From Bifidobacterium sp. ESL0732 (GTDB lineage: Bacteria > Actinomycetota > Actinomycetes > Actinomycetales > Bifidobacteriaceae), in contig NZ_CP113920.1 in the NCBI RefSeq assembly GCF_029395535.1, positions 806,001 to 870,000 of the forward strand: DNA of 64,000 bases, written 5' to 3'. The position numbers and the translations under genes are program-made. Within the stretch, counting starts at the first letter, position 1. The number at the start of each line of letters is the position of its first letter. Under the pieces are notes generated by a model that had not been told where the DNA came from, did not search any database, and saw only the letters and a list, made by a program, of their open reading frames with translations. Below are positions 1 through 64,000 of this stretch, piece after piece.

Positions 1-2
1 GT

Positions 3-668
<666 letters not shown>

Positions 669-745
669 GTTTTCTCGATTCCAGCTTCATTCGATGGGTA
701 TTTGACATGGTTTGAATGACTAAAGAAAACCATCAGTTAGGTTGA

Positions 746-837
746 GTGGTGGGGTGGAGATATGCGATGTCAGACCATAAAGACTTGGCCTGAGCGGCCC
801 GGAGCGTGTCGGACATTGTATATCTCCACCCCACCAC
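746..837. repeat. Large inverted repeat between guaB and orn
   Basis: A 30-base arm (746-775) is matched by its reverse complement at 808-837. The outer 18 bases match exactly and the inner 12 have three differences, two of which would be G-U pairs in RNA. The 32-base loop holds a further short stem, GGCC-TGAGC-GGCC at 787-799. There is no T-tract after the right arm, so it is not a typical intrinsic terminator. It could be a stable RNA 3' end for guaB, a small RNA or a miniature repeat. Function unknown. Confidence 0.7.
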
Positions 838-929
838 GTCAATTGGATGTCTGTGACATTTATTCTGGTCCGTCACGCGCGTGAGATAGTGTGTAGAGTT
901 CTGTTGGTTGCAGCGAAAGGGTCAATATT

Positions 930-1580
930 ATGGTGAATGCTCAGGATGACGAGACGTATTTGGCGGAGGATTCCCGCCTGATTTGGATCGACTGTGAGAT
1001 GACCGGCCTCGATATCTTCGGCGGCGACGAGCTGGTCGAGGTCTCCGTGGTTCCCACCGATTTCAATCTCAAGGTGCTCGATGAAGGCGTGGATTACGTC
1101 ATCAAGCCGTCGCAGAAGGCCGTCGACCACATGGGCGACTTCGTACGTGCCATGCATACCCGTTCCGGCCTCATCAAGGAGTGGGAACATGGCCTGAGCC
1201 TCGCCGATGCCGAGAAGAAGGTCACCGAGTACGTCGCACGCTTCACGCCCGATGGGGTCAAGCCGCTGCTCGCCGGCAACACCATCGGCAGCGACAAGAA
1301 GTTCCTCGACCACTTTATGCCCAACTTCATGAGCCATCTGCATTATCGCAGCATCGATGTGAGCACCATCAAGGAGCTCGCGCGTCGCTGGTATCCGGCG
1401 GTCTACATGAATCGTCCGCCCAAGAACGGCGGCCACCGTGCGCTCGCCGACATCATCGAGTCGCTCGACGAGCTGCGCTACTACCGCGAGGCCTTCATGG
1501 CCCCGGCTCCCGGCCCGGACGAGGCGCAGGCCAAGAAGATTGAGGCCGACATCGAAGCCACGAGTCTGCTCAACAAGTAG
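930..1580 (+). CDS. orn: Oligoribonuclease
   Basis: A 3'-5' exoribonuclease that degrades di- to penta-ribonucleotides left by other RNases, and also pGpG. The 216-residue length is close to the family norm of 180-215. DEDDh motifs are visible: D21 and E23 in [10 protein letters not shown], the second Asp in the [15 protein letters not shown] segment, and H-x4-D in [19 protein letters not shown]. The ATG at 930 is preceded by a GAAAGGG-type ribosome site. The C-terminus carries a short charged tail. It lies between guaB and a Pif1-like helicase, separated from each by palindromic intergenic elements, and is probably transcribed alone. Confidence 0.95.
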
Positions 1581-1590
1581 AAACCAGGAT

Positions 1591-1701
1591 TGCGTTGAAA
1601 AGCAGAAAAACCACCGTGATAATCTGCTTTTCAACGCATTTGAATGTGGACTTGCGTCAAAAAGCAGATTTGAGGGCTTGATTTTCTGCTTTTCAACGCA
1701 A
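1591..1701. repeat. Two tandem 62-bp palindromic units (array A)
   Basis: Two hairpin units start at 1591 and 1653, exactly 62 bp apart. Unit 1 has perfect 16-base arms (1591-1606 with 1623-1638) around a 16-base loop. Unit 2 has arms 1652-1668 and 1685-1701 with two mismatches and again a 16-base loop. The arms read GCGT...AAGCAGA and TCTGCTT...ACGC. The same arms, loop size and spacing recur at 37033-37141. The units could act as REP-like mRNA stabilisers, terminators or protein-binding sites. The function is not known. Confidence 0.85.
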
Positions 1702-1749
1702 TGCGGGTTGATGACATGACGATAGCATGATGAGGAAAGTAGGAACGGT

Positions 1750-3162
1750 ATGAAGCAGGCGGAGGCGCTGACGATTCTTGACGCGGGGGCGAACGCGTTC
1801 ATCACCGGTGCTCCAGGTTCAGGTAAGACCTACGTTTTGAACGAGTTTATCCGCGCTGCGCGTGCTCACGGTGCTTCAGTCGCCGTCACGGCTTCCACCG
1901 GCATCGCCGCGACCCATATCAACGGCCAGACCATCCACTCCTGGAGCGGCATCGGCATTTCTCAGGTTATGACACCGGCGCTGCTGAAACGGATTCGTTC
2001 GCGTCGCAAGCGCAAGATCGAAGCCGCCGATATCCTTGTCATTGATGAGGTTTCGATGTTGCCGGCATGGCTCTTCGACATGGTTGATGATGTCTGCCGA
2101 GCGTTGCGGCATAGCCCCGAGCCGTTTGGCGGGTTGCAGGTCGTACTCTCTGGTGACTTCTTCCAATTGCCACCAGTCAAGAAATCATTCCGCCGCGACG
2201 ATATGGCACCAAGTCCGGAATTTCTGATGTCACGCCAGCGCTATGTCGATGCCGGCAAGGATGCCGATGGTTTTGTTACCGAATCGCTGGTTTGGGACGA
2301 GCTCAACCCCGTGGTTTGCTACCTCACGGAGCAGCACCGTCAGGACGACGGCCAACTACTTACCGTGCTTACCGATATCCGTGAAGGAGATGTGACACAA
2401 GAAGATCATGACGTACTCGCCGGTCGCTTGGGCAAGTCGCCCGCGCCTGGGGAAGTGGCCGTTCATCTCTTCCCGGTCAACAAGCAGGCCGACACCTTGA
2501 ACGACCTGCGGCTTTCGCAGATTCACGACGAAACGCATGACTATGTTGCCGAATCTGCGGGACCTGCGGACTTGGTCAAACGGCTCAAGAAAAACATGCT
2601 CGCCCCTGAAAAGCTCGAGCTCAAAACCGGGGCAGCCGTGATGGCGTTGCGCAACGATGCCGATCACCAGTATGTCAACGGCTCCATCGGCAAGGTCGAA
2701 GGCTTTGTTTCCGAGGCCAAGGGTGGCTGGCCGATTGTAGCGTTCGAAAACGGTAATACGGTAACCATGAAGCAGGCTTCGTGGGACATGATGGACGGCG
2801 AAACCTTACTGGCCAGCGTCAAACAGGTGCCGCTGCGCTGCGCCTGGGCCATTACCATCCACAAATCGCAGGGTATGACGCTTGACCGCGCCGTGATGAA
2901 CCTGCGCCGCACTTTCGCGCCGGGCATGGGTTATGTGGCGCTTTCACGTGTGGAGAATCTCGACGGGCTTTATCTTGATGACATCAGCGAACGCGCATTC
3001 CTGGTCTCGCCCGATGCCGTCTTGCTCGACGGCAAGCTGCGCGACAATTCCAAGGTCGCCTGTGCCCGGCTTGCCGAAGAAGGCGGCGATGCCTTCACCA
3101 AACGGGCTTCCGGCCAACTAGCCGGCGACACCGATGAATTCGCCCAGGACGAGTTGTTCTAG
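1750..3162 (+). CDS. Pif1/RecD-like ATP-dependent DNA helicase
   Basis: Superfamily 1B helicase of about 470 residues. Walker A GAPGSGKT lies at residues 20-27, Walker B with DILVIDEVSML at about 94-104, followed by GDFFQLPPV, the arginine-bearing LTEQHRQ, and the C-terminal helicase motifs AITIHKSQGMTLDRA and YVALSRV. This order is that of Pif1-family 5'-3' helicases, which unwind G-quadruplexes and RNA-DNA hybrids in characterised members. Bacterial Pif1 proteins are scattered and often have accessory domains; none is evident here, and the C-terminus is only a short acidic tail. ATG at 1750 follows a TAGGAAC site. Its cellular role in this organism is inferred only. Confidence 0.9.
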   Translation: MKQAEALTILDAGANAFITGAPGSGKTYVLNEFIRAARAHGASVAVTASTGIAATHINGQTIHSWSGIGISQVMTPALLKRIRSRRKRKIEAADILVIDEVSMLPAWLFDMVDDVCRALRHSPEPFGGLQVVLSGDFFQLPPVKKSFRRDDMAPSPEFLMSRQRYVDAGKDADGFVTESLVWDELNPVVCYLTEQHRQDDGQLLTVLTDIREGDVTQEDHDVLAGRLGKSPAPGEVAVHLFPVNKQADTLNDLRLSQIHDETHDYVAESAGPADLVKRLKKNMLAPEKLELKTGAAVMALRNDADHQYVNGSIGKVEGFVSEAKGGWPIVAFENGNTVTMKQASWDMMDGETLLASVKQVPLRCAWAITIHKSQGMTLDRAVMNLRRTFAPGMGYVALSRVENLDGLYLDDISERAFLVSPDAVLLDGKLRDNSKVACARLAEEGGDAFTKRASGQLAGDTDEFAQDELF

Positions 3163-3326
3163 GCCATTTTTGATTTCTGATTGTTGGTGTTCAAAGAATG
3201 CGTCGGCAATAGGGATGCAGTGGCTTCGATAATGACGGTTAATCGCTATGTAATGTGTTTCAGACACCATTCACAGATTTCCGGCAAACGCCGTCAATGT
3301 CGGCTCGCGCGAATAATTTAGGGACT

Positions 3327-5159
3327 ATGACAAAAGCACTTCGTATGTCCACCATGTTCCTGCGCACGCTGCGCGAGGACCCCGCCGACGCCGACGTTGA
3401 TTCGGCGCGTTTGCTCCAACGAGCCGGCTATATCCGCAAGGCCGCGCCCGGCATCTGGACCTGGCTGCCGCTTGGTCTGAAAGTTCTCAATAAAATCGAG
3501 GCTGTGGTCCGCGAGGAGGTCGACGGCATCGGCGGTCAGGAAGTCCATTTCCCGGCACTGCTACCCAAGGAGCCCTATGAGGCCACGCACCGCTGGGAGG
3601 AATACGGCGAGAACATCTTCCGCTTGAAGGACCGTCACGAAGCCGATTATCTGCTGGCCCCGACCCATGAGGAAATGTTCACCCTGCTGGTGAAGGACAT
3701 GTATTCTTCTTATAAGGACCTGCCGGTCACCCTCTATCAGATCCAGACCAAGTACCGCGACGAGTTCCGTCCGCGCGCAGGGCTGGTGCGCGGCCGCGAG
3801 TTCATCATGGAGGACGGCTATTCCTTCACCATCGACGAGGACGGGTTGAAGAAGGCCTACGTCGAGGAGCGCGACGCTTACGAGCGTATCTTCCAGCGCC
3901 TCGATCTCGGCTACATCATGGTCCACGCGGTCTCCGGGCCCATGGGCGGTTTCGAGTCGCAGGAGTTCCTTTCCCCGATGCCCATCGGTGAGGATACGTT
4001 TGCCAAGGCCCCGAGCGGCAAGGCTTGGAACGTCGAAGCGCTGACGACTCCCGAAGTGCCGGCCGTGGACTGCTCCAAGACCCCAGCGATGAGCTTGAAG
4101 GATCTGCCTGCGGCGGGCAGCGTCGACGAGATGGTCGCGCAATGCAACAAGCTCTACCCGCGCGAGGATGGCCGCCAATGGGCTGCCACCGATATGCTCA
4201 AGAACGTGGTCATTGCGGTCAAGCATCCGGGCGAACCCGATGACGAGAACGAAGAGCATCGCAAGCCTTGGCGCGAAGTCGTCGTCGTGGCGCTGCCCGG
4301 CGACCGCCAGGTCGATATGAAGAGGTTGGAGGCGCAGTTCGCCCCCGCCGAGATCGAGGAGGCCAACGAGGCTGACCTCAAGGCACATTCGGAACTGGTC
4401 AAGGGCTATATCGGCCCGAACGTGCTCGGCCCGCAGGCCCGCGTCGAGGGTTCCGAGATCAAGGGCCCGGTGCGTTACCTGGTCGACGCGCATATCGCCG
4501 AGGGCTCCTCGTGGGTCACCGGTGGCGACAAGGACGGCGTGGACGCCTTCGACATGGTCTACGGCCGCGATTTCAAGGCCGATGGCACCGTGGAGGCCAC
4601 CGAGGTTCGCGACGGCGACATGAGCCCGGACGGCTCCGGCCCTCTGAGCTTCGAACGCGGCGTGGAGATCGGCCAGGTCTTCCAGCTTGGTCTCAAGTAT
4701 TCCGAGGCGTTGGGCCTCAAGGTTCTCAACCAGAACGGCAAGGCCGTGCCGGTGTGGATGGGCAGCTATGGCATCGGCGTCTCGCGCGTCATGGCATGTA
4801 TCGCCGAAACCCACCACGATGAAAAGGGCCTGGCCTGGCCGGTCAACATCGCTCCGGCAGCCGTGCACGTTGTGGCCACCGGCAAGAAGGACGAGGCGTT
4901 CGGTGGAGCCGAGAAGCTGGTCGAAGAGCTGGAGGCCAAGGGTCTCGAAGTCATCTATGACGACCGCAAGAAGGTTTCGCCCGGTGTCAAGTTCAAGGAC
5001 GCCGAGTTGCTCGGCGTACCGCTGGTCGCCGTGGTCGGACGAGATTTCTTGAACGACGGAACCATCGAAGTTCGCGATCGCAATGGCGAGAATGCAGTGA
5101 AGGTTCCGGCAGGTAAAGCCGCCGATACTTTGGTCGAAAGATACCAGGCAATGCTCTGA
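3327..5159 (+). CDS. proS: Proline--tRNA ligase
   Basis: Charges tRNA-Pro with proline. About 610 residues. The frame is open from 3255 but the family-like N-terminus ([18 protein letters not shown]) argues for the ATG at 3327 or 3345; 3327 has AGGGA just upstream and is chosen with moderate certainty. Class II motif 1 ([19 protein letters not shown]), motif 2 ([18 protein letters not shown]) and motif 3 ([16 protein letters not shown]) are visible. Between motifs 2 and 3 is a YbaK-like editing insertion, so this is the long bacterial type. The C-terminal anticodon-binding domain ends the protein. A strong terminator follows. Confidence 0.96.
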
Positions 5160-5181
5160 AGTCGTACATAACTACGAAGTG

Positions 5182-5226
5182 AATGTGGCTGTTTCCCTGT
5201 TGGGGGAGACGGCCACATTTTCATTT
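5182..5226 (+). terminator. Intrinsic terminator after proS
   Basis: Arms 5182-5197 and 5204-5219 pair over 16 positions with two near-wobble differences around a 6-base loop. A run TTTTCATTTC follows directly. It lies 22 bases after the proS stop. Confidence 0.85.
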
Positions 5227-5445
5227 CAATATTTATAAATTAAATAAATATATCGGAAATCTACAAAATTAGACAAATGATAGTCCAAACTGTGAATTTA
5301 ATGTGATATTAGCGACATTTTCAGTAAAATTGAAAGCGTACAGGTTCGGAATTCCATTGCAGAAACGATGTCGTTCCGGCATATGCAAGCCTTTGTGAGC
5401 CCGTTACATGGCAACCGCATCGGCGATAACGAAAGAAGAAAATAA

Positions 5446-6294
5446 ATGCAGAATCTTACGGTTTTGGGCACTGGCGTCCTTGGTTCCCAGATTATTTTTC
5501 AATCGGCATATAAGGGCAAAGATGTCGTTGCCTACGATATCAGCGACGAGATTTTGGCAGGGCTCCCGAAGCGTTGGGAGTATCTGAAGAAGCAGTACAA
5601 GCACGACATTGCCGACGCCACCGACGAAAAGCTTGACGCCGCTGTCTCGCGCATTCGCCCCACCGCTGACTTGAAGGACGCGGTCAAGGACGCGGACATC
5701 ATCATCGAGGCCATTCCTGAGCGTCTCGATATCAAGCAGAACACTTGGGAGAAGGTCAGCCAGTATGCGCCGGCCAAGACGATCTTCTGCACCAATTCCT
5801 CGACGCTTCTGCCAAGCAAGATGGCGCCGTTCGTCGATCGTCCCGACAAGTTCATGAGCCTGCATTTTGCGAACGAGATATGGAAGTTCAACACCGGCGA
5901 GGTCATGGCGCAGCCGAAGACCGATCCGAAGGTCTTTGAAGCGGTCGCGCAGTTCGCCGAGGAAATCGGCATGGTCCCGATTCGTGTGATGAAGGAACAA
6001 CCCGGTTACCTGCTCAACTCGCTGTTGGTTCCGTTGCTGAACGCCGCAGCCGATCTGTGGGTGCGTGGTGTTGCCTCGGCCGAGGACATTGACAAGACTT
6101 GGCGCATCGCCACCGGTGCTCCGGCCGGCCCGTTCCAGATTTACGACACCGTCGGCATGATGACCCCGTACAATCTTTCTAAGGACAGCAAGGATCCGGT
6201 GCAGCGCGAGTTCGCGGAACGCATCAAGAAGGACTACATCGACAAAGGCAAGCTCGGCAAGTCCACCGGTCACGGTTTCTATGACTACGAGTGA
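5446..6294 (+). CDS. 3-hydroxyacyl-CoA dehydrogenase family protein, copy 1
   Basis: A 282-residue NAD-dependent dehydrogenase of the 3HCDH fold. The N-terminal Rossmann motif is GTGVLGSQ at about residues 8-15, and the adenosine-ribose acidic end is AYDISDE. The Ser of NSSTL, the His of LHFANEIWK and the Asn of PGYLLNSLL match catalytic positions. The family's usual HFFNP signature is altered to HFANE, so the substrate may not be 3-hydroxybutyryl-CoA. The C-terminal domain has TGAPAGPFQIYDTVGM. Bifidobacteria lack a classical beta-oxidation route, so the role is uncertain. A close paralogue follows at 6702. The upstream region is AT-rich and the start is preceded by AAAGAAG. Confidence 0.85.
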   Translation: MQNLTVLGTGVLGSQIIFQSAYKGKDVVAYDISDEILAGLPKRWEYLKKQYKHDIADATDEKLDAAVSRIRPTADLKDAVKDADIIIEAIPERLDIKQNTWEKVSQYAPAKTIFCTNSSTLLPSKMAPFVDRPDKFMSLHFANEIWKFNTGEVMAQPKTDPKVFEAVAQFAEEIGMVPIRVMKEQPGYLLNSLLVPLLNAAADLWVRGVASAEDIDKTWRIATGAPAGPFQIYDTVGMMTPYNLSKDSKDPVQREFAERIKKDYIDKGKLGKSTGHGFYDYE

Positions 6295-6701
6295 ACACTG
6301 AATGGATGCGTTCCCGCTTCGTTTTTCGGGAACAGGTATATTGCCGTTCCCCGTCAGGAAGTGCTAAGCGCATCCATTGAATTTGACTGATATTTGATCA
6401 CCAGCGCCGTATATCAACCGATGTACGGCGTTTTCCATGTTTGGAATCGTTTGTATCTTCGCCGTTTCGTCCCAGCTCTTTTTGCTCCTGAATGTTGTTT
6501 CGGAAAGCCAATAGTTAATACTATTGTCTAATAAATCACTAATTTTTTAGCTTGCTTAGATCGTTTTTACAAATCATTTAGGTATTATTGAATAGTAATT
6601 AAAAATGAAACGTAATTATTTGATAAATTGAGTAACCGACGTTTCAATATGTATCACAGAATGATGAAGTTTTGTGAAACAAAGAACGAAAGAAGGCAAT
6701 G
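6295..6701. other. AT-rich intergenic region between the two dehydrogenase paralogues
   Basis: No gene is visible. The first part is structured: 6301-6310 pairs exactly with 6369-6378, enclosing a GTTCCCG/CGGGAAC hairpin at about 6310-6333. A terminator follows at 6405-6434. The remaining 260 bases are markedly AT-rich and probably hold the promoter of copy 2. I cannot place a confident -35/-10 pair. Confidence 0.6.
6405..6434 (+). terminator. Intrinsic terminator after copy 1
   Basis: CGCCGTA at 6405-6411 pairs with TACGGCG at 6424-6430 and is followed by TTTTCC. This implies that the two dehydrogenase copies are separate transcription units. Confidence 0.7.
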
Positions 6702-7550
6702 ATGCAGAATCTAACGGTATTGGGTACAGGTACTCTTGGCTCCCAGATTATTTTCCAATCGGCATACAGTGGTAAGAATGTCGTCGCCTACGATATCAGC
6801 GACGAGATCCTGGCGAAGTTGCCGGCCCGTTGGGAACAGCTCAAGGAATCCTACAGGCGTGATGTCAAGGATGCTACGGAGGAGAAGCTTGACGCGGCGG
6901 TGTCGCGTATTCGTACGACCGCCGATATGAAGGATGCGCTCAAGGACGCCGATATCGTCATCGAAGCCGTTCCCGAGCGTCTTGACATCAAGCAGGATAC
7001 GTGGAAGAAGGTCAGCGAAAACGCGCCGGCCAAGACGATCTTCTGCACCAATTCCTCGACCTTGCCTCCGAGCAAGATCGCGCCTTTCACCGACCGTCCG
7101 GAGAAGTTCCTGTGCCTGCATTTCGCCAACGAGGTCTGGAAGTACAACACAGGCGAGGTGATGGTGCAGCCGAAGACCGATCCTAAGGTCTTCGAGGAGG
7201 TTGCGCAGTTTGCCGAGGAAATCGGCATGGTTCCGATTCGTATCAGGAAGGAGCAGCCCGGCTATCTGCTCAATTCGCTGCTGGTTCCGCTTCTGGACGC
7301 CGCCAGCGATCTGTGGGTTCGTGGCGTGGCTTCGTTCGAGGACATCGACAAGACCTGGCGTATCGGCACCGGCGCTCCTTCGGGCCCGTTCCAGATTTTC
7401 GATACCGTCGGTATGATGACCCCATACAACCTCAACAAGGATGCCACCGACCCCGTCAAGAAGGAGTTCGCTCGCCGTCTGAAGGAGGATTACATCGACA
7501 AGGGCCGGACGGGCAAGATCGCCGGTCATGGTTTCTATGACTATGAGTGA
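6702..7550 (+). CDS. 3-hydroxyacyl-CoA dehydrogenase family protein, copy 2
   Basis: Tandem paralogue of the preceding gene, with the same 282-residue length and near-identical motif blocks: GTGTLGSQ, YDISDEIL, NSSTLPPSK, LHFANEVWKYNTGEVM, PGYLLNSLL and TGAPSGPFQIFDTVGM. Two ATGs stand in a row (6699 and 6702). The second is chosen because it matches copy 1 and is better spaced from AGAAGG at 6691-6696. The conserved HFANE in place of HFFNP in both copies suggests a shared, specialised substrate. Differences between the copies are mostly conservative and spread along the gene, suggesting an old duplication rather than a recent one. No partner enzyme such as a thiolase, hydratase or CoA ligase is nearby. 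Confidence 0.85.
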   Translation: MQNLTVLGTGTLGSQIIFQSAYSGKNVVAYDISDEILAKLPARWEQLKESYRRDVKDATEEKLDAAVSRIRTTADMKDALKDADIVIEAVPERLDIKQDTWKKVSENAPAKTIFCTNSSTLPPSKIAPFTDRPEKFLCLHFANEVWKYNTGEVMVQPKTDPKVFEEVAQFAEEIGMVPIRIRKEQPGYLLNSLLVPLLDAASDLWVRGVASFEDIDKTWRIGTGAPSGPFQIFDTVGMMTPYNLNKDATDPVKKEFARRLKEDYIDKGRTGKIAGHGFYDYE

Positions 7551-8131
7551 GTGAATTGCATGGCCTTCGTTGGTGTCGTTCGGTGAGTCAATGCAGATCG
7601 GGATTCGTGCGGTGATGTAATCCGGATGGCATGGAGGCCGTGTAATTGATGTTCTGTCCTAATCAGTTTGTGGCGCTGTGTGACGATTGTTGCGCGGCGC
7701 CACGGCTATTTACCTGCCGGTTTTGGCTTTACCGGCCTTGTATCTGTTGCTTCTATAACCTTTGTGTAATTCGTTTATTCTGTTTATCCTATTCTATTTT
7801 GTTGAGATTCTCAGACTTTTTGGCATTGTGCTACTTTTACTAGGCAATTGTGTATTTTGTTATGCACATTTCGGATTTTGCGGTGGATATCGCCTCGTTC
7901 ATCCACATTGCGTCCACAACACGCCGAGGCCCCGAGCGTTCGACCACAGTACCCGGTTTAGCTTGAAAATCAATGGTTCCCGACGGCATACTGGAACAAC
8001 CGCGGGATACGTATAGAGCCGTTTTCAGCACCGGGGTTCATTCGCAAACGTGTTTGGCTTCCGTTACCGGCCGATGTGTCCCGCAGACCACAAATATGCA
8101 GATGTTATTGTTTTTCAAGGGAGCAGAGTCG
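7551..8131. other. 580-bp intergenic region upstream of ssb-like gene
   Basis: I find no convincing gene. Open frames here encode Cys/Phe/Leu-rich or Arg-rich sequence with no recognisable motif and poor ribosome sites. The middle (about 7740-7880) is T-rich on the plus strand. A short hairpin GCCGGT/ACCGGC sits at 7716-7736. The last 200 bases return to normal composition and probably carry the promoter and leader of the SSB gene. Confidence 0.5.
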
Positions 8132-8782
8132 ATGGCACAGCAAGGCACGGTGACGGTTTCAGGATTCATGGGCGCAAACCCTCAAAGTTTCGGTAAGGAG
8201 GGAGGGCCAGCCGCCGCGTCGTTCAGAATCGGTTGCACGACGCGATATTTCAATCCTGCGGTCAATGAATGGAGAGACAGACCGACGACATGGATCAGCG
8301 TCAAGGTTTTCCGCCAGTTGGCAGAGAATGTGCTTTCCAGTCTCAAGAAAGGCGATCCGGTCATCGCCACGGGCAACTTGGCAACCGAAGAATGGACTCG
8401 TGACGGCACCAAACATAGCAGAATGGTGATGGAAGCGACCAGCGTAGGTCATGACCTCAGTTTTGGCATTTCCGTTTTTCAGCGCGTCAAGCCGGGCACA
8501 AAAAAGCAGGGCAATGGGCATGACCCGTTTAATGCGGAGCAGGAGCAAGCTGAGGGTACAGCGGCTGAAAGTGGCGAATTGCAAGCCCAGGTTCCCACAG
8601 GAGATCAGAATCGTGCTTCTGGTGACGGTGAGAACACGCAAACAGTCAGTGGGCCGACGGTCAATCACCCTCAGCATGATGGTCAGTCTTCAGAAGATGA
8701 AACCGAGGACGAATCTTGGGATGCCAGTGAGGTGTTCGAAGGGCATGAAACTGCCGATCGTTTGGTGTCATCGGTCGGTTGA
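8132..8782 (+). CDS. ssb: Single-stranded DNA-binding protein (paralogue-type)
   Basis: A 216-residue protein whose first 115 or so residues are an SSB OB-fold: VTVSGFMGANPQ, ASFRIGCTTRYFN, TWISVKVFRQLAENVLSSL and KGDPVIATGNLATEEW. ATG at 8132 follows AAGGGAG; the open frame upstream to 7973 does not look coding. The tail is Gln/Glu/Ser-rich and acidic, but ends in a neutral sequence (ADRLVSSVG) instead of the conserved D-D-x-P-F tip that recruits replication and repair partners. It is therefore more likely a second SSB, such as a competence, plasmid or stress type, than the replicative one normally found beside rpsF/rpsR. It stands alone here. Confidence 0.88.
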   Translation: MAQQGTVTVSGFMGANPQSFGKEGGPAAASFRIGCTTRYFNPAVNEWRDRPTTWISVKVFRQLAENVLSSLKKGDPVIATGNLATEEWTRDGTKHSRMVMEATSVGHDLSFGISVFQRVKPGTKKQGNGHDPFNAEQEQAEGTAAESGELQAQVPTGDQNRASGDGENTQTVSGPTVNHPQHDGQSSEDETEDESWDASEVFEGHETADRLVSSVG

Positions 8783-8935
8783 TTTCTTTGCAATCGTGCA
8801 CTTGGCAATGACTTATTATTGGCCGGCTTGACGAGAAGCAATGTCCGGATAATTGCAATGACGGTCGCTTTACAAAGCGAGCGATGCAGATTGTGCATGA
8901 TCGCTTCGTTGACTGGACAAGGAAGAGGGCTTTTG

Positions 8936-8986
8936 GGATGGCAAACGGCCGGAACATTTTGATACCATTCCGGCCGTTTGCCATCC
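8936..8986. terminator. Perfect 19-bp stem between convergent genes
   Basis: Arms 8936-8954 and 8968-8986 are exact reverse complements around a 13-base loop. The element lies between ssb (+) and pepO (-) and is probably a bidirectional transcription stop, though neither side has a good T-tract. Confidence 0.6.
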
Positions 8987-9038
8987 GCCGCCAGGAAGGT
9001 CTCGTTGTCTACCTTGTCTGGCTCTGGAGATTTTAGAT

Positions 9039-11117
9039 TTACCAGATGGATACGCGCTGTTTGGGTGCTAGCCACAGCTTATTTTCGGGCTTTACGTCGA
9101 AGGCCTGATAGTAGAGGTCAACGTTGCGTACGATGCCGTTGGTACGGAATTCGGCGGGGGAATGCGGATCGATCTGCAGATACTGCTCGGTCAATTCCTC
9201 ACGTTGTGCGGTGCGCCAGATGGAGGCGTAGCTCAGGAAGAAACGCTGCAATCCGGTGTATCCGTCGATTTCGGGGGCGCTCGCTAGTGATGCTGTGACC
9301 GCTTCCGGCGAACCGTCGATTGTGCGGCCCGCGGCTTTGTCCAGTGCGAAGGCGTAGGCCTTCAGGCTGATGTTGACGCCGCTCAGATCGCCGATGTTCT
9401 CGCCGATGGTCAATGCTCCGTTGACGTGGGGGGCCTGACTCAGGTCATCAGCGTATTTTTCCTGAAGCTGGGAGGGGATAAATACATTGTATTGGTTGAT
9501 CAGTGCCGTGGTGAGCTTTTCGAAGTTAGCCTTGTCCTCGGCGGTCCACCAGTCGTTGAGCTTGCCGTCGCCGTCGTACTGGCTGCCCTGGTCGTCGAAG
9601 CCGTGCCCGATTTCGTGTCCGATGACCGCGCCGATACCGCCATAATTGGCGGCATCGTCTGCATCCGGGTTGAAGAACGGGGGCTGGAGGATGGCAGCTG
9701 GGAAGACGATGACGTTCATGGAAGGCTCGTAATAGGCGTTGACCGTTTGTGGGTTCATCAGCCATTCTTCTCGGTCAACGACCTGGCCGACCTTGGAGAA
9801 CTGGAATCCTGTTTCGTAGGCGACAGCAGCGTTAAGGTCTTCCATCAGGCTCATTTCAGGCTTGATGTCGAGTGCGGTGTAGTCGCGCCAGTGGTTGGTG
9901 TAGCCGATCATCGGAGTGAACTTCGAGAGCTTTTCCAGAGCTTTTGCCTTGGTTTCTTTGCCCAGCCACGCACTGCCTGATATCGAAACGCGATAGGCCT
10001 CGATGATGTTGGTGACCAGCTGTTCCATCCGCTTTTTCGAGCTTTCAGGGAAGTGGAGACGAACGTATTCACGCCCGACCTCTTCGCCGCAGATGCCGTT
10101 GACCAGTGAGACGCCGCGCTTCCAGCGGTCGCGCTGTTGCTTGGCGCCCGAAAGCACCTTGCCGTAGAAGTCGAATTGGGTTTTGTCAAAGTCTTGGCTC
10201 AGTGTGCTTGCCGAACCGCTGATCATCGTCACGCGCGCCCAGAGTTTCAGGTCGTCAATCTCGCTCTGGTCCCAGAACTTGTCGAAGCCGGAAAGGAAGC
10301 TCGGCTCGTGGACTATGGTGCGGTTGAACGCCGCCTGGAGATCCAACGGCTGCGTCTTTGAGGCAGGCAACGCATTGTAGGAGGCCTGCCAAGCTTCAAG
10401 CCAGGAAGCGATGTCGAAGTGTGAGAGAGTGGAGGTGAGCTCTGCGAAATCAGTGGGGTTGTAGGTTTTCTGCGAATCTCGTGTGGCTACGTTGTCCCAG
10501 TGGTTCGAAGCGATTTTGGTCTCGAGTTCGAGGAAGCGCTTGGCATCCGCCTCGGATTTCACGCTGTCGCCATAATCGGCCAGCATCAGAAGCTTCATGA
10601 CCATGTGAACATACTGCTCACGGATGGGAGCGTAGTGGTCTTCGCGGTAATAAGCTTCGTCTGGCAGGCCGATGCCTCCCTGTTCGATATGCAGGATGTT
10701 GTGCTCGGGATCGCCAGGGTCGCCGTAGACGCCGCAGTCGAAGAAATCGGGGCCGCCGACCGTGCAAAGCTCGCCTAAAACCTTGGTGAGCTCTGCTTTG
10801 TCAGCCGCGTTGTCGATGCGCTCGAGCGCATCCTTGATAGGAGTGATGCCGGCCGCTTCGATGGCGTCGGTGTCGAGGAATGCACGATAAAGGCTCTGTG
10901 ACTTGTGTGCAGGGCAGTTCTCGTCCTCGAGGATGTCGCGAATTTGGCTTTCCGAGTCTTCGGCGAGCTTATCGAAAGCGCCGTAGCGTGAGCGGTCGTC
11001 GGGCAGTTCGTAGGTGTCAATCCATGGCCCGTTGACGAAGCGGAAAAGGTCATCGCCGGGGCTGATGGTGCTGGAGAATGAGGTCGTATCAAGGCCTGAA
11101 ATCAAAGGTGTAGACAT
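9039..11117 (-). CDS. pepO: M13 family zinc metallopeptidase (PepO-like endopeptidase)
   Basis: A 692-residue neprilysin/endothelin-converting-enzyme family peptidase that cuts oligopeptides. The zinc motif HEIGH has its histidines at residues 501 and 505, inside VIGHEIGHGFDDQGSQYD. The substrate-binding NAYYEPS and the third zinc ligand region GENIGDLSGV are present. The N-terminus (PGDDLFRFVNGPWID) matches the family start, with no signal peptide or membrane anchor. It should therefore be a cytoplasmic peptidase, working on peptides such as those imported by the ABC transporter in this window (inference). ATG at 11117 follows AGTAGAG on the minus strand. Length agrees with bacterial PepO. 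Confidence 0.94.
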   Translation of the reverse strand: MSTPLISGLDTTSFSSTISPGDDLFRFVNGPWIDTYELPDDRSRYGAFDKLAEDSESQIRDILEDENCPAHKSQSLYRAFLDTDAIEAAGITPIKDALERIDNAADKAELTKVLGELCTVGGPDFFDCGVYGDPGDPEHNILHIEQGGIGLPDEAYYREDHYAPIREQYVHMVMKLLMLADYGDSVKSEADAKRFLELETKIASNHWDNVATRDSQKTYNPTDFAELTSTLSHFDIASWLEAWQASYNALPASKTQPLDLQAAFNRTIVHEPSFLSGFDKFWDQSEIDDLKLWARVTMISGSASTLSQDFDKTQFDFYGKVLSGAKQQRDRWKRGVSLVNGICGEEVGREYVRLHFPESSKKRMEQLVTNIIEAYRVSISGSAWLGKETKAKALEKLSKFTPMIGYTNHWRDYTALDIKPEMSLMEDLNAAVAYETGFQFSKVGQVVDREEWLMNPQTVNAYYEPSMNVIVFPAAILQPPFFNPDADDAANYGGIGAVIGHEIGHGFDDQGSQYDGDGKLNDWWTAEDKANFEKLTTALINQYNVFIPSQLQEKYADDLSQAPHVNGALTIGENIGDLSGVNISLKAYAFALDKAAGRTIDGSPEAVTASLASAPEIDGYTGLQRFFLSYASIWRTAQREELTEQYLQIDPHSPAEFRTNGIVRNVDLYYQAFDVKPENKLWLAPKQRVSIW

Positions 11118-11339
11118 GGCTCTACTGTATCGGCGTTCGCTGACAAGAAGTTGTGCGTAATAAAAGGAAAATTCGGGTGTAATCAGACGATCTAATCTGG
11201 GCTTGGGTTTACCTTAAGAATGCTAAATTCAATTATGAAGGAATAGCTTCCGGCTTTATTCTGTTGAATGATTTAGCGGTCGAAGTGAACGCCGTTATAA
11301 CGTTTTGATGGCGACGGAAACCATGGAAGGGGAATCGAC

Positions 11340-12479
11340 ATGTCAGACGATAATACGAATGATAATGGTTCGAATGTGAATGACAGCAACGAAAACAATC
11401 AGGAGAATCCCAATGGCCAGCCGACAGGTCAGCCAGAATATGGGGCTTATGCTTCTCATGCCAATGCCATGAATGGCAACCAGCACCAGTATGACAGCGC
11501 TAATTCGTCTTCGCGCAATACCGGGAATACTGGGAATACTGGGAATACCGGGCAAGGCCCTCAGAACTACGGCCAATACGCCGGTAATCAAGGTGGCGCT
11601 CCACAAGGAGGCCCCAACGCCAATCCATACGTGTATAACGGTCAAGGTGGGAATCCGAATCAGCCTCCATACAACGGCTATGCCCCCAATGGCTATGGCC
11701 CGTATGCCGCAGATCCCAACCAATACAATCGGCAATACCAAAATGGCAATCCTTACGTCAACGGCAATCCCTACACAAACCCCTATGCCTATCAAAACGG
11801 TCAAGGCCAATACGGGCCAAACAGCCAACGGCCCAACAGCGGCGGACCGACGGCAGGTGGCAACCGTTTCAATTCGCAGTCGGCCCGGCCGGGCAGCAAT
11901 GAATGGTGGCGTTTGAATCCTTTCAAGCTTGCTGAGGAATGGCTTCCGAACCAAGCGAAGAAAACCATTCGCATCGTCTACGGTGTCGTCGGAATCGTCG
12001 CGTTGCTGCTTGGCCTTGCATTACTGATCTGGCCTGGCAAGACATTGGTGGCCGTGGCCATCGCGCTGGGCATCTACTTCGTGATTTCTGGTGTCATCCG
12101 TGTCATCGGCGCCATCGTCGAAAACGGGTTGCCTGGCGGCTGGCGCGTGCTTGATATCCTAGTCGGTCTCCTTTTGGTGATTGGCGGTGTGGTCATGCTC
12201 AAGAACACCGTTCTCTCGACCGCAATGCTGACGATTCTGGTCACGCTCACGGTTGGCATCGGCTGGATTATGGAAGGCATCATGGCGCTGGTGGAGACCT
12301 GGCGTCTGCCGAAGTCCGGATGGGCCATCTTCTACGCGGTCATCTCCATCCTCGCCGGCATCGTCGTCTTGTTCTCCCCGTTCGCCTCGGTGATCGTGCT
12401 GGTTATTTTCGCCGGAATCTCCATGGTGGTCATGGGTATCCTTGCCATCATTCGCGCTTTCCGTTTCGGCAAGAACTGA
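11340..12479 (+). CDS. DUF308/HdeD-like membrane protein with N/G/Q/Y/P-rich N-terminus
   Basis: 379 residues in two halves. Residues 1 to about 190 are low-complexity, dominated by Asn, Gln, Gly, Tyr and Pro, with the repeat (NTG)4 and NPY-containing repeats; this half is probably disordered and cytoplasmic. From about residue 209 there are six closely spaced membrane helices with the Gly-rich pattern of HdeD/DUF308 proteins. E. coli HdeD is linked to acid resistance, but the function of actinobacterial members is not established. ATG at 11340 follows GGAAGGGGAATCGAC. It is monocistronic and followed by a terminator. Confidence 0.85.
   Translation: MSDDNTNDNGSNVNDSNENNQENPNGQPTGQPEYGAYASHANAMNGNQHQYDSANSSSRNTGNTGNTGNTGQGPQNYGQYAGNQGGAPQGGPNANPYVYNGQGGNPNQPPYNGYAPNGYGPYAADPNQYNRQYQNGNPYVNGNPYTNPYAYQNGQGQYGPNSQRPNSGGPTAGGNRFNSQSARPGSNEWWRLNPFKLAEEWLPNQAKKTIRIVYGVVGIVALLLGLALLIWPGKTLVAVAIALGIYFVISGVIRVIGAIVENGLPGGWRVLDILVGLLLVIGGVVMLKNTVLSTAMLTILVTLTVGIGWIMEGIMALVETWRLPKSGWAIFYAVISILAGIVVLFSPFASVIVLVIFAGISMVVMGILAIIRAFRFGKN
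11517..11552 (+). repeat. In-frame 9-bp tandem repeat, four copies
   Basis: AATACYGGG is repeated four times without interruption inside the disordered half of the DUF308 protein. It encodes Asn-Thr-Gly four times. The copies differ only at one silent C/T position, so copy number could vary by slippage without breaking the frame. Confidence 0.9.
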
Positions 12480-12557
12480 TAATAGCGACATTCGGCAGGC
12501 GTTAGAGCTGCGGAACGTATTGAACCGCAGACAATAAAGCCTAGTTAGAGGATAGTG

Positions 12558-12600
12558 CCCCGATATTCTTAAAGATTCGTTCAGAATGTCGGGGTGTTTT
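12558..12600 (+). terminator. Intrinsic terminator after the DUF308 gene
   Basis: CCCCGATATTCT (12558-12569) pairs with AGAATGTCGGGG (12583-12594), with one wobble, followed by TGTTTTC. Confidence 0.8.
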
Positions 12601-12710
12601 CATATTCGATAACGACAAATCATTTCGATAATATTCCGGTGCAGTTTGCCTTATGAACCAAATCGAAAGATAGCTCCAAGATTGTTGGCCGAGCGAAGTA
12701 GGGTGAAGGC

Positions 12711-13487
12711 ATGATTGAATTGAAAACGCCAAAGGAAATCGCCTCGATGAAGGTCGCCGGCCGTTTCGTCGGCAGCATCCTAAAAGAGCTGCAGGAAACC
12801 ACAAAGGTCGGTACGAATCTGCTGGAGATCGACGACCTCGTTCGTCGTCGCATCGAAAGCCGCAAGGGCGCCGAATCCTGCTATGTGGATTACGCCCCTG
12901 ATTTCGGTACCGGCCCATTCAAGCATTACATCTGCACGTCGGTCAATGATGCCGTGCTGCATGGTGTTCCTTATGATTATGCCCTCAAAGACGGCGATCT
13001 TGTGAGCCTTGACCTGGCCATCAGCGTCGACGGATGGTGCGGCGACTCAGCAGTGAGCTTTGTGGTCGGCAAAGACCCGAATCCTGAAGATATCGCTCTG
13101 ATCAAGTGCACCGAGGAGGCGCTCGCGGCCGGTATCGCTGCGGCCCAGTCCGGTAACCGGCTTGGCGACGTTTCTGCCGCAGTCGGCGACGTGGCACACG
13201 AGCACGGCTATACCGTCAACATGGAGTTCGGCGGCCACGGCATCGGCCATGTCATGCACGGCGATCCCTTCGTTCCCAATGATGGAAAGGCCCATCACGG
13301 ATACAAGCTTCGTCCGGGCCTGACCATTGCCATCGAACCGTGGTTCATGAAGACCACCGACGAGATCTACCAGGATGCCAAGGACGGCTGGACGCTGCGC
13401 AGTTCCGACGGTTCCAACGGTGCCCACAGCGAGCACACCATCGCCATCACCGACAATGGCCCGGAGATCCTGACCGTTCGCGAGTAG
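12711..13487 (+). CDS. map: Methionine aminopeptidase, type I
   Basis: Removes the initiator methionine from nascent proteins, using a dinuclear metal centre. The 258-residue length is standard for type Ia/Ib. The five metal ligands are visible: Asp in SLDLAISVDGWCGD (two), His in GHGIGHVMH, Glu in TIAIEPWF and Glu in GAHSEHTIAIT. The substrate His is in AVLHGVPYDYAL. There is no N-terminal zinc-finger or SH3-binding extension of the type seen in mycobacterial MetAP1c. ATG at 12711 is preceded by AGGGTGAAGGC. Terminators on both sides make it a single-gene unit, unlike the common adk-map-infA arrangement, so this may be a second map gene. Confidence 0.93.
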   Translation: MIELKTPKEIASMKVAGRFVGSILKELQETTKVGTNLLEIDDLVRRRIESRKGAESCYVDYAPDFGTGPFKHYICTSVNDAVLHGVPYDYALKDGDLVSLDLAISVDGWCGDSAVSFVVGKDPNPEDIALIKCTEEALAAGIAAAQSGNRLGDVSAAVGDVAHEHGYTVNMEFGGHGIGHVMHGDPFVPNDGKAHHGYKLRPGLTIAIEPWFMKTTDEIYQDAKDGWTLRSSDGSNGAHSEHTIAITDNGPEILTVRE

Positions 13488-13519
13488 TTTCTGGTCTGGC
13501 TGGATAATAGGCTTTTATC

Positions 13520-13562
13520 AAAGTGGCATCTGTAGCTTGAGCGCGGGTGCCACTTTTGTTTT
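13520..13562 (+). terminator. Intrinsic terminator after map
   Basis: AAAGTGGCA (13520-13528) pairs with TGCCACTTT (13548-13556), followed by TGTTTTTAAA. Confidence 0.85.
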
Positions 13563-13624
13563 TAAATTTCGTATTTTTTATAATTGATAGCCTGCATAAC
13601 TTCCATAACCCAATTTTTTGAGAG

Positions 13625-13704
13625 ATGAATGTACGGAACGTGGACATTGGTTGCGCCAATTTACATTCATGCAATAAGGTGTGTTCAATCCGTGATTGGT
13701 TGCG
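13625..13704 (+). promoter_or_regulatory. Nested inverted repeats and direct repeats upstream of gltA
   Basis: ATGAATGTA (13625-13633) pairs with TACATTCAT (13662-13670) and encloses a second palindrome ATTGG-TTGCG-CCAAT (13646-13660). The word ATTGGTTGCG occurs at 13646-13655 and again at 13695-13704. The layout suggests a DNA operator region or a structured leader for citrate synthase control. No known regulator motif is recognised. Confidence 0.45.
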
Positions 13705-13784
13705 GCAACGCTTTCGGTTTTGTCTGTTTTATACAGAAAACAGCGATCGGCCCATGATCAAGGTTGCAAAGGAAGGTGGAAGCC

Positions 13785-15080
13785 ATGGTGGAGGCAAAAC
13801 TCAATGTGGATGCGAGCAAGTTTGATTTGCCCATTGTCAAGGCCACGGAGGGAGCCGACGGCATTGTGGTCTCCAGCCTCAAAAACGACGGCTTTGTCAC
13901 CCTTGATCCGGGTTTTCTGACCACCGCGCAGTGCGAATCCAAAATCACTTTCATCGACGGTCAGAATTCCATCCTGCGTTATCGAGGCTACCCGATTGAG
14001 CAGCTGTGCGAACAATCCGATTTCCTTGAAGTGGCGTGGCTCTTGCAGCATGGCGAGTTGCCGAGCAAGGCCGAATACGATCAGTTCTGCCTCGACCTGA
14101 ACCACCGGACCATGGTGGGAGAGGACTTCCGCAGCTTCATGGCCTCGTTCCCGCGTTCCGCCCAACCGATGAGCGTGCTCGCCTCTGCTATCAATGCGCT
14201 TGCGGCATTTTATCCGGACACCACTGATATCAGTGACCCCGATCAGCTCGACGAATCGGCGCGTATCATCATGGCCAAGGCCCGTACCATCGTCAGCTAT
14301 ATTTATAGGCGTCGTCGCGATGAGCCCATGCTGTACCCGGATGTCGCCCGAGGATATGTCGACGATTTCCTGCGCATGTGCTTTGCGGTACCTTACGAGC
14401 CGTACGAATCGGATGAGCTTTCCGTCCATGCGTTGGGTCGTCTGCTCATCATTCATGCCGACCATGAACAGAACTGCTCGACTTCCGTAGTGCGTATCGC
14501 CGGCAGCGCCCACGCGAATCTGTATTCGGCAGTTGCCGCCGGTGTTAATGCGCTTTCCGGTCCGTTGCATGGCGGTGCCAACGAAGCGGTATTGAAGCAG
14601 CTTGAGGTCATTCGCGATTCCGGCGAAAGCGTCAGCCAGTTCGTCGAAAACGCGAAGAAGGACGGGAAGCGTATTTCCGGTTTCGGCCATCGCGTCTACA
14701 AATGCTATGATCCGCGTGCCGTGGTCGCTAAGCATTATCTGGAACAGCTCATGGCACGAGGTGACGTCGACAATCGCTTGCCTGCGGACGAACGTGCGCT
14801 GTTCGATATCGCCACGGAACTCGAGGATATCGCCACGCACGACGATTATTTCGTTTCCCGTCACCTTTATCCGAATGTCGATTTCTATACTGGGCTGCTT
14901 TACCGGGTCATCGGCTTTGATGCCCCGATGTTCACTCCGCTGTTCGCGCTCGGCCGCATTCCTGGCTGGATTGCGCAATACCGCGAGATGCTGACTGATC
15001 CACAGACCAAAATCGGCCGTCCGCGCCAGGTCTACACCGGAGAAACCGAACGCGACTACGTACCGATGAATGAGCGCTAG
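13785..15080 (+). CDS. gltA: Citrate synthase
   Basis: Condenses acetyl-CoA with oxaloacetate. Bifidobacteria use it in a partial TCA branch that supplies 2-oxoglutarate for glutamate. 431 residues from the ATG at 13785, which has AAAGGAAGG eight bases upstream; a TTG at 13764 extends the frame but lacks a site. The catalytic triad is visible: H262 in GPLHGGANEAVLK, H302 in GFGHRVYKCYDPRA and D366 in YPNVDFYTGLLY. The N-terminal segment (PGFLTTAQCESKITFIDGQ) matches hexameric, NADH-regulated type II enzymes of Gram-negatives and actinobacteria. It is flanked by a repeat-rich leader and convergent with dapD. Confidence 0.95.
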   Translation: MVEAKLNVDASKFDLPIVKATEGADGIVVSSLKNDGFVTLDPGFLTTAQCESKITFIDGQNSILRYRGYPIEQLCEQSDFLEVAWLLQHGELPSKAEYDQFCLDLNHRTMVGEDFRSFMASFPRSAQPMSVLASAINALAAFYPDTTDISDPDQLDESARIIMAKARTIVSYIYRRRRDEPMLYPDVARGYVDDFLRMCFAVPYEPYESDELSVHALGRLLIIHADHEQNCSTSVVRIAGSAHANLYSAVAAGVNALSGPLHGGANEAVLKQLEVIRDSGESVSQFVENAKKDGKRISGFGHRVYKCYDPRAVVAKHYLEQLMARGDVDNRLPADERALFDIATELEDIATHDDYFVSRHLYPNVDFYTGLLYRVIGFDAPMFTPLFALGRIPGWIAQYREMLTDPQTKIGRPRQVYTGETERDYVPMNER

Positions 15081-15470
15081 GGAAGATTCACAGCACTGAA
15101 CCCCTGATAAGGGCGTTTTCATGTGTCAGTGCTGCAAAGACGCAGCAGTGGTGGGAATATCGTGGCCGTATTTGTTTCCGTGCTGCGCAGGGATTTGAGA
15201 CATCGCAGAAGAATGGCGGAATTCCGGGATTTCTGTTCTCCGTGGATACCGGTTCTGTAGCATTGAGGGCCGAAAACATCGATTATTGGCCTCCATGCCA
15301 GGAATTGAGATGGGAAGGCGACGATGAGACGAAAATCCCATGCAAGTCATTGAATGCTTATTAAGAAATGACAGAAATGAACACTTTCGGCTCTATTCAA
15401 CGACATTCAACGACGTGCGCGGGATTTATTAACTGATGTGTGCAGGATTGCTATTGTGCGAATGCGGGAA
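15081..15470. other. 390-bp region between convergent gltA and dapD
   Basis: No gene is supported. An inverted repeat CAGCACTGA (15091-15099) / TCAGTGCTG (15126-15134) encloses a smaller CCCT-GATA-AGGG hairpin followed by CGTTTTC, probably the gltA transcription end. A 10-bp tandem duplication ATTCAACGAC lies at 15395-15414. The rest is unremarkable. Confidence 0.5.
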
Positions 15471-16475
15471 TCAGTTCTTGTGCAGCTTTTCGTTCAGAGC
15501 GATGCCAACCTTGCGGTAGCGGGCCTCGATGGCGCCGGTCACCGAATTGCGGATGAAGAGGATATTGTCCTTGCCTGAAAGCTCCGACCCCTTGACGACT
15601 TCCAGCGGCTCGCCGGCAGCGATTTTGGCCTTGTCGTGGATGGTGATCTTGGTGCCGGCGGTGACATAAAGACCCGCTTCCACCACGCAGTTGTCGCCCA
15701 GAGAAATGCCGATGCCCGCGTTCGCGCCCAAGAGGCTGTGCTCGCCGATTGAGTTGCGCAGCTTTCCGCCACCGGAAAGCGTGCCCATGATGGACGAGCC
15801 GCCGCCGACGTCGGAACCGTTGCCGACGGTGACGCCTTGGGAGACCCGGCCCTCGATCATGCAGGTGCCGAGCGTTCCGGCGTTGAAGTTGACGAAACCA
15901 GCGTGCATTACGGTTGTGCCTGTCGCCAGGTGAGCGCCAAGACGTACGCGGTCCGCATCGCCGATACGCACGCCCTCGGGCACCACATAGTCGACCATAC
16001 GCGGGAACTTGTCGACACCGAGCACGTTGACGTCGACGTGGGGAGTGGGCATGCCACCGGCAACGACGCCTGATTTTGCCACGGCGTTCATCACGTCCAT
16101 CTTGCGCAACGCGAAGTTCTCGGCGGCGAACGGTCCGTAGTTAGTCCACACCACATTGGCGAGCTTGGCGAAGATGCCATCAAGGTTGATGGTGTTCGGC
16201 TCCACCATGCACATGCTCAGCAAGTGCAAGCGCAGGTAAGCGTCGGCCGCGTCGACGATGGGGGAGTCAAGAGCAGAAACAGTAAACACCGGTACGCGCC
16301 GTACACCGCGTGCATCGGCCTGTTCATATGCCAAAGCGCCGAAACCGTGCTGCGGTCGGGAAGCCTCGTCAGGCGCCGCACCCATCTCAAGCTTTGGATA
16401 CCATACGTCCAGCGTATTGCCTGCCTCATCAATCGAGGCCAGACCCCAGCCCCAAGCCGTCCGTTCGTCACTCAT
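15471..16475 (-). CDS. dapD: Tetrahydrodipicolinate N-succinyltransferase
   Basis: Transfers succinyl from succinyl-CoA to tetrahydrodipicolinate in the succinylase route to diaminopimelate and lysine. 334 residues from the ATG at 16475, preceded by AAAGGAG; an upstream in-frame ATG at 16496 has no better site. The sequence is the actinobacterial type: hexapeptide beta-helix repeats in [18 protein letters not shown], then [19 protein letters not shown] and [18 protein letters not shown], which contain the active-site Glu and Gly-rich turns. The N-terminal domain (WGWGLASI...LDVWYPKLE) also matches. Divergent from the small ORF and prfB. Confidence 0.94.
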
Positions 16476-16596
16476 ACTCGCTCCTTTTCGCTGCATTGGT
16501 GAAATGAATATGTATCTAATCTAGCGCACGATGTCTTGTTTGTCCCCCGGCAGCTCAAGAACAATTAATTGACTTGCAATGTTGATTTGTAGCCAG

Positions 16597-16627
16597 TAGA
16601 CACTAAATCCCGCAGGCTCGATACAAT
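16597..16627 (+). promoter_or_regulatory. Possible promoter giving a leaderless small-ORF transcript
   Basis: TAGACA at 16597-16602 and TACAAT at 16622-16627 are close to sigma-70 consensus, though the 19-bp spacer is long. Transcription would begin near 16634-16636, which is the GTG of the following ORF. Confidence 0.4.
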
Positions 16628-16635
16628 GAAGGATT

Positions 16636-16767
16636 GTGAGTGATTACAGGAAAGAACGCGAACGCCGTGAAAGCCGGCGCCGCAACATCTTGCGGGCGAT
16701 TTGCATCATCGTGGCTGCGGCTATGCTGCTCGCGTTGGTGATTCCTGCAATCTATGCAGGTCTTTGA
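16636..16767 (+). CDS. Small single-span membrane protein, 43 residues
   Basis: A GTG-initiated frame of 43 codons. Residues 1-17 are strongly charged (SDYRKERERRESRRRN) and residues 18-42 form one hydrophobic helix (RAICIIVAAAMLLALVIPAI) before the stop. The positive-inside rule places the N-terminus in the cytoplasm. GAAGGA lies only two bases before the GTG, so it is either a poorly spaced ribosome site or irrelevant if the mRNA is leaderless. The protein lies between divergent dapD and prfB. No known family is recognised; it could be chance, but the charge/hydrophobic layout is typical of real small membrane proteins. Confidence 0.55.
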   Translation: MSDYRKERERRESRRRNILRAICIIVAAAMLLALVIPAIYAGL

Positions 16768-16978
16768 CGATTTTGCATGCATGAGGGCGGCAAAATCATC
16801 GGCACCGAAAAGCTGATGTTGCGGCGCGGCTTCATCGAAAGCGATGACGTGCGTGCCCACGACGGAAAAGCTGCAAAGGTTGAAAGAATCAGGCTTGGCG
16901 CTCAATGGTTTTACAGCGGTATGGCGACGATAACGACGGTCAGAGAGTTTTCAGCGAGCAAATATAAGGTGGAATGTA

Positions 16979-18124
16979 ATGGCAGAATTTGATTTTTCCC
17001 AAGCGTTGGGTGAGGCGCGTAAAAAATACGAGACGATCGAAAAGGCGTTGGACGTCGATCGTCTGAAGTCCGAAATCGATGAGTTGGAGAAAGAGGCATC
17101 GGCGCCGAATCTCTGGGACGACGTCGAGAACGCACAAAAGGTCACCAGTCGGCTTTCCAACAAGCAGGGGCTGATTAAGAAGCTCGATTCGCTTTCGAGT
17201 AGGCTTGACGACACCGAAACCCTTTACGAATTGGGTCAGGAAGAGGACGACGTCGATTCGATGAAAGAGGCCCAGAACGGTGTCGATGCGCTGCAGAAGG
17301 ACCTCGACGAGATGGAAATCCAGACCCTGCTTGACGGCGAATACGATGAACGTAGCGCGGTGGTGACCATCCGAAGCGGCGCGGGCGGCGTGGATGCGGC
17401 CGATTTCGCGCAAATGCTCCTGCGTATGTACCTACGCTGGGCAGAGCGCAACGGCTACAAGGCCAAGGTCATGGACACGTCCTACGCCGAAGAGGCTGGC
17501 ATCAAGTCCGCCACTTTCGAAGTTGACGCACCTTACGCCTACGGTCGTCTTTCCGTAGAGGGCGGCACGCACCGCCTCGTCCGTATATCACCTTTCGATA
17601 ACCAAGGTCGCCGTCAGACCAGCTTTGCAGCCGTCGAGGTGGTGCCGTTGGTCGAAGAAACCGACCACATCGATATTCCCGATTCCGATATCCGCGTGGA
17701 TACCTATTGCTCCTCAGGCCCCGGTGGTCAGGGCGTCAACACCACATATTCCGCGGTCCGTATCACCCATTTGCCCACCGGCATCGTGGTGACCATGCAG
17801 GACGAGCGCAGCCAGATACAGAACCGTGCCGCCGCCATGGCTGTCCTCCAGTCCCGCCTTTTAGTGCTTCGTCATGAAGAGGAGGCCAAAAAGAAGAAGG
17901 AACTGGCCGGCGATATCAAGGCGAGTTGGGGAGATCAGATGCGTTCGTATGTATTACATCCTTATCAAATGGTTAAGGATCTGCGCACCGGCTACGAGAC
18001 CAGCCAGACACAGGCCGTTTTTGACGGTGACATCAACGGGTTCATTGACGCCGGCATCCGCTGGCGCCATGAGCAGCGCCGTCAGGCCGCGCTTGAAGCC
18101 GAGCAAAACGAAGATAAAAAGTAA
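16979..18124 (+). CDS. prfB: Peptide chain release factor 2
   Basis: Recognises UGA and UAA stop codons and triggers peptide release on the ribosome. 381 residues with GGQ at 249-251 in [12 protein letters not shown] and the RF2 tripeptide SPF in [13 protein letters not shown]. The reading frame is continuous from ATG at 16979 (AAGGTGGA upstream), so the autoregulatory +1 frameshift found in E. coli prfB is absent, as is usual in actinobacteria. The N-terminal domain is helical and charged as in the family. It is followed 91 bases later by ftsE, the conserved actinobacterial prfB-ftsE-ftsX-smpB order. Confidence 0.96.
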
Positions 18125-18215
18125 AGACTTCAATCATTTCGACGAAATCAGAACAATCTGCGATGCTGGTGCCTCTAGACTTGGGCACAGCGGCAAACAG
18201 TAAGGAAACGGCATT

Positions 18216-19505
18216 ATGGCGTTGATTACATTGGACAAGGTCTCCAAGATCTATCCGAAGGGCACCAGACCCGCCCTCGACCATGTCAACCTCAACATCG
18301 AACGCGGCGATTTCGTCTTTTTGGTGGGCGCTTCTGGCTCTGGCAAAACGACATTGCTCAGTCTTCTGCTGCGTGAGGAGGAAGCAACGGATGGCGAAAT
18401 CCGCGTGGCCGGCAACGACTTGCGCCGCTTGAGCCCCCGTCAGATTCCGCAGTACCGTCGTTCCATCGGCTTCATTTTCCAGGACTACAAGCTGCTGAAT
18501 AACAAAACCGTCTGGCAGAATGTCGCCTTTGCGCTTGAGGTTATCGGCACACGCCGTTCGACCATCAAGTCGTTGGTTCCCAAAGTTCTTGAAACCGTTG
18601 GTCTTACAGGCAAGGAAAAGAACTACCCGCACGAACTTTCCGGCGGCGAGGCCCAGCGTGTGGCCATTGCGCGCGCCTACGTCAACCACCCGCAGATTCT
18701 TCTGGCCGACGAGCCCACCGGCAATCTCGACCCCACCACATCACTGGGCATCATGGAAGTCCTCGACGCCATCAATCGCACCGGCACCACCGTCGTCATG
18801 GCCACCCACAACGAGGAAATCGTCAACTCCATGCGCAAGCGTGTCGTCGAACTGCACGCCGGCAAGATCGTGCGTGACGAGAACAAGGGCAGCTACGATT
18901 CGGCCCGGTACTTCCCGGATGCTGAAGTGGAATCCAAAGCGAAACGGGTTATCGACCCCGCTGCCAACAAATTCAAGCGTCCGCAGACGCCAGTCAATGC
19001 CATATCGACAACATCTGGGCAGAATCTCGACTCCTCACCCATCGACGACCGTTCCGTGGTCGCTACGCAAGCCATGGATGCTGTCGCCGACGCAGTTGCC
19101 AACGGAACCGGCGAAAACGAAGGCATTGCCCGTCTCGCAAGCGCCATGCACTCCGGCAGAACGGGACGGTATGGTGAGGCATTCCAGTCCGCGGAAACCA
19201 CGATGACGTGGGGCAAGGGTCTTAGTGCCGAGGAGATGACCGGTGCGCACAAATCGCTGTCGGATTCGGGTCAGCCTTCTGAAACCAAGCGGACAGTAAA
19301 AGCCGATAAGACGAAGTCCGATACGGCGAAAACCAAGGCCAAGGCGCCGTCTCTGCCAGCGCCTCCGGTTCCGCCGTCACAAGCGAAATCCGAATCACCG
19401 TCGAAGTCAAAATCGAAGTCGGCGGCCGCCACTGGTGAGCAAAGAAAACAGGTTCAGAACGCACAGGGCCGTAAGGGCGGCAAGAATGCTGAGGAGCGGA
19501 AATGA
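18216..19505 (+). CDS. ftsE: Cell division ATP-binding protein FtsE with long C-terminal tail
   Basis: ATPase of the FtsEX complex, which sits at the septum and activates peptidoglycan hydrolases. Walker A GASGSGKT is at residues 38-45, the ABC signature LSGGEAQR starts at 141, and Walker B ILLADEP has D165-E166. The ABC domain ends near residue 225, where most FtsE proteins stop. This protein runs to 429 residues; the extra 200 are low-complexity, rich in Ser, Lys, Ala, Thr and Pro, and likely a disordered cytoplasmic tail. ATG at 18216 follows AAGGAAACGGC. The stop overlaps the ftsX start by four bases (ATGA), indicating translational coupling. Confidence 0.95.
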   Translation: MALITLDKVSKIYPKGTRPALDHVNLNIERGDFVFLVGASGSGKTTLLSLLLREEEATDGEIRVAGNDLRRLSPRQIPQYRRSIGFIFQDYKLLNNKTVWQNVAFALEVIGTRRSTIKSLVPKVLETVGLTGKEKNYPHELSGGEAQRVAIARAYVNHPQILLADEPTGNLDPTTSLGIMEVLDAINRTGTTVVMATHNEEIVNSMRKRVVELHAGKIVRDENKGSYDSARYFPDAEVESKAKRVIDPAANKFKRPQTPVNAISTTSGQNLDSSPIDDRSVVATQAMDAVADAVANGTGENEGIARLASAMHSGRTGRYGEAFQSAETTMTWGKGLSAEEMTGAHKSLSDSGQPSETKRTVKADKTKSDTAKTKAKAPSLPAPPVPPSQAKSESPSKSKSKSAAATGEQRKQVQNAQGRKGGKNAEERK

Positions 19506-20425
19506 GAGCACGATTTATCCTTTCTGAAACATGGACGAGTCTCAAGCAGAATGTCTCGATGATTCTTTCCGTGCTTCTGGTCACCTTCATTTCCTTCCTC
19601 TTTATCGGCGCTTCCGGCCTGATGCAGGCGCAGATCACCAAGGCCAAGGGGGATTGGTACAAAGAGGTCGAAGTGGTGGTCTGGCTTTGTCCTGATGGCA
19701 CCAGCCAGGTCGCCAATTGCTCGGCAGGCAAGGCTCCGACCCAGCAGGAGATTCTCCAACTGCAGGAGAAGATTCACAGGGAACTTGGCAATGTCGTTTC
19801 TAAGATTTCGTACGAAAGCCGCGAGGACTTCTATAAGAACACGTTCCTTAAGCAATATCCCCACGGTATCTATCAGGGCCGTACCCTTACCGCAGCCGAT
19901 ATGCAGGATTCGCTGAGACTCAAGCTCAAGGATCCGACGAAATATCAGGAGGTCTCCGAGACCCTGACCGGTAGCCAAGGCGTCGAGGAGGTGGCCGATC
20001 AGCGTCAGATCTTCGATCCGGTATTCGCCATATTGAACAAGGGGACAGGCGTCACGCTTGTCTTGGCTGCCGTCATGGTTGTGGTGGCAGTATTGCTGAC
20101 CAGCATTACCATACGTATGAGCGCGGCGTCAAGGAAAAACGAGACCGAGATTATGCGCTTGGTGGGCGCCTCAAACTGGACGATTCGATTACCATTCATT
20201 CTCGAAGGTGTGTTGGCCTCGCTGCTGGGCTCGTTGTTGTCTTGTGTGGCGCTGAGCGCCATCGTCAAGCTCTTCATCACCGATTGGCTTGCACAAAATG
20301 TGCAATGGATGCCGTTCGTCAATCAGACGACCGTGTGGCTAATGGCTCCGGCGTTGATTATCGGTGCGATGCTGCTTTCCGCAATCGTCTCGACCATATC
20401 GCTCCGTCGATACCTCAGAGCCTAA
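19502..20425 (+). CDS. ftsX: Cell division permease-like protein FtsX
   Basis: 307-residue membrane partner of FtsE. It has the family topology: a cytoplasmic start (MRARFILSETWTSLKQNVSM), one helix at about residues 20-42, an extracellular domain to about residue 175, and three C-terminal helices containing the FtsX-domain segment RKNETEIMRLVGASNWTIR. The outer loop contains two Cys (WLCPDGT and VANCSAG) that could form a disulfide and is expected to touch the CHAP hydrolase encoded next. The start overlaps the ftsE stop. FtsEX does not transport; it passes ATPase-driven movement to the hydrolase (family knowledge). Confidence 0.95.
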   Translation: MRARFILSETWTSLKQNVSMILSVLLVTFISFLFIGASGLMQAQITKAKGDWYKEVEVVVWLCPDGTSQVANCSAGKAPTQQEILQLQEKIHRELGNVVSKISYESREDFYKNTFLKQYPHGIYQGRTLTAADMQDSLRLKLKDPTKYQEVSETLTGSQGVEEVADQRQIFDPVFAILNKGTGVTLVLAAVMVVVAVLLTSITIRMSAASRKNETEIMRLVGASNWTIRLPFILEGVLASLLGSLLSCVALSAIVKLFITDWLAQNVQWMPFVNQTTVWLMAPALIIGAMLLSAIVSTISLRRYLRA

Positions 20426-20527
20426 TCGAGTGTATTGCAAAATGTATGAAAAAGTATCGCAAATTTTTCACGCACTTTCGGGTGGATACGTTACAATGGT
20501 AAAGCCCGAAAAGGAAAGGTGAATTCC

Positions 20528-21859
20528 ATGCGCAAGCAGAAACAAATGACCGCAGCCTTCAGTGTGCTGATCGCTACAGCCATGTTGTGCACAACGGCAG
20601 CCATGACCATGACTGCCAAAGTCCCGCAGGCTCAGGCATCCACCATGAGCGAATACCAGCAGGCGGCCGCTAGTCAGGCCGACCTGAAGAGCCAGTTGGC
20701 CGGGGTCGACAGCGACCTTGCCAACCAGATCATACAGCTCAACGATTTGACGACCAACAAAATTCCTGCCGCCCAGGCTGCGGCACAGACCGCGCAACAA
20801 GGCGCGGACCAGGCCAAGAACCTAGCCCAGGCGACCTCTGACAGGCTTGCGGCCGCCCAGAAAGACAAAGCTGATCTCGAGAAGAAGATCGCCCAGACCG
20901 GTGCAGATTTCGATGACGCCAAGGCCGGTGTGGCCGCTCAAGCCCGTGAGAATTTCCATGGTTCAGAAGCGGCCGACGTGATGAACGTCGTTACCAAGTC
21001 CAGCACCACCAAGGATTTCGTCGACAAAATGCAGTCCTCGGCGGCCGTCACCCGCAGCGAGGTCAATGCGGCGAACGCCGACGCCAACACGCTCGGTACT
21101 TCGATGAATCGCAAGCAGCGTCTTGCCGCAATTGAAACGCAGATTTCCACACTGAAAGACAAGGCCGATAGCGAGGCCGCCAGTGCTCAGCAGGCCGCTG
21201 AATCGGCACAGGCTCAGCAGACCAATTTGCAGGCTTTGCGAGATCAGGGCGCCCAGGCACGTGAAAGCCTTGAGTCGCAGAAGAGCTCGTTGACCACGCA
21301 ATCCGCCCAGCAGGCGGCACAGATCGCCATCCTGCAGTCGCAGATTGACGCACAGAACCAGCAATGGGCCAACAGCCAGCAACCGAGCGCGAGCCAAGGT
21401 GTCGGTCAGGCCGGTAACTCGAGCTATATTCCCAGCAATCCAGCTCCGGTCTATAATCCTCCTGCTTCGCCGGTATCCGGCGGCGGCAACCATCCTTCCG
21501 GTGACTCCGGCAATGCCTATCCTCCGCGTCAGTGCACCGAGTGGGCCTACCTTCGTCGTCACCAGCTTGGCTTGCCCGTCGGCTCCTACTTCGGCAACGG
21601 TGGCCAGTGGGCCAATTCCGCCCGCAGTCTCGGCTATCAGGTCGACAGGACTCCGTCATACGGTGCCATCGTGGTCTTCTATCCGGGCCAGAGTGTTGGC
21701 GGCCATTGGATAGCCGATCCTTACTATGGGCATGTGGCCATCGTCGAAGGCGTGTGGGGCAACACCATCGCCATTTCGGAGGGCGGCACCGGTTTTGCGA
21801 CCTTCCCGGCCAACGAGGTGTTGAATGATGCCTACAATTACGAATACATCCATGGCTGA
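20528..21859 (+). CDS. Secreted coiled-coil CHAP-domain peptidoglycan hydrolase (PcsB-like)
   Basis: 443 residues from the ATG at 20528, with AAAGGAAAGG eight bases upstream. A signal peptide spans about residues 1-38 (hydrophobic core FSVLIATAMLCTTAAM, cleavage near AQASTM). Residues about 40-285 are an Ala/Gln/Lys-rich coiled coil. A Pro/Gly/Ser linker follows, then a CHAP amidase/endopeptidase domain with Cys336 in RQCTEWAY and His402 in YGHVAIVEG. This architecture matches streptococcal PcsB, which is activated by FtsEX, and the gene lies directly after ftsX. The role in daughter-cell separation is inferred from this. A terminator follows. Confidence 0.92.
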   Translation: MRKQKQMTAAFSVLIATAMLCTTAAMTMTAKVPQAQASTMSEYQQAAASQADLKSQLAGVDSDLANQIIQLNDLTTNKIPAAQAAAQTAQQGADQAKNLAQATSDRLAAAQKDKADLEKKIAQTGADFDDAKAGVAAQARENFHGSEAADVMNVVTKSSTTKDFVDKMQSSAAVTRSEVNAANADANTLGTSMNRKQRLAAIETQISTLKDKADSEAASAQQAAESAQAQQTNLQALRDQGAQARESLESQKSSLTTQSAQQAAQIAILQSQIDAQNQQWANSQQPSASQGVGQAGNSSYIPSNPAPVYNPPASPVSGGGNHPSGDSGNAYPPRQCTEWAYLRRHQLGLPVGSYFGNGGQWANSARSLGYQVDRTPSYGAIVVFYPGQSVGGHWIADPYYGHVAIVEGVWGNTIAISEGGTGFATFPANEVLNDAYNYEYIHG

Positions 21860-21895
21860 TCTGACGATTTAAGATTCCAAGCCGGTTTAGCGCGG

Positions 21896-21930
21896 GCGCG
21901 CCATTCACAAAAGGATGGCGCGCTTGTGTT
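21896..21930 (+). terminator. Intrinsic terminator after the CHAP hydrolase
   Basis: GCGCGCCAT (21896-21904) pairs exactly with ATGGCGCGC (21915-21923), followed by TTGTGTT. Confidence 0.8.
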
Positions 21931-22112
21931 ATTGTCAGAGAAGTAAATATGGCTCAACGGTCTTGGCTGATTGGTCGGCCCAGAGGCCATGACAGTGCTC
22001 GTCAAACAACCTGAATAGATTGATGAGGCGGCATCGTCAATCGGGAATGTCGTCGAAGCAATGATTGTTGATATACGGGGTGCACAATACGAGTAAGGGA
22101 AAAGGTTAGTGA

Positions 22113-22592
22113 ATGGCGAAGGAACAGGGTACGAAACTTATCGCGCAGAACCGTAAAGCGCGGCACAACTACACCATCGAGGACCATTATGAGGCGGGGC
22201 TGGTGCTCACCGGCACTGAGGTAAAGTCCTTGCGCGAGGGACGCGCCTCGCTGGCCGAATCGTTTGTCTCCATCGACCGCAATGGCGAGATGTGGCTGGA
22301 GGGCGCGAATATACCGGAATATCTGAATGGTACTTGGAACAACCACGCGCCCAAGCGTAAGCGCAAACTGCTCCTGCACGCTTCGCAGATCGCCAAGCTC
22401 AGCCGCCAGACGGAAGCCAAGGGCTATACAATCGTGCCGCTGAGCCTCTATTTCAAGGACGGCCGCGTGAAAGCCGAAATCGCCTTGGCCCGTGGCAAGA
22501 AGGAATACGACAAGCGCCAGTCCTTGCGCGAGGCGGAAGACAAGCGTGAGGCATTGCGTGCGATGCGTTACAAGAACAAGTTGGTGCGCTGA
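22113..22592 (+). CDS. smpB: SsrA-binding protein
   Basis: Binds tmRNA and delivers it to stalled ribosomes for trans-translation. The 159-residue length is standard. Family blocks are [52 protein letters not shown] and the basic C-terminal tail [20 protein letters not shown], which occupies the mRNA channel in family members. ATG at 22113 follows a weak site, AAAAGGTTAGTGA. Tagged proteins would be handed to ClpXP, encoded at 52.4-55.3 kb. No tmRNA gene is visible beside it. Confidence 0.96.
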
Positions 22593-22634
22593 GACACGTC
22601 TTATCTTGAATGTCCATTTATTGAGACGGATTTT

Positions 22635-22677
22635 TTGCATAAATACGCAAGTAAGTATATTATGCATTTATACGAAG
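22635..22677 (+). promoter_or_regulatory. Operator-like boxes upstream of the amino acid binding protein
   Basis: An imperfect palindrome TTGCATAAATACGCAA (22635-22650) is followed by TTATGCAT (22660-22667) and TATACGAAG (22669-22677). A possible -10, TATATT, lies at 22656-22661 between them. The last two words recur before the permease gene at 23906-23924, the second in inverted orientation. The TGCATA/TGCA look recalls arginine-repressor boxes of actinobacteria, but that assignment is tentative. Confidence 0.5.
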
Positions 22678-22716
22678 AAGGCGGACTGTTCGAATCCGCC
22701 CCAGAGAGGATTCAAC

Positions 22717-23646
22717 ATGTCGCTGAAAATTACCAAGTCGATTAAGGTCGTTCTAGCCGGTATCTGTGCCACTGCGATGCTGGCCAGCGTGGCCGCTTGC
22801 GGCACCACCGACGAAAGCGATCAGAGCGCAACGCCGAAGAGCAGCAACTCCAACACCAGTTCGGTCAAGAAGGACGACAAGATCGCCGCCATGCTGCCGG
22901 AGTCCATCAAGAAGGATGGCAAATTCACCATCGGTGTCTCCCCAGATTATGCGCCCGCCGAATTCCTCGACAAGGACGGCAAGACGCCGATCGGTTATGA
23001 AATGGACCTGGCCAAGGCCATTTCGGCCATCTTCGGTTTGAAGTTCGAAGCGACCACCGCCGAGTTCGATTCGATTCTGCCTGGCATCGGCTCGAAGTAC
23101 GACGCCGGCATTTCCGGTTTTACCGTCACTCCGGATCGTAAGGGTGCCGGCGAATTTGTCTCGTTCCTCAACGTAGGCTCCTCCTTCGTTGTTCAGAAGG
23201 GCAACCCGAAGAAGCTGACGACCGATAACCTCTGCGGCAGCAGCGTAGCGGTGCTGACCGGTACCGTCCAGGAGACCACGGTCAAGAAGCTCAATGCCCA
23301 GTGCACCGCCTCCGGCAAGAAGGCCATCGACGTTCAGTCGATGAAGGACCAGACGATTGTGGCCACCAACGTCGCTACTGGCAAGGCCGATGCGTTCTGT
23401 GCCGATTCGCCGGTCTCAGGCTATGCGGTCAAGCAGAACGGTGAAAAGCTCGAGCTGATGGGCAAGACCTTCGACACGACTCCCGAGGCCGTGGTGCTCA
23501 AAGCGGGTGATACCCAGACTGCAAAGGCTGTACAGGCCGCGATTCAGAAGCTTATGGACGATGGCACCTATATGAAGATCCTCAAGTCCTGGGGCAATGA
23601 GAGTGGTGCCATCAAGGAATCCAAGATCAACGATTTCGCGGCCTGA
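22717..23646 (+). CDS. Amino acid ABC transporter substrate-binding lipoprotein
   Basis: 309 residues from ATG at 22717, preceded by AGAGAGGA; the longer open frame upstream overlaps smpB and is not coding. A lipoprotein signal ends in the lipobox ASVAAC at about residues 23-28, so the protein is tethered to the outer face of the membrane. The body is a family 3 solute-binding domain: FTIGVSPDYAPAEFLDKDG, GYEMDLAKAISAIFGLK, ISGFTVTPDRKG and GKADAFCADSPV. The substrate is probably a polar or cationic amino acid or cystine. The permease and ATPase genes follow after a gap containing a hairpin, so the binding protein may be made in excess. Confidence 0.9.
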   Translation: MSLKITKSIKVVLAGICATAMLASVAACGTTDESDQSATPKSSNSNTSSVKKDDKIAAMLPESIKKDGKFTIGVSPDYAPAEFLDKDGKTPIGYEMDLAKAISAIFGLKFEATTAEFDSILPGIGSKYDAGISGFTVTPDRKGAGEFVSFLNVGSSFVVQKGNPKKLTTDNLCGSSVAVLTGTVQETTVKKLNAQCTASGKKAIDVQSMKDQTIVATNVATGKADAFCADSPVSGYAVKQNGEKLELMGKTFDTTPEAVVLKAGDTQTAKAVQAAIQKLMDDGTYMKILKSWGNESGAIKESKINDFAA

Positions 23647-23670
23647 TCGGCATTGGTTTTAAGCTGAAGC

Positions 23671-23718
23671 GGTCCGATCGATCCCGTTTGTATGGGTGTC
23701 GATCGGACCTTGTCTTTT
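23671..23718 (+). terminator. Terminator-like hairpin between binding protein and permease genes
   Basis: GGTCCGATCGA (23671-23681) pairs exactly with TCGATCGGACC (23699-23709), with an inner TCCC/GGG pairing, followed by TTGTCTTTTC. It would end or reduce transcription into the permease gene, which seems to have its own promoter. Confidence 0.75.
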
Positions 23719-23905
23719 CGGTAGATCGACGATAGGTGGATTGTATCGGCTGGTGGTCATTGCTGCCGGCCGTGTAGTTTGCTGGTGCTTATATCGGGAC
23801 AGACCGGCTGCGACCGGTCGGTGTTTGGCGGTCGATTCGCCTCGCCCTGCAATATAAGTGGATAGGTTTCGCCCTTTGGATTCTGTATATGAGATAAAAT
23901 GGCAA

Positions 23906-23926
23906 TTATGCATAGCTTCGTATAAT
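23906..23926 (+). promoter_or_regulatory. Promoter/operator upstream of the amino acid permease
   Basis: TTATGCAT (23906-23913) and CTTCGTATA (23916-23924) repeat the words found before the binding-protein gene. A perfect -10, TATAAT, lies at 23921-23926. The rest of the 366-base gap (23647-24012) holds the hairpin above and no gene. Confidence 0.5.
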
Positions 23927-24012
23927 ATACAAGCAGGTTGTATGTGGTCGAATCTCAATAGGATAGGCGCCGGGTGCTGTTGAGCGTGCCAGGTGTTAAA
24001 GGAAGGTGTGTT

Positions 24013-25002
24013 ATGACGCGTAACCATGAATCGGATGGGCTCGACATCCCCAATCGGATCCACGCAAGGCCGGTGCATCGTCCCGGTTCGTTGATTGCCG
24101 GCATCATCGTCGCGCTGCTCGCGGTGCTGCTGGTGCACGGCATGATCACCAACCGCAACTTCGAATGGCCAACCGTCTGGAAATACCTGTTCAACGAGCA
24201 CGTCTTGAACGGCATCGGCTGGACGCTCATCCTCACCGTCACCTCGATGCTCATCGCCATCGTGCTGGCCGTGCTGCTCGCGGTGATGCGCAAGTCCGTC
24301 AACCCGGTGCTGCGCGCGGTCAGCTGGTTCTGGATCTGGTTCTTCCGCGGCACTCCTATCTATACGCAGCTGGTGTTCTGGGGCTTGTTTGCGGTCTTGA
24401 TTCCGACGCTTTCACTCGGTATTCCCTTCACCAAAATCAATTTCTGGCAGATGAAAACCGAACAGCTCAACAACCTCATCGCTCCCGGATTCCTGGCGGC
24501 GATGCTGGGATTGGCGCTGAACGAATCCGCGTATCTGGCCGAAATCGTGCGTGCCGGCCTAGAGGCCGTGGACCCCGGTCAGAGCGAGGCTGCGGAAGCG
24601 CTCGGCATGCCGCGCACCATGATCATGCGCCGTGTGATTCTGCCACAGGCCATGCGCATCATCGTGCCGCCCACCGGCAACGAGGTCATCAGCATGCTCA
24701 AAACCACCTCGTTGGTCTCCGCGGTGCCGTTCAGCCTTGAGCTTCAGTTCGCTTCCGACGCCATCGCCCATCGCATCTACAAGCCGATTCCGCTGTTGAT
24801 GGTGGCATGCTTCTGGTACTTGGTCATCACCTCCATCCTGATGGTGGTACAGGCGCGGATCGAACGGTACTTTGGCAAGGGGTTCAACGAACGTTCCAAT
24901 GGCAACGTCACCGACGGCGGCGATGTCAAAGCCGAAAAGTCAGCAGCCAAAGTGGCCGAAGGCCACGAAGGTGCGACGACCTTCCTTGGATTGAACGCTT
25001 GA
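24013..25002 (+). CDS. Amino acid ABC transporter permease
   Basis: 329 residues from ATG at 24013, with AAAGGAAGG upstream; the frame is open earlier but lacks coding character. Family His/Glu/Gln membrane permease with about five or six helices: the first at about 35-55, then [20 protein letters not shown] and the later helices. The ATPase-contact (EAA) loop is [34 protein letters not shown]. It forms the channel, probably as a homodimer since only one permease gene is present. It pairs with the binding protein before it and the ATPase after it, 23 bases downstream. Confidence 0.93.
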
Positions 25003-25025
25003 GGCACTTCACGGAGATGAACGAT

Positions 25026-25886
25026 ATGACGACGAACGAAATGAAAACGCAGACACAGGCCACGGCGGGTCAACAGGAATCCGGCAGTGCCGTGAAAGCC
25101 GCGGCAGGCAGCGCTACGGTACCCGCGGTCAAGGCGACGCAGGTGCACAAGGCCTTTGGCGGCCTGCACGTGCTCAAAGGCATCGACATGACGGTGATGC
25201 CCGGTACGGTGACTGTGATTCTCGGACCTTCCGGTTCCGGAAAATCCACGTTCCTGAGGCTCATCAACCAGCTTGAGACCCTGACCGGCGGCAGCATCGA
25301 AGTTGACGGAGAACTCATCGGTTACAAGCACGTCAACCACGGCGGCAAAGACGAACTGCAGACCCTGAACGACAAGGAGATCGCCAAGCAGCGTGAGAAA
25401 CTGGGGATGGTCTTCCAACGTTTCAACCTCTTCCCGCATCGTACAGTGATCGAGAACGTGATGGAGGCGCCCGTACACGTCGCCAAGGTGCCCAAAGCCA
25501 AGGCGAAGCAGGAGGCCATGGCCGAGCTCGAACGCGTCGGCTTGGCCGATCGCGCCGATTATTACCCGATGCAGCTCTCAGGCGGACAGCAGCAGCGTGT
25601 GGCCATCGCCCGCGCTCTGGCGATGCACCCTGACATCATGCTTTTCGACGAGCCGACCTCGGCGCTTGACCCGGAGCTCGTGGGGGAGGTGCTCGGTGTG
25701 ATGCGCTCGCTGGCCGACGCCGGCATGACCATGATCGTGGTGACCCATGAGATCGGATTCGCCCGTGAAGTGGCCGACCAGGTCGTCTTCATGGATGGCG
25801 GCGTGGTCGTCGAACACGGCGGCCCCGACATCATTGACCATCCCCAGGAGCCCCGCTTCAAGGATTTCCTGAGCCACGTACTGTAA
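25026..25886 (+). CDS. Amino acid ABC transporter ATP-binding protein
   Basis: 286 residues. ATG at 25026 is chosen because ACGGAGA lies eight bases upstream; an in-frame ATG at 25017 has no site. The first 35 or so residues are a Thr/Gln/Ala-rich extension before the ABC domain. Walker A is GPSGSGKST, the signature is LSGGQQQR, Walker B is IMLFDEP and the switch His is in [15 protein letters not shown]. This is the PAAT (GlnQ/HisP) subfamily. It energises uptake by the permease and binding protein encoded just upstream. glmS follows 69 bases later. Confidence 0.94.
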
Positions 25887-25955
25887 GCACTAAAGTGGTG
25901 AAACTTTCGCGGGGGTGGTGTTGCGTTTCGGGGTTGTCACGTAGACTGGGTTGCT

Positions 25956-27845
25956 ATGTGTGGAATCGTTGGATTTGCTGGAAACAAAACAGCTTGCGGA
26001 AAACCGCTGGAAGTGTGCATGCAGGGGCTCAAGCGCCTCGAATACCGTGGATATGACTCCGCGGGCGTCGCGTTGGCGGCCCCGGGGATGAATACCGTCG
26101 CCGTACGCAAGAAATCCGGTCGTCTGAGCAATCTGGCCGACGACCTCAAGCGCAGCCCCATGCCAGACGCGACTGTAGGCATAGGCCATACCCGTTGGGC
26201 CACCAACGGCGAGCCGAGCGATGTCAATGCCCACCCGCACTTGAGCCAGGACGGCAAGATCGCCATCATCCACAATGGCATCATCGAAAACGCCGAAAAA
26301 CTGAGAATGGACCTGCAGACCGAAGGCTACACCTTCCTTTCCGCTACCGACACCGAGGTGGCTGCGAAACTGCTGGGCAAAATCGCCAACACCATCATCG
26401 AGGAGACCGGCAGGCCTGACCTGTTCGAGGCGTTGCGACGCATGGCCCGCATGCTTTCCGGAGCGTTCACCATTCTGGCCGTGGACGTCCGCCAGCCCGA
26501 TATCGTCGTCGGTGCCCGTCACGATTCCCCGTTGGTCGTGGGCCTCGGTGAGGGCGAGAACTTCCTGGGCTCTGATGTGGCCGCATTCGTCGCCTATACC
26601 AAAGAGGCCATGGAACTTGACCAGGATCAGGCGGTCTGCATTTCCGGCGACACGGTTACCGTCACCGATTTCGATGGCAATCCGGTCACCGATTCCAAGC
26701 GTTTCACGGTCGATTGGGATGCCAGCGCGTCCGAAAAGGGCGGCTGGGATTCCTTCATGGACAAGGAGATCCACGAGGAACCCGCAGCGGTGCGTAATAC
26801 ATTGATTGGCCGTTTCAATGAAAACGGCGAAATCAAACTTGACGAACTGCATATCGACCCGGAAGCCTTCAAGCAGATCGACAAGATCATCGTCGTGGCC
26901 TGCGGCACCGCCAGCTACGCCGGCATGGTGGCCAAATACGCCATCGAGCATTGGGTGCGCATCCCCGTCGAGGTCGAGCTGGCGCACGAATTCCGCTATC
27001 GCGACCCGATTCTCACCCCGCGCACGCTGGTGGTCGCCATCTCGCAGTCCGGCGAGACCATGGACACGCTGATGGCTCTGCGCCACGCCCGCGAGCAGGG
27101 TTCGAAGGTCTTGGCCATCTGCAACACGCAAGGTTCCACGATTCCGCGCGAATCCGACGCTGTGCTCTACACGCATGCTGGTCCGGAAATCGCCGTTGCC
27201 TCCACCAAGGCGTTTGTGGCTCAGATCATTGCCGCTTATCTGCTTGGCCTGTATTTTGCGCAAGTTAAGAACACGCTCTATCACGATGAGATTCACCAGA
27301 TTCTGGACCAGCTCAAGGCCATGCCCGAAAAGATCCAGTGGGTGCTCGATAACGATGCCAAAGCCGTCAACGATGCTGCTAAGAAGCTTTTGAACGCGAA
27401 ATCGTTCCTCTTCCTCGGCCGTCACGTCGGCTACCCGGTGGCGTTGGAAGGTGCTCTTAAACTTAAGGAAATCGCCTATACCTTCACTGAAGGCTTCGCT
27501 GCCGGCGAGCTCAAACATGGGCCCATTGCACTGGTTGAAGAGGGCGAGCCCGTTGTGGTCATCGTACCGTCCTCACGTGGCCGCAATGTGCTGCATAACA
27601 AGGTCATTTCTGCCATTGAAGAGGTCAAGGCGCGTGGTGCGTTCACCATCGCGGTGGCTGAGCTTGGCGATCCGGACGCTGAGAAATACGCGGATATCGT
27701 CTTCTGGCGTCCCGAATGCCCAACGCTTTTGAGCCCATTGGTCGACGTGGTACCGCTTCAGCTTTTCGCGCTGGATGTGGCCACGCTCAAGGGTTACGAC
27801 GTCGACAAGCCCCGCAATCTCGCCAAGTCCGTGACGGTTGAGTAG
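25956..27845 (+). CDS. glmS: Glutamine--fructose-6-phosphate aminotransferase
   Basis: Makes glucosamine-6-phosphate from fructose-6-phosphate and glutamine, the entry step to UDP-GlcNAc and peptidoglycan. 629 residues. The mature N-terminus CGIVGF exposes Cys2, the glutaminase nucleophile, and the N-terminal domain also shows RRLEYRGYDSAG-like LKRLEYRGYDSAG, HTRWATNGEPSDVNAHPH and HNGIIEN. Two SIS domains follow, with VVACGTASYAGM, ISQSGETMDTL and the C-terminal LAKSVTVE of the family. Upstream sequence shows no glmS ribozyme, as expected outside Firmicutes. The RluA-type gene begins five bases after its stop and is probably cotranscribed. Confidence 0.97.
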   Translation: MCGIVGFAGNKTACGKPLEVCMQGLKRLEYRGYDSAGVALAAPGMNTVAVRKKSGRLSNLADDLKRSPMPDATVGIGHTRWATNGEPSDVNAHPHLSQDGKIAIIHNGIIENAEKLRMDLQTEGYTFLSATDTEVAAKLLGKIANTIIEETGRPDLFEALRRMARMLSGAFTILAVDVRQPDIVVGARHDSPLVVGLGEGENFLGSDVAAFVAYTKEAMELDQDQAVCISGDTVTVTDFDGNPVTDSKRFTVDWDASASEKGGWDSFMDKEIHEEPAAVRNTLIGRFNENGEIKLDELHIDPEAFKQIDKIIVVACGTASYAGMVAKYAIEHWVRIPVEVELAHEFRYRDPILTPRTLVVAISQSGETMDTLMALRHAREQGSKVLAICNTQGSTIPRESDAVLYTHAGPEIAVASTKAFVAQIIAAYLLGLYFAQVKNTLYHDEIHQILDQLKAMPEKIQWVLDNDAKAVNDAAKKLLNAKSFLFLGRHVGYPVALEGALKLKEIAYTFTEGFAAGELKHGPIALVEEGEPVVVIVPSSRGRNVLHNKVISAIEEVKARGAFTIAVAELGDPDAEKYADIVFWRPECPTLLSPLVDVVPLQLFALDVATLKGYDVDKPRNLAKSVTVE

Positions 27846-27850
27846 AAGAT

Positions 27851-28585
27851 TTGCAACCCAAGCATCGTTACGTGCTCGACGAGCCGGAAGTGCCCTTCGA
27901 TTTGACGATTCTTTACGAAGACAACAACATCATCGTGGTGGACAAGCCGCATTTCCTGGCGACTACACCTCGCGGGATGTGGTATCGGCAGACGGCGCTC
28001 GTTCGGTTGCGTGAGCGGTTCCGGGAACCACAAATCACGCCGGCCCATCGGCTCGACCGCCAGACTGCCGGGGTGGTTCTGTTCGTTCGCAACCCAAAAT
28101 TGCGACGGGACTATCAGATGCTGTTTCAGGAGCATCGTGTCGAGAAGACCTACGAATGTATTGCACAGACGTTGCCGATAATCAGGCCGAAGACCGGCAC
28201 TATCGAGCGGCTTGACCCGCCGTCCGTCTTCCCGTTGAGGAGGCGTTCGCATATCGTCAAGGACCGGGGACGTTTGCAGGCTTATGAAATACCCGGCATG
28301 ATCAACGCCGAAACCGTCATTGAGCTGGGCGACACGAATGCTGAGATTGCAGCTCGCGGCTACCGCCGTTATATCCTGCATCCGAAGACCGGCAAAACCC
28401 ACCAGCTGCGTGTCCATATGAATTCACTCGGTCTGCCAATCAAAGGTGACGATTTGTATCCCATAATCATCGAACCTGACTATGCCGATTTCTCCAACCC
28501 GCTCCAACTGGTGGCCCGTTCCCTGAGTTTCATCGACCCGGTCAGCCATCGTTCCATGTCGTTTACTTCGAACTTTCGATTTTAG
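27851..28585 (+). CDS. RluA-family RNA pseudouridine synthase
   Basis: 244 residues that convert uridine to pseudouridine in rRNA or tRNA; the exact target cannot be read from sequence. The catalytic motif HRLDRQTAGVVLF includes the essential Asp. The flanking family blocks ILYEDNNIIVVDKPHFL and EKTYECIA are present, and the C-terminal HPKTGKTHQLRVHMNSLGLPIKGDDLYP is typical of RluA. There is no S4 domain. The TTG at 27851 is the proposed start, five bases after the glmS stop with AGAAG close by; a GTG at 27872 is an alternative. A 15-bp palindrome ends the unit. Confidence 0.88.
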   Translation: MQPKHRYVLDEPEVPFDLTILYEDNNIIVVDKPHFLATTPRGMWYRQTALVRLRERFREPQITPAHRLDRQTAGVVLFVRNPKLRRDYQMLFQEHRVEKTYECIAQTLPIIRPKTGTIERLDPPSVFPLRRRSHIVKDRGRLQAYEIPGMINAETVIELGDTNAEIAARGYRRYILHPKTGKTHQLRVHMNSLGLPIKGDDLYPIIIEPDYADFSNPLQLVARSLSFIDPVSHRSMSFTSNFRF

Positions 28586-28594
28586 ATAAAGTAA

Positions 28595-28647
28595 CTGCCA
28601 CAAGTTTCAAAGCGGTAACAAAGAACCTGCTCTGAAACTTGTGGCAG
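28595..28647. terminator. Perfect 15-bp stem between convergent genes
   Basis: CTGCCACAAGTTTCA (28595-28609) pairs exactly with 28633-28647 around a 23-base loop, between the RluA gene (+) and the MFS gene (-). The T-tract is poor on both sides. Probably a bidirectional stop. Confidence 0.6.
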
Positions 28648-28681
28648 CGATATCAATTACTGTCTTCTTATTTTAAAAGAA

Positions 28682-29896
28682 TCACTCATAGATATAGTGA
28701 GATTCGATTCTCTTCTGGAACTGGAAAACAATAAGTACAATGACCATGACCACGGAAATAGCAAGCATGCACCAGAAGGTTCCGATCAGTGGGTCGAGTC
28801 CGAAGGCCTCGGAAATCAGCTTGAAGAACCAAGTGGAAATGGTGAAGCCAAGGCTGGTGATTGCGGAGAACAGGCCCATCACGAACGGATAGTGCTTCTT
28901 GTCGGCGACGTTGGAAAGCATGAAGGGCATCCTGGTCATGATGATGGCGCTTCCCGAACCGATGAGGAACGCCGCGAGGCAGACCAATGGGAAGAAACGG
29001 GTGAAGATGAAGAGGATTGCGCCAATGCCCATCAAGCTGAATGCGAATGGGATGGTGAAGTTCTTGAGCAGCTTCTGGATTCGATTGATTAGCAGACCAA
29101 TAACCACAGACGAGCCCGTGTTGAACATGAGAGCCATACCCGCCGCATCTGAGGCACCAAGGTGATAGGTGCTGACGTAGATTGAAAGTTTGTTATACAT
29201 TACCGCTACCAGGAAGATGCTCAGGAAGCCCATGATCTCGCAAACGACGATTGCCGGGATGCTCTGTTTGGCCCCTTCTTTGAGATGTGTTTCTTCTACA
29301 TCATCCTCCACATCATCACTGACTGAATCGCTTGGGACGAAGATGACAACGAAAATAAGGGCGATGAGCGCTATGCCATAGAGCCAGTAGTTGTGCACCC
29401 ATCCCGACATCGCCAGCAAGCCTCCGAGATACATGATGATCATCGAAGAGCCATCCTGCATTGCGACGATTTTGCCCATCAGTCCGGAAAGCTGTTCTCC
29501 GTGGAAGAAGTGGGAAGACAAGCTGGGCAATATTGTCGTGATGATGCCCGTTCCAAAACCGGCGACGATAGCGCAGATCAGTAGTTGATTGACGCTGCCA
29601 TGCAGGAATATCGGAGTAAGGCCACCGACGGCAACGAACAGGCAGCCCGTTATTCCTACGGTCTTGAAGGAAAGTTTTTCCATCAGTTTGCCGAAAATGA
29701 TGGCAGAAACCATGGCCGCGGAAGCGCCGATGGAAACAACCGATTCGACTTTCGATGGGTCGTCGTGGGGAAAACTTCTTTGGATTTCTGCTACAGATGG
29801 AGAAATGATCGAATCGAACCTGGAAATGATGGCAAGGAACAATATGCCAATCAAAATACCTGCTGTTTTTTTATTCAGAATTGACTTCTTTGCCAT
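28682..29896 (-). CDS. MFS transporter in the RidA / C-S lyase cluster
   Basis: 404 residues with about twelve hydrophobic helices in two sets of six separated by a charged central loop (DSVSDDVEDDVEETHLKEGAKQ). The first MFS loop shows GKLMEKLSFKTVGITGC, a degenerate form of the G-x3-D/E-R-x-G motif. Direction and substrate cannot be read. Its start lies two bases after the ridA stop, with AAAGGAG inside the end of ridA, so the two are translated from one mRNA. With the divergent C-S lyase and the nearby regulator this suggests import or export of an amino acid or a sulfur-containing conjugate (inference). Confidence 0.85.
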   Translation of the reverse strand: MAKKSILNKKTAGILIGILFLAIISRFDSIISPSVAEIQRSFPHDDPSKVESVVSIGASAAMVSAIIFGKLMEKLSFKTVGITGCLFVAVGGLTPIFLHGSVNQLLICAIVAGFGTGIITTILPSLSSHFFHGEQLSGLMGKIVAMQDGSSMIIMYLGGLLAMSGWVHNYWLYGIALIALIFVVIFVPSDSVSDDVEDDVEETHLKEGAKQSIPAIVVCEIMGFLSIFLVAVMYNKLSIYVSTYHLGASDAAGMALMFNTGSSVVIGLLINRIQKLLKNFTIPFAFSLMGIGAILFIFTRFFPLVCLAAFLIGSGSAIIMTRMPFMLSNVADKKHYPFVMGLFSAITSLGFTISTWFFKLISEAFGLDPLIGTFWCMLAISVVMVIVLIVFQFQKRIESHYIYE

Positions 29897-29898
29897 GA

Positions 29899-30252
29899 TT
29901 ATGACTCCTTTTGTGCAATGGCTTCTATTTCTATGTTCGCGCCTTGGGCCAACCCTGCCACTTGGAAAGCACTACGGGCTGGATAAGGAGTGGCGAAGAA
30001 TTCGGAATAAACCTTGTTGAATCGAGCGAAATCGGCGAAATCTCTGAGGAATACCGTTGTTTTGATAATGTCTGACCGCGTGCAACCGAAATCGGCAAGA
30101 GTCGCTTCCAAATTGTTCAGCGCGTTGGAGGTCTGATCCTCGATACTCGCCGGATATTCTCCGGTTGCTGGATCCAGTGGAAGCTGTCCCGAAATATAGT
30201 ACGTGTCGCCTGCCTTGCGCCATGGTGAATACGGAGTTGTTTGCGATGTCAT
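29899..30252 (-). CDS. ridA: RidA family enamine/imine deaminase
   Basis: 117 residues from the ATG at 30252, preceded by GAAAGG; the longer open frame upstream runs through the AT-rich promoter and is not coding. RidA hydrolyses reactive enamines such as 2-aminoacrylate, released by PLP enzymes, to keto acid and ammonia. Family blocks are YYISGQLPLDPATGE, QTSNALNNLEATLADFG, KTTVFLRDFADFARFN and PARSAFQVAGLAQGANIEIEAIA, with the active-site Arg in ARSAF and the Glu in EIEA. It heads a two-gene operon with the MFS gene and is divergent from the PatB-type lyase whose product it could detoxify. Confidence 0.92.
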   Translation of the reverse strand: MTSQTTPYSPWRKAGDTYYISGQLPLDPATGEYPASIEDQTSNALNNLEATLADFGCTRSDIIKTTVFLRDFADFARFNKVYSEFFATPYPARSAFQVAGLAQGANIEIEAIAQKES

Positions 30253-30423
30253 ATGATATGCCTTTCGTTGTATGGGCAAGATGTTTTTAGTTCCCGACAA
30301 AGCATCTTTGCCACTGTCCTGTTCTACTTTGAGGACAATAAAATAATAATAACTTATTATTAAAAAAACGCAAAATCGGCATTTTATCGCTAAAAAACAA
30401 GTATATTTCGATTTTTTGCAGAA

Positions 30424-30456
30424 AAAATTATCAGTCTGATAATTTTGTGTTATACT
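30424..30456 (+). promoter_or_regulatory. Operator palindrome and promoter of the C-S lyase gene
   Basis: AAAATTATCA (30424-30433) and TGATAATTTT (30437-30446) form a perfect palindrome with a 3-base centre. A -10 TATACT follows at 30451-30456, so the palindrome covers the -35 zone. The region between ridA and the lyase (30253-30494) is very AT-rich. The palindrome is a candidate binding site for the YheO/DauR-type regulator encoded at 31851, and could control both directions. Confidence 0.6.
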
Positions 30457-30494
30457 GAAACTGCAATGAAGCATCAACTGAAAGGATATGAGTT

Positions 30495-31667
30495 ATGAAC
30501 TCTCTCGATACGGTAATCGATCGAAAGAATACCTATAGCATCAAATGGGATGGTATAGGTCTCGACTACAAGAATCTTGACCTTACTCCTATGTCCATCG
30601 CGGACATGGATTTCAAGGTTCCTCAGGAAGTCATCGATGCTGTTGTAGCTCAGGCAAAAGTCGGTATTTATGGATATGCGATGCCTGCTGAAAGCTATAC
30701 CAGTGTGATCACGGACTGGCTTAAGGAACGCAATGATTGGCAATTGCAGGAAGAGAATGTTGGGTTTGTCATTCGTGTGGTTGATGCGATCTCCATGGCC
30801 ATTCGTTCGATGTCTGAGGAGGGCGACGCGATCATCGTTTTCACCCCGCTTTACGGTTTCTTCGAATCGGCGATCGTTGGTGCGCGTCGCAAGTTGGTTG
30901 CCAATCGTATCAATTACACTGAGCGTGGCTATGAAGTCGATTTTGACGAGTTTGAGCGGCAGATCGAGGCCGAACATGTTCGTATGTTCGTTCTGTGCAA
31001 TCCTCACAACCCGACGGGAAGGGTGTGGACGCGAGAGGAATTGACGCGTATGGTCGAAATCTGTAAAGCCCACGATGTCACTATCATCTCTGACGATATT
31101 CATAGCGATTTGATTATGCCCGGGTATCATTACACCCCGATTGCGAAGATTGCCAAGGAAATGGACTTTGACAAGGTCATCACCATGAAATCCGCCTCAA
31201 AGACCTTCAACGTAGCGGGGTTGCAGCTCGGCTATTATATTTCCGAGAATCCTGACATCATGAAGCATATGCAGGATGAGAAGGATTACACGACCTATCC
31301 TGATCTTCCCAATAACTTTGTGATTGCCGCGATATCCGCCGCCTATAAGCATGGTGTTCCGTGGCTTGAGAATGTCCTGCAGTATATCGAGGGCAATTAT
31401 CAGATGGAGAAGAAGCTCATCGAAGAGAAGTTCCCGAAGGCGCATCTTGCGCAATTGGAAGGCACCTATCTGACATGGCTGGATGTCAGCTATCTGGGAA
31501 TCGACGAGAAGACTTTGATGGATAGGCTTGACAAGTGCGGCATCGGCGCTGAAACCACGTCAAGTTTCGGCATCAAAGAGGGACTGTTTATTCGCATGAA
31601 CATCGCCTGTCCGAAAGCCACCATGCAAAAGGGGCTTGACGCGTTGGAAAAGGCGTTGTCGATGTAA
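30495..31667 (+). CDS. PatB/MalY-type PLP-dependent C-S lyase (cystathionine beta-lyase family)
   Basis: 390 residues of fold-type I PLP enzyme. The PLP lysine is in MKSASKTFNVAG, the SASKTFN signature typical of MalY/PatB. Other marks are LTPMSIADMDFKVP at the N-terminus, CNPHNPTGRVW and IISDDIHSDLI (PLP-pyridine Asp). MalY/PatB enzymes cleave cystathionine, cysteine or S-conjugates to pyruvate, ammonia and a thiol through 2-aminoacrylate. ATG at 30495 follows AAAGGATATGAGTT. It is divergent from ridA and MFS and followed by a strong terminator and the convergent regulator gene. An aminotransferase activity cannot be excluded. Confidence 0.9.
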   Translation: MNSLDTVIDRKNTYSIKWDGIGLDYKNLDLTPMSIADMDFKVPQEVIDAVVAQAKVGIYGYAMPAESYTSVITDWLKERNDWQLQEENVGFVIRVVDAISMAIRSMSEEGDAIIVFTPLYGFFESAIVGARRKLVANRINYTERGYEVDFDEFERQIEAEHVRMFVLCNPHNPTGRVWTREELTRMVEICKAHDVTIISDDIHSDLIMPGYHYTPIAKIAKEMDFDKVITMKSASKTFNVAGLQLGYYISENPDIMKHMQDEKDYTTYPDLPNNFVIAAISAAYKHGVPWLENVLQYIEGNYQMEKKLIEEKFPKAHLAQLEGTYLTWLDVSYLGIDEKTLMDRLDKCGIGAETTSSFGIKEGLFIRMNIACPKATMQKGLDALEKALSM

Positions 31668-31756
31668 CTGGCAATTGCAAGGATTGCCACAAAGCCAACA
31701 AATGCCCGTCCAACGTGATTTTAAGTTCCTTCTTAATGTCGTGTTTTAAGGCACCG

Positions 31757-31830
31757 GCTTCCACGAAGGTTTACGCAAGATTCTAAAGAAATTTTCTGGC
31801 GTAAATCCTCGTGGAAGCTTTACTTTTTGC
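31757..31830 (+). terminator. Intrinsic terminator after the C-S lyase gene
   Basis: Arms 31757-31776 and 31799-31818 pair over 20 positions with two differences, followed by TTTACTTTTTGC. Confidence 0.85.
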
Positions 31831-31850
31831 AGGCAGTTGTAAAGCCACCT

Positions 31851-32501
31851 CTAGTTGACGTTTTGCAGATACCGATACAACGTCGAGACGGAACATCCCA
31901 ATTCCGGCGCCACCACGTTGACCGCGCTTTTCATGAGGAAAACGCCGTTGTTCTTGAGATCACGAACAATATTGATTCGTTCGCTGGAAGTCATGCGGGT
32001 AGGGGAAACACCATATTGAGCCACGGTATCTCTGGTTATTCTGCGGATGGTTTCGCTCCAGTCACCTTGCAGGTTTTCGCCATGTCCAATAGTGGGGAGC
32101 ATATCATGCAGATTTGAATCGGGGACCAATTTGGAAAGCAGGGAGAGAGTGTCTTTAAATCCTGTGATGTCCACGTTGATGCAGAGCAGGCCTATGAGTT
32201 CACCTTTGCTGTTTTTTATGAATAACGTCGATGACCTGAACTCTTGGTTGTGTGCTGCTCCTTTATAGCCTGACACGTAGTCTCTGACGTTGGATTCGCC
32301 GGTTTGGATCAGTTTCAATGCCTGATCGGTAACTCCGTCACCAACTTTTCTGCCGGACAGATTACCGTTCCTGATGAAGATGATTGATTTTTTGGGATCA
32401 TTAACATCATGTACCAGAACTTCGGCTATTTCGCCAAGGGCATCTGCGATAAAATTCGCTAGCGGGAAGGTGTCTTCCAAATGTTCAAATGATAATGCCA
32501 T
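31851..32501 (-). CDS. YheO/DauR-type transcriptional regulator (PAS-like + HTH)
   Basis: 216 residues. The N-terminal half matches the YheO PAS-like sensor: LANFIADALGEIAEVLVHDV, KSIIFIRNGNLSGRKVGD, FRSSTLFIKNSKGELIGLLCIN. The C-terminal 60 residues are a helix-turn-helix with RMTSSERINIVRDLKNNGVF and VNVVAPELGCSVSTLYRYLQ. In Pseudomonas, DauR of this family represses D-arginine catabolism and responds to the amino acid. By analogy this protein may sense the substrate handled by the RidA/lyase/MFS genes. It is convergent with the lyase gene. ATG at 32501 follows a GGAAAATAC site. Confidence 0.85.
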   Translation of the reverse strand: MALSFEHLEDTFPLANFIADALGEIAEVLVHDVNDPKKSIIFIRNGNLSGRKVGDGVTDQALKLIQTGESNVRDYVSGYKGAAHNQEFRSSTLFIKNSKGELIGLLCINVDITGFKDTLSLLSKLVPDSNLHDMLPTIGHGENLQGDWSETIRRITRDTVAQYGVSPTRMTSSERINIVRDLKNNGVFLMKSAVNVVAPELGCSVSTLYRYLQNVN

Positions 32502-32883
32502 ATGTATTTTCCTTGTTTTCCGAGATGATGCTCATAATACTCCACTCTATACGTGAGAAAAAAATATCTGTATTTTTAAAATTCAGATAGATAACAGTGA
32601 GTTGTAATAATTGGTTGAACAAGACATGGAATGAAGGAGATTGAAACCAGAACGCTACTAAGAATTTCAAAAACGGTGGTTTCTTGCAGCCTTCTGATTT
32701 AAGACCAAGGCAGTTAAGCATATTTCTGGCCTGCATGTTCCTTACGCTCGAGGCTTATGTCGAAGCATTTGCTATGCGGGTTTGCTGGTTTTGGAAATAA
32801 TTTGCGTCTTTATCATGGGCGGCTTCGAAAGGTAAGGATAGACTTGTCGTTAAATAAAGTGATGGATTGATGACAGGGGCGCA
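32502..32883. other. 380-bp region upstream of regulator and orphan binding-protein genes
   Basis: No gene is supported. TATCTG (about 32565) and CAGATA (about 32584) form a spaced inverted repeat close to the regulator start. An 83-codon frame on the minus strand at 32485-32736 overlaps the regulator start and has no recognisable domain. The last 100 bases probably carry the promoter of the binding-protein gene. Confidence 0.4.
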
Positions 32884-34287
32884 ATGAGCAGGGTTCGGCG
32901 GTTGTTTGCCGCGATAAGCAGTTGTTTGCTGCTCGCAGCAATGGTGGGCTGCGGGCAACAGGACAACCGCACCGCCATCACCGTTTGGTCGTGGGAGCCC
33001 AGCATGGAGGCCGAGGCCCGGGATTTCGAAAAGGCGAATCCCGACATCCGCGTCGACATCAAATCCACCAGCGGCTACGACAACCTCAATTCCGCCATCC
33101 AGGACGGCTACAATATGCCTGACGTGGTGCAGCTTGAGTATTTCGCGCTGCCGCAGTATGCCGTCAGCGGGCAGTTGCGTGACATCACCGACCAGACGCA
33201 GGGCTACGGCGACAACTACACACCCGGAACGTGGTCGAGCGTACATATCAACGGACGGGTCTACGGGGTGCCGATGGACTCGGGTCCGATGGCGTTCTTC
33301 TACAATGACGACGTTTTCCGCCAGGCTGGTGTCGACGCCTCGCAGATTCGCACATGGAACGACTACTATGAGGCCGCCAAAAAGCTCAAGGCTATAGGAG
33401 TCTACATCGCCGCCGATGCCGGCGACGCAAGTTTTTACAATGCGATGATCTGGCTCAACGGCGGACGCCCATTCCACACCACCGGTGACGGCAAGACCGT
33501 GACGGTGAATCTTGCCAACGACAAAGGAACCCAGGATTTTACGGCGTTCTGGCAGAAAATGATTGACGAGGGACTGATCAACACCCAGCTGAGCACCTGG
33601 TCGGACAAATGGAAGAGTGCACTCGAAGTCGGCGATGTTGCTTCGGTGTTCACCGGGGCATGGATGCCGTCGCTTCTGCTTTCCGACGTGCCAGGCAGTG
33701 CGGGGCTTTGGCGTGTCGCCCAGATGCCGACGGCGGATGGAACACAAACCAATTCGGAGAATGGCGGTTCGGCGCTTGCCGTGCTGCACCTGACGCGCAA
33801 GCCTGAAGCGGCGATGCGTTTCATCCGTTACGTCTGCCTCGACCGTTCTGGCATCGCCAAGCGTGTGGATGGCGGCGCGTTCCCTGCAGACAAGGCGACC
33901 TTGAACAGCCGCGCGTTCCTGACGAAGACCACGGTCCGCGATTCGCGCGGCATCGATGTGCCGTATTTCGGCGGCCAGCAATTCAACAGGGTGCTTTCGA
34001 ACGCAGCGGAGAACGTGTCGCTCGGCTATCAATACCTTCCCTTCGAAGTCTACGCACGAGGGGATTTCAAGGCGACGGTGGGCCAATCCTACAAATGGTC
34101 GACTACGGACCATCAGATGCAAAAGATTCAGGAGAGGATCAATGCCGGGCAGACCAATCCCGACGGTAGCCCATTGACCATGCCTCAGCAGAACCTCGGC
34201 CCCAAAATCAGCCTGATGCAGGGGATTGCGCTCTGGCAAAAAGACATTAAGGAATACGGCACGAACCAGGGCTTTACCTTGCAATAA
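32884..34287 (+). CDS. Family 1 extracellular solute-binding lipoprotein (sugar type), orphan
   Basis: 467 residues with a lipoprotein signal and lipobox AAMVGC at about residues 18-23. The body is a family 1 binding protein of sugar ABC importers: ITVWSWEPSMEAEARDFEKA, MPDVVQLEYFALPQYA, YGVPMDSGPMAFFYNDDVF and FTGAWMPSLL. The C-terminal region ends MQGIALWQKDIKEYG. No permease or ATPase gene lies beside it, and coaX follows on the opposite strand. It must work with a transporter encoded elsewhere, or be a remnant of a locus. ATG at 32884 has CAGGGG upstream. The sugar cannot be named, though an alpha-glucosidase is encoded 8 kb away. Confidence 0.88.
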   Translation: MSRVRRLFAAISSCLLLAAMVGCGQQDNRTAITVWSWEPSMEAEARDFEKANPDIRVDIKSTSGYDNLNSAIQDGYNMPDVVQLEYFALPQYAVSGQLRDITDQTQGYGDNYTPGTWSSVHINGRVYGVPMDSGPMAFFYNDDVFRQAGVDASQIRTWNDYYEAAKKLKAIGVYIAADAGDASFYNAMIWLNGGRPFHTTGDGKTVTVNLANDKGTQDFTAFWQKMIDEGLINTQLSTWSDKWKSALEVGDVASVFTGAWMPSLLLSDVPGSAGLWRVAQMPTADGTQTNSENGGSALAVLHLTRKPEAAMRFIRYVCLDRSGIAKRVDGGAFPADKATLNSRAFLTKTTVRDSRGIDVPYFGGQQFNRVLSNAAENVSLGYQYLPFEVYARGDFKATVGQSYKWSTTDHQMQKIQERINAGQTNPDGSPLTMPQQNLGPKISLMQGIALWQKDIKEYGTNQGFTLQ

Positions 34288-34321
34288 AGCCGCTTACAAA
34301 ACTTCTGAAACTCCTAAGACT

Positions 34322-35098
34322 TCAGACGTTGAGGCGGTAGATGATGGCCATGCCCTTGAAGATTAGGTCGGGGTCGTAGACATCGATGTCCTCGGTGTCG
34401 TCCTTGAAAACCGAGCCGAGACCACCGGTGGCGACCACCTTGAAATCCTCTTCTATTTCGCGATGGAACTGCTCGACGGTCCGTTCGATGCCGCCGAGGA
34501 AATTGTAGTAGAGGCCGGCCTGCATGGCCGTTTTGGTGCCTTTCGCAAGAATCGAGGCCGGTCGCGTGATTTCGACTTCGGGCAGTTGGGCGGTGCCGGA
34601 AACCAGCGAACTGATGGAGGTCTGCAGACCGGGGCTGATGAGGCCCGCTGTGATGGACTTGTTGACATCAACATAGTTGAAGGTGGTCGCTGTGCCGAAA
34701 TCTGCCACCAAAACGGGCCCGCCGTATATGCCATAGGCACCGACGCAATCCGCCAGGCAGTCCGCGCCCAACGATTTCGGATCGTCCATGCGGATGGACA
34801 GGCCAGATTTGACGCCGGGGCCGACGATGATCGGGTCGATATCAAGGAACTTGACGATGCTGGAACGGAAGGAATGCATGATCTGTGGGACCACGGAGGC
34901 GACGATGACATCATCGACATCGTCCGGGGTGTATCCGCCGGACTCAAGGAACTGGAGCAGCAGCAGGCCGTATTCGTCGCTGGTCCTGAAGGTCTTGGTG
35001 GTGATGCGCCACGTGTCGGTGATGGTGAAGGCGGGGGAGCTGTCGTCCACCACGCCGATCTCGATGTTCGTGTTGCCGATGTCAATCGCGAGTAGCAT
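34322..35098 (-). CDS. coaX: Type III pantothenate kinase
   Basis: First step of coenzyme A synthesis, phosphorylating pantothenate. 258 residues from ATG at 35098 with GGAAGG upstream; the frame is open 14 codons further without a site. ASKHA-fold motifs are visible: phosphate 1 LLAIDIGNTNIEIGV, the pantothenate loop GPGVKSGL, phosphate 2 ADFGTATTFNYVD, GLISPGLQTS, and adenosine ATGGLGSVF. The conserved Asp of DPKSLGADCLAD is present. CoaX enzymes are insensitive to CoA feedback. It stands between two binding-protein genes and is unlikely to be co-regulated with either. Confidence 0.94.
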   Translation of the reverse strand: MLLAIDIGNTNIEIGVVDDSSPAFTITDTWRITTKTFRTSDEYGLLLLQFLESGGYTPDDVDDVIVASVVPQIMHSFRSSIVKFLDIDPIIVGPGVKSGLSIRMDDPKSLGADCLADCVGAYGIYGGPVLVADFGTATTFNYVDVNKSITAGLISPGLQTSISSLVSGTAQLPEVEITRPASILAKGTKTAMQAGLYYNFLGGIERTVEQFHREIEEDFKVVATGGLGSVFKDDTEDIDVYDPDLIFKGMAIIYRLNV

Positions 35099-35285
35099 GT
35101 TGTCCGCCTTCCAAAGATTTATTGGCGTCTCTCTCGGCACTTTGTGGGAGTGCCGTTCGCCTTACGTCTTGCGTCCCATCATACGCTGTCAACGGCGTAA
35201 ATCTATCGGTATTCGTATGATGGAAACCGCAGACGACCCGTGAGGGCGGCTAGCGAATGTAATAATATCTATCAAAGAGGAAAGT

Positions 35286-37022
35286 ATGCCTACGAATTCA
35301 GGTGCGCACGGCGAAAACGACGCAACCGACAACAAATCAACAGGCACCGACGAAAACGAGATGGCGACGAACACTGCCGACGGCCCTACGAATGCTGGCA
35401 GCACTGACGAGACGCTCAATGCGCATGTCAAAGGCGTTTCTGGTGGCAATGCTTCCGGTGTTAACGGCGGCAAGGCCGGAAAAGGCAAGAAAAAGGGCTG
35501 GATCTGGGCGATTGTCGCGGTAGTCGTCGTAGTGGCGCTTATCGTCGCTTTCGTGGTGATTCGCGGCAATCAAAAGGTCAGTGACGGCATGGCTAGGATG
35601 CATAAAGCTGAAACCGTCACCGTCGGCCTCAAACTTGCCCCCACGAACCTCGACATCCGCAACCAGTCCGGCTCCGCGCTCGATCAGGTGCTTGTGGGCA
35701 ATGTCTACGAAGGACTCGTCGCACGCGATTCCAACAACAAGGTTGTGCCGGGACTGGCCAAAAGCTGGGAGAAAAACGCCGACGGGACGAGCTATACGTT
35801 CCATCTCAACCGTGGAATGAACTTCTCCAACGGAGACAAACTTGACGCCAACGACGTGGCGTGGTCCATCAACGAACTGGTGGCCAAGCACTACCATGAT
35901 TCCGAATCGCTCATGAATTTCAAGTCGGTGACGGCCACGGACGCCGATACTGTCAAGCTTGACCTGACCGCGCCTTACGCCAACCTCTTGTGGGAGCTCG
36001 CCTGCCGGCCAGGACTGGTGTTCGACAAGAACGCCAACTACGACATGAAGACGCAGGCGGTGGGCTCCGGGCCGTATGTCGTCACCAAATTCGTGCCGAA
36101 CGATTCCATTACGCTGAAAGCCAATCCGAACTATTGGGGCGAGCATAAGGCCATGACCCAGACCATCGTGCTGCGTTATTTCGGCGATGACAATGCAGCC
36201 GTCAACGCGCTGAAATCCGGGGATGTCCAAGTGCTGGCACCCGTGACCGAAAATCTTGCCGAGCCCTTTGAAAAAGATAACGCTCACTATCGCGTCGCGG
36301 CTGGAGATGACACCGACAAATTCGTGCTCGCCATGAATTCCAAGGGTGTCAAGACCTCGGATGTGCGCGTGCGTCAGGCCATCCGATACGCCATCGATCA
36401 CAAGCAGCTCATCGCCTCGCGCGGCGGGGCCGACAAGGCGCTGGGTGGGCCGATTCCCTCGCTGGACCCCGGCTATGAAGATCTGACAGGGCTGTATCCG
36501 CACGATGTCGACAAAGCCAAGGCGCTGATGAAGGAGGCCGGCTATACCCCAGACCATCCGCTCGAGCTGCGGCTGACCTACGCCAACACCTACGGCACGG
36601 AGCTCGGCGACCAGCTGCGCAGCCAGCTGAAGCCCATCGGCATTGACTTGAAGGTCAATGTGGTCGAATTCTCTACGTGGTTGCAGGATGTGCTCAAAAA
36701 TAAAGATTACGACCTCTCCATGGTCGACCACAACGAAAGCCATGATTTCTCGCAGTGGACGCAGGACAGTTACTACTACAACTACAGCAATCAGAAGGTC
36801 AAGGACTACTACAACCAGGCGATGGCTGCTTCCAGCGATTCCCAGCGCGACGCGTTGCTCGCCAAGGCCGCTCGTGTGGTCAGCGAGGACGCGCCTGCCG
36901 ACTGGCTCTTCAACTACCGCATCACTACGGCGATGAAGGCAGAAGTGCAGGGTTTCCCGCTCAACCTGAACCAGACACTGCTGCCGCTGTATGGCGTGAT
37001 GTACTTGACGCCGGTTAAGTAG
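35286..37022 (+). CDS. Peptide ABC transporter substrate-binding protein with uncleaved-type membrane anchor
   Basis: 578 residues. The body (from about residue 105) is a family 5 oligopeptide-binding domain: TVTVGLKLAPTNLDIRNQSG, PGLAKSWEKNADGTSYTFHL, NDVAWSINEL, VGSGPYVVTKF and RQAIRYAIDHKQLI. The N-terminus is unusual: about 70 hydrophilic residues, then KGKKK and one 20-residue helix (GWIWAIVAVVVVVALIVAFV) with no lipobox Cys. It is therefore anchored by a transmembrane helix with a long cytoplasmic tail instead of a lipid. ATG at 35286 follows AAAGAGGAAAGT. It heads the five-gene dpp-like operon, separated from the first permease by array B. Confidence 0.92.
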   Translation: MPTNSGAHGENDATDNKSTGTDENEMATNTADGPTNAGSTDETLNAHVKGVSGGNASGVNGGKAGKGKKKGWIWAIVAVVVVVALIVAFVVIRGNQKVSDGMARMHKAETVTVGLKLAPTNLDIRNQSGSALDQVLVGNVYEGLVARDSNNKVVPGLAKSWEKNADGTSYTFHLNRGMNFSNGDKLDANDVAWSINELVAKHYHDSESLMNFKSVTATDADTVKLDLTAPYANLLWELACRPGLVFDKNANYDMKTQAVGSGPYVVTKFVPNDSITLKANPNYWGEHKAMTQTIVLRYFGDDNAAVNALKSGDVQVLAPVTENLAEPFEKDNAHYRVAAGDDTDKFVLAMNSKGVKTSDVRVRQAIRYAIDHKQLIASRGGADKALGGPIPSLDPGYEDLTGLYPHDVDKAKALMKEAGYTPDHPLELRLTYANTYGTELGDQLRSQLKPIGIDLKVNVVEFSTWLQDVLKNKDYDLSMVDHNESHDFSQWTQDSYYYNYSNQKVKDYYNQAMAASSDSQRDALLAKAARVVSEDAPADWLFNYRITTAMKAEVQGFPLNLNQTLLPLYGVMYLTPVK

Positions 37023-37032
37023 TAAGTGAGGT

Positions 37033-37141
37033 CGCGTCGGTAAGCAGAAAAATGGAGGTCGTAATCTGCTTGTCGACGCGGGCGTGACGTTGGACGCGTC
37101 GGTAAGCAGAAAATCTGGGTTGAAATCTGCTTATTGACGCA
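37033..37141. repeat. Two tandem 62-bp palindromic units (array B)
   Basis: Left arms CGCGTCGGTAAGCAGA at 37033-37048 and 37095-37110 are identical and exactly 62 bp apart. Right arms TCTGCTTGTCGACGCG (37065-37080) and TCTGCTTATTGACGCA (37126-37141) complete two hairpins with loops of 16 and 15 bases. Mismatches become G-U pairs in RNA. Same family, loop size and period as array A at 1591-1701. It lies between the binding-protein and permease genes, where a stable hairpin could protect the binding-protein mRNA. Confidence 0.85.
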
Positions 37142-37171
37142 AATGCATAGATGAGAATGAGGCAAAGACAT

Positions 37172-38143
37172 ATGCGATTCGTCATTCGGCGGCTCCTGCT
37201 GTTTGTAGCGGCGCTGCTTGCCATTTCGGTGGTGATTTTCGCGGCGCTGCGCATTCTGCCCGGCGATGTGGCCAGCGTGATGGCCGGGCTCAACGCGCCT
37301 TCGGAACGTGTGGCCCAGTTGCGCTCGCAGATGGGGCTTGACCGGCCGCTGGTTGTACAGTACTTCAGCTGGCTGGGCGGTTTGCTGCACGGCAATTTTG
37401 GCACCTCGCTTCTGACCGGTCGCTCGATTAGCTCGACCGTTGCCATGCGCTCTTCGGTCACCTTCCCGCTTATTGTTCTAGGGCTTGTCGTGGCGCTCGC
37501 CATCGGCTTGACGCTTGGGGTAGTGTCCACTTTGGCCACTCGCCCGGCGGTTCGTTCTGCGTTTCATTTCGTCGCCATCGTCGGTGGTGCCATCCCGGCG
37601 CTGTGGGGAGGCCTGCTGCTGATTTTGCTGTTCGGGCGTGGCACAGGATTGCTGGGCATCTTGCCTTCGCAAGGGTTCCCCGAGGCTGGCTGGGGCAGTT
37701 TCGGTTCGGCTCTGGCCTCGCTGGTCCTGCCTGCGTTGGCCGTCGGCATCATCGATGGTGCGAGTCTCATGCGCTATACGCGCTCGGCGCTGGGTGAAGT
37801 GATGAACAGCGGGTATATGGATCAGGCGATGGCTTGTGGCTATACACGCCGCCAGGCCGCGCTCAAAGTTGGGCTGAGACTGGCGACGCCTCAGCTGGTG
37901 AGTGTGGTCGGGTTGATGTTCGCTGGCATGATCACCGGTGTTATGGTAATCGAAAATCTCTTCGCGCTGCCTGGCATCGGGGCTGGCTTGGTCACAGACC
38001 TCGGCAACCGCGACTTGATTGCGGTGCAAAGCGAACTGTTCATGTTGGCTGCCTTCTTCCTCTTCATCGGCTTCCTCGTCGATCTGCTGCATCGCTTCCT
38101 CGACCCGCGCCTCAAGCACGCCGTGCAGGGAGGTGCGCAATGA
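37172..38143 (+). CDS. Peptide ABC transporter permease, DppB type
   Basis: 323 residues from ATG at 37172, which has GAGG nine bases upstream; an in-frame ATG at 37151 has none. N-terminal helix FVIRRLLLFVAALLAISVVIF followed by the DppB signature LRILPGD, an outer loop, and five more helices. The ATPase-contact segment is SALGEVMNSGYMDQAMACGYTRRQAALKVGLRLA. It forms the heterodimeric channel with the DppC-type protein encoded next. Its stop overlaps that gene's start. Confidence 0.93.
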   Translation: MRFVIRRLLLFVAALLAISVVIFAALRILPGDVASVMAGLNAPSERVAQLRSQMGLDRPLVVQYFSWLGGLLHGNFGTSLLTGRSISSTVAMRSSVTFPLIVLGLVVALAIGLTLGVVSTLATRPAVRSAFHFVAIVGGAIPALWGGLLLILLFGRGTGLLGILPSQGFPEAGWGSFGSALASLVLPALAVGIIDGASLMRYTRSALGEVMNSGYMDQAMACGYTRRQAALKVGLRLATPQLVSVVGLMFAGMITGVMVIENLFALPGIGAGLVTDLGNRDLIAVQSELFMLAAFFLFIGFLVDLLHRFLDPRLKHAVQGGAQ

Positions 38144-39012
38144 TGAAAAGCAAGTCTTCAAGCAAATTTACTATTGTATTACGTTCGATATGGCGGCGTG
38201 GCGAAGGCAAGTTTTCGCTGATTGTGTTGGCACTGTGGGTCGCGGTCTCGCTGATTTCGCTGGTTTGGACGCCGCAATCATTGTGGGCGACCGACGGTTA
38301 CCATGTCTGGTCCAAGCCGTCTACTGTGCATTGGCTCGGCACCGATGGAACCGGAGCGGATGTGTTCAGCTGGCTGATGGCCGGGGCGCGAACGAATCTG
38401 TTTATTGCCATTTTGGCAGTGGTTTTCGCGGGCGCGCTTGGCATATTGCTGATGAGTGCGATGGTTTCGCGCAATTCGGCGCTGTCGAATGTTTCAGTGG
38501 TTGCGGTGGACGCGCTGATTTCCATTCCGACCGTGCTGATCGCCCTGATTCTGGCGGTTCCGATGGGAGCTTCCGTTGCGGTTATCATCATCGCCTGTGG
38601 CATTGGCTATGGCCTCAACCTGGCACGTATAGCACGCCCACAGGCGTTGCTGGCGGCCAATTCCGACTATGTCGGCTCAGCGCTTTCCTACGGAGCTACC
38701 GGACCATCGGTGATGCTGCACCATATCCTGCCAAACGCGATGCCGACCATCATGGTCCAGCTTTCGCTTTCCGCTGGCACTGCGGTGCTTGCCGAATCCG
38801 GCCTGACCTATCTCGGCGTCGGCGTGCCCAGTGGCGTACCGAGCTGGGGTCATTCGCTGGCTACGTCGGTCAAATTCATCAATATTTACCCGTTGACTGT
38901 GCTTTGGCCGGGCCTTATCGTCACCATCGTGGTGGTGGCGTTGAACGTTTTCGGCGACGTATTGCGCGATGCCATCGATCCGGTGACGAATCCGGAATTG
39001 CGGGAGGTGTGA
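38140..39012 (+). CDS. Peptide ABC transporter permease, DppC type
   Basis: 290 residues. Start at ATG 38140 (ATGATG) overlaps the stop of the preceding permease, with GGGAGG upstream, so the two are translationally coupled. The N-terminal helix is followed by WLGTDGTGADVFSWLMAGARTNL, the DppC landmark, then five helices and the EAA loop LAANSDYVGSALSYGATGPSVMLHHILPNAMPTIM. A long frame starting at 37834 in the same phase overlaps the DppB gene and is not coding. The ATPase gene begins two bases after its stop. Confidence 0.93.
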   Translation: MMKSKSSSKFTIVLRSIWRRGEGKFSLIVLALWVAVSLISLVWTPQSLWATDGYHVWSKPSTVHWLGTDGTGADVFSWLMAGARTNLFIAILAVVFAGALGILLMSAMVSRNSALSNVSVVAVDALISIPTVLIALILAVPMGASVAVIIIACGIGYGLNLARIARPQALLAANSDYVGSALSYGATGPSVMLHHILPNAMPTIMVQLSLSAGTAVLAESGLTYLGVGVPSGVPSWGHSLATSVKFINIYPLTVLWPGLIVTIVVVALNVFGDVLRDAIDPVTNPELREV

Positions 39013-39014
39013 CA

Positions 39015-39803
39015 ATGAGCGTTGAAGTGAAACAACTTGGCATTTCCATTGCTGGTAAGTCGATTGTACAGGATGTCGATTTGCATATCGGTGATGGCGA
39101 ACGGGTCGGTCTCATCGGTTCGTCCGGGTCCGGAAAGTCCATGATTTCCAAGGCGATGCTTGGCCTTCTGCCGATGATTGCGAAAACTTCCGGTTCCGTG
39201 ATGCTTGGTGATACGCAGGTTGTCGGAGCGGACGGAACCGTTCTTGCCGGTCTGCGCGGGCGTTACGTCGGTGCGGTGTTCCAGAATCCAGCGTCATCGT
39301 TGAATCCGGTTTTGACCGTCGGTAAACAGGTCGAGCTGCCGTTGAAACTTCATTATGACTTGGACAAGGCTGATCGTCAGGCACGCGTTTCTGGGATGCT
39401 CGAAAAGGTCGGGCTTGACGAAACGACGGCGAAAAAATATCCTAGTGAGCTTTCCGGCGGCCAACAGCAGCGTGTTGGCATCGCCACGGCTTTGATTACT
39501 TCGCCTCGGCTGATTATCGCCGACGAACCCACAACTGCGCTCGACTCCATCACACAGCGTCAAATTGTCGATTTGTTGGTTTCATTGGTCGACAAATCTG
39601 GTGCCTCGATGCTGTTCATCACTCATGATTTCTCGGTACTTGCCCGTGCTACGACGCGTTGCTATGTGCTCGATGACGGCCGGATTATCGAATCTGGGAA
39701 TACTTCTGATTTGTTGGATAATCCGCAAAGCAGACAGACTAAAAAACTGGTTGGTGCGGCCAGAGAGCTGACATTGCAACGAAAGCAGGATTGCGATGAC
39801 TAA
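39015..39803 (+). CDS. Peptide ABC transporter ATP-binding protein, DppD type
   Basis: 262 residues from ATG at 39015, with GGGAGG upstream. Walker [10 protein letters not shown], signature [10 protein letters not shown], Walker [13 protein letters not shown] and switch [11 protein letters not shown] are present. Compared with classic DppD it lacks the long C-terminal Cys-rich [4Fe-4S]-type tail and ends soon after the ABC domain. One of the two ATPases energising the peptide importer; its stop overlaps the start of the second by eight bases. Confidence 0.93.
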
Positions 39804-40581
39804 ACAACAGATGCTGCTGACAGGCAAAGGAATCAGCCGAGTTTTCGGAAAAGGCAAGAACCGGCAGACCGCGCTGGACGATGTCGACGTCGAAGTGAGC
39901 GCAGGGGAGTGCCTTGCTTTGATTGGCGGTTCCGGGTCGGGCAAGTCCACGTTGACGCGGATTCTTCTGGGACTTGACCAGCCGACTTCGGGAACGGTGA
40001 CTTTTGAAGGAAAACGGGTTGAGGGACGCAAATCATCGGGTTACGAAGCTTTGCGGCGGGAATCAAGCCTCGTGTTCCAGAGCCCGTTCACCTCGCTTGA
40101 CCCGCGCTGGAATGTAGCGAAGTCTGTGGCGGAACCTCTGAACATTCAGCGGAAGCGTTCGAAAACCGACAATCTGGATATAGCCGCGAAAGTCCGTGAG
40201 TCCTTGTCTTTGGTCGGCCTTGACCCCGATGAATTCCTGAATCGTTATCCCATAGACCTTTCTGGCGGGCAGGCACAGCGCGTCGCCATCGCTCGCGCAT
40301 TGGTCACAGATCCCAAGCTCATCGTCGCCGACGAACCGATGAGTGCCATCGACGTGGCCGCGCGCCTGCAGATTCTTGAGGCGTTTGCCGCCATACGCAA
40401 ATCTCGACCGGAGACGGCCATTCTCATGATTTCGCACGATTTGGGTGTGGTGCAACATATCGGTGACCGCATCGTTGTGCTCCATGACGGCGAGGTGGTG
40501 GAAAGCGGCGCCACCGATGACGTGCTCAACCGCCCGCAGGCCGACTACACCCGCGAGCTGGTTGCTGCTGCTTCCCTATAA
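39796..40581 (+). CDS. Peptide ABC transporter ATP-binding protein, DppF type
   Basis: 261 residues. ATG at 39796 lies inside the end of the preceding ATPase gene. Walker A GGSGSGKST, Q-loop VFQSPFTSLDPRWN (the FQ-P-SLNPR pattern of DppF/OppF), signature LSGGQAQRVA, Walker B LIVADEPMSAID and LMISHDLGVVQHIGDR are visible. The C-terminus carries NRPQADYTRELVAA, a family landmark. It completes a five-component peptide importer. The convergent dehydrogenase gene ends only eight bases beyond its stop. Confidence 0.94.
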   Translation: MTKQQMLLTGKGISRVFGKGKNRQTALDDVDVEVSAGECLALIGGSGSGKSTLTRILLGLDQPTSGTVTFEGKRVEGRKSSGYEALRRESSLVFQSPFTSLDPRWNVAKSVAEPLNIQRKRSKTDNLDIAAKVRESLSLVGLDPDEFLNRYPIDLSGGQAQRVAIARALVTDPKLIVADEPMSAIDVAARLQILEAFAAIRKSRPETAILMISHDLGVVQHIGDRIVVLHDGEVVESGATDDVLNRPQADYTRELVAAASL

Positions 40582-40589
40582 GCCCGAAA

Positions 40590-41582
40590 CTACTCGACTA
40601 CATTAAAGCGCTCGCCGTTGCAGAAGGCGTGAATCGAACGTGCAAGCTGGCGGGAAAGGTCGCGGTAGGCGTCATCCGCGCGCCAGGCGACATGCGGAGT
40701 GAGGATGGTGCCAGGAACCGAACGCAGCGGGTCGTCGGCCGGCAGCGGTTCCTTGTCGTAGACGTCGATGGCGGCCTTGATGTCGCCACGCTTGAGCCTG
40801 TTGACCAGAGCGCCTTCTTCGATGAGCTCGGCGCGAGCCGTGTTGATGAAGTAGCTGCCTGGCTTGAGCTTGTCCAAATCGGCTGCGGTCACGACCCTCT
40901 GTGTCTCTTCGTTTAGCGGCAGATGAAGGCTCACGATATCCGAATGGGCTATGAGCTCGCCGATGCCGTCAACGGGCGTCGCCCGTAGGGAACGCGCTGT
41001 GGCGGCATTGACATGGGAGTTCCAGACCAGCGTATGCATGCCGAAGCCATCGGCAATGCGTGCGACGGTCTGGCCGATACCGCCGAAACCGATAAGTCCT
41101 ATCGTCTTTTCCTTAAGTGACATGCCTTCGAGTCCGCTCCAGTTGCCTTCACGGATGCTGCGGTCCATGGCGCCGATCGAGCGCGCAAGTTCGAAAATCA
41201 ACGCAAACGTATATTCCGCAACGGTTTCGTCGCCGTAATGGACGGTGTTGCAAATGCGGATACCCAGCTCACGGGTGCGGTTGAGATCGATGAAATTGGC
41301 GACGCCGGTGCCGCCGAAAACGAAGCAGCGCACGTGGGTGCCGAGTTCGTCGAGCAACCTGCCGGTGACGTGGAAGCCGATGACCACGACGATATCGGCG
41401 TCTTTGCAGCGTTCGAGAATGGTATCGGGTTCGATGTTGAAATCCTTGTACATCCGTACGCGCGCGACGTTGTGCAGCATCCGCATGCTTGTGGCAATGG
41501 GCTGGTACATGGCCGCGAACATCGAGGGAATGACCACCAACGGCAGTTCGGTGTGTTCGGATTGCGTTTCGATATACTCCAT
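40590..41582 (-). CDS. D-isomer-specific 2-hydroxyacid dehydrogenase
   Basis: 330 residues of NAD(P)-dependent dehydrogenase interconverting a 2-keto acid and a D-2-hydroxy acid. The Rossmann motif is GLIGFGGIGQTVARIADGFG. The catalytic residues are Arg in NTARAELIEEGAL, Glu in YDKEPLP and His in ILTPHVAWR, the standard set. The N-terminal half has HVRCFVFGGTGVANFIDL and YGDETVAEYTFALIFELAR. The substrate cannot be fixed; D-lactate, hydroxypyruvate or a branched keto acid are all possible. ATG at 41582 is followed on the opposite strand, after 290 bases, by the divergent alpha-glucosidase gene. Confidence 0.9.
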   Translation of the reverse strand: MEYIETQSEHTELPLVVIPSMFAAMYQPIATSMRMLHNVARVRMYKDFNIEPDTILERCKDADIVVVIGFHVTGRLLDELGTHVRCFVFGGTGVANFIDLNRTRELGIRICNTVHYGDETVAEYTFALIFELARSIGAMDRSIREGNWSGLEGMSLKEKTIGLIGFGGIGQTVARIADGFGMHTLVWNSHVNAATARSLRATPVDGIGELIAHSDIVSLHLPLNEETQRVVTAADLDKLKPGSYFINTARAELIEEGALVNRLKRGDIKAAIDVYDKEPLPADDPLRSVPGTILTPHVAWRADDAYRDLSRQLARSIHAFCNGERFNVVE

Positions 41583-41873
41583 ACCCCCAAGAATAATTCC
41601 GCCTCTGAACTATGGAAACGGAGACTATCGCTATACGAAAGATGGCGCAGATGGATATTGCCGTGAGTTATGTCTGCTGTAATGGTGCTTGATTTTATGT
41701 GTTAATTGTCGAAGGAAAACAGGCTTTCGACGGTAGTGCGCAATCAATAAATAAGGTTGATTTGTGCGAGAAACGGCGTAACGTCGGGTGCCGCATTCTC
41801 GCAACACGAATATGATGAATATTGAGATTTGATACGCAGTGCGAAGATGCAGCAGCGAAAAGAGGTTTTTGAA

Positions 41874-43682
41874 ATGGTTGACGGGCAGCGAATGGGGATT
41901 GCAGATAGCGTGCGAACCAACGGGGCGACGCCGAATCCTTGGTGGGCCAACGCGGTGGTCTATCAGATCTACCCACGCAGTTTCCAAGACAGCAATGGCG
42001 ACGGTTTCGGTGATATTCAAGGGATTATTTCACGGCTTGACTATCTAGCTGGACTCGGCGTGGACGTGCTGTGGCTGAGCCCGGTCTATGTTTCGCCACA
42101 GGTCGACAACGGCTATGACATCGCCGATTATCAGAACATCGACCCCAGATTCGGCACGATGGACGATATGGACGAGCTGCTGAGCGAAGCCCACAAACGG
42201 GGGCTCAAGATCGTGATGGACCTCGTGGTCAACCACACTTCCGACGAGCACGCCTGGTTCCAGGCCAGCCGCGACAAGGATGACGAACATGCCGACTGGT
42301 ATTGGTGGCGGCCGGCGCGCAAGGGGCACGAACCGGGCACGCCGGGCGCGGAACCGAACAAATGGGGCAGCTATTTCGGAGGTTCGGCCTGGACCTACGA
42401 TCCGAAACGGGGCGAATACTATCTCCATCAGTATTCCGCCAAGCAGCCTGACCTCAATTGGGAGAATCCCGAGGTGCGCAAAGCCATCTACAAGATGATG
42501 AACTGGTGGATGGATCGCGGCATCGACGGCTTCCGCATGGATGTCATCGCCGAAATCTCCAAACGAGTCGATTCCAACGGTAAACTGCCGGGGGAGCCGG
42601 GCGGGCACATTCCCGATTTGCCGGCGAACCACGGCTATTCCACGCCGTTCCTGGCCTGCACCGACGGGCCGAGACTTGACGAATTCCTGCGTGAGATGCG
42701 CCATGCGGTTTTCGACGGGCGTGAAGGCTATATGACAGTGGGGGAGGCGCCCGGGATTCGCCTGAAACGCGACGGCTATATTACCGATCCGGCTAATGGC
42801 GAGCTCGATATGATGTTCCTGTTCAACCACGTGCTGTTCGACTGCAAGAATTATGACACATGGTCACCAGTCCCATTCAAGGTCGATGGACTGCGCAAGA
42901 TCATGGCCAAGGAACAAAAAGCGGTAAACAAAGCCGGTTGGGCGAGCCTGTATTTCAACAACCACGACCAGCCGCGCGCTCTTTCGCGTTGGGGCGATGA
43001 CAGTGAGGCGATGCGGGTCAAAAGCGCGAAGGCACTAGGGCTCTTGCTACACATGCATCGCGGTACGCCGTATATCTATGAGGGTGAGGAACTGGGGATG
43101 ACCAATGCCCACTTCACGCGGCTTGAGCAATATCGTGATATCCAGTCACTCAATATCTACAAGGAGCGCGTCGACGAGCAGCATCGGGTTTCGTCTGAGG
43201 ACATGCTGGATGTGCTGGCCAAGCGCAGTCGTGACAATGCTCGCACGCCGATGCAGTGGGATGGCAGCAAATATGCCGGTTTCACGGCACCGGGTGCTTC
43301 GGTCGAGCCATGGATTGCGGTCAACCCGAACCATAACGTCATCAACGCCGAGACGGAAGTGGACGATCCGGATTCAGTCTACTCCTTCTATAAGAAGCTC
43401 ATCGCGCTTCGGCACACCGACGCGGTGGTCGCCGCCGGCGATTGGAAATTGATCGATGCTCATGACGAGCATGTCTACGCTTTCACGCGTTCGTTGGGCG
43501 ACGAGAAGCTGTTGGTGGCGGTGAACTGTTCGAGTCGGACTGTTCCGATTCCGCGGCAGACGGCGGCGTTGCTTGCCGCGGACGGAAAGCTTGATGAGGC
43601 GCGGTTGCTCATTTCCGTCACAGATTCGTTGCCGGTGCAAGGCCAGCTAGGTCCGTGGGAAGGTTTCGTATATCAAGTATAG
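41874..43682 (+). CDS. GH13 alpha-glucosidase (oligo-1,6-glucosidase type)
   Basis: 602 residues from ATG at 41874, with AGAGG eight bases upstream; the frame is open to 41829. A cytoplasmic enzyme releasing glucose from alpha-linked oligosaccharides. GH13 blocks are AVVYQIYPRSFQDSNGDGFGD, DVLWLSPVYVSPQVDNGYD, VMDLVVNHTSDEHAWF, the nucleophile Asp in GFRMDVIAEIS, the acid/base Glu in MTVGEAPGI, and the third Asp in YFNNHDQPRALSRWGDD. The GFRMDVI...GEAPG pattern and the absence of a signal peptide fit the oligo-1,6-glucosidase group, but sucrose, trehalulose or maltose specificity cannot be separated by eye. No sugar transporter or LacI gene is adjacent. Confidence 0.92.
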   Translation: MVDGQRMGIADSVRTNGATPNPWWANAVVYQIYPRSFQDSNGDGFGDIQGIISRLDYLAGLGVDVLWLSPVYVSPQVDNGYDIADYQNIDPRFGTMDDMDELLSEAHKRGLKIVMDLVVNHTSDEHAWFQASRDKDDEHADWYWWRPARKGHEPGTPGAEPNKWGSYFGGSAWTYDPKRGEYYLHQYSAKQPDLNWENPEVRKAIYKMMNWWMDRGIDGFRMDVIAEISKRVDSNGKLPGEPGGHIPDLPANHGYSTPFLACTDGPRLDEFLREMRHAVFDGREGYMTVGEAPGIRLKRDGYITDPANGELDMMFLFNHVLFDCKNYDTWSPVPFKVDGLRKIMAKEQKAVNKAGWASLYFNNHDQPRALSRWGDDSEAMRVKSAKALGLLLHMHRGTPYIYEGEELGMTNAHFTRLEQYRDIQSLNIYKERVDEQHRVSSEDMLDVLAKRSRDNARTPMQWDGSKYAGFTAPGASVEPWIAVNPNHNVINAETEVDDPDSVYSFYKKLIALRHTDAVVAAGDWKLIDAHDEHVYAFTRSLGDEKLLVAVNCSSRTVPIPRQTAALLAADGKLDEARLLISVTDSLPVQGQLGPWEGFVYQV

Positions 43683-43757
43683 CAGAGTTCTGTCATTGTC
43701 GAATTTCTTTGAAATTAAGCAAAGATACCTCTTCTTGATTGGCTTGAACTTTGTTGC

Positions 43758-43789
43758 ATTGTATAGTAAAATATATATTGTATAGCAAA
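43758..43789 (+). promoter_or_regulatory. Direct-repeat operator upstream of the toxin-antitoxin pair
   Basis: ATTGTATAGTAAA (43758-43770) and ATTGTATAGCAAA (43777-43789) are 19 bp apart and differ at one base. The TATAGT-type sequence may also serve as the -10. Direct repeats overlapping the promoter are expected for autoregulation by a ribbon-helix-helix antitoxin. Confidence 0.6.
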
Positions 43790-43820
43790 TGAGGTTGTTG
43801 ACTTGAGGCAGGGAGAGAAT

Positions 43821-44195
43821 ATGCCGATGGTGCAGATGAACATTCGTATCGATGCCGACTTGAAAGACGAAGTTGACGAGATACTGAAGCGTATTGGCAA
43901 GACTCCGAGTTCCGTGATCCGCGAGCTGTGGGACTTCATTCAAGATTCTGGAGAGATTCCCGATTTGAGCACGGCTGTTGAGAAAGAAGATCGGGAGCTC
44001 GAAAAACGCAAGAAGCTTCAGAAGATCGACAATATGAGCGGAATAGTTCCACGAACGTTGCAAGACATGGGACTTATCGGGCGTGGCGATGATCCGTTCA
44101 AGTCGATGTCCGCCAAAGAGCTGCATGATTATGCGGACGAACAGCGGTATGAGGATTATATTCGAGGAAGCGTGGCAGAAAGCGTGACAGTATGA
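43821..44195 (+). CDS. RelB/DinJ-like antitoxin
   Basis: 124 residues from ATG at 43821, with GGGAGA upstream. The first 45 residues are a ribbon-helix-helix domain of RelB/DinJ type (VQMNIRIDADLKDEVDEILKR, GKTPSSVIRELWDFI), which would bind its own operator. The middle is charged (EKEDRELEKRKKLQK). The C-terminal 35 residues, GRGDDPFKSMSAKELHDYADEQRYEDYIRG, probably wrap the toxin. The stop overlaps the toxin start by four bases. RelB/DinJ antitoxins usually neutralise RelE/YafQ toxins, whereas here the partner is a PIN protein. It is longer than usual for the family (about 85-95). Confidence 0.8.
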   Translation: MPMVQMNIRIDADLKDEVDEILKRIGKTPSSVIRELWDFIQDSGEIPDLSTAVEKEDRELEKRKKLQKIDNMSGIVPRTLQDMGLIGRGDDPFKSMSAKELHDYADEQRYEDYIRGSVAESVTV

Positions 44196-44689
44196 TGAGG
44201 GAAACCAAACGCAATATTGTATTTGACACCACTATTCTTATCGATATCGTCATGCATCGTTCGTTGCGGGAGTCTACAGCGTTGAAGCTCATGGACGCAT
44301 GCGCCGATTCGAATTTGAATCCCATGTGCGTGTCATTGTCGTTGAAAGATGTCGATTACGTTGTGAAAGTCAATACCAAACGGGATTTTAAGGACGCCAT
44401 GGCTGGTGTTGAGCGGGCTACCGTGCAGCAGCTTGTCGCCCAGATTGGTTGGAACAGTGTGAAATCAATCATGGAGGTTTGTGAAGTCGCCGCTGTCGAC
44501 GGTGAGGTTTGCAAAAATGCACTGAAATTGCGTTCTGCGCATCCTGATTACGAGGACGACCTCATTGTCGCCGCGTCGCGCCAGGCCGATGCCGATATGG
44601 TGGTGACGGGCGATCAGGATTTGATCAAGCATTTTCCGGATCTGTGCGTCAGCGTCGAGGACGCGCTGAAGCAGATTGAAGAAGGCTGA
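44192..44689 (+). CDS. PIN-domain toxin (VapC-like)
   Basis: 165 residues of PIN fold, a Mg-dependent ribonuclease in VapC-type toxins that cut tRNA or rRNA. The first acidic residue is in RNIVFDTTILIDI. The central Glu/Asp positions are in HPDYEDDLIVAASRQADADMVVTGDQDLIKHF, which contains the conserved D-D and the final D of T-G-D-x-D. The start ATG ATG overlaps the antitoxin stop (ATGA), the usual coupling. It has a Met-Met start and no other partner nearby. Whether the toxin is active cannot be told from sequence, but the active-site residues are intact. Confidence 0.83.
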   Translation: MMRETKRNIVFDTTILIDIVMHRSLRESTALKLMDACADSNLNPMCVSLSLKDVDYVVKVNTKRDFKDAMAGVERATVQQLVAQIGWNSVKSIMEVCEVAAVDGEVCKNALKLRSAHPDYEDDLIVAASRQADADMVVTGDQDLIKHFPDLCVSVEDALKQIEEG

Positions 44690-44804
44690 ACATCTGAGGC
44701 TCGAGTTGAGTGGGTTCGCGCTTGGCGATTGTGCGGCGCAATCTTTGTAGAGTTGGTTTTGGAATTCGAAAAACATTCGGATTCAAGTAGCGGCAGGAGT
44801 CGAT

Positions 44805-45428
44805 ATGGCAGGTAAGGCATTGATCATTGTGGACGTGCAGCCCACGTTCTGCGAAGGCGGGGAACTCGGGGTCGAAGGCGGCGCGTCTGTGGCCGAGCGC
44901 ATCGCCGAGTACGTGAAAGCGCAAGGCGACAAGTACGCTTATATCGCCACTACGCAGGACTGGCATATCGAGCCGGGTTCGCATTTCTCCGACCATCCAG
45001 ATTTTGTGGATTCATGGCCGAAGCATGGCGTTGCGGGCACGCCGAATGCCGAGCTGATGCCGCAGATCGCCGCGCTCGGCGTCGAGCATCATTTCAAGAA
45101 GGGGCAATACGCCTCGGCATATTCGGGTTTCGAAGGTATCGAAGACAACACCGACCGTGTGCAGACGCGTGCCGAGTTTGCCACGATGCAGAAGGACGGC
45201 AAGACGCTGGCCCAGGGGTTGAAGGACGCTGGTGTTGACCATGTCGATGTGGTCGGTCTGGCTGAGTCGCACTGTGTCAAGGAGACCGCGCTCGATGCCA
45301 AGAAGCTAGGCTATAGTGTCACGGTGTTTGAGGACATGACCGAACCGGTGAGCGAGGACCAAGGTGCGAGTGCTCGCAAGGCGATGAGTCAGGCGGGAGT
45401 TGAGCTGAAAGACGGGATTGCCGGCTGA
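44805..45428 (+). CDS. pncA: Nicotinamidase / isochorismatase-family hydrolase
   Basis: 207 residues that would convert nicotinamide to nicotinate for NAD salvage. The catalytic Asp is in ALIIVDVQPTFCEGG, the metal ligands in TTQDWHIEPGSHFSDHPDF, the Lys in HHFKKGQYASAYSGFEG and the nucleophilic Cys in GLAESHCVKETALDAKKLGY. The usual pre-Cys sequence in PncA is TDYCV; here it is ESHCV, seen in actinobacterial members. ATG at 44805 follows GGCAGGAGTCGAT. It lies between the toxin-antitoxin pair and recQ, with separate ribosome sites. The nicotinamide assignment is likely but a related amide cannot be excluded. Confidence 0.88.
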   Translation: MAGKALIIVDVQPTFCEGGELGVEGGASVAERIAEYVKAQGDKYAYIATTQDWHIEPGSHFSDHPDFVDSWPKHGVAGTPNAELMPQIAALGVEHHFKKGQYASAYSGFEGIEDNTDRVQTRAEFATMQKDGKTLAQGLKDAGVDHVDVVGLAESHCVKETALDAKKLGYSVTVFEDMTEPVSEDQGASARKAMSQAGVELKDGIAG

Positions 45429-45479
45429 TTGCCTTGTGTTGGAAGTAACGACGAATAGAAAGACGATGGATTGGTTGGT

Positions 45480-47636
45480 ATGACCGAGGACGACTACCCG
45501 GCTGAGGACGGGCGCTTTGCCCCTGCTGGTGACGAAACGCAGTGGCGGATGCAAGAGGCGGATCCGTCCGAGGAGGACGAGGCATGGGCCCTGCATCTTC
45601 AGGATATGCAAGGGGATGCTGCGGGTACGGCTGAGGCCAGACCAACTGCGGATAGTCGCAAATTCGACCAAGGCGATGCGCTCGCGGCGCTGAAGCGTTA
45701 TTTCGGTTACGATTCGTTCCGTGAAGGGCAGGAAGATCTGGTCGATGCCATCCTCGCCGGACACGACGTGCTGGGAGTCATGCCGACCGGCGCCGGCAAA
45801 TCCATCTGCTACCAGGTGCCGGCCACGATGTTGCCGGGGCTCACCATCGTCATTTCGCCATTGATCTCGTTGATGCGCGATCAGGTGGATGCCTTGAACG
45901 ATGCGGGCATCAAGGCCGCGTTCATCAACACCACTCAGGAAAGCGATGAGCAATCCATGGTCTTCGCTCAAGCTCGGAAAGGCGATGTGAAAATGCTCTA
46001 TGTCGCTCCCGAACGCTTGGAAACCGAGCGGTTTCGTATCTTCGCCTCGCAGGTCAGGATTTCGCTGATTACGGTCGATGAGGCGCACTGTGTCTCGCAA
46101 TGGGGACAGGATTTCCGCTCGTCGTATTTGGGTATCGGCGAGTTCATCGACAGCTTGCCGGTGCGACCGACCGTTGCGGCGTTCACGGCGACCGCGACCG
46201 AAAAAGTGCGCCGCGATATCGTTCGCTTATTGCGGCTTAAAAATCCCAAGGTTACGGTGACCGGCTTTGACCGGCCGAACTTGTATTTCGACATCATCAA
46301 CATGCCGACCAAACGCAAGAACGTGTGGATTGCGGATTACGCGGCCAACCATCCCGACGAATCCGGCATCGTCTACTGCGCCACGCGAAAGGAGACCGAG
46401 TCGCTCGCCGAGGAGCTGAACCGGCACGGTATCGGCGCCGCAGCCTATCACGGCGGCATGTCAGCTGAAGCTCGCGACAAGGCGCAGCGTGATTTCGTCA
46501 CCGACAAGGTGCCGGTGGTCGTGGCCACCAATGCCTTCGGCATGGGCATCGACAAGTCGAACGTCCGTTACGTTATCCATCACAATATGCCGGAAAGTAT
46601 CGAGGCCTACTATCAGGAGGCCGGTCGAGCAGGACGAGACGGTGAACCTGGACGTTGCACGCTGCTATGGAATGAATCGGACATCGTCACCCGCCGCAGG
46701 CTTCTGGACATGGATTCGGACAACGAGCGCATGAGCGAGGAGGAGCAGGCAATCGTTCGCCAGAACCATCGTCGTCTTCTGAACGCGATGATCGGCTACT
46801 GCCGGACCACCGAGTGTCTGCATCGCTACATCGTCCGTTATTTCGCCGATCCGAACAATGTGAATGCCGCCGGAGACGTCAACGGAAACGACGAATCCGA
46901 GTCGGGCGCGAATGGGGCAGCCGATTCGGCGCCGGACAAATGCGGCAATTGCGCGAACTGCGAAAGCACGTTCGAGACCATCGATGTCTCGTCTGTGGCC
47001 CGTGCCGTCAGCCGTTGCGTCCACGACTTGAACCAGAGTTTCGGCATGGGCAAGATCGTCTCGGTACTTCGGGGGTCGAAGGCGCAGGATCTCATCAGCC
47101 GACGCCTGGACCAGGTGCCAAGTTATGGGGCGTTGCACGAAGTCCCGGACGCTCGGATTCGTGACGTCATCAACCAGATGGCGACCGACGGCTACCTATT
47201 CATCTCTGAAGGCAGGCTGCCAATTGTACGGTTCGGAGCGCGGGCCGGTGAGACTGTCAGCCCTGATTTCCACTATGAGATCAAGCGGATCGCGCGCAAG
47301 AAGTCGATGGCGGTTTCCTCGGGTAGGGCATTTGGCTCCTACGATGCCGATGCCGCCAATAGCGCGGGCGCGTCTGGCTCGGCTTCTGGATCGTTCGGTG
47401 ACTATGAGCCGAGCGAGGAGGATGAGGCGTTGTTCCAGAAATTCCGCGAGCTGCGCCACACCATCGCTCAGGAAATCGGCAAGCCGCCCTATATCGTCTT
47501 CTCCGACAAAACTTTGCGCGACATGGCCCGTATCAAGCCGGTCACCGATGCCCAGTTTCTTGCAGTCAATGGCGTGGGCGAAAACAAGCTGCATCTCTAC
47601 GGCCCTCGTTTTATGGACGTGGTGCGCTCTAACTGA
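45480..47636 (+). CDS. recQ: ATP-dependent DNA helicase RecQ
   Basis: 718 residues from ATG at 45480. A 3'-5' helicase of recombination and fork repair. Walker A MPTGAGKS has its Lys at 107; DEAH is at 200-203 in VDEAHCVSQWGQDFR; motif VI is QEAGRAGRDGEPGRC. The RecQ-C-terminal zinc ligands are in CRTTECLHRYIVRYF and CGNCANC, interrupted by a Gly/Asn/Ser/Ala-rich spacer. A winged-helix region and a C-terminal HRDC domain (FSDKTLRDMARIKPVTDAQFL) follow. An acidic 60-residue N-terminal extension precedes the helicase core. The HRDC is preceded by a Ser/Ala/Gly linker. Confidence 0.95.
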   Translation: MTEDDYPAEDGRFAPAGDETQWRMQEADPSEEDEAWALHLQDMQGDAAGTAEARPTADSRKFDQGDALAALKRYFGYDSFREGQEDLVDAILAGHDVLGVMPTGAGKSICYQVPATMLPGLTIVISPLISLMRDQVDALNDAGIKAAFINTTQESDEQSMVFAQARKGDVKMLYVAPERLETERFRIFASQVRISLITVDEAHCVSQWGQDFRSSYLGIGEFIDSLPVRPTVAAFTATATEKVRRDIVRLLRLKNPKVTVTGFDRPNLYFDIINMPTKRKNVWIADYAANHPDESGIVYCATRKETESLAEELNRHGIGAAAYHGGMSAEARDKAQRDFVTDKVPVVVATNAFGMGIDKSNVRYVIHHNMPESIEAYYQEAGRAGRDGEPGRCTLLWNESDIVTRRRLLDMDSDNERMSEEEQAIVRQNHRRLLNAMIGYCRTTECLHRYIVRYFADPNNVNAAGDVNGNDESESGANGAADSAPDKCGNCANCESTFETIDVSSVARAVSRCVHDLNQSFGMGKIVSVLRGSKAQDLISRRLDQVPSYGALHEVPDARIRDVINQMATDGYLFISEGRLPIVRFGARAGETVSPDFHYEIKRIARKKSMAVSSGRAFGSYDADAANSAGASGSASGSFGDYEPSEEDEALFQKFRELRHTIAQEIGKPPYIVFSDKTLRDMARIKPVTDAQFLAVNGVGENKLHLYGPRFMDVVRSN

Positions 47637-47779
47637 AATTATCAAGGTCAGGCTGCCCAAGGCTCGCGATATGGTGGACGCCAGATTTAGTGTATAGCAG
47701 TGTCCACTGGATATAGGCCCCAGCGTTTTATGAAAAGCGCCGCAAGCAAACCCGCGGTGGACGGAGTAGGAGTTCGGTT

Positions 47780-49060
47780 TTGAGCGAGCCACGATTGCAG
47801 GAAGAGCCACGTGAAGGCGTCCCTGAGGTGACCGATACGCTCGACGGATTCCGCGAGGCCTGCGAAAGGTTGGCAGCAGGAAATGGTTCACTTGCCGCCG
47901 ATGCCGAACGAGCTTCCGGTTATCGTTACGGCCACGAGGATTGGCTGGTGCAGTTCAAGCGCACCGGTTCCGGCATCGTCCTTTTCGACCCCATAGCATT
48001 GAACAAAGCTGGCGCAGATTGGAACGAATTCAACCGCGCCATCGGCGATGCCACGTGGATTATCCACGATTCACTGCAAGATCTGCCGGGCTTCACCGAT
48101 TTGGGTATGAAAGTCCGAAATCTTTTCGATACCGAAATCGCCGCAAGACTGCTGGGACTCAAGCGTTTCGGTCTGGCCGCGGTAACCGAACACTACCTTG
48201 GTATTACATTGGCCAAGGAGCATTCCGCAGCCGATTGGTCGTATCGTCCGCTGCCGCGGGATTGGCGCAATTATGCGGCTCTCGATGTCGAGCTATTGAT
48301 CGAACTCGAAGCGAAAATGCGCGCCGACCTCAAAAAAGCCGGTAAATTGGAATGGGCCAACGAAGAATTCAGCCATGCGCTCGCCGAAGGCACAGGCCCG
48401 CAAACGCCCCATCCGGTGCCGTGGATGCGCATTTCCCATTTCACTTCGCTCGGCCATGACAGACGCGGCCAGGCCGTCGCCAAGGCGTTGTGGGAAAAGC
48501 GCGACCAACTCGCCCGCGAACACGATATTGCCCCGACGCTGCTTCTAAGCGATGCCGCCATCATTGAGGCCGCTCAGAAGAAGCCGCACAATGCCCGTCA
48601 GTTCCGTGCTATCCGTAGCTTGAACGAGCGCGTGCGTATTCACATGGGCAATGAGCAGGACAAGATGTTCGAGCGTTACGCTCCCATCCAACGTTCCATC
48701 AAGCCCAGTGTGTGGAAAGATACCATCCAGCAGGCCTTGAAATTGAAGCCGAAAGACTGGCCGGAACCCCCGACTCCGCCGCAAGAAGCCCGTGCCAATG
48801 CCCCGCGTTCGATGAAATACTGGTCCGTCCATCACCCGGACCGCTTCGCCCGCCTAAAGAAAGTGCGTGCTGTCATCGCTCAGATTGCCGATGACACGAG
48901 GACGCCGCCCGACGTGGTCATCAAGCCGCAGATCATCCGCAACCTTTGCTGGCAGGATAATGCGGCAGAGCTTGATATCCCCGAATTTCTGCGCAAGCAA
49001 GGGGCACGAAAATGGCAGGTTGCTCTTATCGCAGAGTCCGTAAGTCGCGTTATCATATGA
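47780..49060 (+). CDS. rnd: Ribonuclease D
   Basis: 426 residues from a TTG at 47780, preceded by GGAGTAGGAG. A 3'-5' exoribonuclease of the DEDDy class that trims tRNA and small RNA ends. Exo I is SLAADAERASGYRYGHED, exo II IIHDSLQDLPGF, and exo III has the Tyr and Asp in NYAALDVELLIELEAKM. The rest contains an HRDC domain (IAPTLLLSDAAIIEAAQ) and a C-terminal helical region. The N-terminal 25 residues are a charged extension. It lies 49 bases before tig, probably without cotranscription control by a terminator between. Confidence 0.93.
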   Translation: MSEPRLQEEPREGVPEVTDTLDGFREACERLAAGNGSLAADAERASGYRYGHEDWLVQFKRTGSGIVLFDPIALNKAGADWNEFNRAIGDATWIIHDSLQDLPGFTDLGMKVRNLFDTEIAARLLGLKRFGLAAVTEHYLGITLAKEHSAADWSYRPLPRDWRNYAALDVELLIELEAKMRADLKKAGKLEWANEEFSHALAEGTGPQTPHPVPWMRISHFTSLGHDRRGQAVAKALWEKRDQLAREHDIAPTLLLSDAAIIEAAQKKPHNARQFRAIRSLNERVRIHMGNEQDKMFERYAPIQRSIKPSVWKDTIQQALKLKPKDWPEPPTPPQEARANAPRSMKYWSVHHPDRFARLKKVRAVIAQIADDTRTPPDVVIKPQIIRNLCWQDNAAELDIPEFLRKQGARKWQVALIAESVSRVII

Positions 49061-49109
49061 GGGTTGCCTAAAGGCAGAAGTAGTAGGAATTATCGTCAGG
49101 AGCACTAGC

Positions 49110-50501
49110 GTGAAAATCAGCGTGAGGAATCTCGAGCCCACCAAGGTGAAGCTCACCGTCACCGTCGACCCGGAAGAGTTCGACCCGTATCTTGATCAGG
49201 CCCGCAAGGAGATCGCCAAGCAGATTAGCGTCCCGGGCTTCCGCAAGGGCCACGTGCCCGGAAAGATCATCGACCAGCGCGTCGGCTTCGGTGCCGTCGC
49301 CGGTGAGGCCGTCAATGCCGCCGTCCCGGAGCTCTACTCCAAGGCTCTCGAGGAGAAGAAGATTCGCCCGATGGCTCAGCCCGAGCTCGATGTCAAGGAA
49401 CTGCCGACCAGCGAGAAGGACGACACCAAGGTGAAGTTCATCGCCACCGTCGAGCGCCGCCCCGAAATCGAGCTTCCGAAGCTCGACGGCATGACCCTTG
49501 AGGTTGCAAAGACCGAGGTCACCGATGAGGACGTTGACAAGCGTCTTGACAACCTTCGTCAGCGTTTCGGTACCCTCGTGGGCGTCGATCGTCCCGCCAA
49601 GAAGGGCGATTTCGCCAACATTGACCTCGACGCACAGATTGACGGCGAGTCCGTCGATTCCCAGGAAGGCGTGAGCTACGAGCTCGGCAGTGGCAAGCTG
49701 CTCGACGGCATCGACGAAGCGCTTGACGGCCTGTCCGCAGGCGAAGAGACCACCTTCGAAGGCACGCTCGAAAGCGGCGACCACGAAGGCGAGAAGGCCC
49801 AGATCAAGGTCAAGGTCAATTCCGTAAAGGCCGAAGAGCTGCCGAAGCTTGACGACGACTTTGCTCAGGAAGCCTCCGAGTTCGACACTTTGGACGAGCT
49901 TAAGGCCGACATTCGCAAGCAGTGTGAGCGTGACAGTGAAGGTCGTCAGGCCAACGAAGCCCGTGACGCGTTCCTCGACGCCCTGAAGAAGGACGTGGAG
50001 ATTCCGCTGCCCGAAGGCGTTCGCAAGGACATGGTCGAAGAGCGTTTGAAGCAGGTCACCGCCGACCCAGAGAAGGCCACCGACGAGCAGAAGAAGGAAG
50101 CCGAAGAGGCCGCCGACAAGGAACTTCAGGACCAGATTGTGCTCGACACCTTGGCTGAGCAGCTCGACGTCAAGGTCTCCCAGGCCGATGTCACCAACTT
50201 CCTTGCCTCCATCGCCCAGCAGTACGGCATGGATCCGAGCGCTTTCATCAACGCCATCGTCCAGAACGGCCAGCTTGGCTCCGCCGTTCAGGAAGTCGGT
50301 CGTTCCAAGGGTCTGCTTGCCGGCATGCGCGCCGTCAAGTTCACCTGCGACGGCAAGGATCTTGACCTGACCCCGTTCCTCGGTGAGGATGAAGCCGTTG
50401 ACGAGGCCGTCGAAGATGCCGAAGAGAACGAAAGCGTCGAGGCCGCGTCCGCCGCTGCCGCCGTCGCTGACGAACTTAGCGATCAAGACAAGGCTGAGTG
50501 A
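49110..50501 (+). CDS. tig: Trigger factor
   Basis: Ribosome-bound chaperone and peptidyl-prolyl isomerase that meets nascent chains at the exit tunnel. 463 residues from a GTG at 49110, with CAGGAG upstream. The ribosome-binding signature is ISVPGFRKGHVPGKII. The FKBP-like domain covers about residues 160-245 and the C-terminal arm is helical and acidic. The tail ends in an Ala/Glu/Asp-rich stretch typical of actinobacterial Tig. A strong terminator follows, then array C. In many bacteria tig sits directly before clpP; here a ClC-type gene and the array intervene. Confidence 0.96.
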   Translation: MKISVRNLEPTKVKLTVTVDPEEFDPYLDQARKEIAKQISVPGFRKGHVPGKIIDQRVGFGAVAGEAVNAAVPELYSKALEEKKIRPMAQPELDVKELPTSEKDDTKVKFIATVERRPEIELPKLDGMTLEVAKTEVTDEDVDKRLDNLRQRFGTLVGVDRPAKKGDFANIDLDAQIDGESVDSQEGVSYELGSGKLLDGIDEALDGLSAGEETTFEGTLESGDHEGEKAQIKVKVNSVKAEELPKLDDDFAQEASEFDTLDELKADIRKQCERDSEGRQANEARDAFLDALKKDVEIPLPEGVRKDMVEERLKQVTADPEKATDEQKKEAEEAADKELQDQIVLDTLAEQLDVKVSQADVTNFLASIAQQYGMDPSAFINAIVQNGQLGSAVQEVGRSKGLLAGMRAVKFTCDGKDLDLTPFLGEDEAVDEAVEDAEENESVEAASAAAAVADELSDQDKAE

Positions 50502-50535
50502 AATCGCGGTAGCGATTAATCTCCAAAAAGACTCT

Positions 50536-50571
50536 AAAGGGAGTTCGGGTTTTGTCCCGGCTCCCTTTTTC
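50536..50571 (+). terminator. Intrinsic terminator after tig
   Basis: AAAGGGAG (50536-50543) pairs with CTCCCTTT (50561-50568), with an inner CGGG/CCCG pairing, followed by TTTTTC. Confidence 0.9.
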
Positions 50572-50626
50572 ATCGTTCAACAGTGATGCAACGTTTAAAT
50601 AACGGCCAATGTTGCTTTTATGTGCT

Positions 50627-50766
50627 TCTTGGCGCGCCAAGATGGCTTTTTTCCTAAGAATTGTGATTAAAGTGACGATTTTTGGGGTTCTTGGTGCGCA
50701 AAGAGCCCCAAAAATGGAAGAATTCGGCTCCAATCTGCTTTTTTCTGCCATCTTGGTGCGCCAAGA
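50627..50766. repeat. Three tandem 62-bp palindromic units (array C)
   Basis: The palindrome TCTTGGCGCGCCAAGA and close variants occur at 50627-50642, 50689-50704 and 50751-50766, each exactly 62 bp from the last. GAATT also recurs in register at position 32 of each unit. The outermost copies lie in 22-23-bp arms (about 50624-50646 and 50747-50769) that are near-perfect reverse complements, and a nested hairpin (50679-50692 with 50701-50714) surrounds the centre copy. Unit 2 contains AATCTGCTTTTTT, echoing arrays A and B. The 470-base gap (50502-50972) otherwise holds the tig terminator and no gene. Confidence 0.9.
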
Positions 50767-50972
50767 AGCGGCCATAATGATGAATTGGGCTGGGAACGAA
50801 TTTCGATGATGCGATTTGTGGAGGTACGAGGCGCTGTCTCGAATGGAATAGGATTGATTTTCGATAGAGATAATCTCAACCGACCATATTCGAGATGCTA
50901 ATGTGTTCATTTTCTCCGCCGCGATTATATTGGTTTCAGATATCAAAGTCGTAGGCGCCACAACGTGCCCAT

Positions 50973-52319
50973 ATGGATTGTTACGGAAAGTCAGAAGTAC
51001 TGGTGGAACAAAAGAACGGTAACGACAGCGGATTGAAGCGATTGGGCGTGATTGCTGCCGTGATATTCCTGCTCGGCGCCGTCGTCGGCGTGAGCTCCGG
51101 GTTGCTCGGTCTGATGCTGAGCGGTGTCGAACGACTGATGCTGGGGTATGTCGAGAATCCGCAGGACCCGAGCCCCTATCAGGTGGCGGCATGGCGACGT
51201 ATCGCTTCGATTGTCGGCGGGTCGATTTTTGCGGCAGTTGTCTGGTGGCTGTTGCGAACCAAGACCACCAAGGTGCCGTCGGTCAAGAAGGCTGTGGCGG
51301 GTGAGCGCATGCCGGTTTGGCAGACCACGGTGCACGTGCTGCTTCAGATTTTCATCGTCGGCGCAGGCTCGTCGGTTGGCCGTGAGGTCGCGCCGCGCGA
51401 GTTCGGGGCGATGCTCGGGCAGCGGTTCTCTGGTTTGGTCCATTTAGACGAGAGGGACCAGAAGATCGTCGTGGCCTGTGCCGCTGCAGCCGGACTGGCC
51501 GGAGTCTATGACGCTCCTCTTGCAGGCGCGTTCTTTGCCATTGAGATTCTTCTGGCCGATGTCAGTATCGAAACCGTAGGCATAGCTCTGGGCACTTCCG
51601 TGGTCTCCGCTTATGTCGCCTCGATGATTCGTGGGCGTGACACGTTCTATGGGATGGCCGCGATGGGCAAGGCCGTGGTACCGACGTGGAGCCTGTCCCT
51701 CTTTGCCGTACTTGCCGGAATAATCTGCGGCATGGCCGGGGCGATGTTCAGGAAAGGCTCGCAGTGGGCCGAGGGAAACAAACCCAAAGGTGCCGGCATT
51801 CTCTGGATGATGCCGTTGGCAGCCTTGGCGACGGGTGTCGTCGCGATATGGCTGCCGCAGATCATGGGCAATGGGCGTTCGGTGGCACAATACGCTTTTG
51901 CCTGCGTGGCAGGCAAGGCAGGCAGCCTGATACCGGTTCTACTGGCTCTGTTGGTTGCGAAAGCCGTATTGACACTGGGTACTATCCGTGCAGGCGCGTC
52001 GGGTGGCGTATTGCAACCTGGTATCTCCCTTGGCGCAACCCTTGGTGCGCTGCTCGGTTTTGCATGGGTATTGGTCAGTCCCCATGACACGATCACCGCG
52101 TGCGCTCTCGTGGGGGCCACCGCACTGTTGGCTGCTTCCCAGCAGGCGCCGCTGATGGCGATGTGTCTGGTGATGGAGCTGACCCGTGCGCCGATAGCGT
52201 TTTTCATACCAGTTGGCATCGGCGTCGTGGTTTCGGCCTTGGTTTCCAAGACTTTCCTAGATGCCCTGAAACGTCGGGTTTCCAGCGCTGAGCGCAAAAC
52301 CAGAAGAAGTGTCGTATAA
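50973..52319 (+). CDS. ClC-family chloride channel or antiporter
   Basis: 448 residues, with about ten to eleven hydrophobic segments. The ClC signature GREVAPREFGAML (family GREGP, with the gating Glu retained) follows GAGSSV. The N-terminal half ends with YDAPLAGAFFAIEILL (family GAPLAGILFAIEE), and the later motif is GASGGVLQPGISLG (family GIFAP). A conserved G-S-G-I-P block is not clear. The retained Glu favours H+/anion exchange over a channel (family knowledge). ATG at 50973 has no good ribosome site; GTG at 51003 is an alternative. Its stop is 51 bases before clpP1. Confidence 0.88.
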   Translation: MDCYGKSEVLVEQKNGNDSGLKRLGVIAAVIFLLGAVVGVSSGLLGLMLSGVERLMLGYVENPQDPSPYQVAAWRRIASIVGGSIFAAVVWWLLRTKTTKVPSVKKAVAGERMPVWQTTVHVLLQIFIVGAGSSVGREVAPREFGAMLGQRFSGLVHLDERDQKIVVACAAAAGLAGVYDAPLAGAFFAIEILLADVSIETVGIALGTSVVSAYVASMIRGRDTFYGMAAMGKAVVPTWSLSLFAVLAGIICGMAGAMFRKGSQWAEGNKPKGAGILWMMPLAALATGVVAIWLPQIMGNGRSVAQYAFACVAGKAGSLIPVLLALLVAKAVLTLGTIRAGASGGVLQPGISLGATLGALLGFAWVLVSPHDTITACALVGATALLAASQQAPLMAMCLVMELTRAPIAFFIPVGIGVVVSALVSKTFLDALKRRVSSAERKTRRSVV

Positions 52320-52370
52320 GTGCGGGTAATATCGTTAACGGTAATAAAACGTGAATATCAAGGAGATACG

Positions 52371-52994
52371 GTGGCAGGATTGCTGACATCAATGCCGTCC
52401 ATGGATGAGGGGGATTCGGCCCCCACCATGACGGATCCGATTTTCAATAGATTGCTCAAGGAACGCATCATCTGGCTTGGCGACGAGGTCAAGGATTCCA
52501 ATGCCAACGTCATTTGCGCACAGATGCTGATGCTCGCGGCCGAGGACCCGAAGAAGGATATCTGGCTCTACATCAACTCGCCCGGCGGTTCCGTGACCGC
52601 AGGCATGGCCATCTACGACACCATGCAGCTGATCGAGCCCGACGTGGCGACGGTAGCCGTCGGCATGGCCGCGTCCATGGCCCAGTTCCTGCTTTCCAGC
52701 GGTACCAAGGGCAAGCGTTTCGCTACTTCGCACACGCGAATCTTGATGCATCAGCCTTCTGGCGGCATTGGCGGCACCGCTACCGATGTACGCATCAACG
52801 CCGAGCTGATCATGGATATGAAGAAGACCATGTCGCAGCTCACCGCCGACCAGACCGGCCATACCTTGGAAGAGATCTACCGCGACAACGAGTACGACCA
52901 CTGGTTTACTGCCCAGCAGGCGTTGGATTACGGATTCTTCGACAAGATCGTGACCACGCCGGGCAGCATGCGTACGGCGAAGGCAGGGGAGTGA
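52371..52994 (+). CDS. clpP: ATP-dependent Clp protease proteolytic subunit, first copy
   Basis: 207 residues from a GTG at 52371, with AAGGAG upstream. Serine protease subunit of the ClpP barrel. Ser102 in GMAASMAQF, His127 in ILMHQPSGG and the Asp in the YDHWFTAQQALDYGFFDK region form the triad. Processing of a short N-terminal propeptide before MTDPIFNRLL is likely. It is followed five bases later by a second clpP, the actinobacterial arrangement in which both products form a mixed tetradecamer. Confidence 0.95.
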   Translation: MAGLLTSMPSMDEGDSAPTMTDPIFNRLLKERIIWLGDEVKDSNANVICAQMLMLAAEDPKKDIWLYINSPGGSVTAGMAIYDTMQLIEPDVATVAVGMAASMAQFLLSSGTKGKRFATSHTRILMHQPSGGIGGTATDVRINAELIMDMKKTMSQLTADQTGHTLEEIYRDNEYDHWFTAQQALDYGFFDKIVTTPGSMRTAKAGE

Positions 52995-52999
52995 ACAAT

Positions 53000-53671
53000 A
53001 TGGCAAGTGAAGAAGCGAAGTTTGTAGCTCGCGCTGAGCGTCTCGCCGGCCCGCGCGGTGTGGCCGGGTTCAGGCCCGAGAGCCGTTACGTGATGCCGCA
53101 GTTCAGCGAGAAGACGCCCTACGGCATGAAGACGCAGGACGCCTACAGCCGCCTGTTCGAAGACCGCATCATCTTCATGGGCGTGCAGGTCGACGACACG
53201 TCGGCCGACGACATCATGGCCCAGCTGCTCGTTCTGGAAAGCCAGGACCCGAACCGCGACGTGATGATGTACATCAACTCGCCCGGCGGCTCGATGACCG
53301 CGATGACGGCCATCTACGACACGATGCAATACATCAAGCCGGACGTGCAGACCGTCTGTCTCGGTCAGGCAGCCTCGGCCGCCGCGGTGATTCTTGCCGC
53401 CGGCACCAAGGGCAAACGCCTGATGCTGCCCAACGCCCGCGTCTTGATCCATCAGCCGGCAATCGACCAAGGGGCCGGCAAGGCCACCGAGATCGAGATC
53501 CAGGCCAAGGAGATGCTGCGTATGCGCGAATGGCTCGAGAACACGCTGGCCAAGCACACCGGCCAGTCCGCCGAGCGTATCCGCAAGGACATTGAGGTCG
53601 ATACCTTCCTGACGGCACCGGAGGCCAAGGAATACGGCATGGTCGACGAAGTGCTCGCCAACCGCAAGTAG
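53000..53671 (+). CDS. clpP: ATP-dependent Clp protease proteolytic subunit, second copy
   Basis: 223 residues from ATG at 53000, five bases after the first clpP, with AGGGGAG in the end of that gene. Ser126 in GQAASAAAVIL, His151 in VLIHQPA and an Asp in IEVDTFLTAPEAKEYGMVDEV give the catalytic triad. The N-terminus has a 40-residue extension before PYGMKTQDAYSRLFEDRIIF, as in other actinobacterial ClpP2 proteins. It partners the first copy and ClpX, encoded 170 bases on. This is the copy expected to contact the ATPase in mycobacteria (family knowledge). Confidence 0.95.
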   Translation: MASEEAKFVARAERLAGPRGVAGFRPESRYVMPQFSEKTPYGMKTQDAYSRLFEDRIIFMGVQVDDTSADDIMAQLLVLESQDPNRDVMMYINSPGGSMTAMTAIYDTMQYIKPDVQTVCLGQAASAAAVILAAGTKGKRLMLPNARVLIHQPAIDQGAGKATEIEIQAKEMLRMREWLENTLAKHTGQSAERIRKDIEVDTFLTAPEAKEYGMVDEVLANRK

Positions 53672-53714
53672 TGGTTTGCCGCGGATTGCCGTGTAGATTT
53701 ACGTAAAAATAAAG

Positions 53715-53750
53715 ACGATACCCCTTGCGTTCGCGCGTGAGGGGTATCGT
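53715..53750. terminator. Hairpin between the clpP pair and clpX
   Basis: ACGATACCCCT (53715-53725) pairs exactly with AGGGGTATCGT (53740-53750). The loop contains a GCG-TTCG-CGC tetraloop stem. No T-tract follows, so it may slow or process transcription without ending it. Confidence 0.55.
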
Positions 53751-53841
53751 CGTAACCGGATGCCATCGCCGAAAAGGACGGCGAGCAAACGGCTGTAACA
53801 CAAGGCTCAATTGAAAGTGCCTGACGCGGTAAGGAGAAGGT

Positions 53842-55263
53842 ATGGGCGACGTGGTGGATTATAACGACTCCGTCCCGCGCTGCGGATTCTGCGGCAAAAG
53901 CGAACGACAGGTGCGCAAGCTCGTCACCGGTCAGGGTGCGGCGATCTGCGACGAGTGCATCGCCCAATGCGTCGACCTGATCAACGACGACAACGACAAG
54001 GACGTCAAGATCAATGCGCTGAATCTACCTAAGCCTTCCGAGATCTATGCCTATCTCGACCAATATGTCGTCGGCCAGCCACAAGCCAAGCGCACCCTTT
54101 CCGTAGCCGTCTACAACCATTACAAACGCGTCAACATGGAGATGGGCGAGGGTTCTCATGGTTCTGGGGCCGGCATGGGCAAGGCCGCCGCCGCATCGGG
54201 TGCGTTGCGGAAGGCTGGTGTCGCGGAGGGTGCCAAGACGGGTCCTGTCAAACGTTCCGGTAAATCCGTCTCCGATTCGCTGGCGGATGTGCAAGTGGCC
54301 AAATCTAATATTCTCTTGCTTGGCCCGACCGGCGTCGGCAAAACATATCTGGCCCAGACGCTTGCCCGCGTGATGAACGTGCCATTCGTCATCGTCGACG
54401 CCACCACCTTGACCGAGGCCGGATATATCGGCGACGACGTGGAAAGCGTGCTACAACGGCTTCTGCAGGCGGCGGACGGCGACGTGGATCGCGCCCAACA
54501 CGGCATCGTCTATATCGATGAGATCGACAAGATCGCGCGCAAAAGCGGCGAAAGCGCCTCGCTCACGCGCGATGTAAGCGGTGAGGGTGTGCAGCAGGCG
54601 TTGCTGAAGATCCTCGAAGGCACCATCGCCTCGGTGCCCCTGGAGGGGGAGGGCACGCGCAAGCACCGCGATCAGAACACCGTCAAAATGGATACTCGTG
54701 ACATCCTCTTCATCTGCGGCGGTGCGTTCGTCGGTCTCGACGCCATCGTGCGCAAACGGCTCGGGGCGCGTGAGAGCGGTTTCACAGCGACCTTTGACGA
54801 GCGGGATGAGAGCAAGGCCGACCTGTTGCGGCAGGTCGACGCCGACGATTTGGGTGATTTTGGATTGTTGCCGGAGTTCATCGGGCGTCTGCCGGTGGTC
54901 AGTGTGCTTGACGAGCTCACTGAACAGGACTTGCGCGACATCCTCGTGCATCCGGCCAATGCGTTGGTCAAGCAATATCGCAAGCTTTTTGCCGTCGACG
55001 GGGTTAAACTTTCGTTCACCGACCAGGCCGTCGCCGCTATCGCAGCCAAGGCCATCAGGGAAGGTACTGGTGCCCGCGGACTGCGTTCTATCATCGAAAA
55101 GACGCTCGAGGAAACGATGTTCCAACTGCCGGAAATGAATGATGTGCAGCAGGTCATCGTCGACGCTTCCGCCGTCAGTGGCGAAGGTGTGCCGAAGATG
55201 GTGGTTTCGTCGGCTTCTTCTGGCCGTTCGCCTAGACGTGGCAAGATACATGCGTTCGGATAA
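53842..55263 (+). CDS. clpX: ATP-dependent Clp protease ATP-binding subunit ClpX
   Basis: 473 residues. AAA+ unfoldase that feeds substrates, including SsrA-tagged chains, to ClpP. The N-terminal zinc domain has Cys14, Cys17, Cys36 and Cys39. Walker A GPTGVGKT has its Lys at 167, Walker B is [10 protein letters not shown], and the pore loop ([11 protein letters not shown]) and sensor 2 ([10 protein letters not shown]) are present. There is a 45-residue Gly/Ala/Ser/Lys insertion at about residues 100-150, between the zinc domain and the AAA+ core, longer than in E. coli. ATG at 53842 follows AAGGAGAAGGT. Confidence 0.96.
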
Positions 55264-55378
55264 GTAGATGTATTACTGCAAGCAACCAGCGCAGATACCC
55301 GCGCGACACGCCTGGCTTGCGGGAATCGAGACGAAACGTTATATTAGATGAGTTGTCAAAAACAAGGTTCTTGACACT

Positions 55379-55452
55379 GCGCACGTAGCCCAATGGATTA
55401 GAGCAGCTGACTACGGATCAGCAGGTTACAGGTTCGAATCCTGCCGTGCGCA
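55379..55452 (+). tRNA. tRNA-Arg(ACG)
   Basis: A 7-bp acceptor stem GCGCACG / CGTGCGC (55379-55385 with 55445-55451) is followed by discriminator A. The D arm AGCCCAATGGATTAGAGC, anticodon arm GCTGA-CTACGGA-TCAGC with anticodon ACG, and T arm with TTCGAAT are present. The anticodon reads CGU/CGC/CGA after A34 deamination. CCA is not encoded. A terminator follows. Confidence 0.95.
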
Positions 55453-55459
55453 CAGATTA

Positions 55460-55494
55460 ATCCGCAGGGTCGCAAGGTTCTGTGGATTTTTGTT
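55460..55494 (+). terminator. Terminator after tRNA-Arg
   Basis: ATCCGCAG (55460-55467) pairs with CTGTGGAT (55480-55487), with one wobble, followed by TTTTGTTTC. Confidence 0.8.
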
Positions 55495-55667
55495 TCTCTC
55501 AACGCACTGCGCAGAAATGATGTATTACAAATCAGTGAGAAAAGCATTAATCGAGTCTAAGTTTCGGATTTTTAATTTAGAATCATGATGTCTACTGAAC
55601 CCAGTAATGCTACGATGAAGAAGTTATTGCTGACAATGGACGTTTCAATGAGAGAAAGAAAATACGC

Positions 55668-56906
55668 ATGAGCGCATCGGGAAAACCAGCCAAGGAAGTG
55701 GAGCCGAAACAGCCTACCCGCGGCAACCTGCTGATGGCGTGCATGCCGTATCAGGGGCATATCAATCCGACGCTGGCCACGGTTCGTGCGCTGGTGGCTG
55801 ACGGTTGGGATGTCACCTATATCTGTGATCCAAGGTGGGAGCAGCAGGTGCAAGCGTCAGGGGCGACGTTTGTTCCCTACGACGGCTATTCTGCCAATCC
55901 CGGCAAGTTTGAACGGACGATTCAGGCGCCTGAAAAGGCCGACAATACGGTATTGCGGGTCGGTCGTGAGTCCCATTTCGATGCATTTCTGTATGAAGGT
56001 CTGCTGGTTTCCGGCAAGGCATTGGCGGATAAACTGGGCCTTCCCTCAATCCGTCTTTATTCGACGTTCTGTTATAACCGCGACATTCTCAACCGGCTCG
56101 CCGGCGCGAGCAAGGGCTTCCATCTGACCTCGGTGTTGCGTAGCAAAAAGTTTCTGCGCCTGATGTCGTCAAGCACGCGGCGCAGGGGACTGATGGAGAC
56201 TGAGGATTTCATCAGCGAGATGGTCGATAACCCGCCGACGCTGACCTACACGTATACCTCGCGTTCGTTCCAGATTGACGGCGGTTCTTTCCCGCGCAAT
56301 CAGTATCGGTTCATTGGTCCTTCGCTAGACGGCAGAAAGGACCAGAAGCCGAGCGCTGATTTGGCGGCAGTTCTCGAGCAGAGCGCCGACAAGCCGATTA
56401 TCTATGCTTCGCTTGGCACCATTTTCAATACGTTCCTGCCGTTCTACCGTGCTGTTGTCGGCGCGTTCGGCGGCAAAGACGTCACGGTCATCCTGTCTGT
56501 CGGGCATAATTTCGAGCGTGGCAAGTTGGGCGAGATTCCTGGTAATATCCATATCTACGAATCGGTGGACCAGCTTTCCGTGCTGCGCAAGGCTTCGGTA
56601 TTTCTGACCCACGGTGGCATGAACAGCGTCAATGAAGCTTTGTATTACGGCGTGCCATTGGTTGCGGTACCCATGGCAGACGACCAGCCGACGGTCGCGG
56701 CAAGACTTGTGGAACTTGGCTTGGGTCTGAGTCTTGATAAGCGATCGATTTCGGCGCAATCGCTTTATGGTGCCGCAACTAAAGTCATGTCCAGCAAGGA
56801 AACCGCCGAACGTGTCAAGGCGATGAGCCATGACATGCACGAAGCCGGCGGCAACGCACAATTCGTCAAAGACCTTGACGAGTTGTTGACGGAACAATCT
56901 AACTGA
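55668..56906 (+). CDS. GT1-family glycosyltransferase (MGT/UGT type)
   Basis: 412 residues of GT-B fold. The N-terminal acceptor domain begins MACMPYQGHINPTLATVRALV, typical of macrolide and sterol glycosyltransferases. The C-terminal donor motif is FLTHGGMNSVNEALYYGVPLVAVPMADDQP, which contains the conserved H-G-G and D-Q. The enzyme should transfer a sugar from a nucleotide sugar to a small hydrophobic acceptor; neither is fixed by sequence. It stands alone between the tRNA and an opposite-strand gene, with no biosynthetic cluster nearby. It could inactivate macrolide-like or flavonoid compounds (inference). ATG at 55668 follows GAGAGAAAG. Confidence 0.88.
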   Translation: MSASGKPAKEVEPKQPTRGNLLMACMPYQGHINPTLATVRALVADGWDVTYICDPRWEQQVQASGATFVPYDGYSANPGKFERTIQAPEKADNTVLRVGRESHFDAFLYEGLLVSGKALADKLGLPSIRLYSTFCYNRDILNRLAGASKGFHLTSVLRSKKFLRLMSSSTRRRGLMETEDFISEMVDNPPTLTYTYTSRSFQIDGGSFPRNQYRFIGPSLDGRKDQKPSADLAAVLEQSADKPIIYASLGTIFNTFLPFYRAVVGAFGGKDVTVILSVGHNFERGKLGEIPGNIHIYESVDQLSVLRKASVFLTHGGMNSVNEALYYGVPLVAVPMADDQPTVAARLVELGLGLSLDKRSISAQSLYGAATKVMSSKETAERVKAMSHDMHEAGGNAQFVKDLDELLTEQSN

Positions 56907-56993
56907 TTCATCTTAAACATGGCAGCTCAACCTATATGCGTCACCAAACAACAAGTGTCGCAATAAGAAGAATTAATCCACGAACTGCAGCTC

Positions 56994-58481
56994 TCAGCGC
57001 GTGACGCTCGCAAGCTGATGATTCGAATCCATGTTTTCTACGTTGCTTGGCCTGATGGATGTCAAAAGCGAAAGACGATTGCGGTCGGTATCGGGCTCGA
57101 GATAAGCACTGGTATCGGTGTCGCTGGTGTCGGCATCGTCCGAGTTCTCGTCATCGTTGCTGGTCGACCGGCAGCTTTTCTGTGCCCCGTTGACCACGTC
57201 GACGCGGCATTGGAAGTTGGCTTTCGCCTCTTCCTCCCATTCCTCGTCCATGTTGGCGATGTCGTGATTGGCTGCATCGACTTTGCTTTTGAGCTTCCGC
57301 TTTGAGGACTGGGAGGACTCGCCGCCGTCGCTGCGATAATAGGCGCATCCGGAATCGCCGCAGAATGGTGTCTGGCCCTGATTGATAGCGGGGCCAGCCG
57401 AGGGAATGATTCGGTCGCGCGATGAATCCGTCGGATCGCCGCCTACATCATTCGAGTCATACGATGCGTTGTAGAGTGACACGTTTTTTGGCACGATGAC
57501 GATGCTGTATTGCTGATTGACCTCTTCGCCGTGGAAATCCTGCAAGGCGCCTCTTTGCAACAGTTGGTAATGTGAGGACGGCAATTTGCCAGGGGAGAAG
57601 CAATAATCGTGAGTGGTTCCCGGACAGTCGGCGAGTTGATATGGTGGATTGCTGCCAGCTACCGGATTTTGAGGGGTCACCTCGCCGTTCGAGATTTTCA
57701 TCCAAGCCCCGCCCGAGTTGGTCCAGGTGCCGTCGAGGCTGGAATAATCGCCGCGTTTGATTTCCGACAAGTCGATGCCGCTGTTTGAGGCTTCTTCGTC
57801 GTTGGCCTTTTTCTGCTTTTCGGCGGCGCTCACCTCGCGTTCGATTGGTTTGAGTACGTCGTCGGCATCTTTTTTGGAATCGACCAGTTTCTTGGCTATA
57901 TCGCTGATGTCGTTGGCGCTGTCACTGATCTTGCCTGACAAGTCGTTGAGCGATTGAATTGCCTGTTTCAGGTCCTTGGTCGAAGCGCTGGAGGTGTCCG
58001 CAATGGTCTTAGTGGCCTTGGCGTCGGAAAGATTCCGGGATGTTTTCAATGTTTTCCGATAATCATCAAGCAGATCGGGATTCTTGACCTGGCCTTTGTG
58101 GATATCTTCGGTATCGCTGTTGGCGCGTTTGATGGCCGATCTCAAATCCGATTTCGTGTCCGCAAGATGATTGACCGCCTTGCCATACTGCGAAACCGCG
58201 GCATCGTGGGAATTCGAGGAGAAATAATAAAAACCACCCGCGGCGATGGCCGCCAGTACGACGACCACGGCTGCGATGATAACAATCTTGGTCGTTTTGC
58301 CTTTGTGTGGTTTCGCCGGCATTGCGCCGCCGTTGGGCTGGAGCTGCATACCGCTGGGGAGGGGAACGTTGGTGGGGAGCGGAGGAATGCTACTCGTCGG
58401 CGCGTTATAAGTCGCGTTGTTGGCGGGAGCGGGATATGGCGGATTCGCACCTGACTGATTGAAAGACTGATTGCCGCTCAT
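56994..58481 (-). CDS. Membrane-anchored protein with Pro-rich N-terminus, unknown function
   Basis: 495 residues; no specific function recognised. Residues 1 to about 60 are Pro/Asn/Ala-rich and cytoplasmic. KGKTTK and one 20-residue helix (IVIIAAVVVVLAAIAAGGFY) follow. The external part has a coiled-coil region rich in Lys, Asp, Ser and Ala to about residue 225, and then a globular part with five or more Cys, beginning IKRGDYSSLDGTWTNSGGAWMKI, which resembles DUF6287-like segments in other Gram-positives (tentative). The C-terminal third is Asp/Ser-rich. The start and single helix resemble other Gram-positive extracytoplasmic sensor proteins. ATG at 58481 has GAAAGGGACGCCAA upstream. Confidence 0.75.
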   Translation of the reverse strand: MSGNQSFNQSGANPPYPAPANNATYNAPTSSIPPLPTNVPLPSGMQLQPNGGAMPAKPHKGKTTKIVIIAAVVVVLAAIAAGGFYYFSSNSHDAAVSQYGKAVNHLADTKSDLRSAIKRANSDTEDIHKGQVKNPDLLDDYRKTLKTSRNLSDAKATKTIADTSSASTKDLKQAIQSLNDLSGKISDSANDISDIAKKLVDSKKDADDVLKPIEREVSAAEKQKKANDEEASNSGIDLSEIKRGDYSSLDGTWTNSGGAWMKISNGEVTPQNPVAGSNPPYQLADCPGTTHDYCFSPGKLPSSHYQLLQRGALQDFHGEEVNQQYSIVIVPKNVSLYNASYDSNDVGGDPTDSSRDRIIPSAGPAINQGQTPFCGDSGCAYYRSDGGESSQSSKRKLKSKVDAANHDIANMDEEWEEEAKANFQCRVDVVNGAQKSCRSTSNDDENSDDADTSDTDTSAYLEPDTDRNRLSLLTSIRPSNVENMDSNHQLASVTR

Positions 58482-58616
58482 TTGGCGTCCCTTTCTGCTT
58501 CAATGACAGTATTGAAGCCTTCTCCTGCTTAGGACAATAGCATATGGACGGAATCGTATTTGTGTTGCGTTCTGCAGGTGCGGAGGAAAGAAGCGGATAT
58601 AAAGGTAGGGGACATA

Positions 58617-59627
58617 ATGATGGCGGACGAAACCGACAACACTATCGGTGCGAACAGTGGGCAGGTGGCCGGAAAAGATGACGGCGAAAATGGCGACAAC
58701 GGCGTGATTGGTACGGTTGATGGCGCCGGGAATACTAATAATTCGGCCGATTATACGGCTGACGTGCGCTCTTGGGAGACGCATCGTAGCGGGTCCGTGC
58801 TGATGCGCGGGTCGATGATTCCCGAGCAGACCCCAGACCAGGCGTTGCTGGCTTTTCCAGGCGACGATGATGATAGTGCCGATGCGGCAGTGGGAGCCGA
58901 TAAAAGCGATACGGCTTTGAAGGCGGGATCGATTAATCAAGTTGCTGGCAAAACTGGCTCTGATGCGGCTTTACGCGCTGCAAAAGCCCGTGGCGGCAAG
59001 GATTGGCGGCATGGTGACCCGTGGCGCGTGCTTCGTATTCAATCGGAATTTGTGGAAGGCTTCGATGCGCTCGCGGACTTGGGTCGTGCATTGTGCGTGT
59101 TCGGCTCGGCTCGGGTCAAAGAGAGCGAACCGGAATACCGTCAGGCCATGCGTATGGGTGAGATGGCTGCGCAAAACGGGATTACCGTCATTACCGGCGG
59201 CGGGCCGGGCATCATGGAGGCCGCCAACCGAGGGGCTGCCGAAGCCGGCGGTGTCTCGGTCGGGCTCGGCATCGAGCTGCCGCATGAGGAAGGACTCAAC
59301 CAATGGGTGAACCTCGGGATGAACTTCCGTTACTTCTTCGTGCGCAAGATGATGTTCGTTAAATACTCCTCGGCGCTGATCGTCTGCCCAGGCGGGTTTG
59401 GCACACTCGATGAGATGTTCGAGATTTTGACGCTGGTACAGACCGGCAAAACCTCTCCCAAGCCGGTGGTGCTGTTCGATACGCAGTATTGGAAGGGCCT
59501 GTTCGACTGGGTTCAGGGGCCGATGTTCGACCGTGGGCTGATTTCAAAAGAGGATTTGAAGAAGGTCCAGTTCACCGATGATCCCGAGGAAGCGGTGCGG
59601 CTGGCAATAGGCGGGATGACGAAATAG
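58617..59627 (+). CDS. LOG-family (TIGR00730-type) Rossmann-fold protein
   Basis: 336 residues from ATG at 58617, with GTAGGGGA upstream. The core is the lysine-decarboxylase-like LOG fold with its motifs: ALCVFGSARVKESEPEYRQA, GGGPGIMEAANRGA and PGGFGTLDEMFE. Characterised members hydrolyse nucleoside 5'-monophosphates, releasing cytokinin-like bases or other nucleobases. The first 110 residues are an unusual acidic Asp/Gly/Asn-rich extension, probably disordered. Divergent from the preceding membrane protein and close to the methyltransferase on the minus strand. Confidence 0.9.
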   Translation: MMADETDNTIGANSGQVAGKDDGENGDNGVIGTVDGAGNTNNSADYTADVRSWETHRSGSVLMRGSMIPEQTPDQALLAFPGDDDDSADAAVGADKSDTALKAGSINQVAGKTGSDAALRAAKARGGKDWRHGDPWRVLRIQSEFVEGFDALADLGRALCVFGSARVKESEPEYRQAMRMGEMAAQNGITVITGGGPGIMEAANRGAAEAGGVSVGLGIELPHEEGLNQWVNLGMNFRYFFVRKMMFVKYSSALIVCPGGFGTLDEMFEILTLVQTGKTSPKPVVLFDTQYWKGLFDWVQGPMFDRGLISKEDLKKVQFTDDPEEAVRLAIGGMTK

Positions 59628-59633
59628 CTAATT

Positions 59634-60278
59634 TCAGCGTTTGACGGCGATAAGCATGCCGGTGCCTGTCGGGGTCAACGTCTGCTCGAAGCGTTCGTCG
59701 TCTTCGACGTTGGTAAGCAGGGACTGCACGGCTTCTGCCTTGCCATCGCTTGGGTAGGCCAGGCCCGACATGTCGGTGAAGATGATACGGCCCCCGACTT
59801 TCAGGAGGTTCGCCGCTTCGACGAAGGAAGGTTCATAGTTCGAAGCGACTCCGGAGACAACGATGAGGTCGTAGGTGCCGGCGTTGAGGCGGGGTAGGAA
59901 CACGGTCGGGGAGGTGTTGACGGCACGCAGTGTGGTGCGGTTTTCCGCGCAATCGGAGATATCGGCGAAAAGGCTGCGGATCATCGTGATGCCTCGGGCC
60001 GAGGAATCGACCGCCGTCAGCTGTCCGGCACCGCCCAGGCCTGCCACCAATTGCAAGGCTTCGACGATCGATCCGGTGCCGATGCTGATGATGGAGGTGG
60101 CGTTGAGTGTGCAGGTGATGAAGCGCAACAGATTGGCCTGTGCCGCGGAACCTTGCGGAAGCTTGGCCTTTTCGGCATCGGCGCGTGCCTTGCGAAGCAC
60201 GTCGCTTTCGAGGTTGAGTGCGTGATTTTCGGCCATTTCCCAAACCTTGGCCATACTCGTATATGCTGTCTTGCTCAT
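59634..60278 (-). CDS. O-methyltransferase family protein (SAM-dependent)
   Basis: 214 residues from ATG at 60278, with AGGGTGGA upstream. Class I Rossmann methyltransferase: SAM motif I is IISIGTGSIVEALQLV, the ribose acidic residue follows in GQLTAVDSSARG, and a post-motif region is FVEAANLLKVGGRIIFTDMSG. It resembles catechol/caffeoyl-CoA O-methyltransferases (YrrM/Rv1220c type) by length and layout, but the DxG-metal site is not clear, so the substrate is open. It is minus strand, ends seven bases after the convergent LOG gene stop, and lies 213 bases beyond the sdhB stop. Confidence 0.8.
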   Translation of the reverse strand: MSKTAYTSMAKVWEMAENHALNLESDVLRKARADAEKAKLPQGSAAQANLLRFITCTLNATSIISIGTGSIVEALQLVAGLGGAGQLTAVDSSARGITMIRSLFADISDCAENRTTLRAVNTSPTVFLPRLNAGTYDLIVVSGVASNYEPSFVEAANLLKVGGRIIFTDMSGLAYPSDGKAEAVQSLLTNVEDDERFEQTLTPTGTGMLIAVKR

Positions 60279-60491
60279 GATTCCACCCTGTACTTCTGCT
60301 GTTTTGTCGCGTATAGCGGCCACCGATTACTGGTTTTCATGATACGGCTAGCAATCGCCAAAGCCTAACGGAAGGGGTGATAAGACGATAAAACTTAATA
60401 TTTTATATTATTGTGCTTATTAAAACGTGCTGAACTGATCTCTTAATCATGAAATCGTTTGTTTCGGTATAACGGCGGTGCAGGATTGGTT

Positions 60492-61514
60492 TTACCTGTT
60501 TTTGACCCGTTCGGTCAGCTTCCACATCTCTTCGCCGACATCGATGCCCCGTGGGCATTCGCGGCTGCAGGCGCGAACTGATTGGCAGGCCGTAATGCCG
60601 TCGGCGGTGGCGATGGCATCGAGCCGTTCGTTGGTGGCGTTGTCGCGTGAATCGTTGATAAAGCGTGATTGGGCAATCAACGCTGCCGGGCCGATGAACG
60701 CCTCGCCGCCGGCGTAGACCGGGCAGCTTCCTTCGCACACCCCGCACGAGATGCAATTGCTCAAAAGTTCATAGCGTTTGAGTTCCTCGGGATTTTGTAG
60801 GTATTCGAACATGTCGATTTTGCCATCTTTGGTGGTGGCTAACTTGTCGTCCGCCTTCAAATATGGCTCGAGCTTTTTGATTTGGTTCATCATTTGGTCG
60901 ATGTCGACGATGAGGTCGCGCAGTACGGGGAATCCAGGTAGAGGCGCGATCTCGATGATGCCGAGGTCTGATGGGCTTGGCTGATTAATGGGCGATTCGT
61001 TTGATTCATCGGCATTGTCGGAACTGTTGGAATCGCCGGAATCGGTGCTTGAAGCGCTGTTGTTTGCGGCGTTTTCTGCAGATTTGGTTGTTCGAAACCC
61101 CTTGTCATCGATAGCATCGCCATTACCGTTTTGATTTGATTTCGGCTTCGCGTAATCCTCGATTTTGGCAGTGCACAGCAGCGTCGGGGTGCCATTGATG
61201 GACACCGCATCGGAGCCACAGATACCGTGGCCGCAGGAATACCTGAACGCCAGTGTCGGGTCGATATTGCGCTTGATGCTGAGCAGACAGTCGAGCACGG
61301 TCTGGCCAGGGAGTATTTCGATGGTGTAATCCTGGGTGAAATGCTTGCCGCGGATGCGACGACGCGATAGCGAGGATCCGAATGGACTGCCGCCACGCGC
61401 CTTGCCGCCGAAGGGACTGGAGGAATGACGGCGGTGATGCTCGCGTTCCGGTGACGGTGTGAATCGTTGGATTCGTATGACCGCATTCATGCCATGCATT
61501 ACATCTTCGCTCAT
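60492..61514 (-). CDS. sdhB: Succinate dehydrogenase/fumarate reductase iron-sulfur subunit with insertion
   Basis: 340 residues from ATG at 61514, with GAAGG upstream; the frame is open further without a better site. The [2Fe-2S] ligands are in RYSCGHGICGSD and LLCTAKI. The [4Fe-4S] and [3Fe-4S] ligands are in CISCGVCEGSCPVY and CQSVRACSRECPRGID. Between them is a 65-residue Ser/Asn/Asp insertion (about residues 130-195) not found in E. coli FrdB or SdhB. It receives electrons from the flavoprotein encoded upstream. No SdhC/SdhD membrane-anchor gene is present in the window, so the complex may be soluble or use an anchor elsewhere. Confidence 0.92.
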   Translation of the reverse strand: MSEDVMHGMNAVIRIQRFTPSPEREHHRRHSSSPFGGKARGGSPFGSSLSRRRIRGKHFTQDYTIEILPGQTVLDCLLSIKRNIDPTLAFRYSCGHGICGSDAVSINGTPTLLCTAKIEDYAKPKSNQNGNGDAIDDKGFRTTKSAENAANNSASSTDSGDSNSSDNADESNESPINQPSPSDLGIIEIAPLPGFPVLRDLIVDIDQMMNQIKKLEPYLKADDKLATTKDGKIDMFEYLQNPEELKRYELLSNCISCGVCEGSCPVYAGGEAFIGPAALIAQSRFINDSRDNATNERLDAIATADGITACQSVRACSRECPRGIDVGEEMWKLTERVKNR

Positions 61515-61681
61515 TGCCGCTGCCTTCGTTGTCTGCTTTCGTTTGCTAGTTTGCCACAAACTGTGGCCTGTTGTGTCATCCATCTGTGGTGAATTGTTAT
61601 TCGTTGTATTGTTCATCCATCACAAATGGAATTCTGTCGCATCGGCTGCTTGCCGCTGACCCATATTTTGCCAAGTTAATT

Positions 61682-63652
61682 CTAATATGCGCGTGATTTT
61701 GGCGGCATGTCAACGATATGAACCGGCTGCCAAGACACTTTGCCACTAGTGTCGGCCATGGAGTGAACCAGAAAATGTTCGTCGTCACGGTCCGGGAAAT
61801 CGGTGCGGGCGAACGCTCCGCGGGATTCGTGACGTGCGGCGGAAGCGTCAAGCATGGCCTGTGCCAGTTCGATGAGATTGTTGACCTCCCATATTGTCAT
61901 CAGCTCCTGATTGAACGCAGTGGCATCCGAATGGGTTCGCAGGTTTTTGGCGCGGGGAAGCAGCTCGTCGGTGATGGTCTGCTGCGCCTTGGCGATGCTG
62001 GAGGCGTCGCACCTCACTGCGACCGCGTGCTCCATGGTCGTTCCGAGGTCGGCCAGCAGTTGGTAGGGGTTGTCTGTGTGTGCGTTCGGTTCGTTCCTGG
62101 TTGTGTTTTTTGCAGAGGATGAATCGATCTGGTCAGCGGCGTGGTCTACTAACGATGAAGCGTTTTCATCGTTGTCAGTGGCCTCGGTGGCAGAATTGTC
62201 ATCTGCAGATGGCAGCAATAAGGTTTTGACTGACCGTTGGCGTTTTTCTGCTGCCAGTTGCGTGGCATCCTGATTTTCGGTGTCTGAGGATTGTTCGTCA
62301 GTCTTGGAAGTAGCGCTTTCTTCGTTGACAATGCTCTGTGCGATGGATTCGCCGGCACGTGTGCCGAAGAGGCATGCATCGAGCAAACTGTTGCCGCCTA
62401 GACGATTCGCCCCATGAACGCTGACGCAGGAACATTCACCGGCTGCATAAAGCCCACGCACGATATGGCGTTCATCGTCTTCCCAACGATAGACCTCGCC
62501 GTCGGTGGTGATGGGGATGCCGCCCATGGTGTAATGCGCTGTGGGTTTCACGGCCACCCAGTCCTTGCTTGGGTCGAGTCCTGCGTAGTCTTGGATTGTT
62601 TCGACCACTTGGGGCAGTACTTCCTGCATATGCACCTTGTCGATTCCCGTCATGTCAAGCCAGACGCAATCCTTGGGACCGTTCGGGTCCTTGGGATCGG
62701 TCACACCGCGGCCGGCGTCGACTTCGGTCATGATGGAACGGCTGACCACATCTCGTGCCGCCAAATCCTTATGTCCCGGAGCGTAACGAGCCATGAACGC
62801 CTCGCCGTCGGCATTGCGCAGGATGCCGCCTTCACCGCGTGAGGCCTCGGAAAGCAGAATACCGGTGTGTGCCAGCCCTGTGGGGTGGAATTGCACGAAT
62901 TCCGAATCCTCAAGCTGCAAACCGGCTTTCAGCGCCAACGCCATGCCGTCGCCGGTCAGATCCCATGAGTTTGAAGTCGTATGGAACAGACGTCCGGCGC
63001 CGCCCGTCGCCATGAGGACGTTACGGGAGGCGATAGCGTGCGTTGTGCCAGTATGGGTATCAAACGCTACTACGCCACAGGCCTTGTCTTTCCTGTCGTT
63101 CAAGACCAAGTCGGTGACGTACCATTCCTCGGCGAACTGCACGCCTTCGCCGATGCACTGCTGCCAGAGCGCGTAAAGAATCTGATGGCCGATACGGTCG
63201 GCTGCGTAGGCCGCGCGCTTGATTGGAGCCTTGCCGTAATCCTTGGTGTGTCCCCCGAACTTGCGCTGGGCGATATGTCCGTCCTTGGTGCGCGAAAACG
63301 CCACGCCGCTGCGCTCGAGGTTGACCACGGTCTGTGGAGCATATTGTGCCAGTATTTTGACCGCGTCCTGATCGGCCAGCCAATCGCCGCCTTTGACGGT
63401 GTCGTAATAATGCCAGTGCCAGTCATCGTGCTCGATGTTGCCGAGGCTCGCCGCGATGCCGCCTTCAGCGGAGCCGGTGTGCGAGCGCAGTGCCTGCAGT
63501 TTCGAGATGACCAAAAGCTTCGGATTGCGGCCTTGAGCCTTCATCTCCTTGACTGCATCGGTTCGTAAAATTCCCAATGCCGCCGACAATCCGGCCGCAC
63601 CTGCTCCGATGATCACCGCATCATACATGTCTTCAACTTGCTCTGGACCCAT
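61682..63652 (-). CDS. sdhA: Succinate dehydrogenase/fumarate reductase flavoprotein subunit with insertion
   Basis: About 656 residues from ATG at 63652; ATG at 63628 (MYDAVIIG) is an alternative and both have weak ribosome sites. The FAD motif is AVIIGAGAAGLSAALG. The flavin-linked His lies in LRSHTGSAEGGIAAS and the active-site Arg/His region in GANRLGGNSLLDACLFG, with HPTGLAHTGIL also present. It oxidises succinate or reduces fumarate. A 90-residue Asp/Ser/Thr/Asn/Glu-rich insertion (about residues 440-535) precedes the C-terminal helical domain; the partner SdhB carries an insertion of the same type. The sdhB gene follows after 167 bases, probably in one operon. Confidence 0.93.
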   Translation of the reverse strand: MGPEQVEDMYDAVIIGAGAAGLSAALGILRTDAVKEMKAQGRNPKLLVISKLQALRSHTGSAEGGIAASLGNIEHDDWHWHYYDTVKGGDWLADQDAVKILAQYAPQTVVNLERSGVAFSRTKDGHIAQRKFGGHTKDYGKAPIKRAAYAADRIGHQILYALWQQCIGEGVQFAEEWYVTDLVLNDRKDKACGVVAFDTHTGTTHAIASRNVLMATGGAGRLFHTTSNSWDLTGDGMALALKAGLQLEDSEFVQFHPTGLAHTGILLSEASRGEGGILRNADGEAFMARYAPGHKDLAARDVVSRSIMTEVDAGRGVTDPKDPNGPKDCVWLDMTGIDKVHMQEVLPQVVETIQDYAGLDPSKDWVAVKPTAHYTMGGIPITTDGEVYRWEDDERHIVRGLYAAGECSCVSVHGANRLGGNSLLDACLFGTRAGESIAQSIVNEESATSKTDEQSSDTENQDATQLAAEKRQRSVKTLLLPSADDNSATEATDNDENASSLVDHAADQIDSSSAKNTTRNEPNAHTDNPYQLLADLGTTMEHAVAVRCDASSIAKAQQTITDELLPRAKNLRTHSDATAFNQELMTIWEVNNLIELAQAMLDASAARHESRGAFARTDFPDRDDEHFLVHSMADTSGKVSWQPVHIVDMPPKSRAY

Positions 63653-63745
63653 ACCCCCGATTATGGCACAAGGCCAGCAAGAGCATGTGCAGGAACGAGG
63701 TAGGTGAGCTCTTCCCTTGTGGGTGGGCGCTCGTACCATGGGGGT

Positions 63746-64000
63746 ATGGGCGGAACATTCAATGCACGAGTCTACGATGTCGTCAAGAAAATTCCTGAGG
63801 GCAAGGTGGCCACGTACGGCCAGGTGGCGGCGCTCGCGGGCAATCCCCGCAATGCGAGGTTCGTGGGCTATGCGCTGCATTCCAATCCCGAGCCAGGCGT
63901 GATTCCGTGTCATCGCGTGGTTTTCCGGGACGGCTCCTTGGCCCCCGGCTTCGCGTTCGGTGGTCCTGACCGCCAGAGGGCGTTGCTTGAGGATGAGGGC
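63746..64000 (+). CDS. Methylated-DNA--[protein]-cysteine S-methyltransferase domain protein (3' end outside window)
   Basis: 85 codons are visible and the frame runs off the end. The sequence matches the DNA-binding domain of O6-alkylguanine transferases: IPEGKVATYGQVAALAG, ALHSNPEPGVIPCHRVVF and GGPDRQRALLEDEG. The acceptor Cys is present in PCHRVV, whereas Atl proteins have Trp there, so it can accept alkyl groups. It starts directly at this domain with no Ada-like N-terminal part. Divergent from sdhA, 93 bases away. Confidence 0.88.
   Translation, partial: MGGTFNARVYDVVKKIPEGKVATYGQVAALAGNPRNARFVGYALHSNPEPGVIPCHRVVFRDGSLAPGFAFGGPDRQRALLEDEG

Follow-up and report, generated by a model that had tools for sequence, protein, structure and literature searches.

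INTRODUCTION

In Yersinia pestis, the low-GC island y3555-y3550, which is thought to be horizontally acquired, brings together a PLP enzyme, an NhaC carrier, a PAS/HTH regulator and a proven RidA, Y3551 (PMC7221256). According to Niehaus (2015, PMC4433059), RidA genes also occur in clusters with PLP enzymes that form 2-aminoacrylate, cystathionine beta-lyase among them. Among C-S lyases of the PatB family, the malodour lyases of the ShPatB type have unique hydrophobic pocket residues, Tyr25 and Phe274 (PMC7385124).

Here we analysed a stretch of 64,000 nucleotides (the window, in which all coordinates below are counted) from the chromosome of Bifidobacterium sp. ESL0732. It carries a cassette of four genes, encoding RidA, an MFS carrier, a PatB-family C-S lyase and a YheO-type regulator. 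The host genome is a Bifidobacterium of 2.39 Mb, whose strain name places it by inference in a bee-gut lineage; its nearest relative, G091, matches Bifidobacterium sp. ESL0784.

As in the Y. pestis island, a PLP enzyme, a secondary carrier, a PAS/HTH regulator and RidA are found together in a low-GC region. However, the carrier belongs to MFS_1 and not to NhaC, and the Y. pestis island has an extra SRPBCC protein and a second Rid and is read as one polycistronic transcript, in contrast to the divergent pair here. The PLP enzyme of that island has been treated as an aromatic aminotransferase, and we set it beside the cassette lyase by description. The cassette also resembles the clusters of Niehaus (2015) in having RidA beside a C-S lyase, which is read as 2-aminoacrylate removal; but those clusters, in the available text of PMC4433059, are described without a YheO-type regulator or a carrier, whereas all four kinds are present together here. 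The four functional kinds also lie within ~4 kb in clusters of Paenibacillus (CP045296) and Priestia (CP127875), although with NhaC in place of MFS, another gene order and lyases 36-37% identical to the cassette lyase. The lyase shares with Bacillus subtilis PatB (6qp3) and Staphylococcus hominis ShPatB (6qp1, PMC7385124) the fold-type I C-S lyase family and the catalytic residues, but it is altered at eight near-invariant positions, and the PatB studies dealt with single enzymes and not with a gene set.

That RidA stands beside enzymes forming 2-aminoacrylate, cystathionine beta-lyase included, was as a general idea already in print in 2015 (PMC4433059). In the open-licence literature, the YheO-RidA-PatB combination was not found apart from the Y. 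pestis study, and no paper was found there to state an association of YheO-type regulators with RidA and 2-aminoacrylate formers. The MFS carrier, the divergent layout, the host and the divergent lyase are what distinguish the cassette from the Y. pestis island.

RESULTS

Gene order and setting of the cassette

The MFS carrier gene (28682-29896, minus strand; 404 aa, PF07690 MFS_1 with 104.5 bits) is followed in the window by ridA (29899-30252, minus strand; 117 aa, of the enamine/imine deaminase family by PF01042 and TIGR00004), the PatB-family PLP-dependent C-S lyase gene (30495-31667, plus strand; 390 aa, TIGR04350) and the YheO-type transcriptional regulator gene (31851-32501, minus strand; 216 aa, a PAS_6 sensor with HTH_22). 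MFS lies downstream of ridA with a gap of 2 bases (29897-29898), and a GGAG Shine-Dalgarno-like motif is located inside the 3' end of ridA, ahead of MFS. The regulator gene is convergent with the lyase gene and stands outside the divergent pair. Two inverted repeats look terminator-like from their sequence. One of them, at 28595..28647 with 15-bp perfect arms (28595-28609 and 28633-28647), forms the left edge of the cassette between the pseudouridine synthase and MFS genes, and the other (31757..31818) lies between the convergent lyase and regulator genes. Open reading frames agree with the four genes, order, coordinates and 2-base ridA-MFS coupling described in the initial annotation.

Divergent promoter region

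The same annotation had proposed that ridA-MFS and the divergent lyase have in common an AT-rich region with a palindrome, and this is borne out: the region between them (30253..30494) has 242 bp and 69% A+T, is conserved with G091 and holds a perfect 23-bp palindrome, a candidate operator, at 30424..30446 (AAAATTATCAGTCTGATAATTTT; arms AAAATTATCAG-T-CTGATAATTTT). A second perfect palindrome, TAATAATAA-C-TTATTATTA at 30344..30362, is the same in G091. Palindrome arms of at least 11 bp arose in 3 of 3000 dinucleotide shuffles of the 242-bp region. The centre of the 23-bp palindrome is ATCATCATGAT in G091 and ATCAGTCTGAT here, a symmetric double change, and because both flanking bases changed symmetrically the palindrome in G091 is still perfect. 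Such a change would fit a dyad-symmetric binding site at 30424-30446.

A promoter-like TTATCA-17-TATACT, with TG before the -10, is located at 30428..30456 on the plus strand, with its -35 inside the 23-bp palindrome. The number of promoter-like matches in the divergent region is not above chance and position alone is suggestive; the overlap of the best-placed lyase promoter match with the palindrome suggests repression. A search for the core of the palindrome at the remaining PAS_6 loci fetched gave no match, so the link between regulator and operator stays putative. Upstream of the regulator, the window has ~240 bp of AT-rich sequence (32560-32800) that is missing from the cassette copy of G091.

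RidA, regulator and carrier

RidA scores 123 bits against TIGR00004 (cut-off 106.25) and keeps the PARS arginine (R93) and the EIEAIA motif in an alignment with 2dyy; the active-site arginine of the PARS motif is R105 in the literature (PMC7221256). This ridA is the only PF01042 gene of the genome, and the cassette regulator, with PF08348 PAS_6 (115.6 bits) and then PF13309 HTH_22 (68.1 bits), is its only PAS_6 gene. In the aligned set outside G091, the closest regulator is that of a Paenibacillus PatB-NhaC-RidA cluster (40%), and identity to a plasmid copy annotated dauR is 29%. Assignment to DauR proper was rejected, since the cassette has no D-arginine dehydrogenase-like gene that would link it to D-arginine catabolism. 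The best NCBIfam match of MFS is a multidrug-type superfamily model, far below its cut-off. A structure prediction of MFS from a 4-sequence alignment gave a mean pLDDT of 40 and was discarded, and PDB sequence searches with the regulator and with MFS gave no match.

The lyase and its altered positions

The lyase matches TIGR04350, PatB C-S lyase, over residues 5-388 with 371.5 bits (cut-off 340), and its nearest solved structures are 4dgt and B. subtilis PatB 6qp3. Alignment with relatives shows that the Schiff-base lysine K236, D200, N172, Y61, Y120 and R367 are kept; of these, the PLP lysine K236, the PLP-N1 aspartate D200, the stacking tyrosine Y120 and the carboxylate arginine R367 fall in invariant columns. 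Eight near-invariant or strongly restricted PatB positions differ (S34, R94, D97, L119, G121, D201, T355 and E362). At the positions compared, the G091 lyase has the same R94, D201 and T355, and D at 362. By homology, R94 (G94R) lies in a turn close to the cofactor phosphate and T355 (G355T) near the carboxylate arginine. Position 121 and the R94-D97 turn would, by homology, also be near the PLP site, which makes a changed pocket likely. With eight positions altered and the catalytic residues kept, specificity probably differs from that of ordinary PatB, and the alterations may have shifted the reaction or the substrate.

In the tree, the cassette lyase does not group with the lyases of NhaC-linked modules. 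A single clade of module lyases is weakly rejected (AU p 0.04), in a tree made uncertain by long branches. Hence the module lyases are probably not one clade, and repeated assembly of the same functions would be the simplest reading of the tree. A second lyase, resident and MalY-like, is encoded in the genome (G000:C1:2331955-2333043). It shares 29% identity with the cassette lyase and 75-82% with the lyases of G002 and G076, and its counterpart in G091, at 309 bits, falls short of the PatB cut-off. Two full-length Cys_Met_Meta_PP enzymes are also encoded.

Island character and distribution in the genus

The four cassette genes have GC contents of 0.47-0.50 and the adjacent glmS, pseudouridine synthase, solute-binding-protein and coaX genes of 0.55-0.585; for the flanks as a whole the value is about 0.58. 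The distance from the pseudouridine synthase gene to the solute-binding-protein gene is ~180-210 bp in G086, G092 and G093, so these genomes have nothing at the cassette site. All four genes occupy it in G091. In G025 (L044, 6621-7838), the orthologous MFS gene stands alone at this site, without RidA, lyase and regulator, so MFS can serve without them; the site was examined for remnants of the three genes and none was convincing. The cassette is thus an island, as it is low in GC relative to its flanks and its site is empty or MFS-only in related genomes, and judged by its sequence it was acquired horizontally. The searches pointed to no donor: above 38% identity, the scan of genome contigs with the lyase returned only G091, and in 398 Bacillota genomes nothing exceeded 41% for the lyase and nothing matched MFS at E 1e-40 or better.

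The complete cassette is found in 2 of 112 Bifidobacterium genomes, and MFS orthologues among them are confined to G091 (95%), G025 (79%) and G002 (66%). In G002, MFS adjoins a MalY-type C-S lyase which is different from the cassette lyase. The proposal that the pathway would be new to the genus is thus supported as far as rarity goes, but related modules do occur. G083 has a regulator-PatB-NhaC cluster, and in G089 (L062, 5679-10635) RidA and a PAS_6 regulator lie with an ABC importer of the amino-acid type and a class V-like PLP enzyme that has no NCBIfam match; this is probably a parallel module built on another PLP enzyme. Most other Bifidobacterium PAS_6 genes accompany D-serine or L-serine dehydratase and a transporter. 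Clusters of a GntP-type permease, D-serine ammonia-lyase and PAS_6 were seen at L063, L064, L065, L067 and L070, in several Bifidobacterium genomes.

RidA matches are found in ~80 other Bifidobacterium genomes, and most clade-mates (G082-G088, G090, G092 and G093) have none at E 1e-6. From this distribution, the genus-type RidA appears to have been lost in most of the clade around the host genome.

Co-occurrence outside the genus

The cluster of Paenibacillus cellulositrophicus CP045296 has the order PAS_6-PatB-NhaC-RidA, and that of Priestia megaterium CP127875 PAS_6 | RidA-NhaC-PatB. A cluster of the same kind, with PAS_6, RidA, NhaC and PatB, is found in the Bacillota genome G141, and G235 has PAS_6, an NhaC-type carrier, a D-cysteine-desulfhydrase-family enzyme, PatB and RidA. 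This last set is part of a longer stretch (L103, 2442-10000), where it is preceded by PAS_6-threonine dehydratase-RidA; PAS_6 regulators and RidA genes are each present twice in the stretch, the two RidA genes being almost identical. A Serratia plasmid carries an NhaC-PatB pair. The four genes had been read in the initial annotation as a coherent module, a reading that depended on co-occurrence elsewhere. Such co-occurrence is found in other genomes and supports this reading: the same four kinds, with NhaC for MFS, recur in Paenibacillus, Priestia and G141, and G235 has them together with one further enzyme.

RidA lies within ~5 kb of 29 of the 59 PAS_6 loci from 53 Bacillota genomes, against 0.36 expected from RidA counts and genome sizes. 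At 31 of the 59 loci there is a threonine/serine-dehydratase-type, iron-sulphur serine-dehydratase-type, D-serine-dehydratase or tyrosine-phenol-lyase-type enzyme, and at 2 a strong PatB. These counts are approximate, since the loci are phylogenetically non-independent and some iron-sulphur class matches may be cysteine-desulfidase-like proteins. PAS_6 neighbours also include D-serine dehydratase, L-serine dehydratase, threonine dehydratase, diaminopropionate ammonia-lyase and tyrosine phenol-lyase. At L080 (a Phytobacter plasmid), L099, L101, L105 and L138, PAS_6 adjoins enzymes of the tyrosine phenol-lyase/tryptophanase type. Transporters in several parallel PAS_6 clusters are of the GntP/D-serine permease type, an aromatic amino-acid transporter, BrnQ and an amino-acid-type ABC importer. 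With the lyase as the starting point, such linkage is seldom seen and most Bacillota PatB lyases are solitary: among the 20 nearest Bacillota PatB relatives, none has PAS_6 within 5 kb and one has a RidA-like gene.

DISCUSSION

With its observed gene content, coupling, conserved palindrome, island character and recurrence of the gene set in other genomes, the cassette seems to us rather likely to be a horizontally acquired, locally regulated module for import, beta-elimination and imine detoxification. On what is known of the families, MFS would probably import an L-cysteine-type amino acid; candidates are cysteine S-conjugates, S-alkylcysteines and compounds resembling cystathionine or cystine. 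The PatB-family lyase would then catalyse PLP-dependent beta-elimination of the C-S bond, giving thiol and 2-aminoacrylate, and RidA would turn 2-aminoacrylate/2-iminopropionate into pyruvate and ammonia before other PLP enzymes are damaged. The YheO-type regulator would sense the substrate or the product and, if it binds the palindrome over the lyase -35, act on the divergent promoter, most likely by derepression. Four observations weigh against this module: the eight altered positions of the lyase, the solitary MFS of G025, the solitary state of most Bacillota PatB lyases and the lack of the palindrome at the other PAS_6 loci fetched.

The direction of transport is where another reading is nearest at hand. 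MFS might export the toxic thiol released by the lyase, or an unrelated compound, with no import of substrate, and the cassette would then be a module for thiol or drug efflux. The multidrug-type superfamily model is the best match of MFS, though far below its cut-off, and G025 retains MFS alone, as a self-sufficient exporter might be retained. But by analogy with the uptake-type transporters of several parallel PAS_6 clusters, import would be favoured, and we regard efflux as unlikely. The chemistry of the PLP enzyme may also be changed, for example to that of an aminotransferase, with RidA handling the resulting imines. The eight altered positions, including G94R and G355T, are in line with this, and so is the parallel Y. 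pestis island, whose PLP enzyme was placed in the metabolism of aromatic amino acids (PMC7221256); a full-length TIGR04350 match above the curated cut-off, together with the kept catalytic residues of PatB lyases, makes it quite unlikely.

PatB/MalY enzymes often cleave cystathionine, and the two Cys_Met_Meta_PP enzymes of the genome could make or use it. The cassette lyase could hence serve methionine biosynthesis as a further cystathionine beta-lyase and stand beside RidA by accident. However, the resident MalY-like lyase, with its close relatives in G002 and G076, is already present, and the cassette is restricted to 2 of 112 genomes and has its own carrier and regulator, so we find this explanation improbable. 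Chance gathering of unrelated genes at an insertion hot spot would account for the varying contents of the site, which is empty or has MFS only or all four genes. But the same families co-cluster recurrently in another phylum and RidA is strongly enriched at PAS_6 loci, 29 of 59 against 0.36 expected; chance assembly is therefore rejected as extremely improbable.

The import, elimination and detoxification module could be one instance of something wider. YheO-type PAS_6 regulators may broadly be dedicated sensors of 2-aminoacrylate-forming catabolism, responding to the enamine or to an amino-acid precursor, with the cassette as a re-specialised example whose lyase active site was rebuilt to accept a new cysteine conjugate of plant or host origin. 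We offer this combination tentatively and consider it somewhat doubtful.

Clade-mates of the host are mostly without detectable RidA, which makes the host a clean setting in which to ask if a C-S lyase depends on an imine deaminase of its own. With the acquired cassette, a bee-gut-type bifidobacterium would gain a specific trait concerning sulphur amino acids. Moreover, the YheO-type PAS_6 family, poorly characterised and widespread, gains a concrete, testable role alongside RidA and enzymes that form 2-aminoacrylate.
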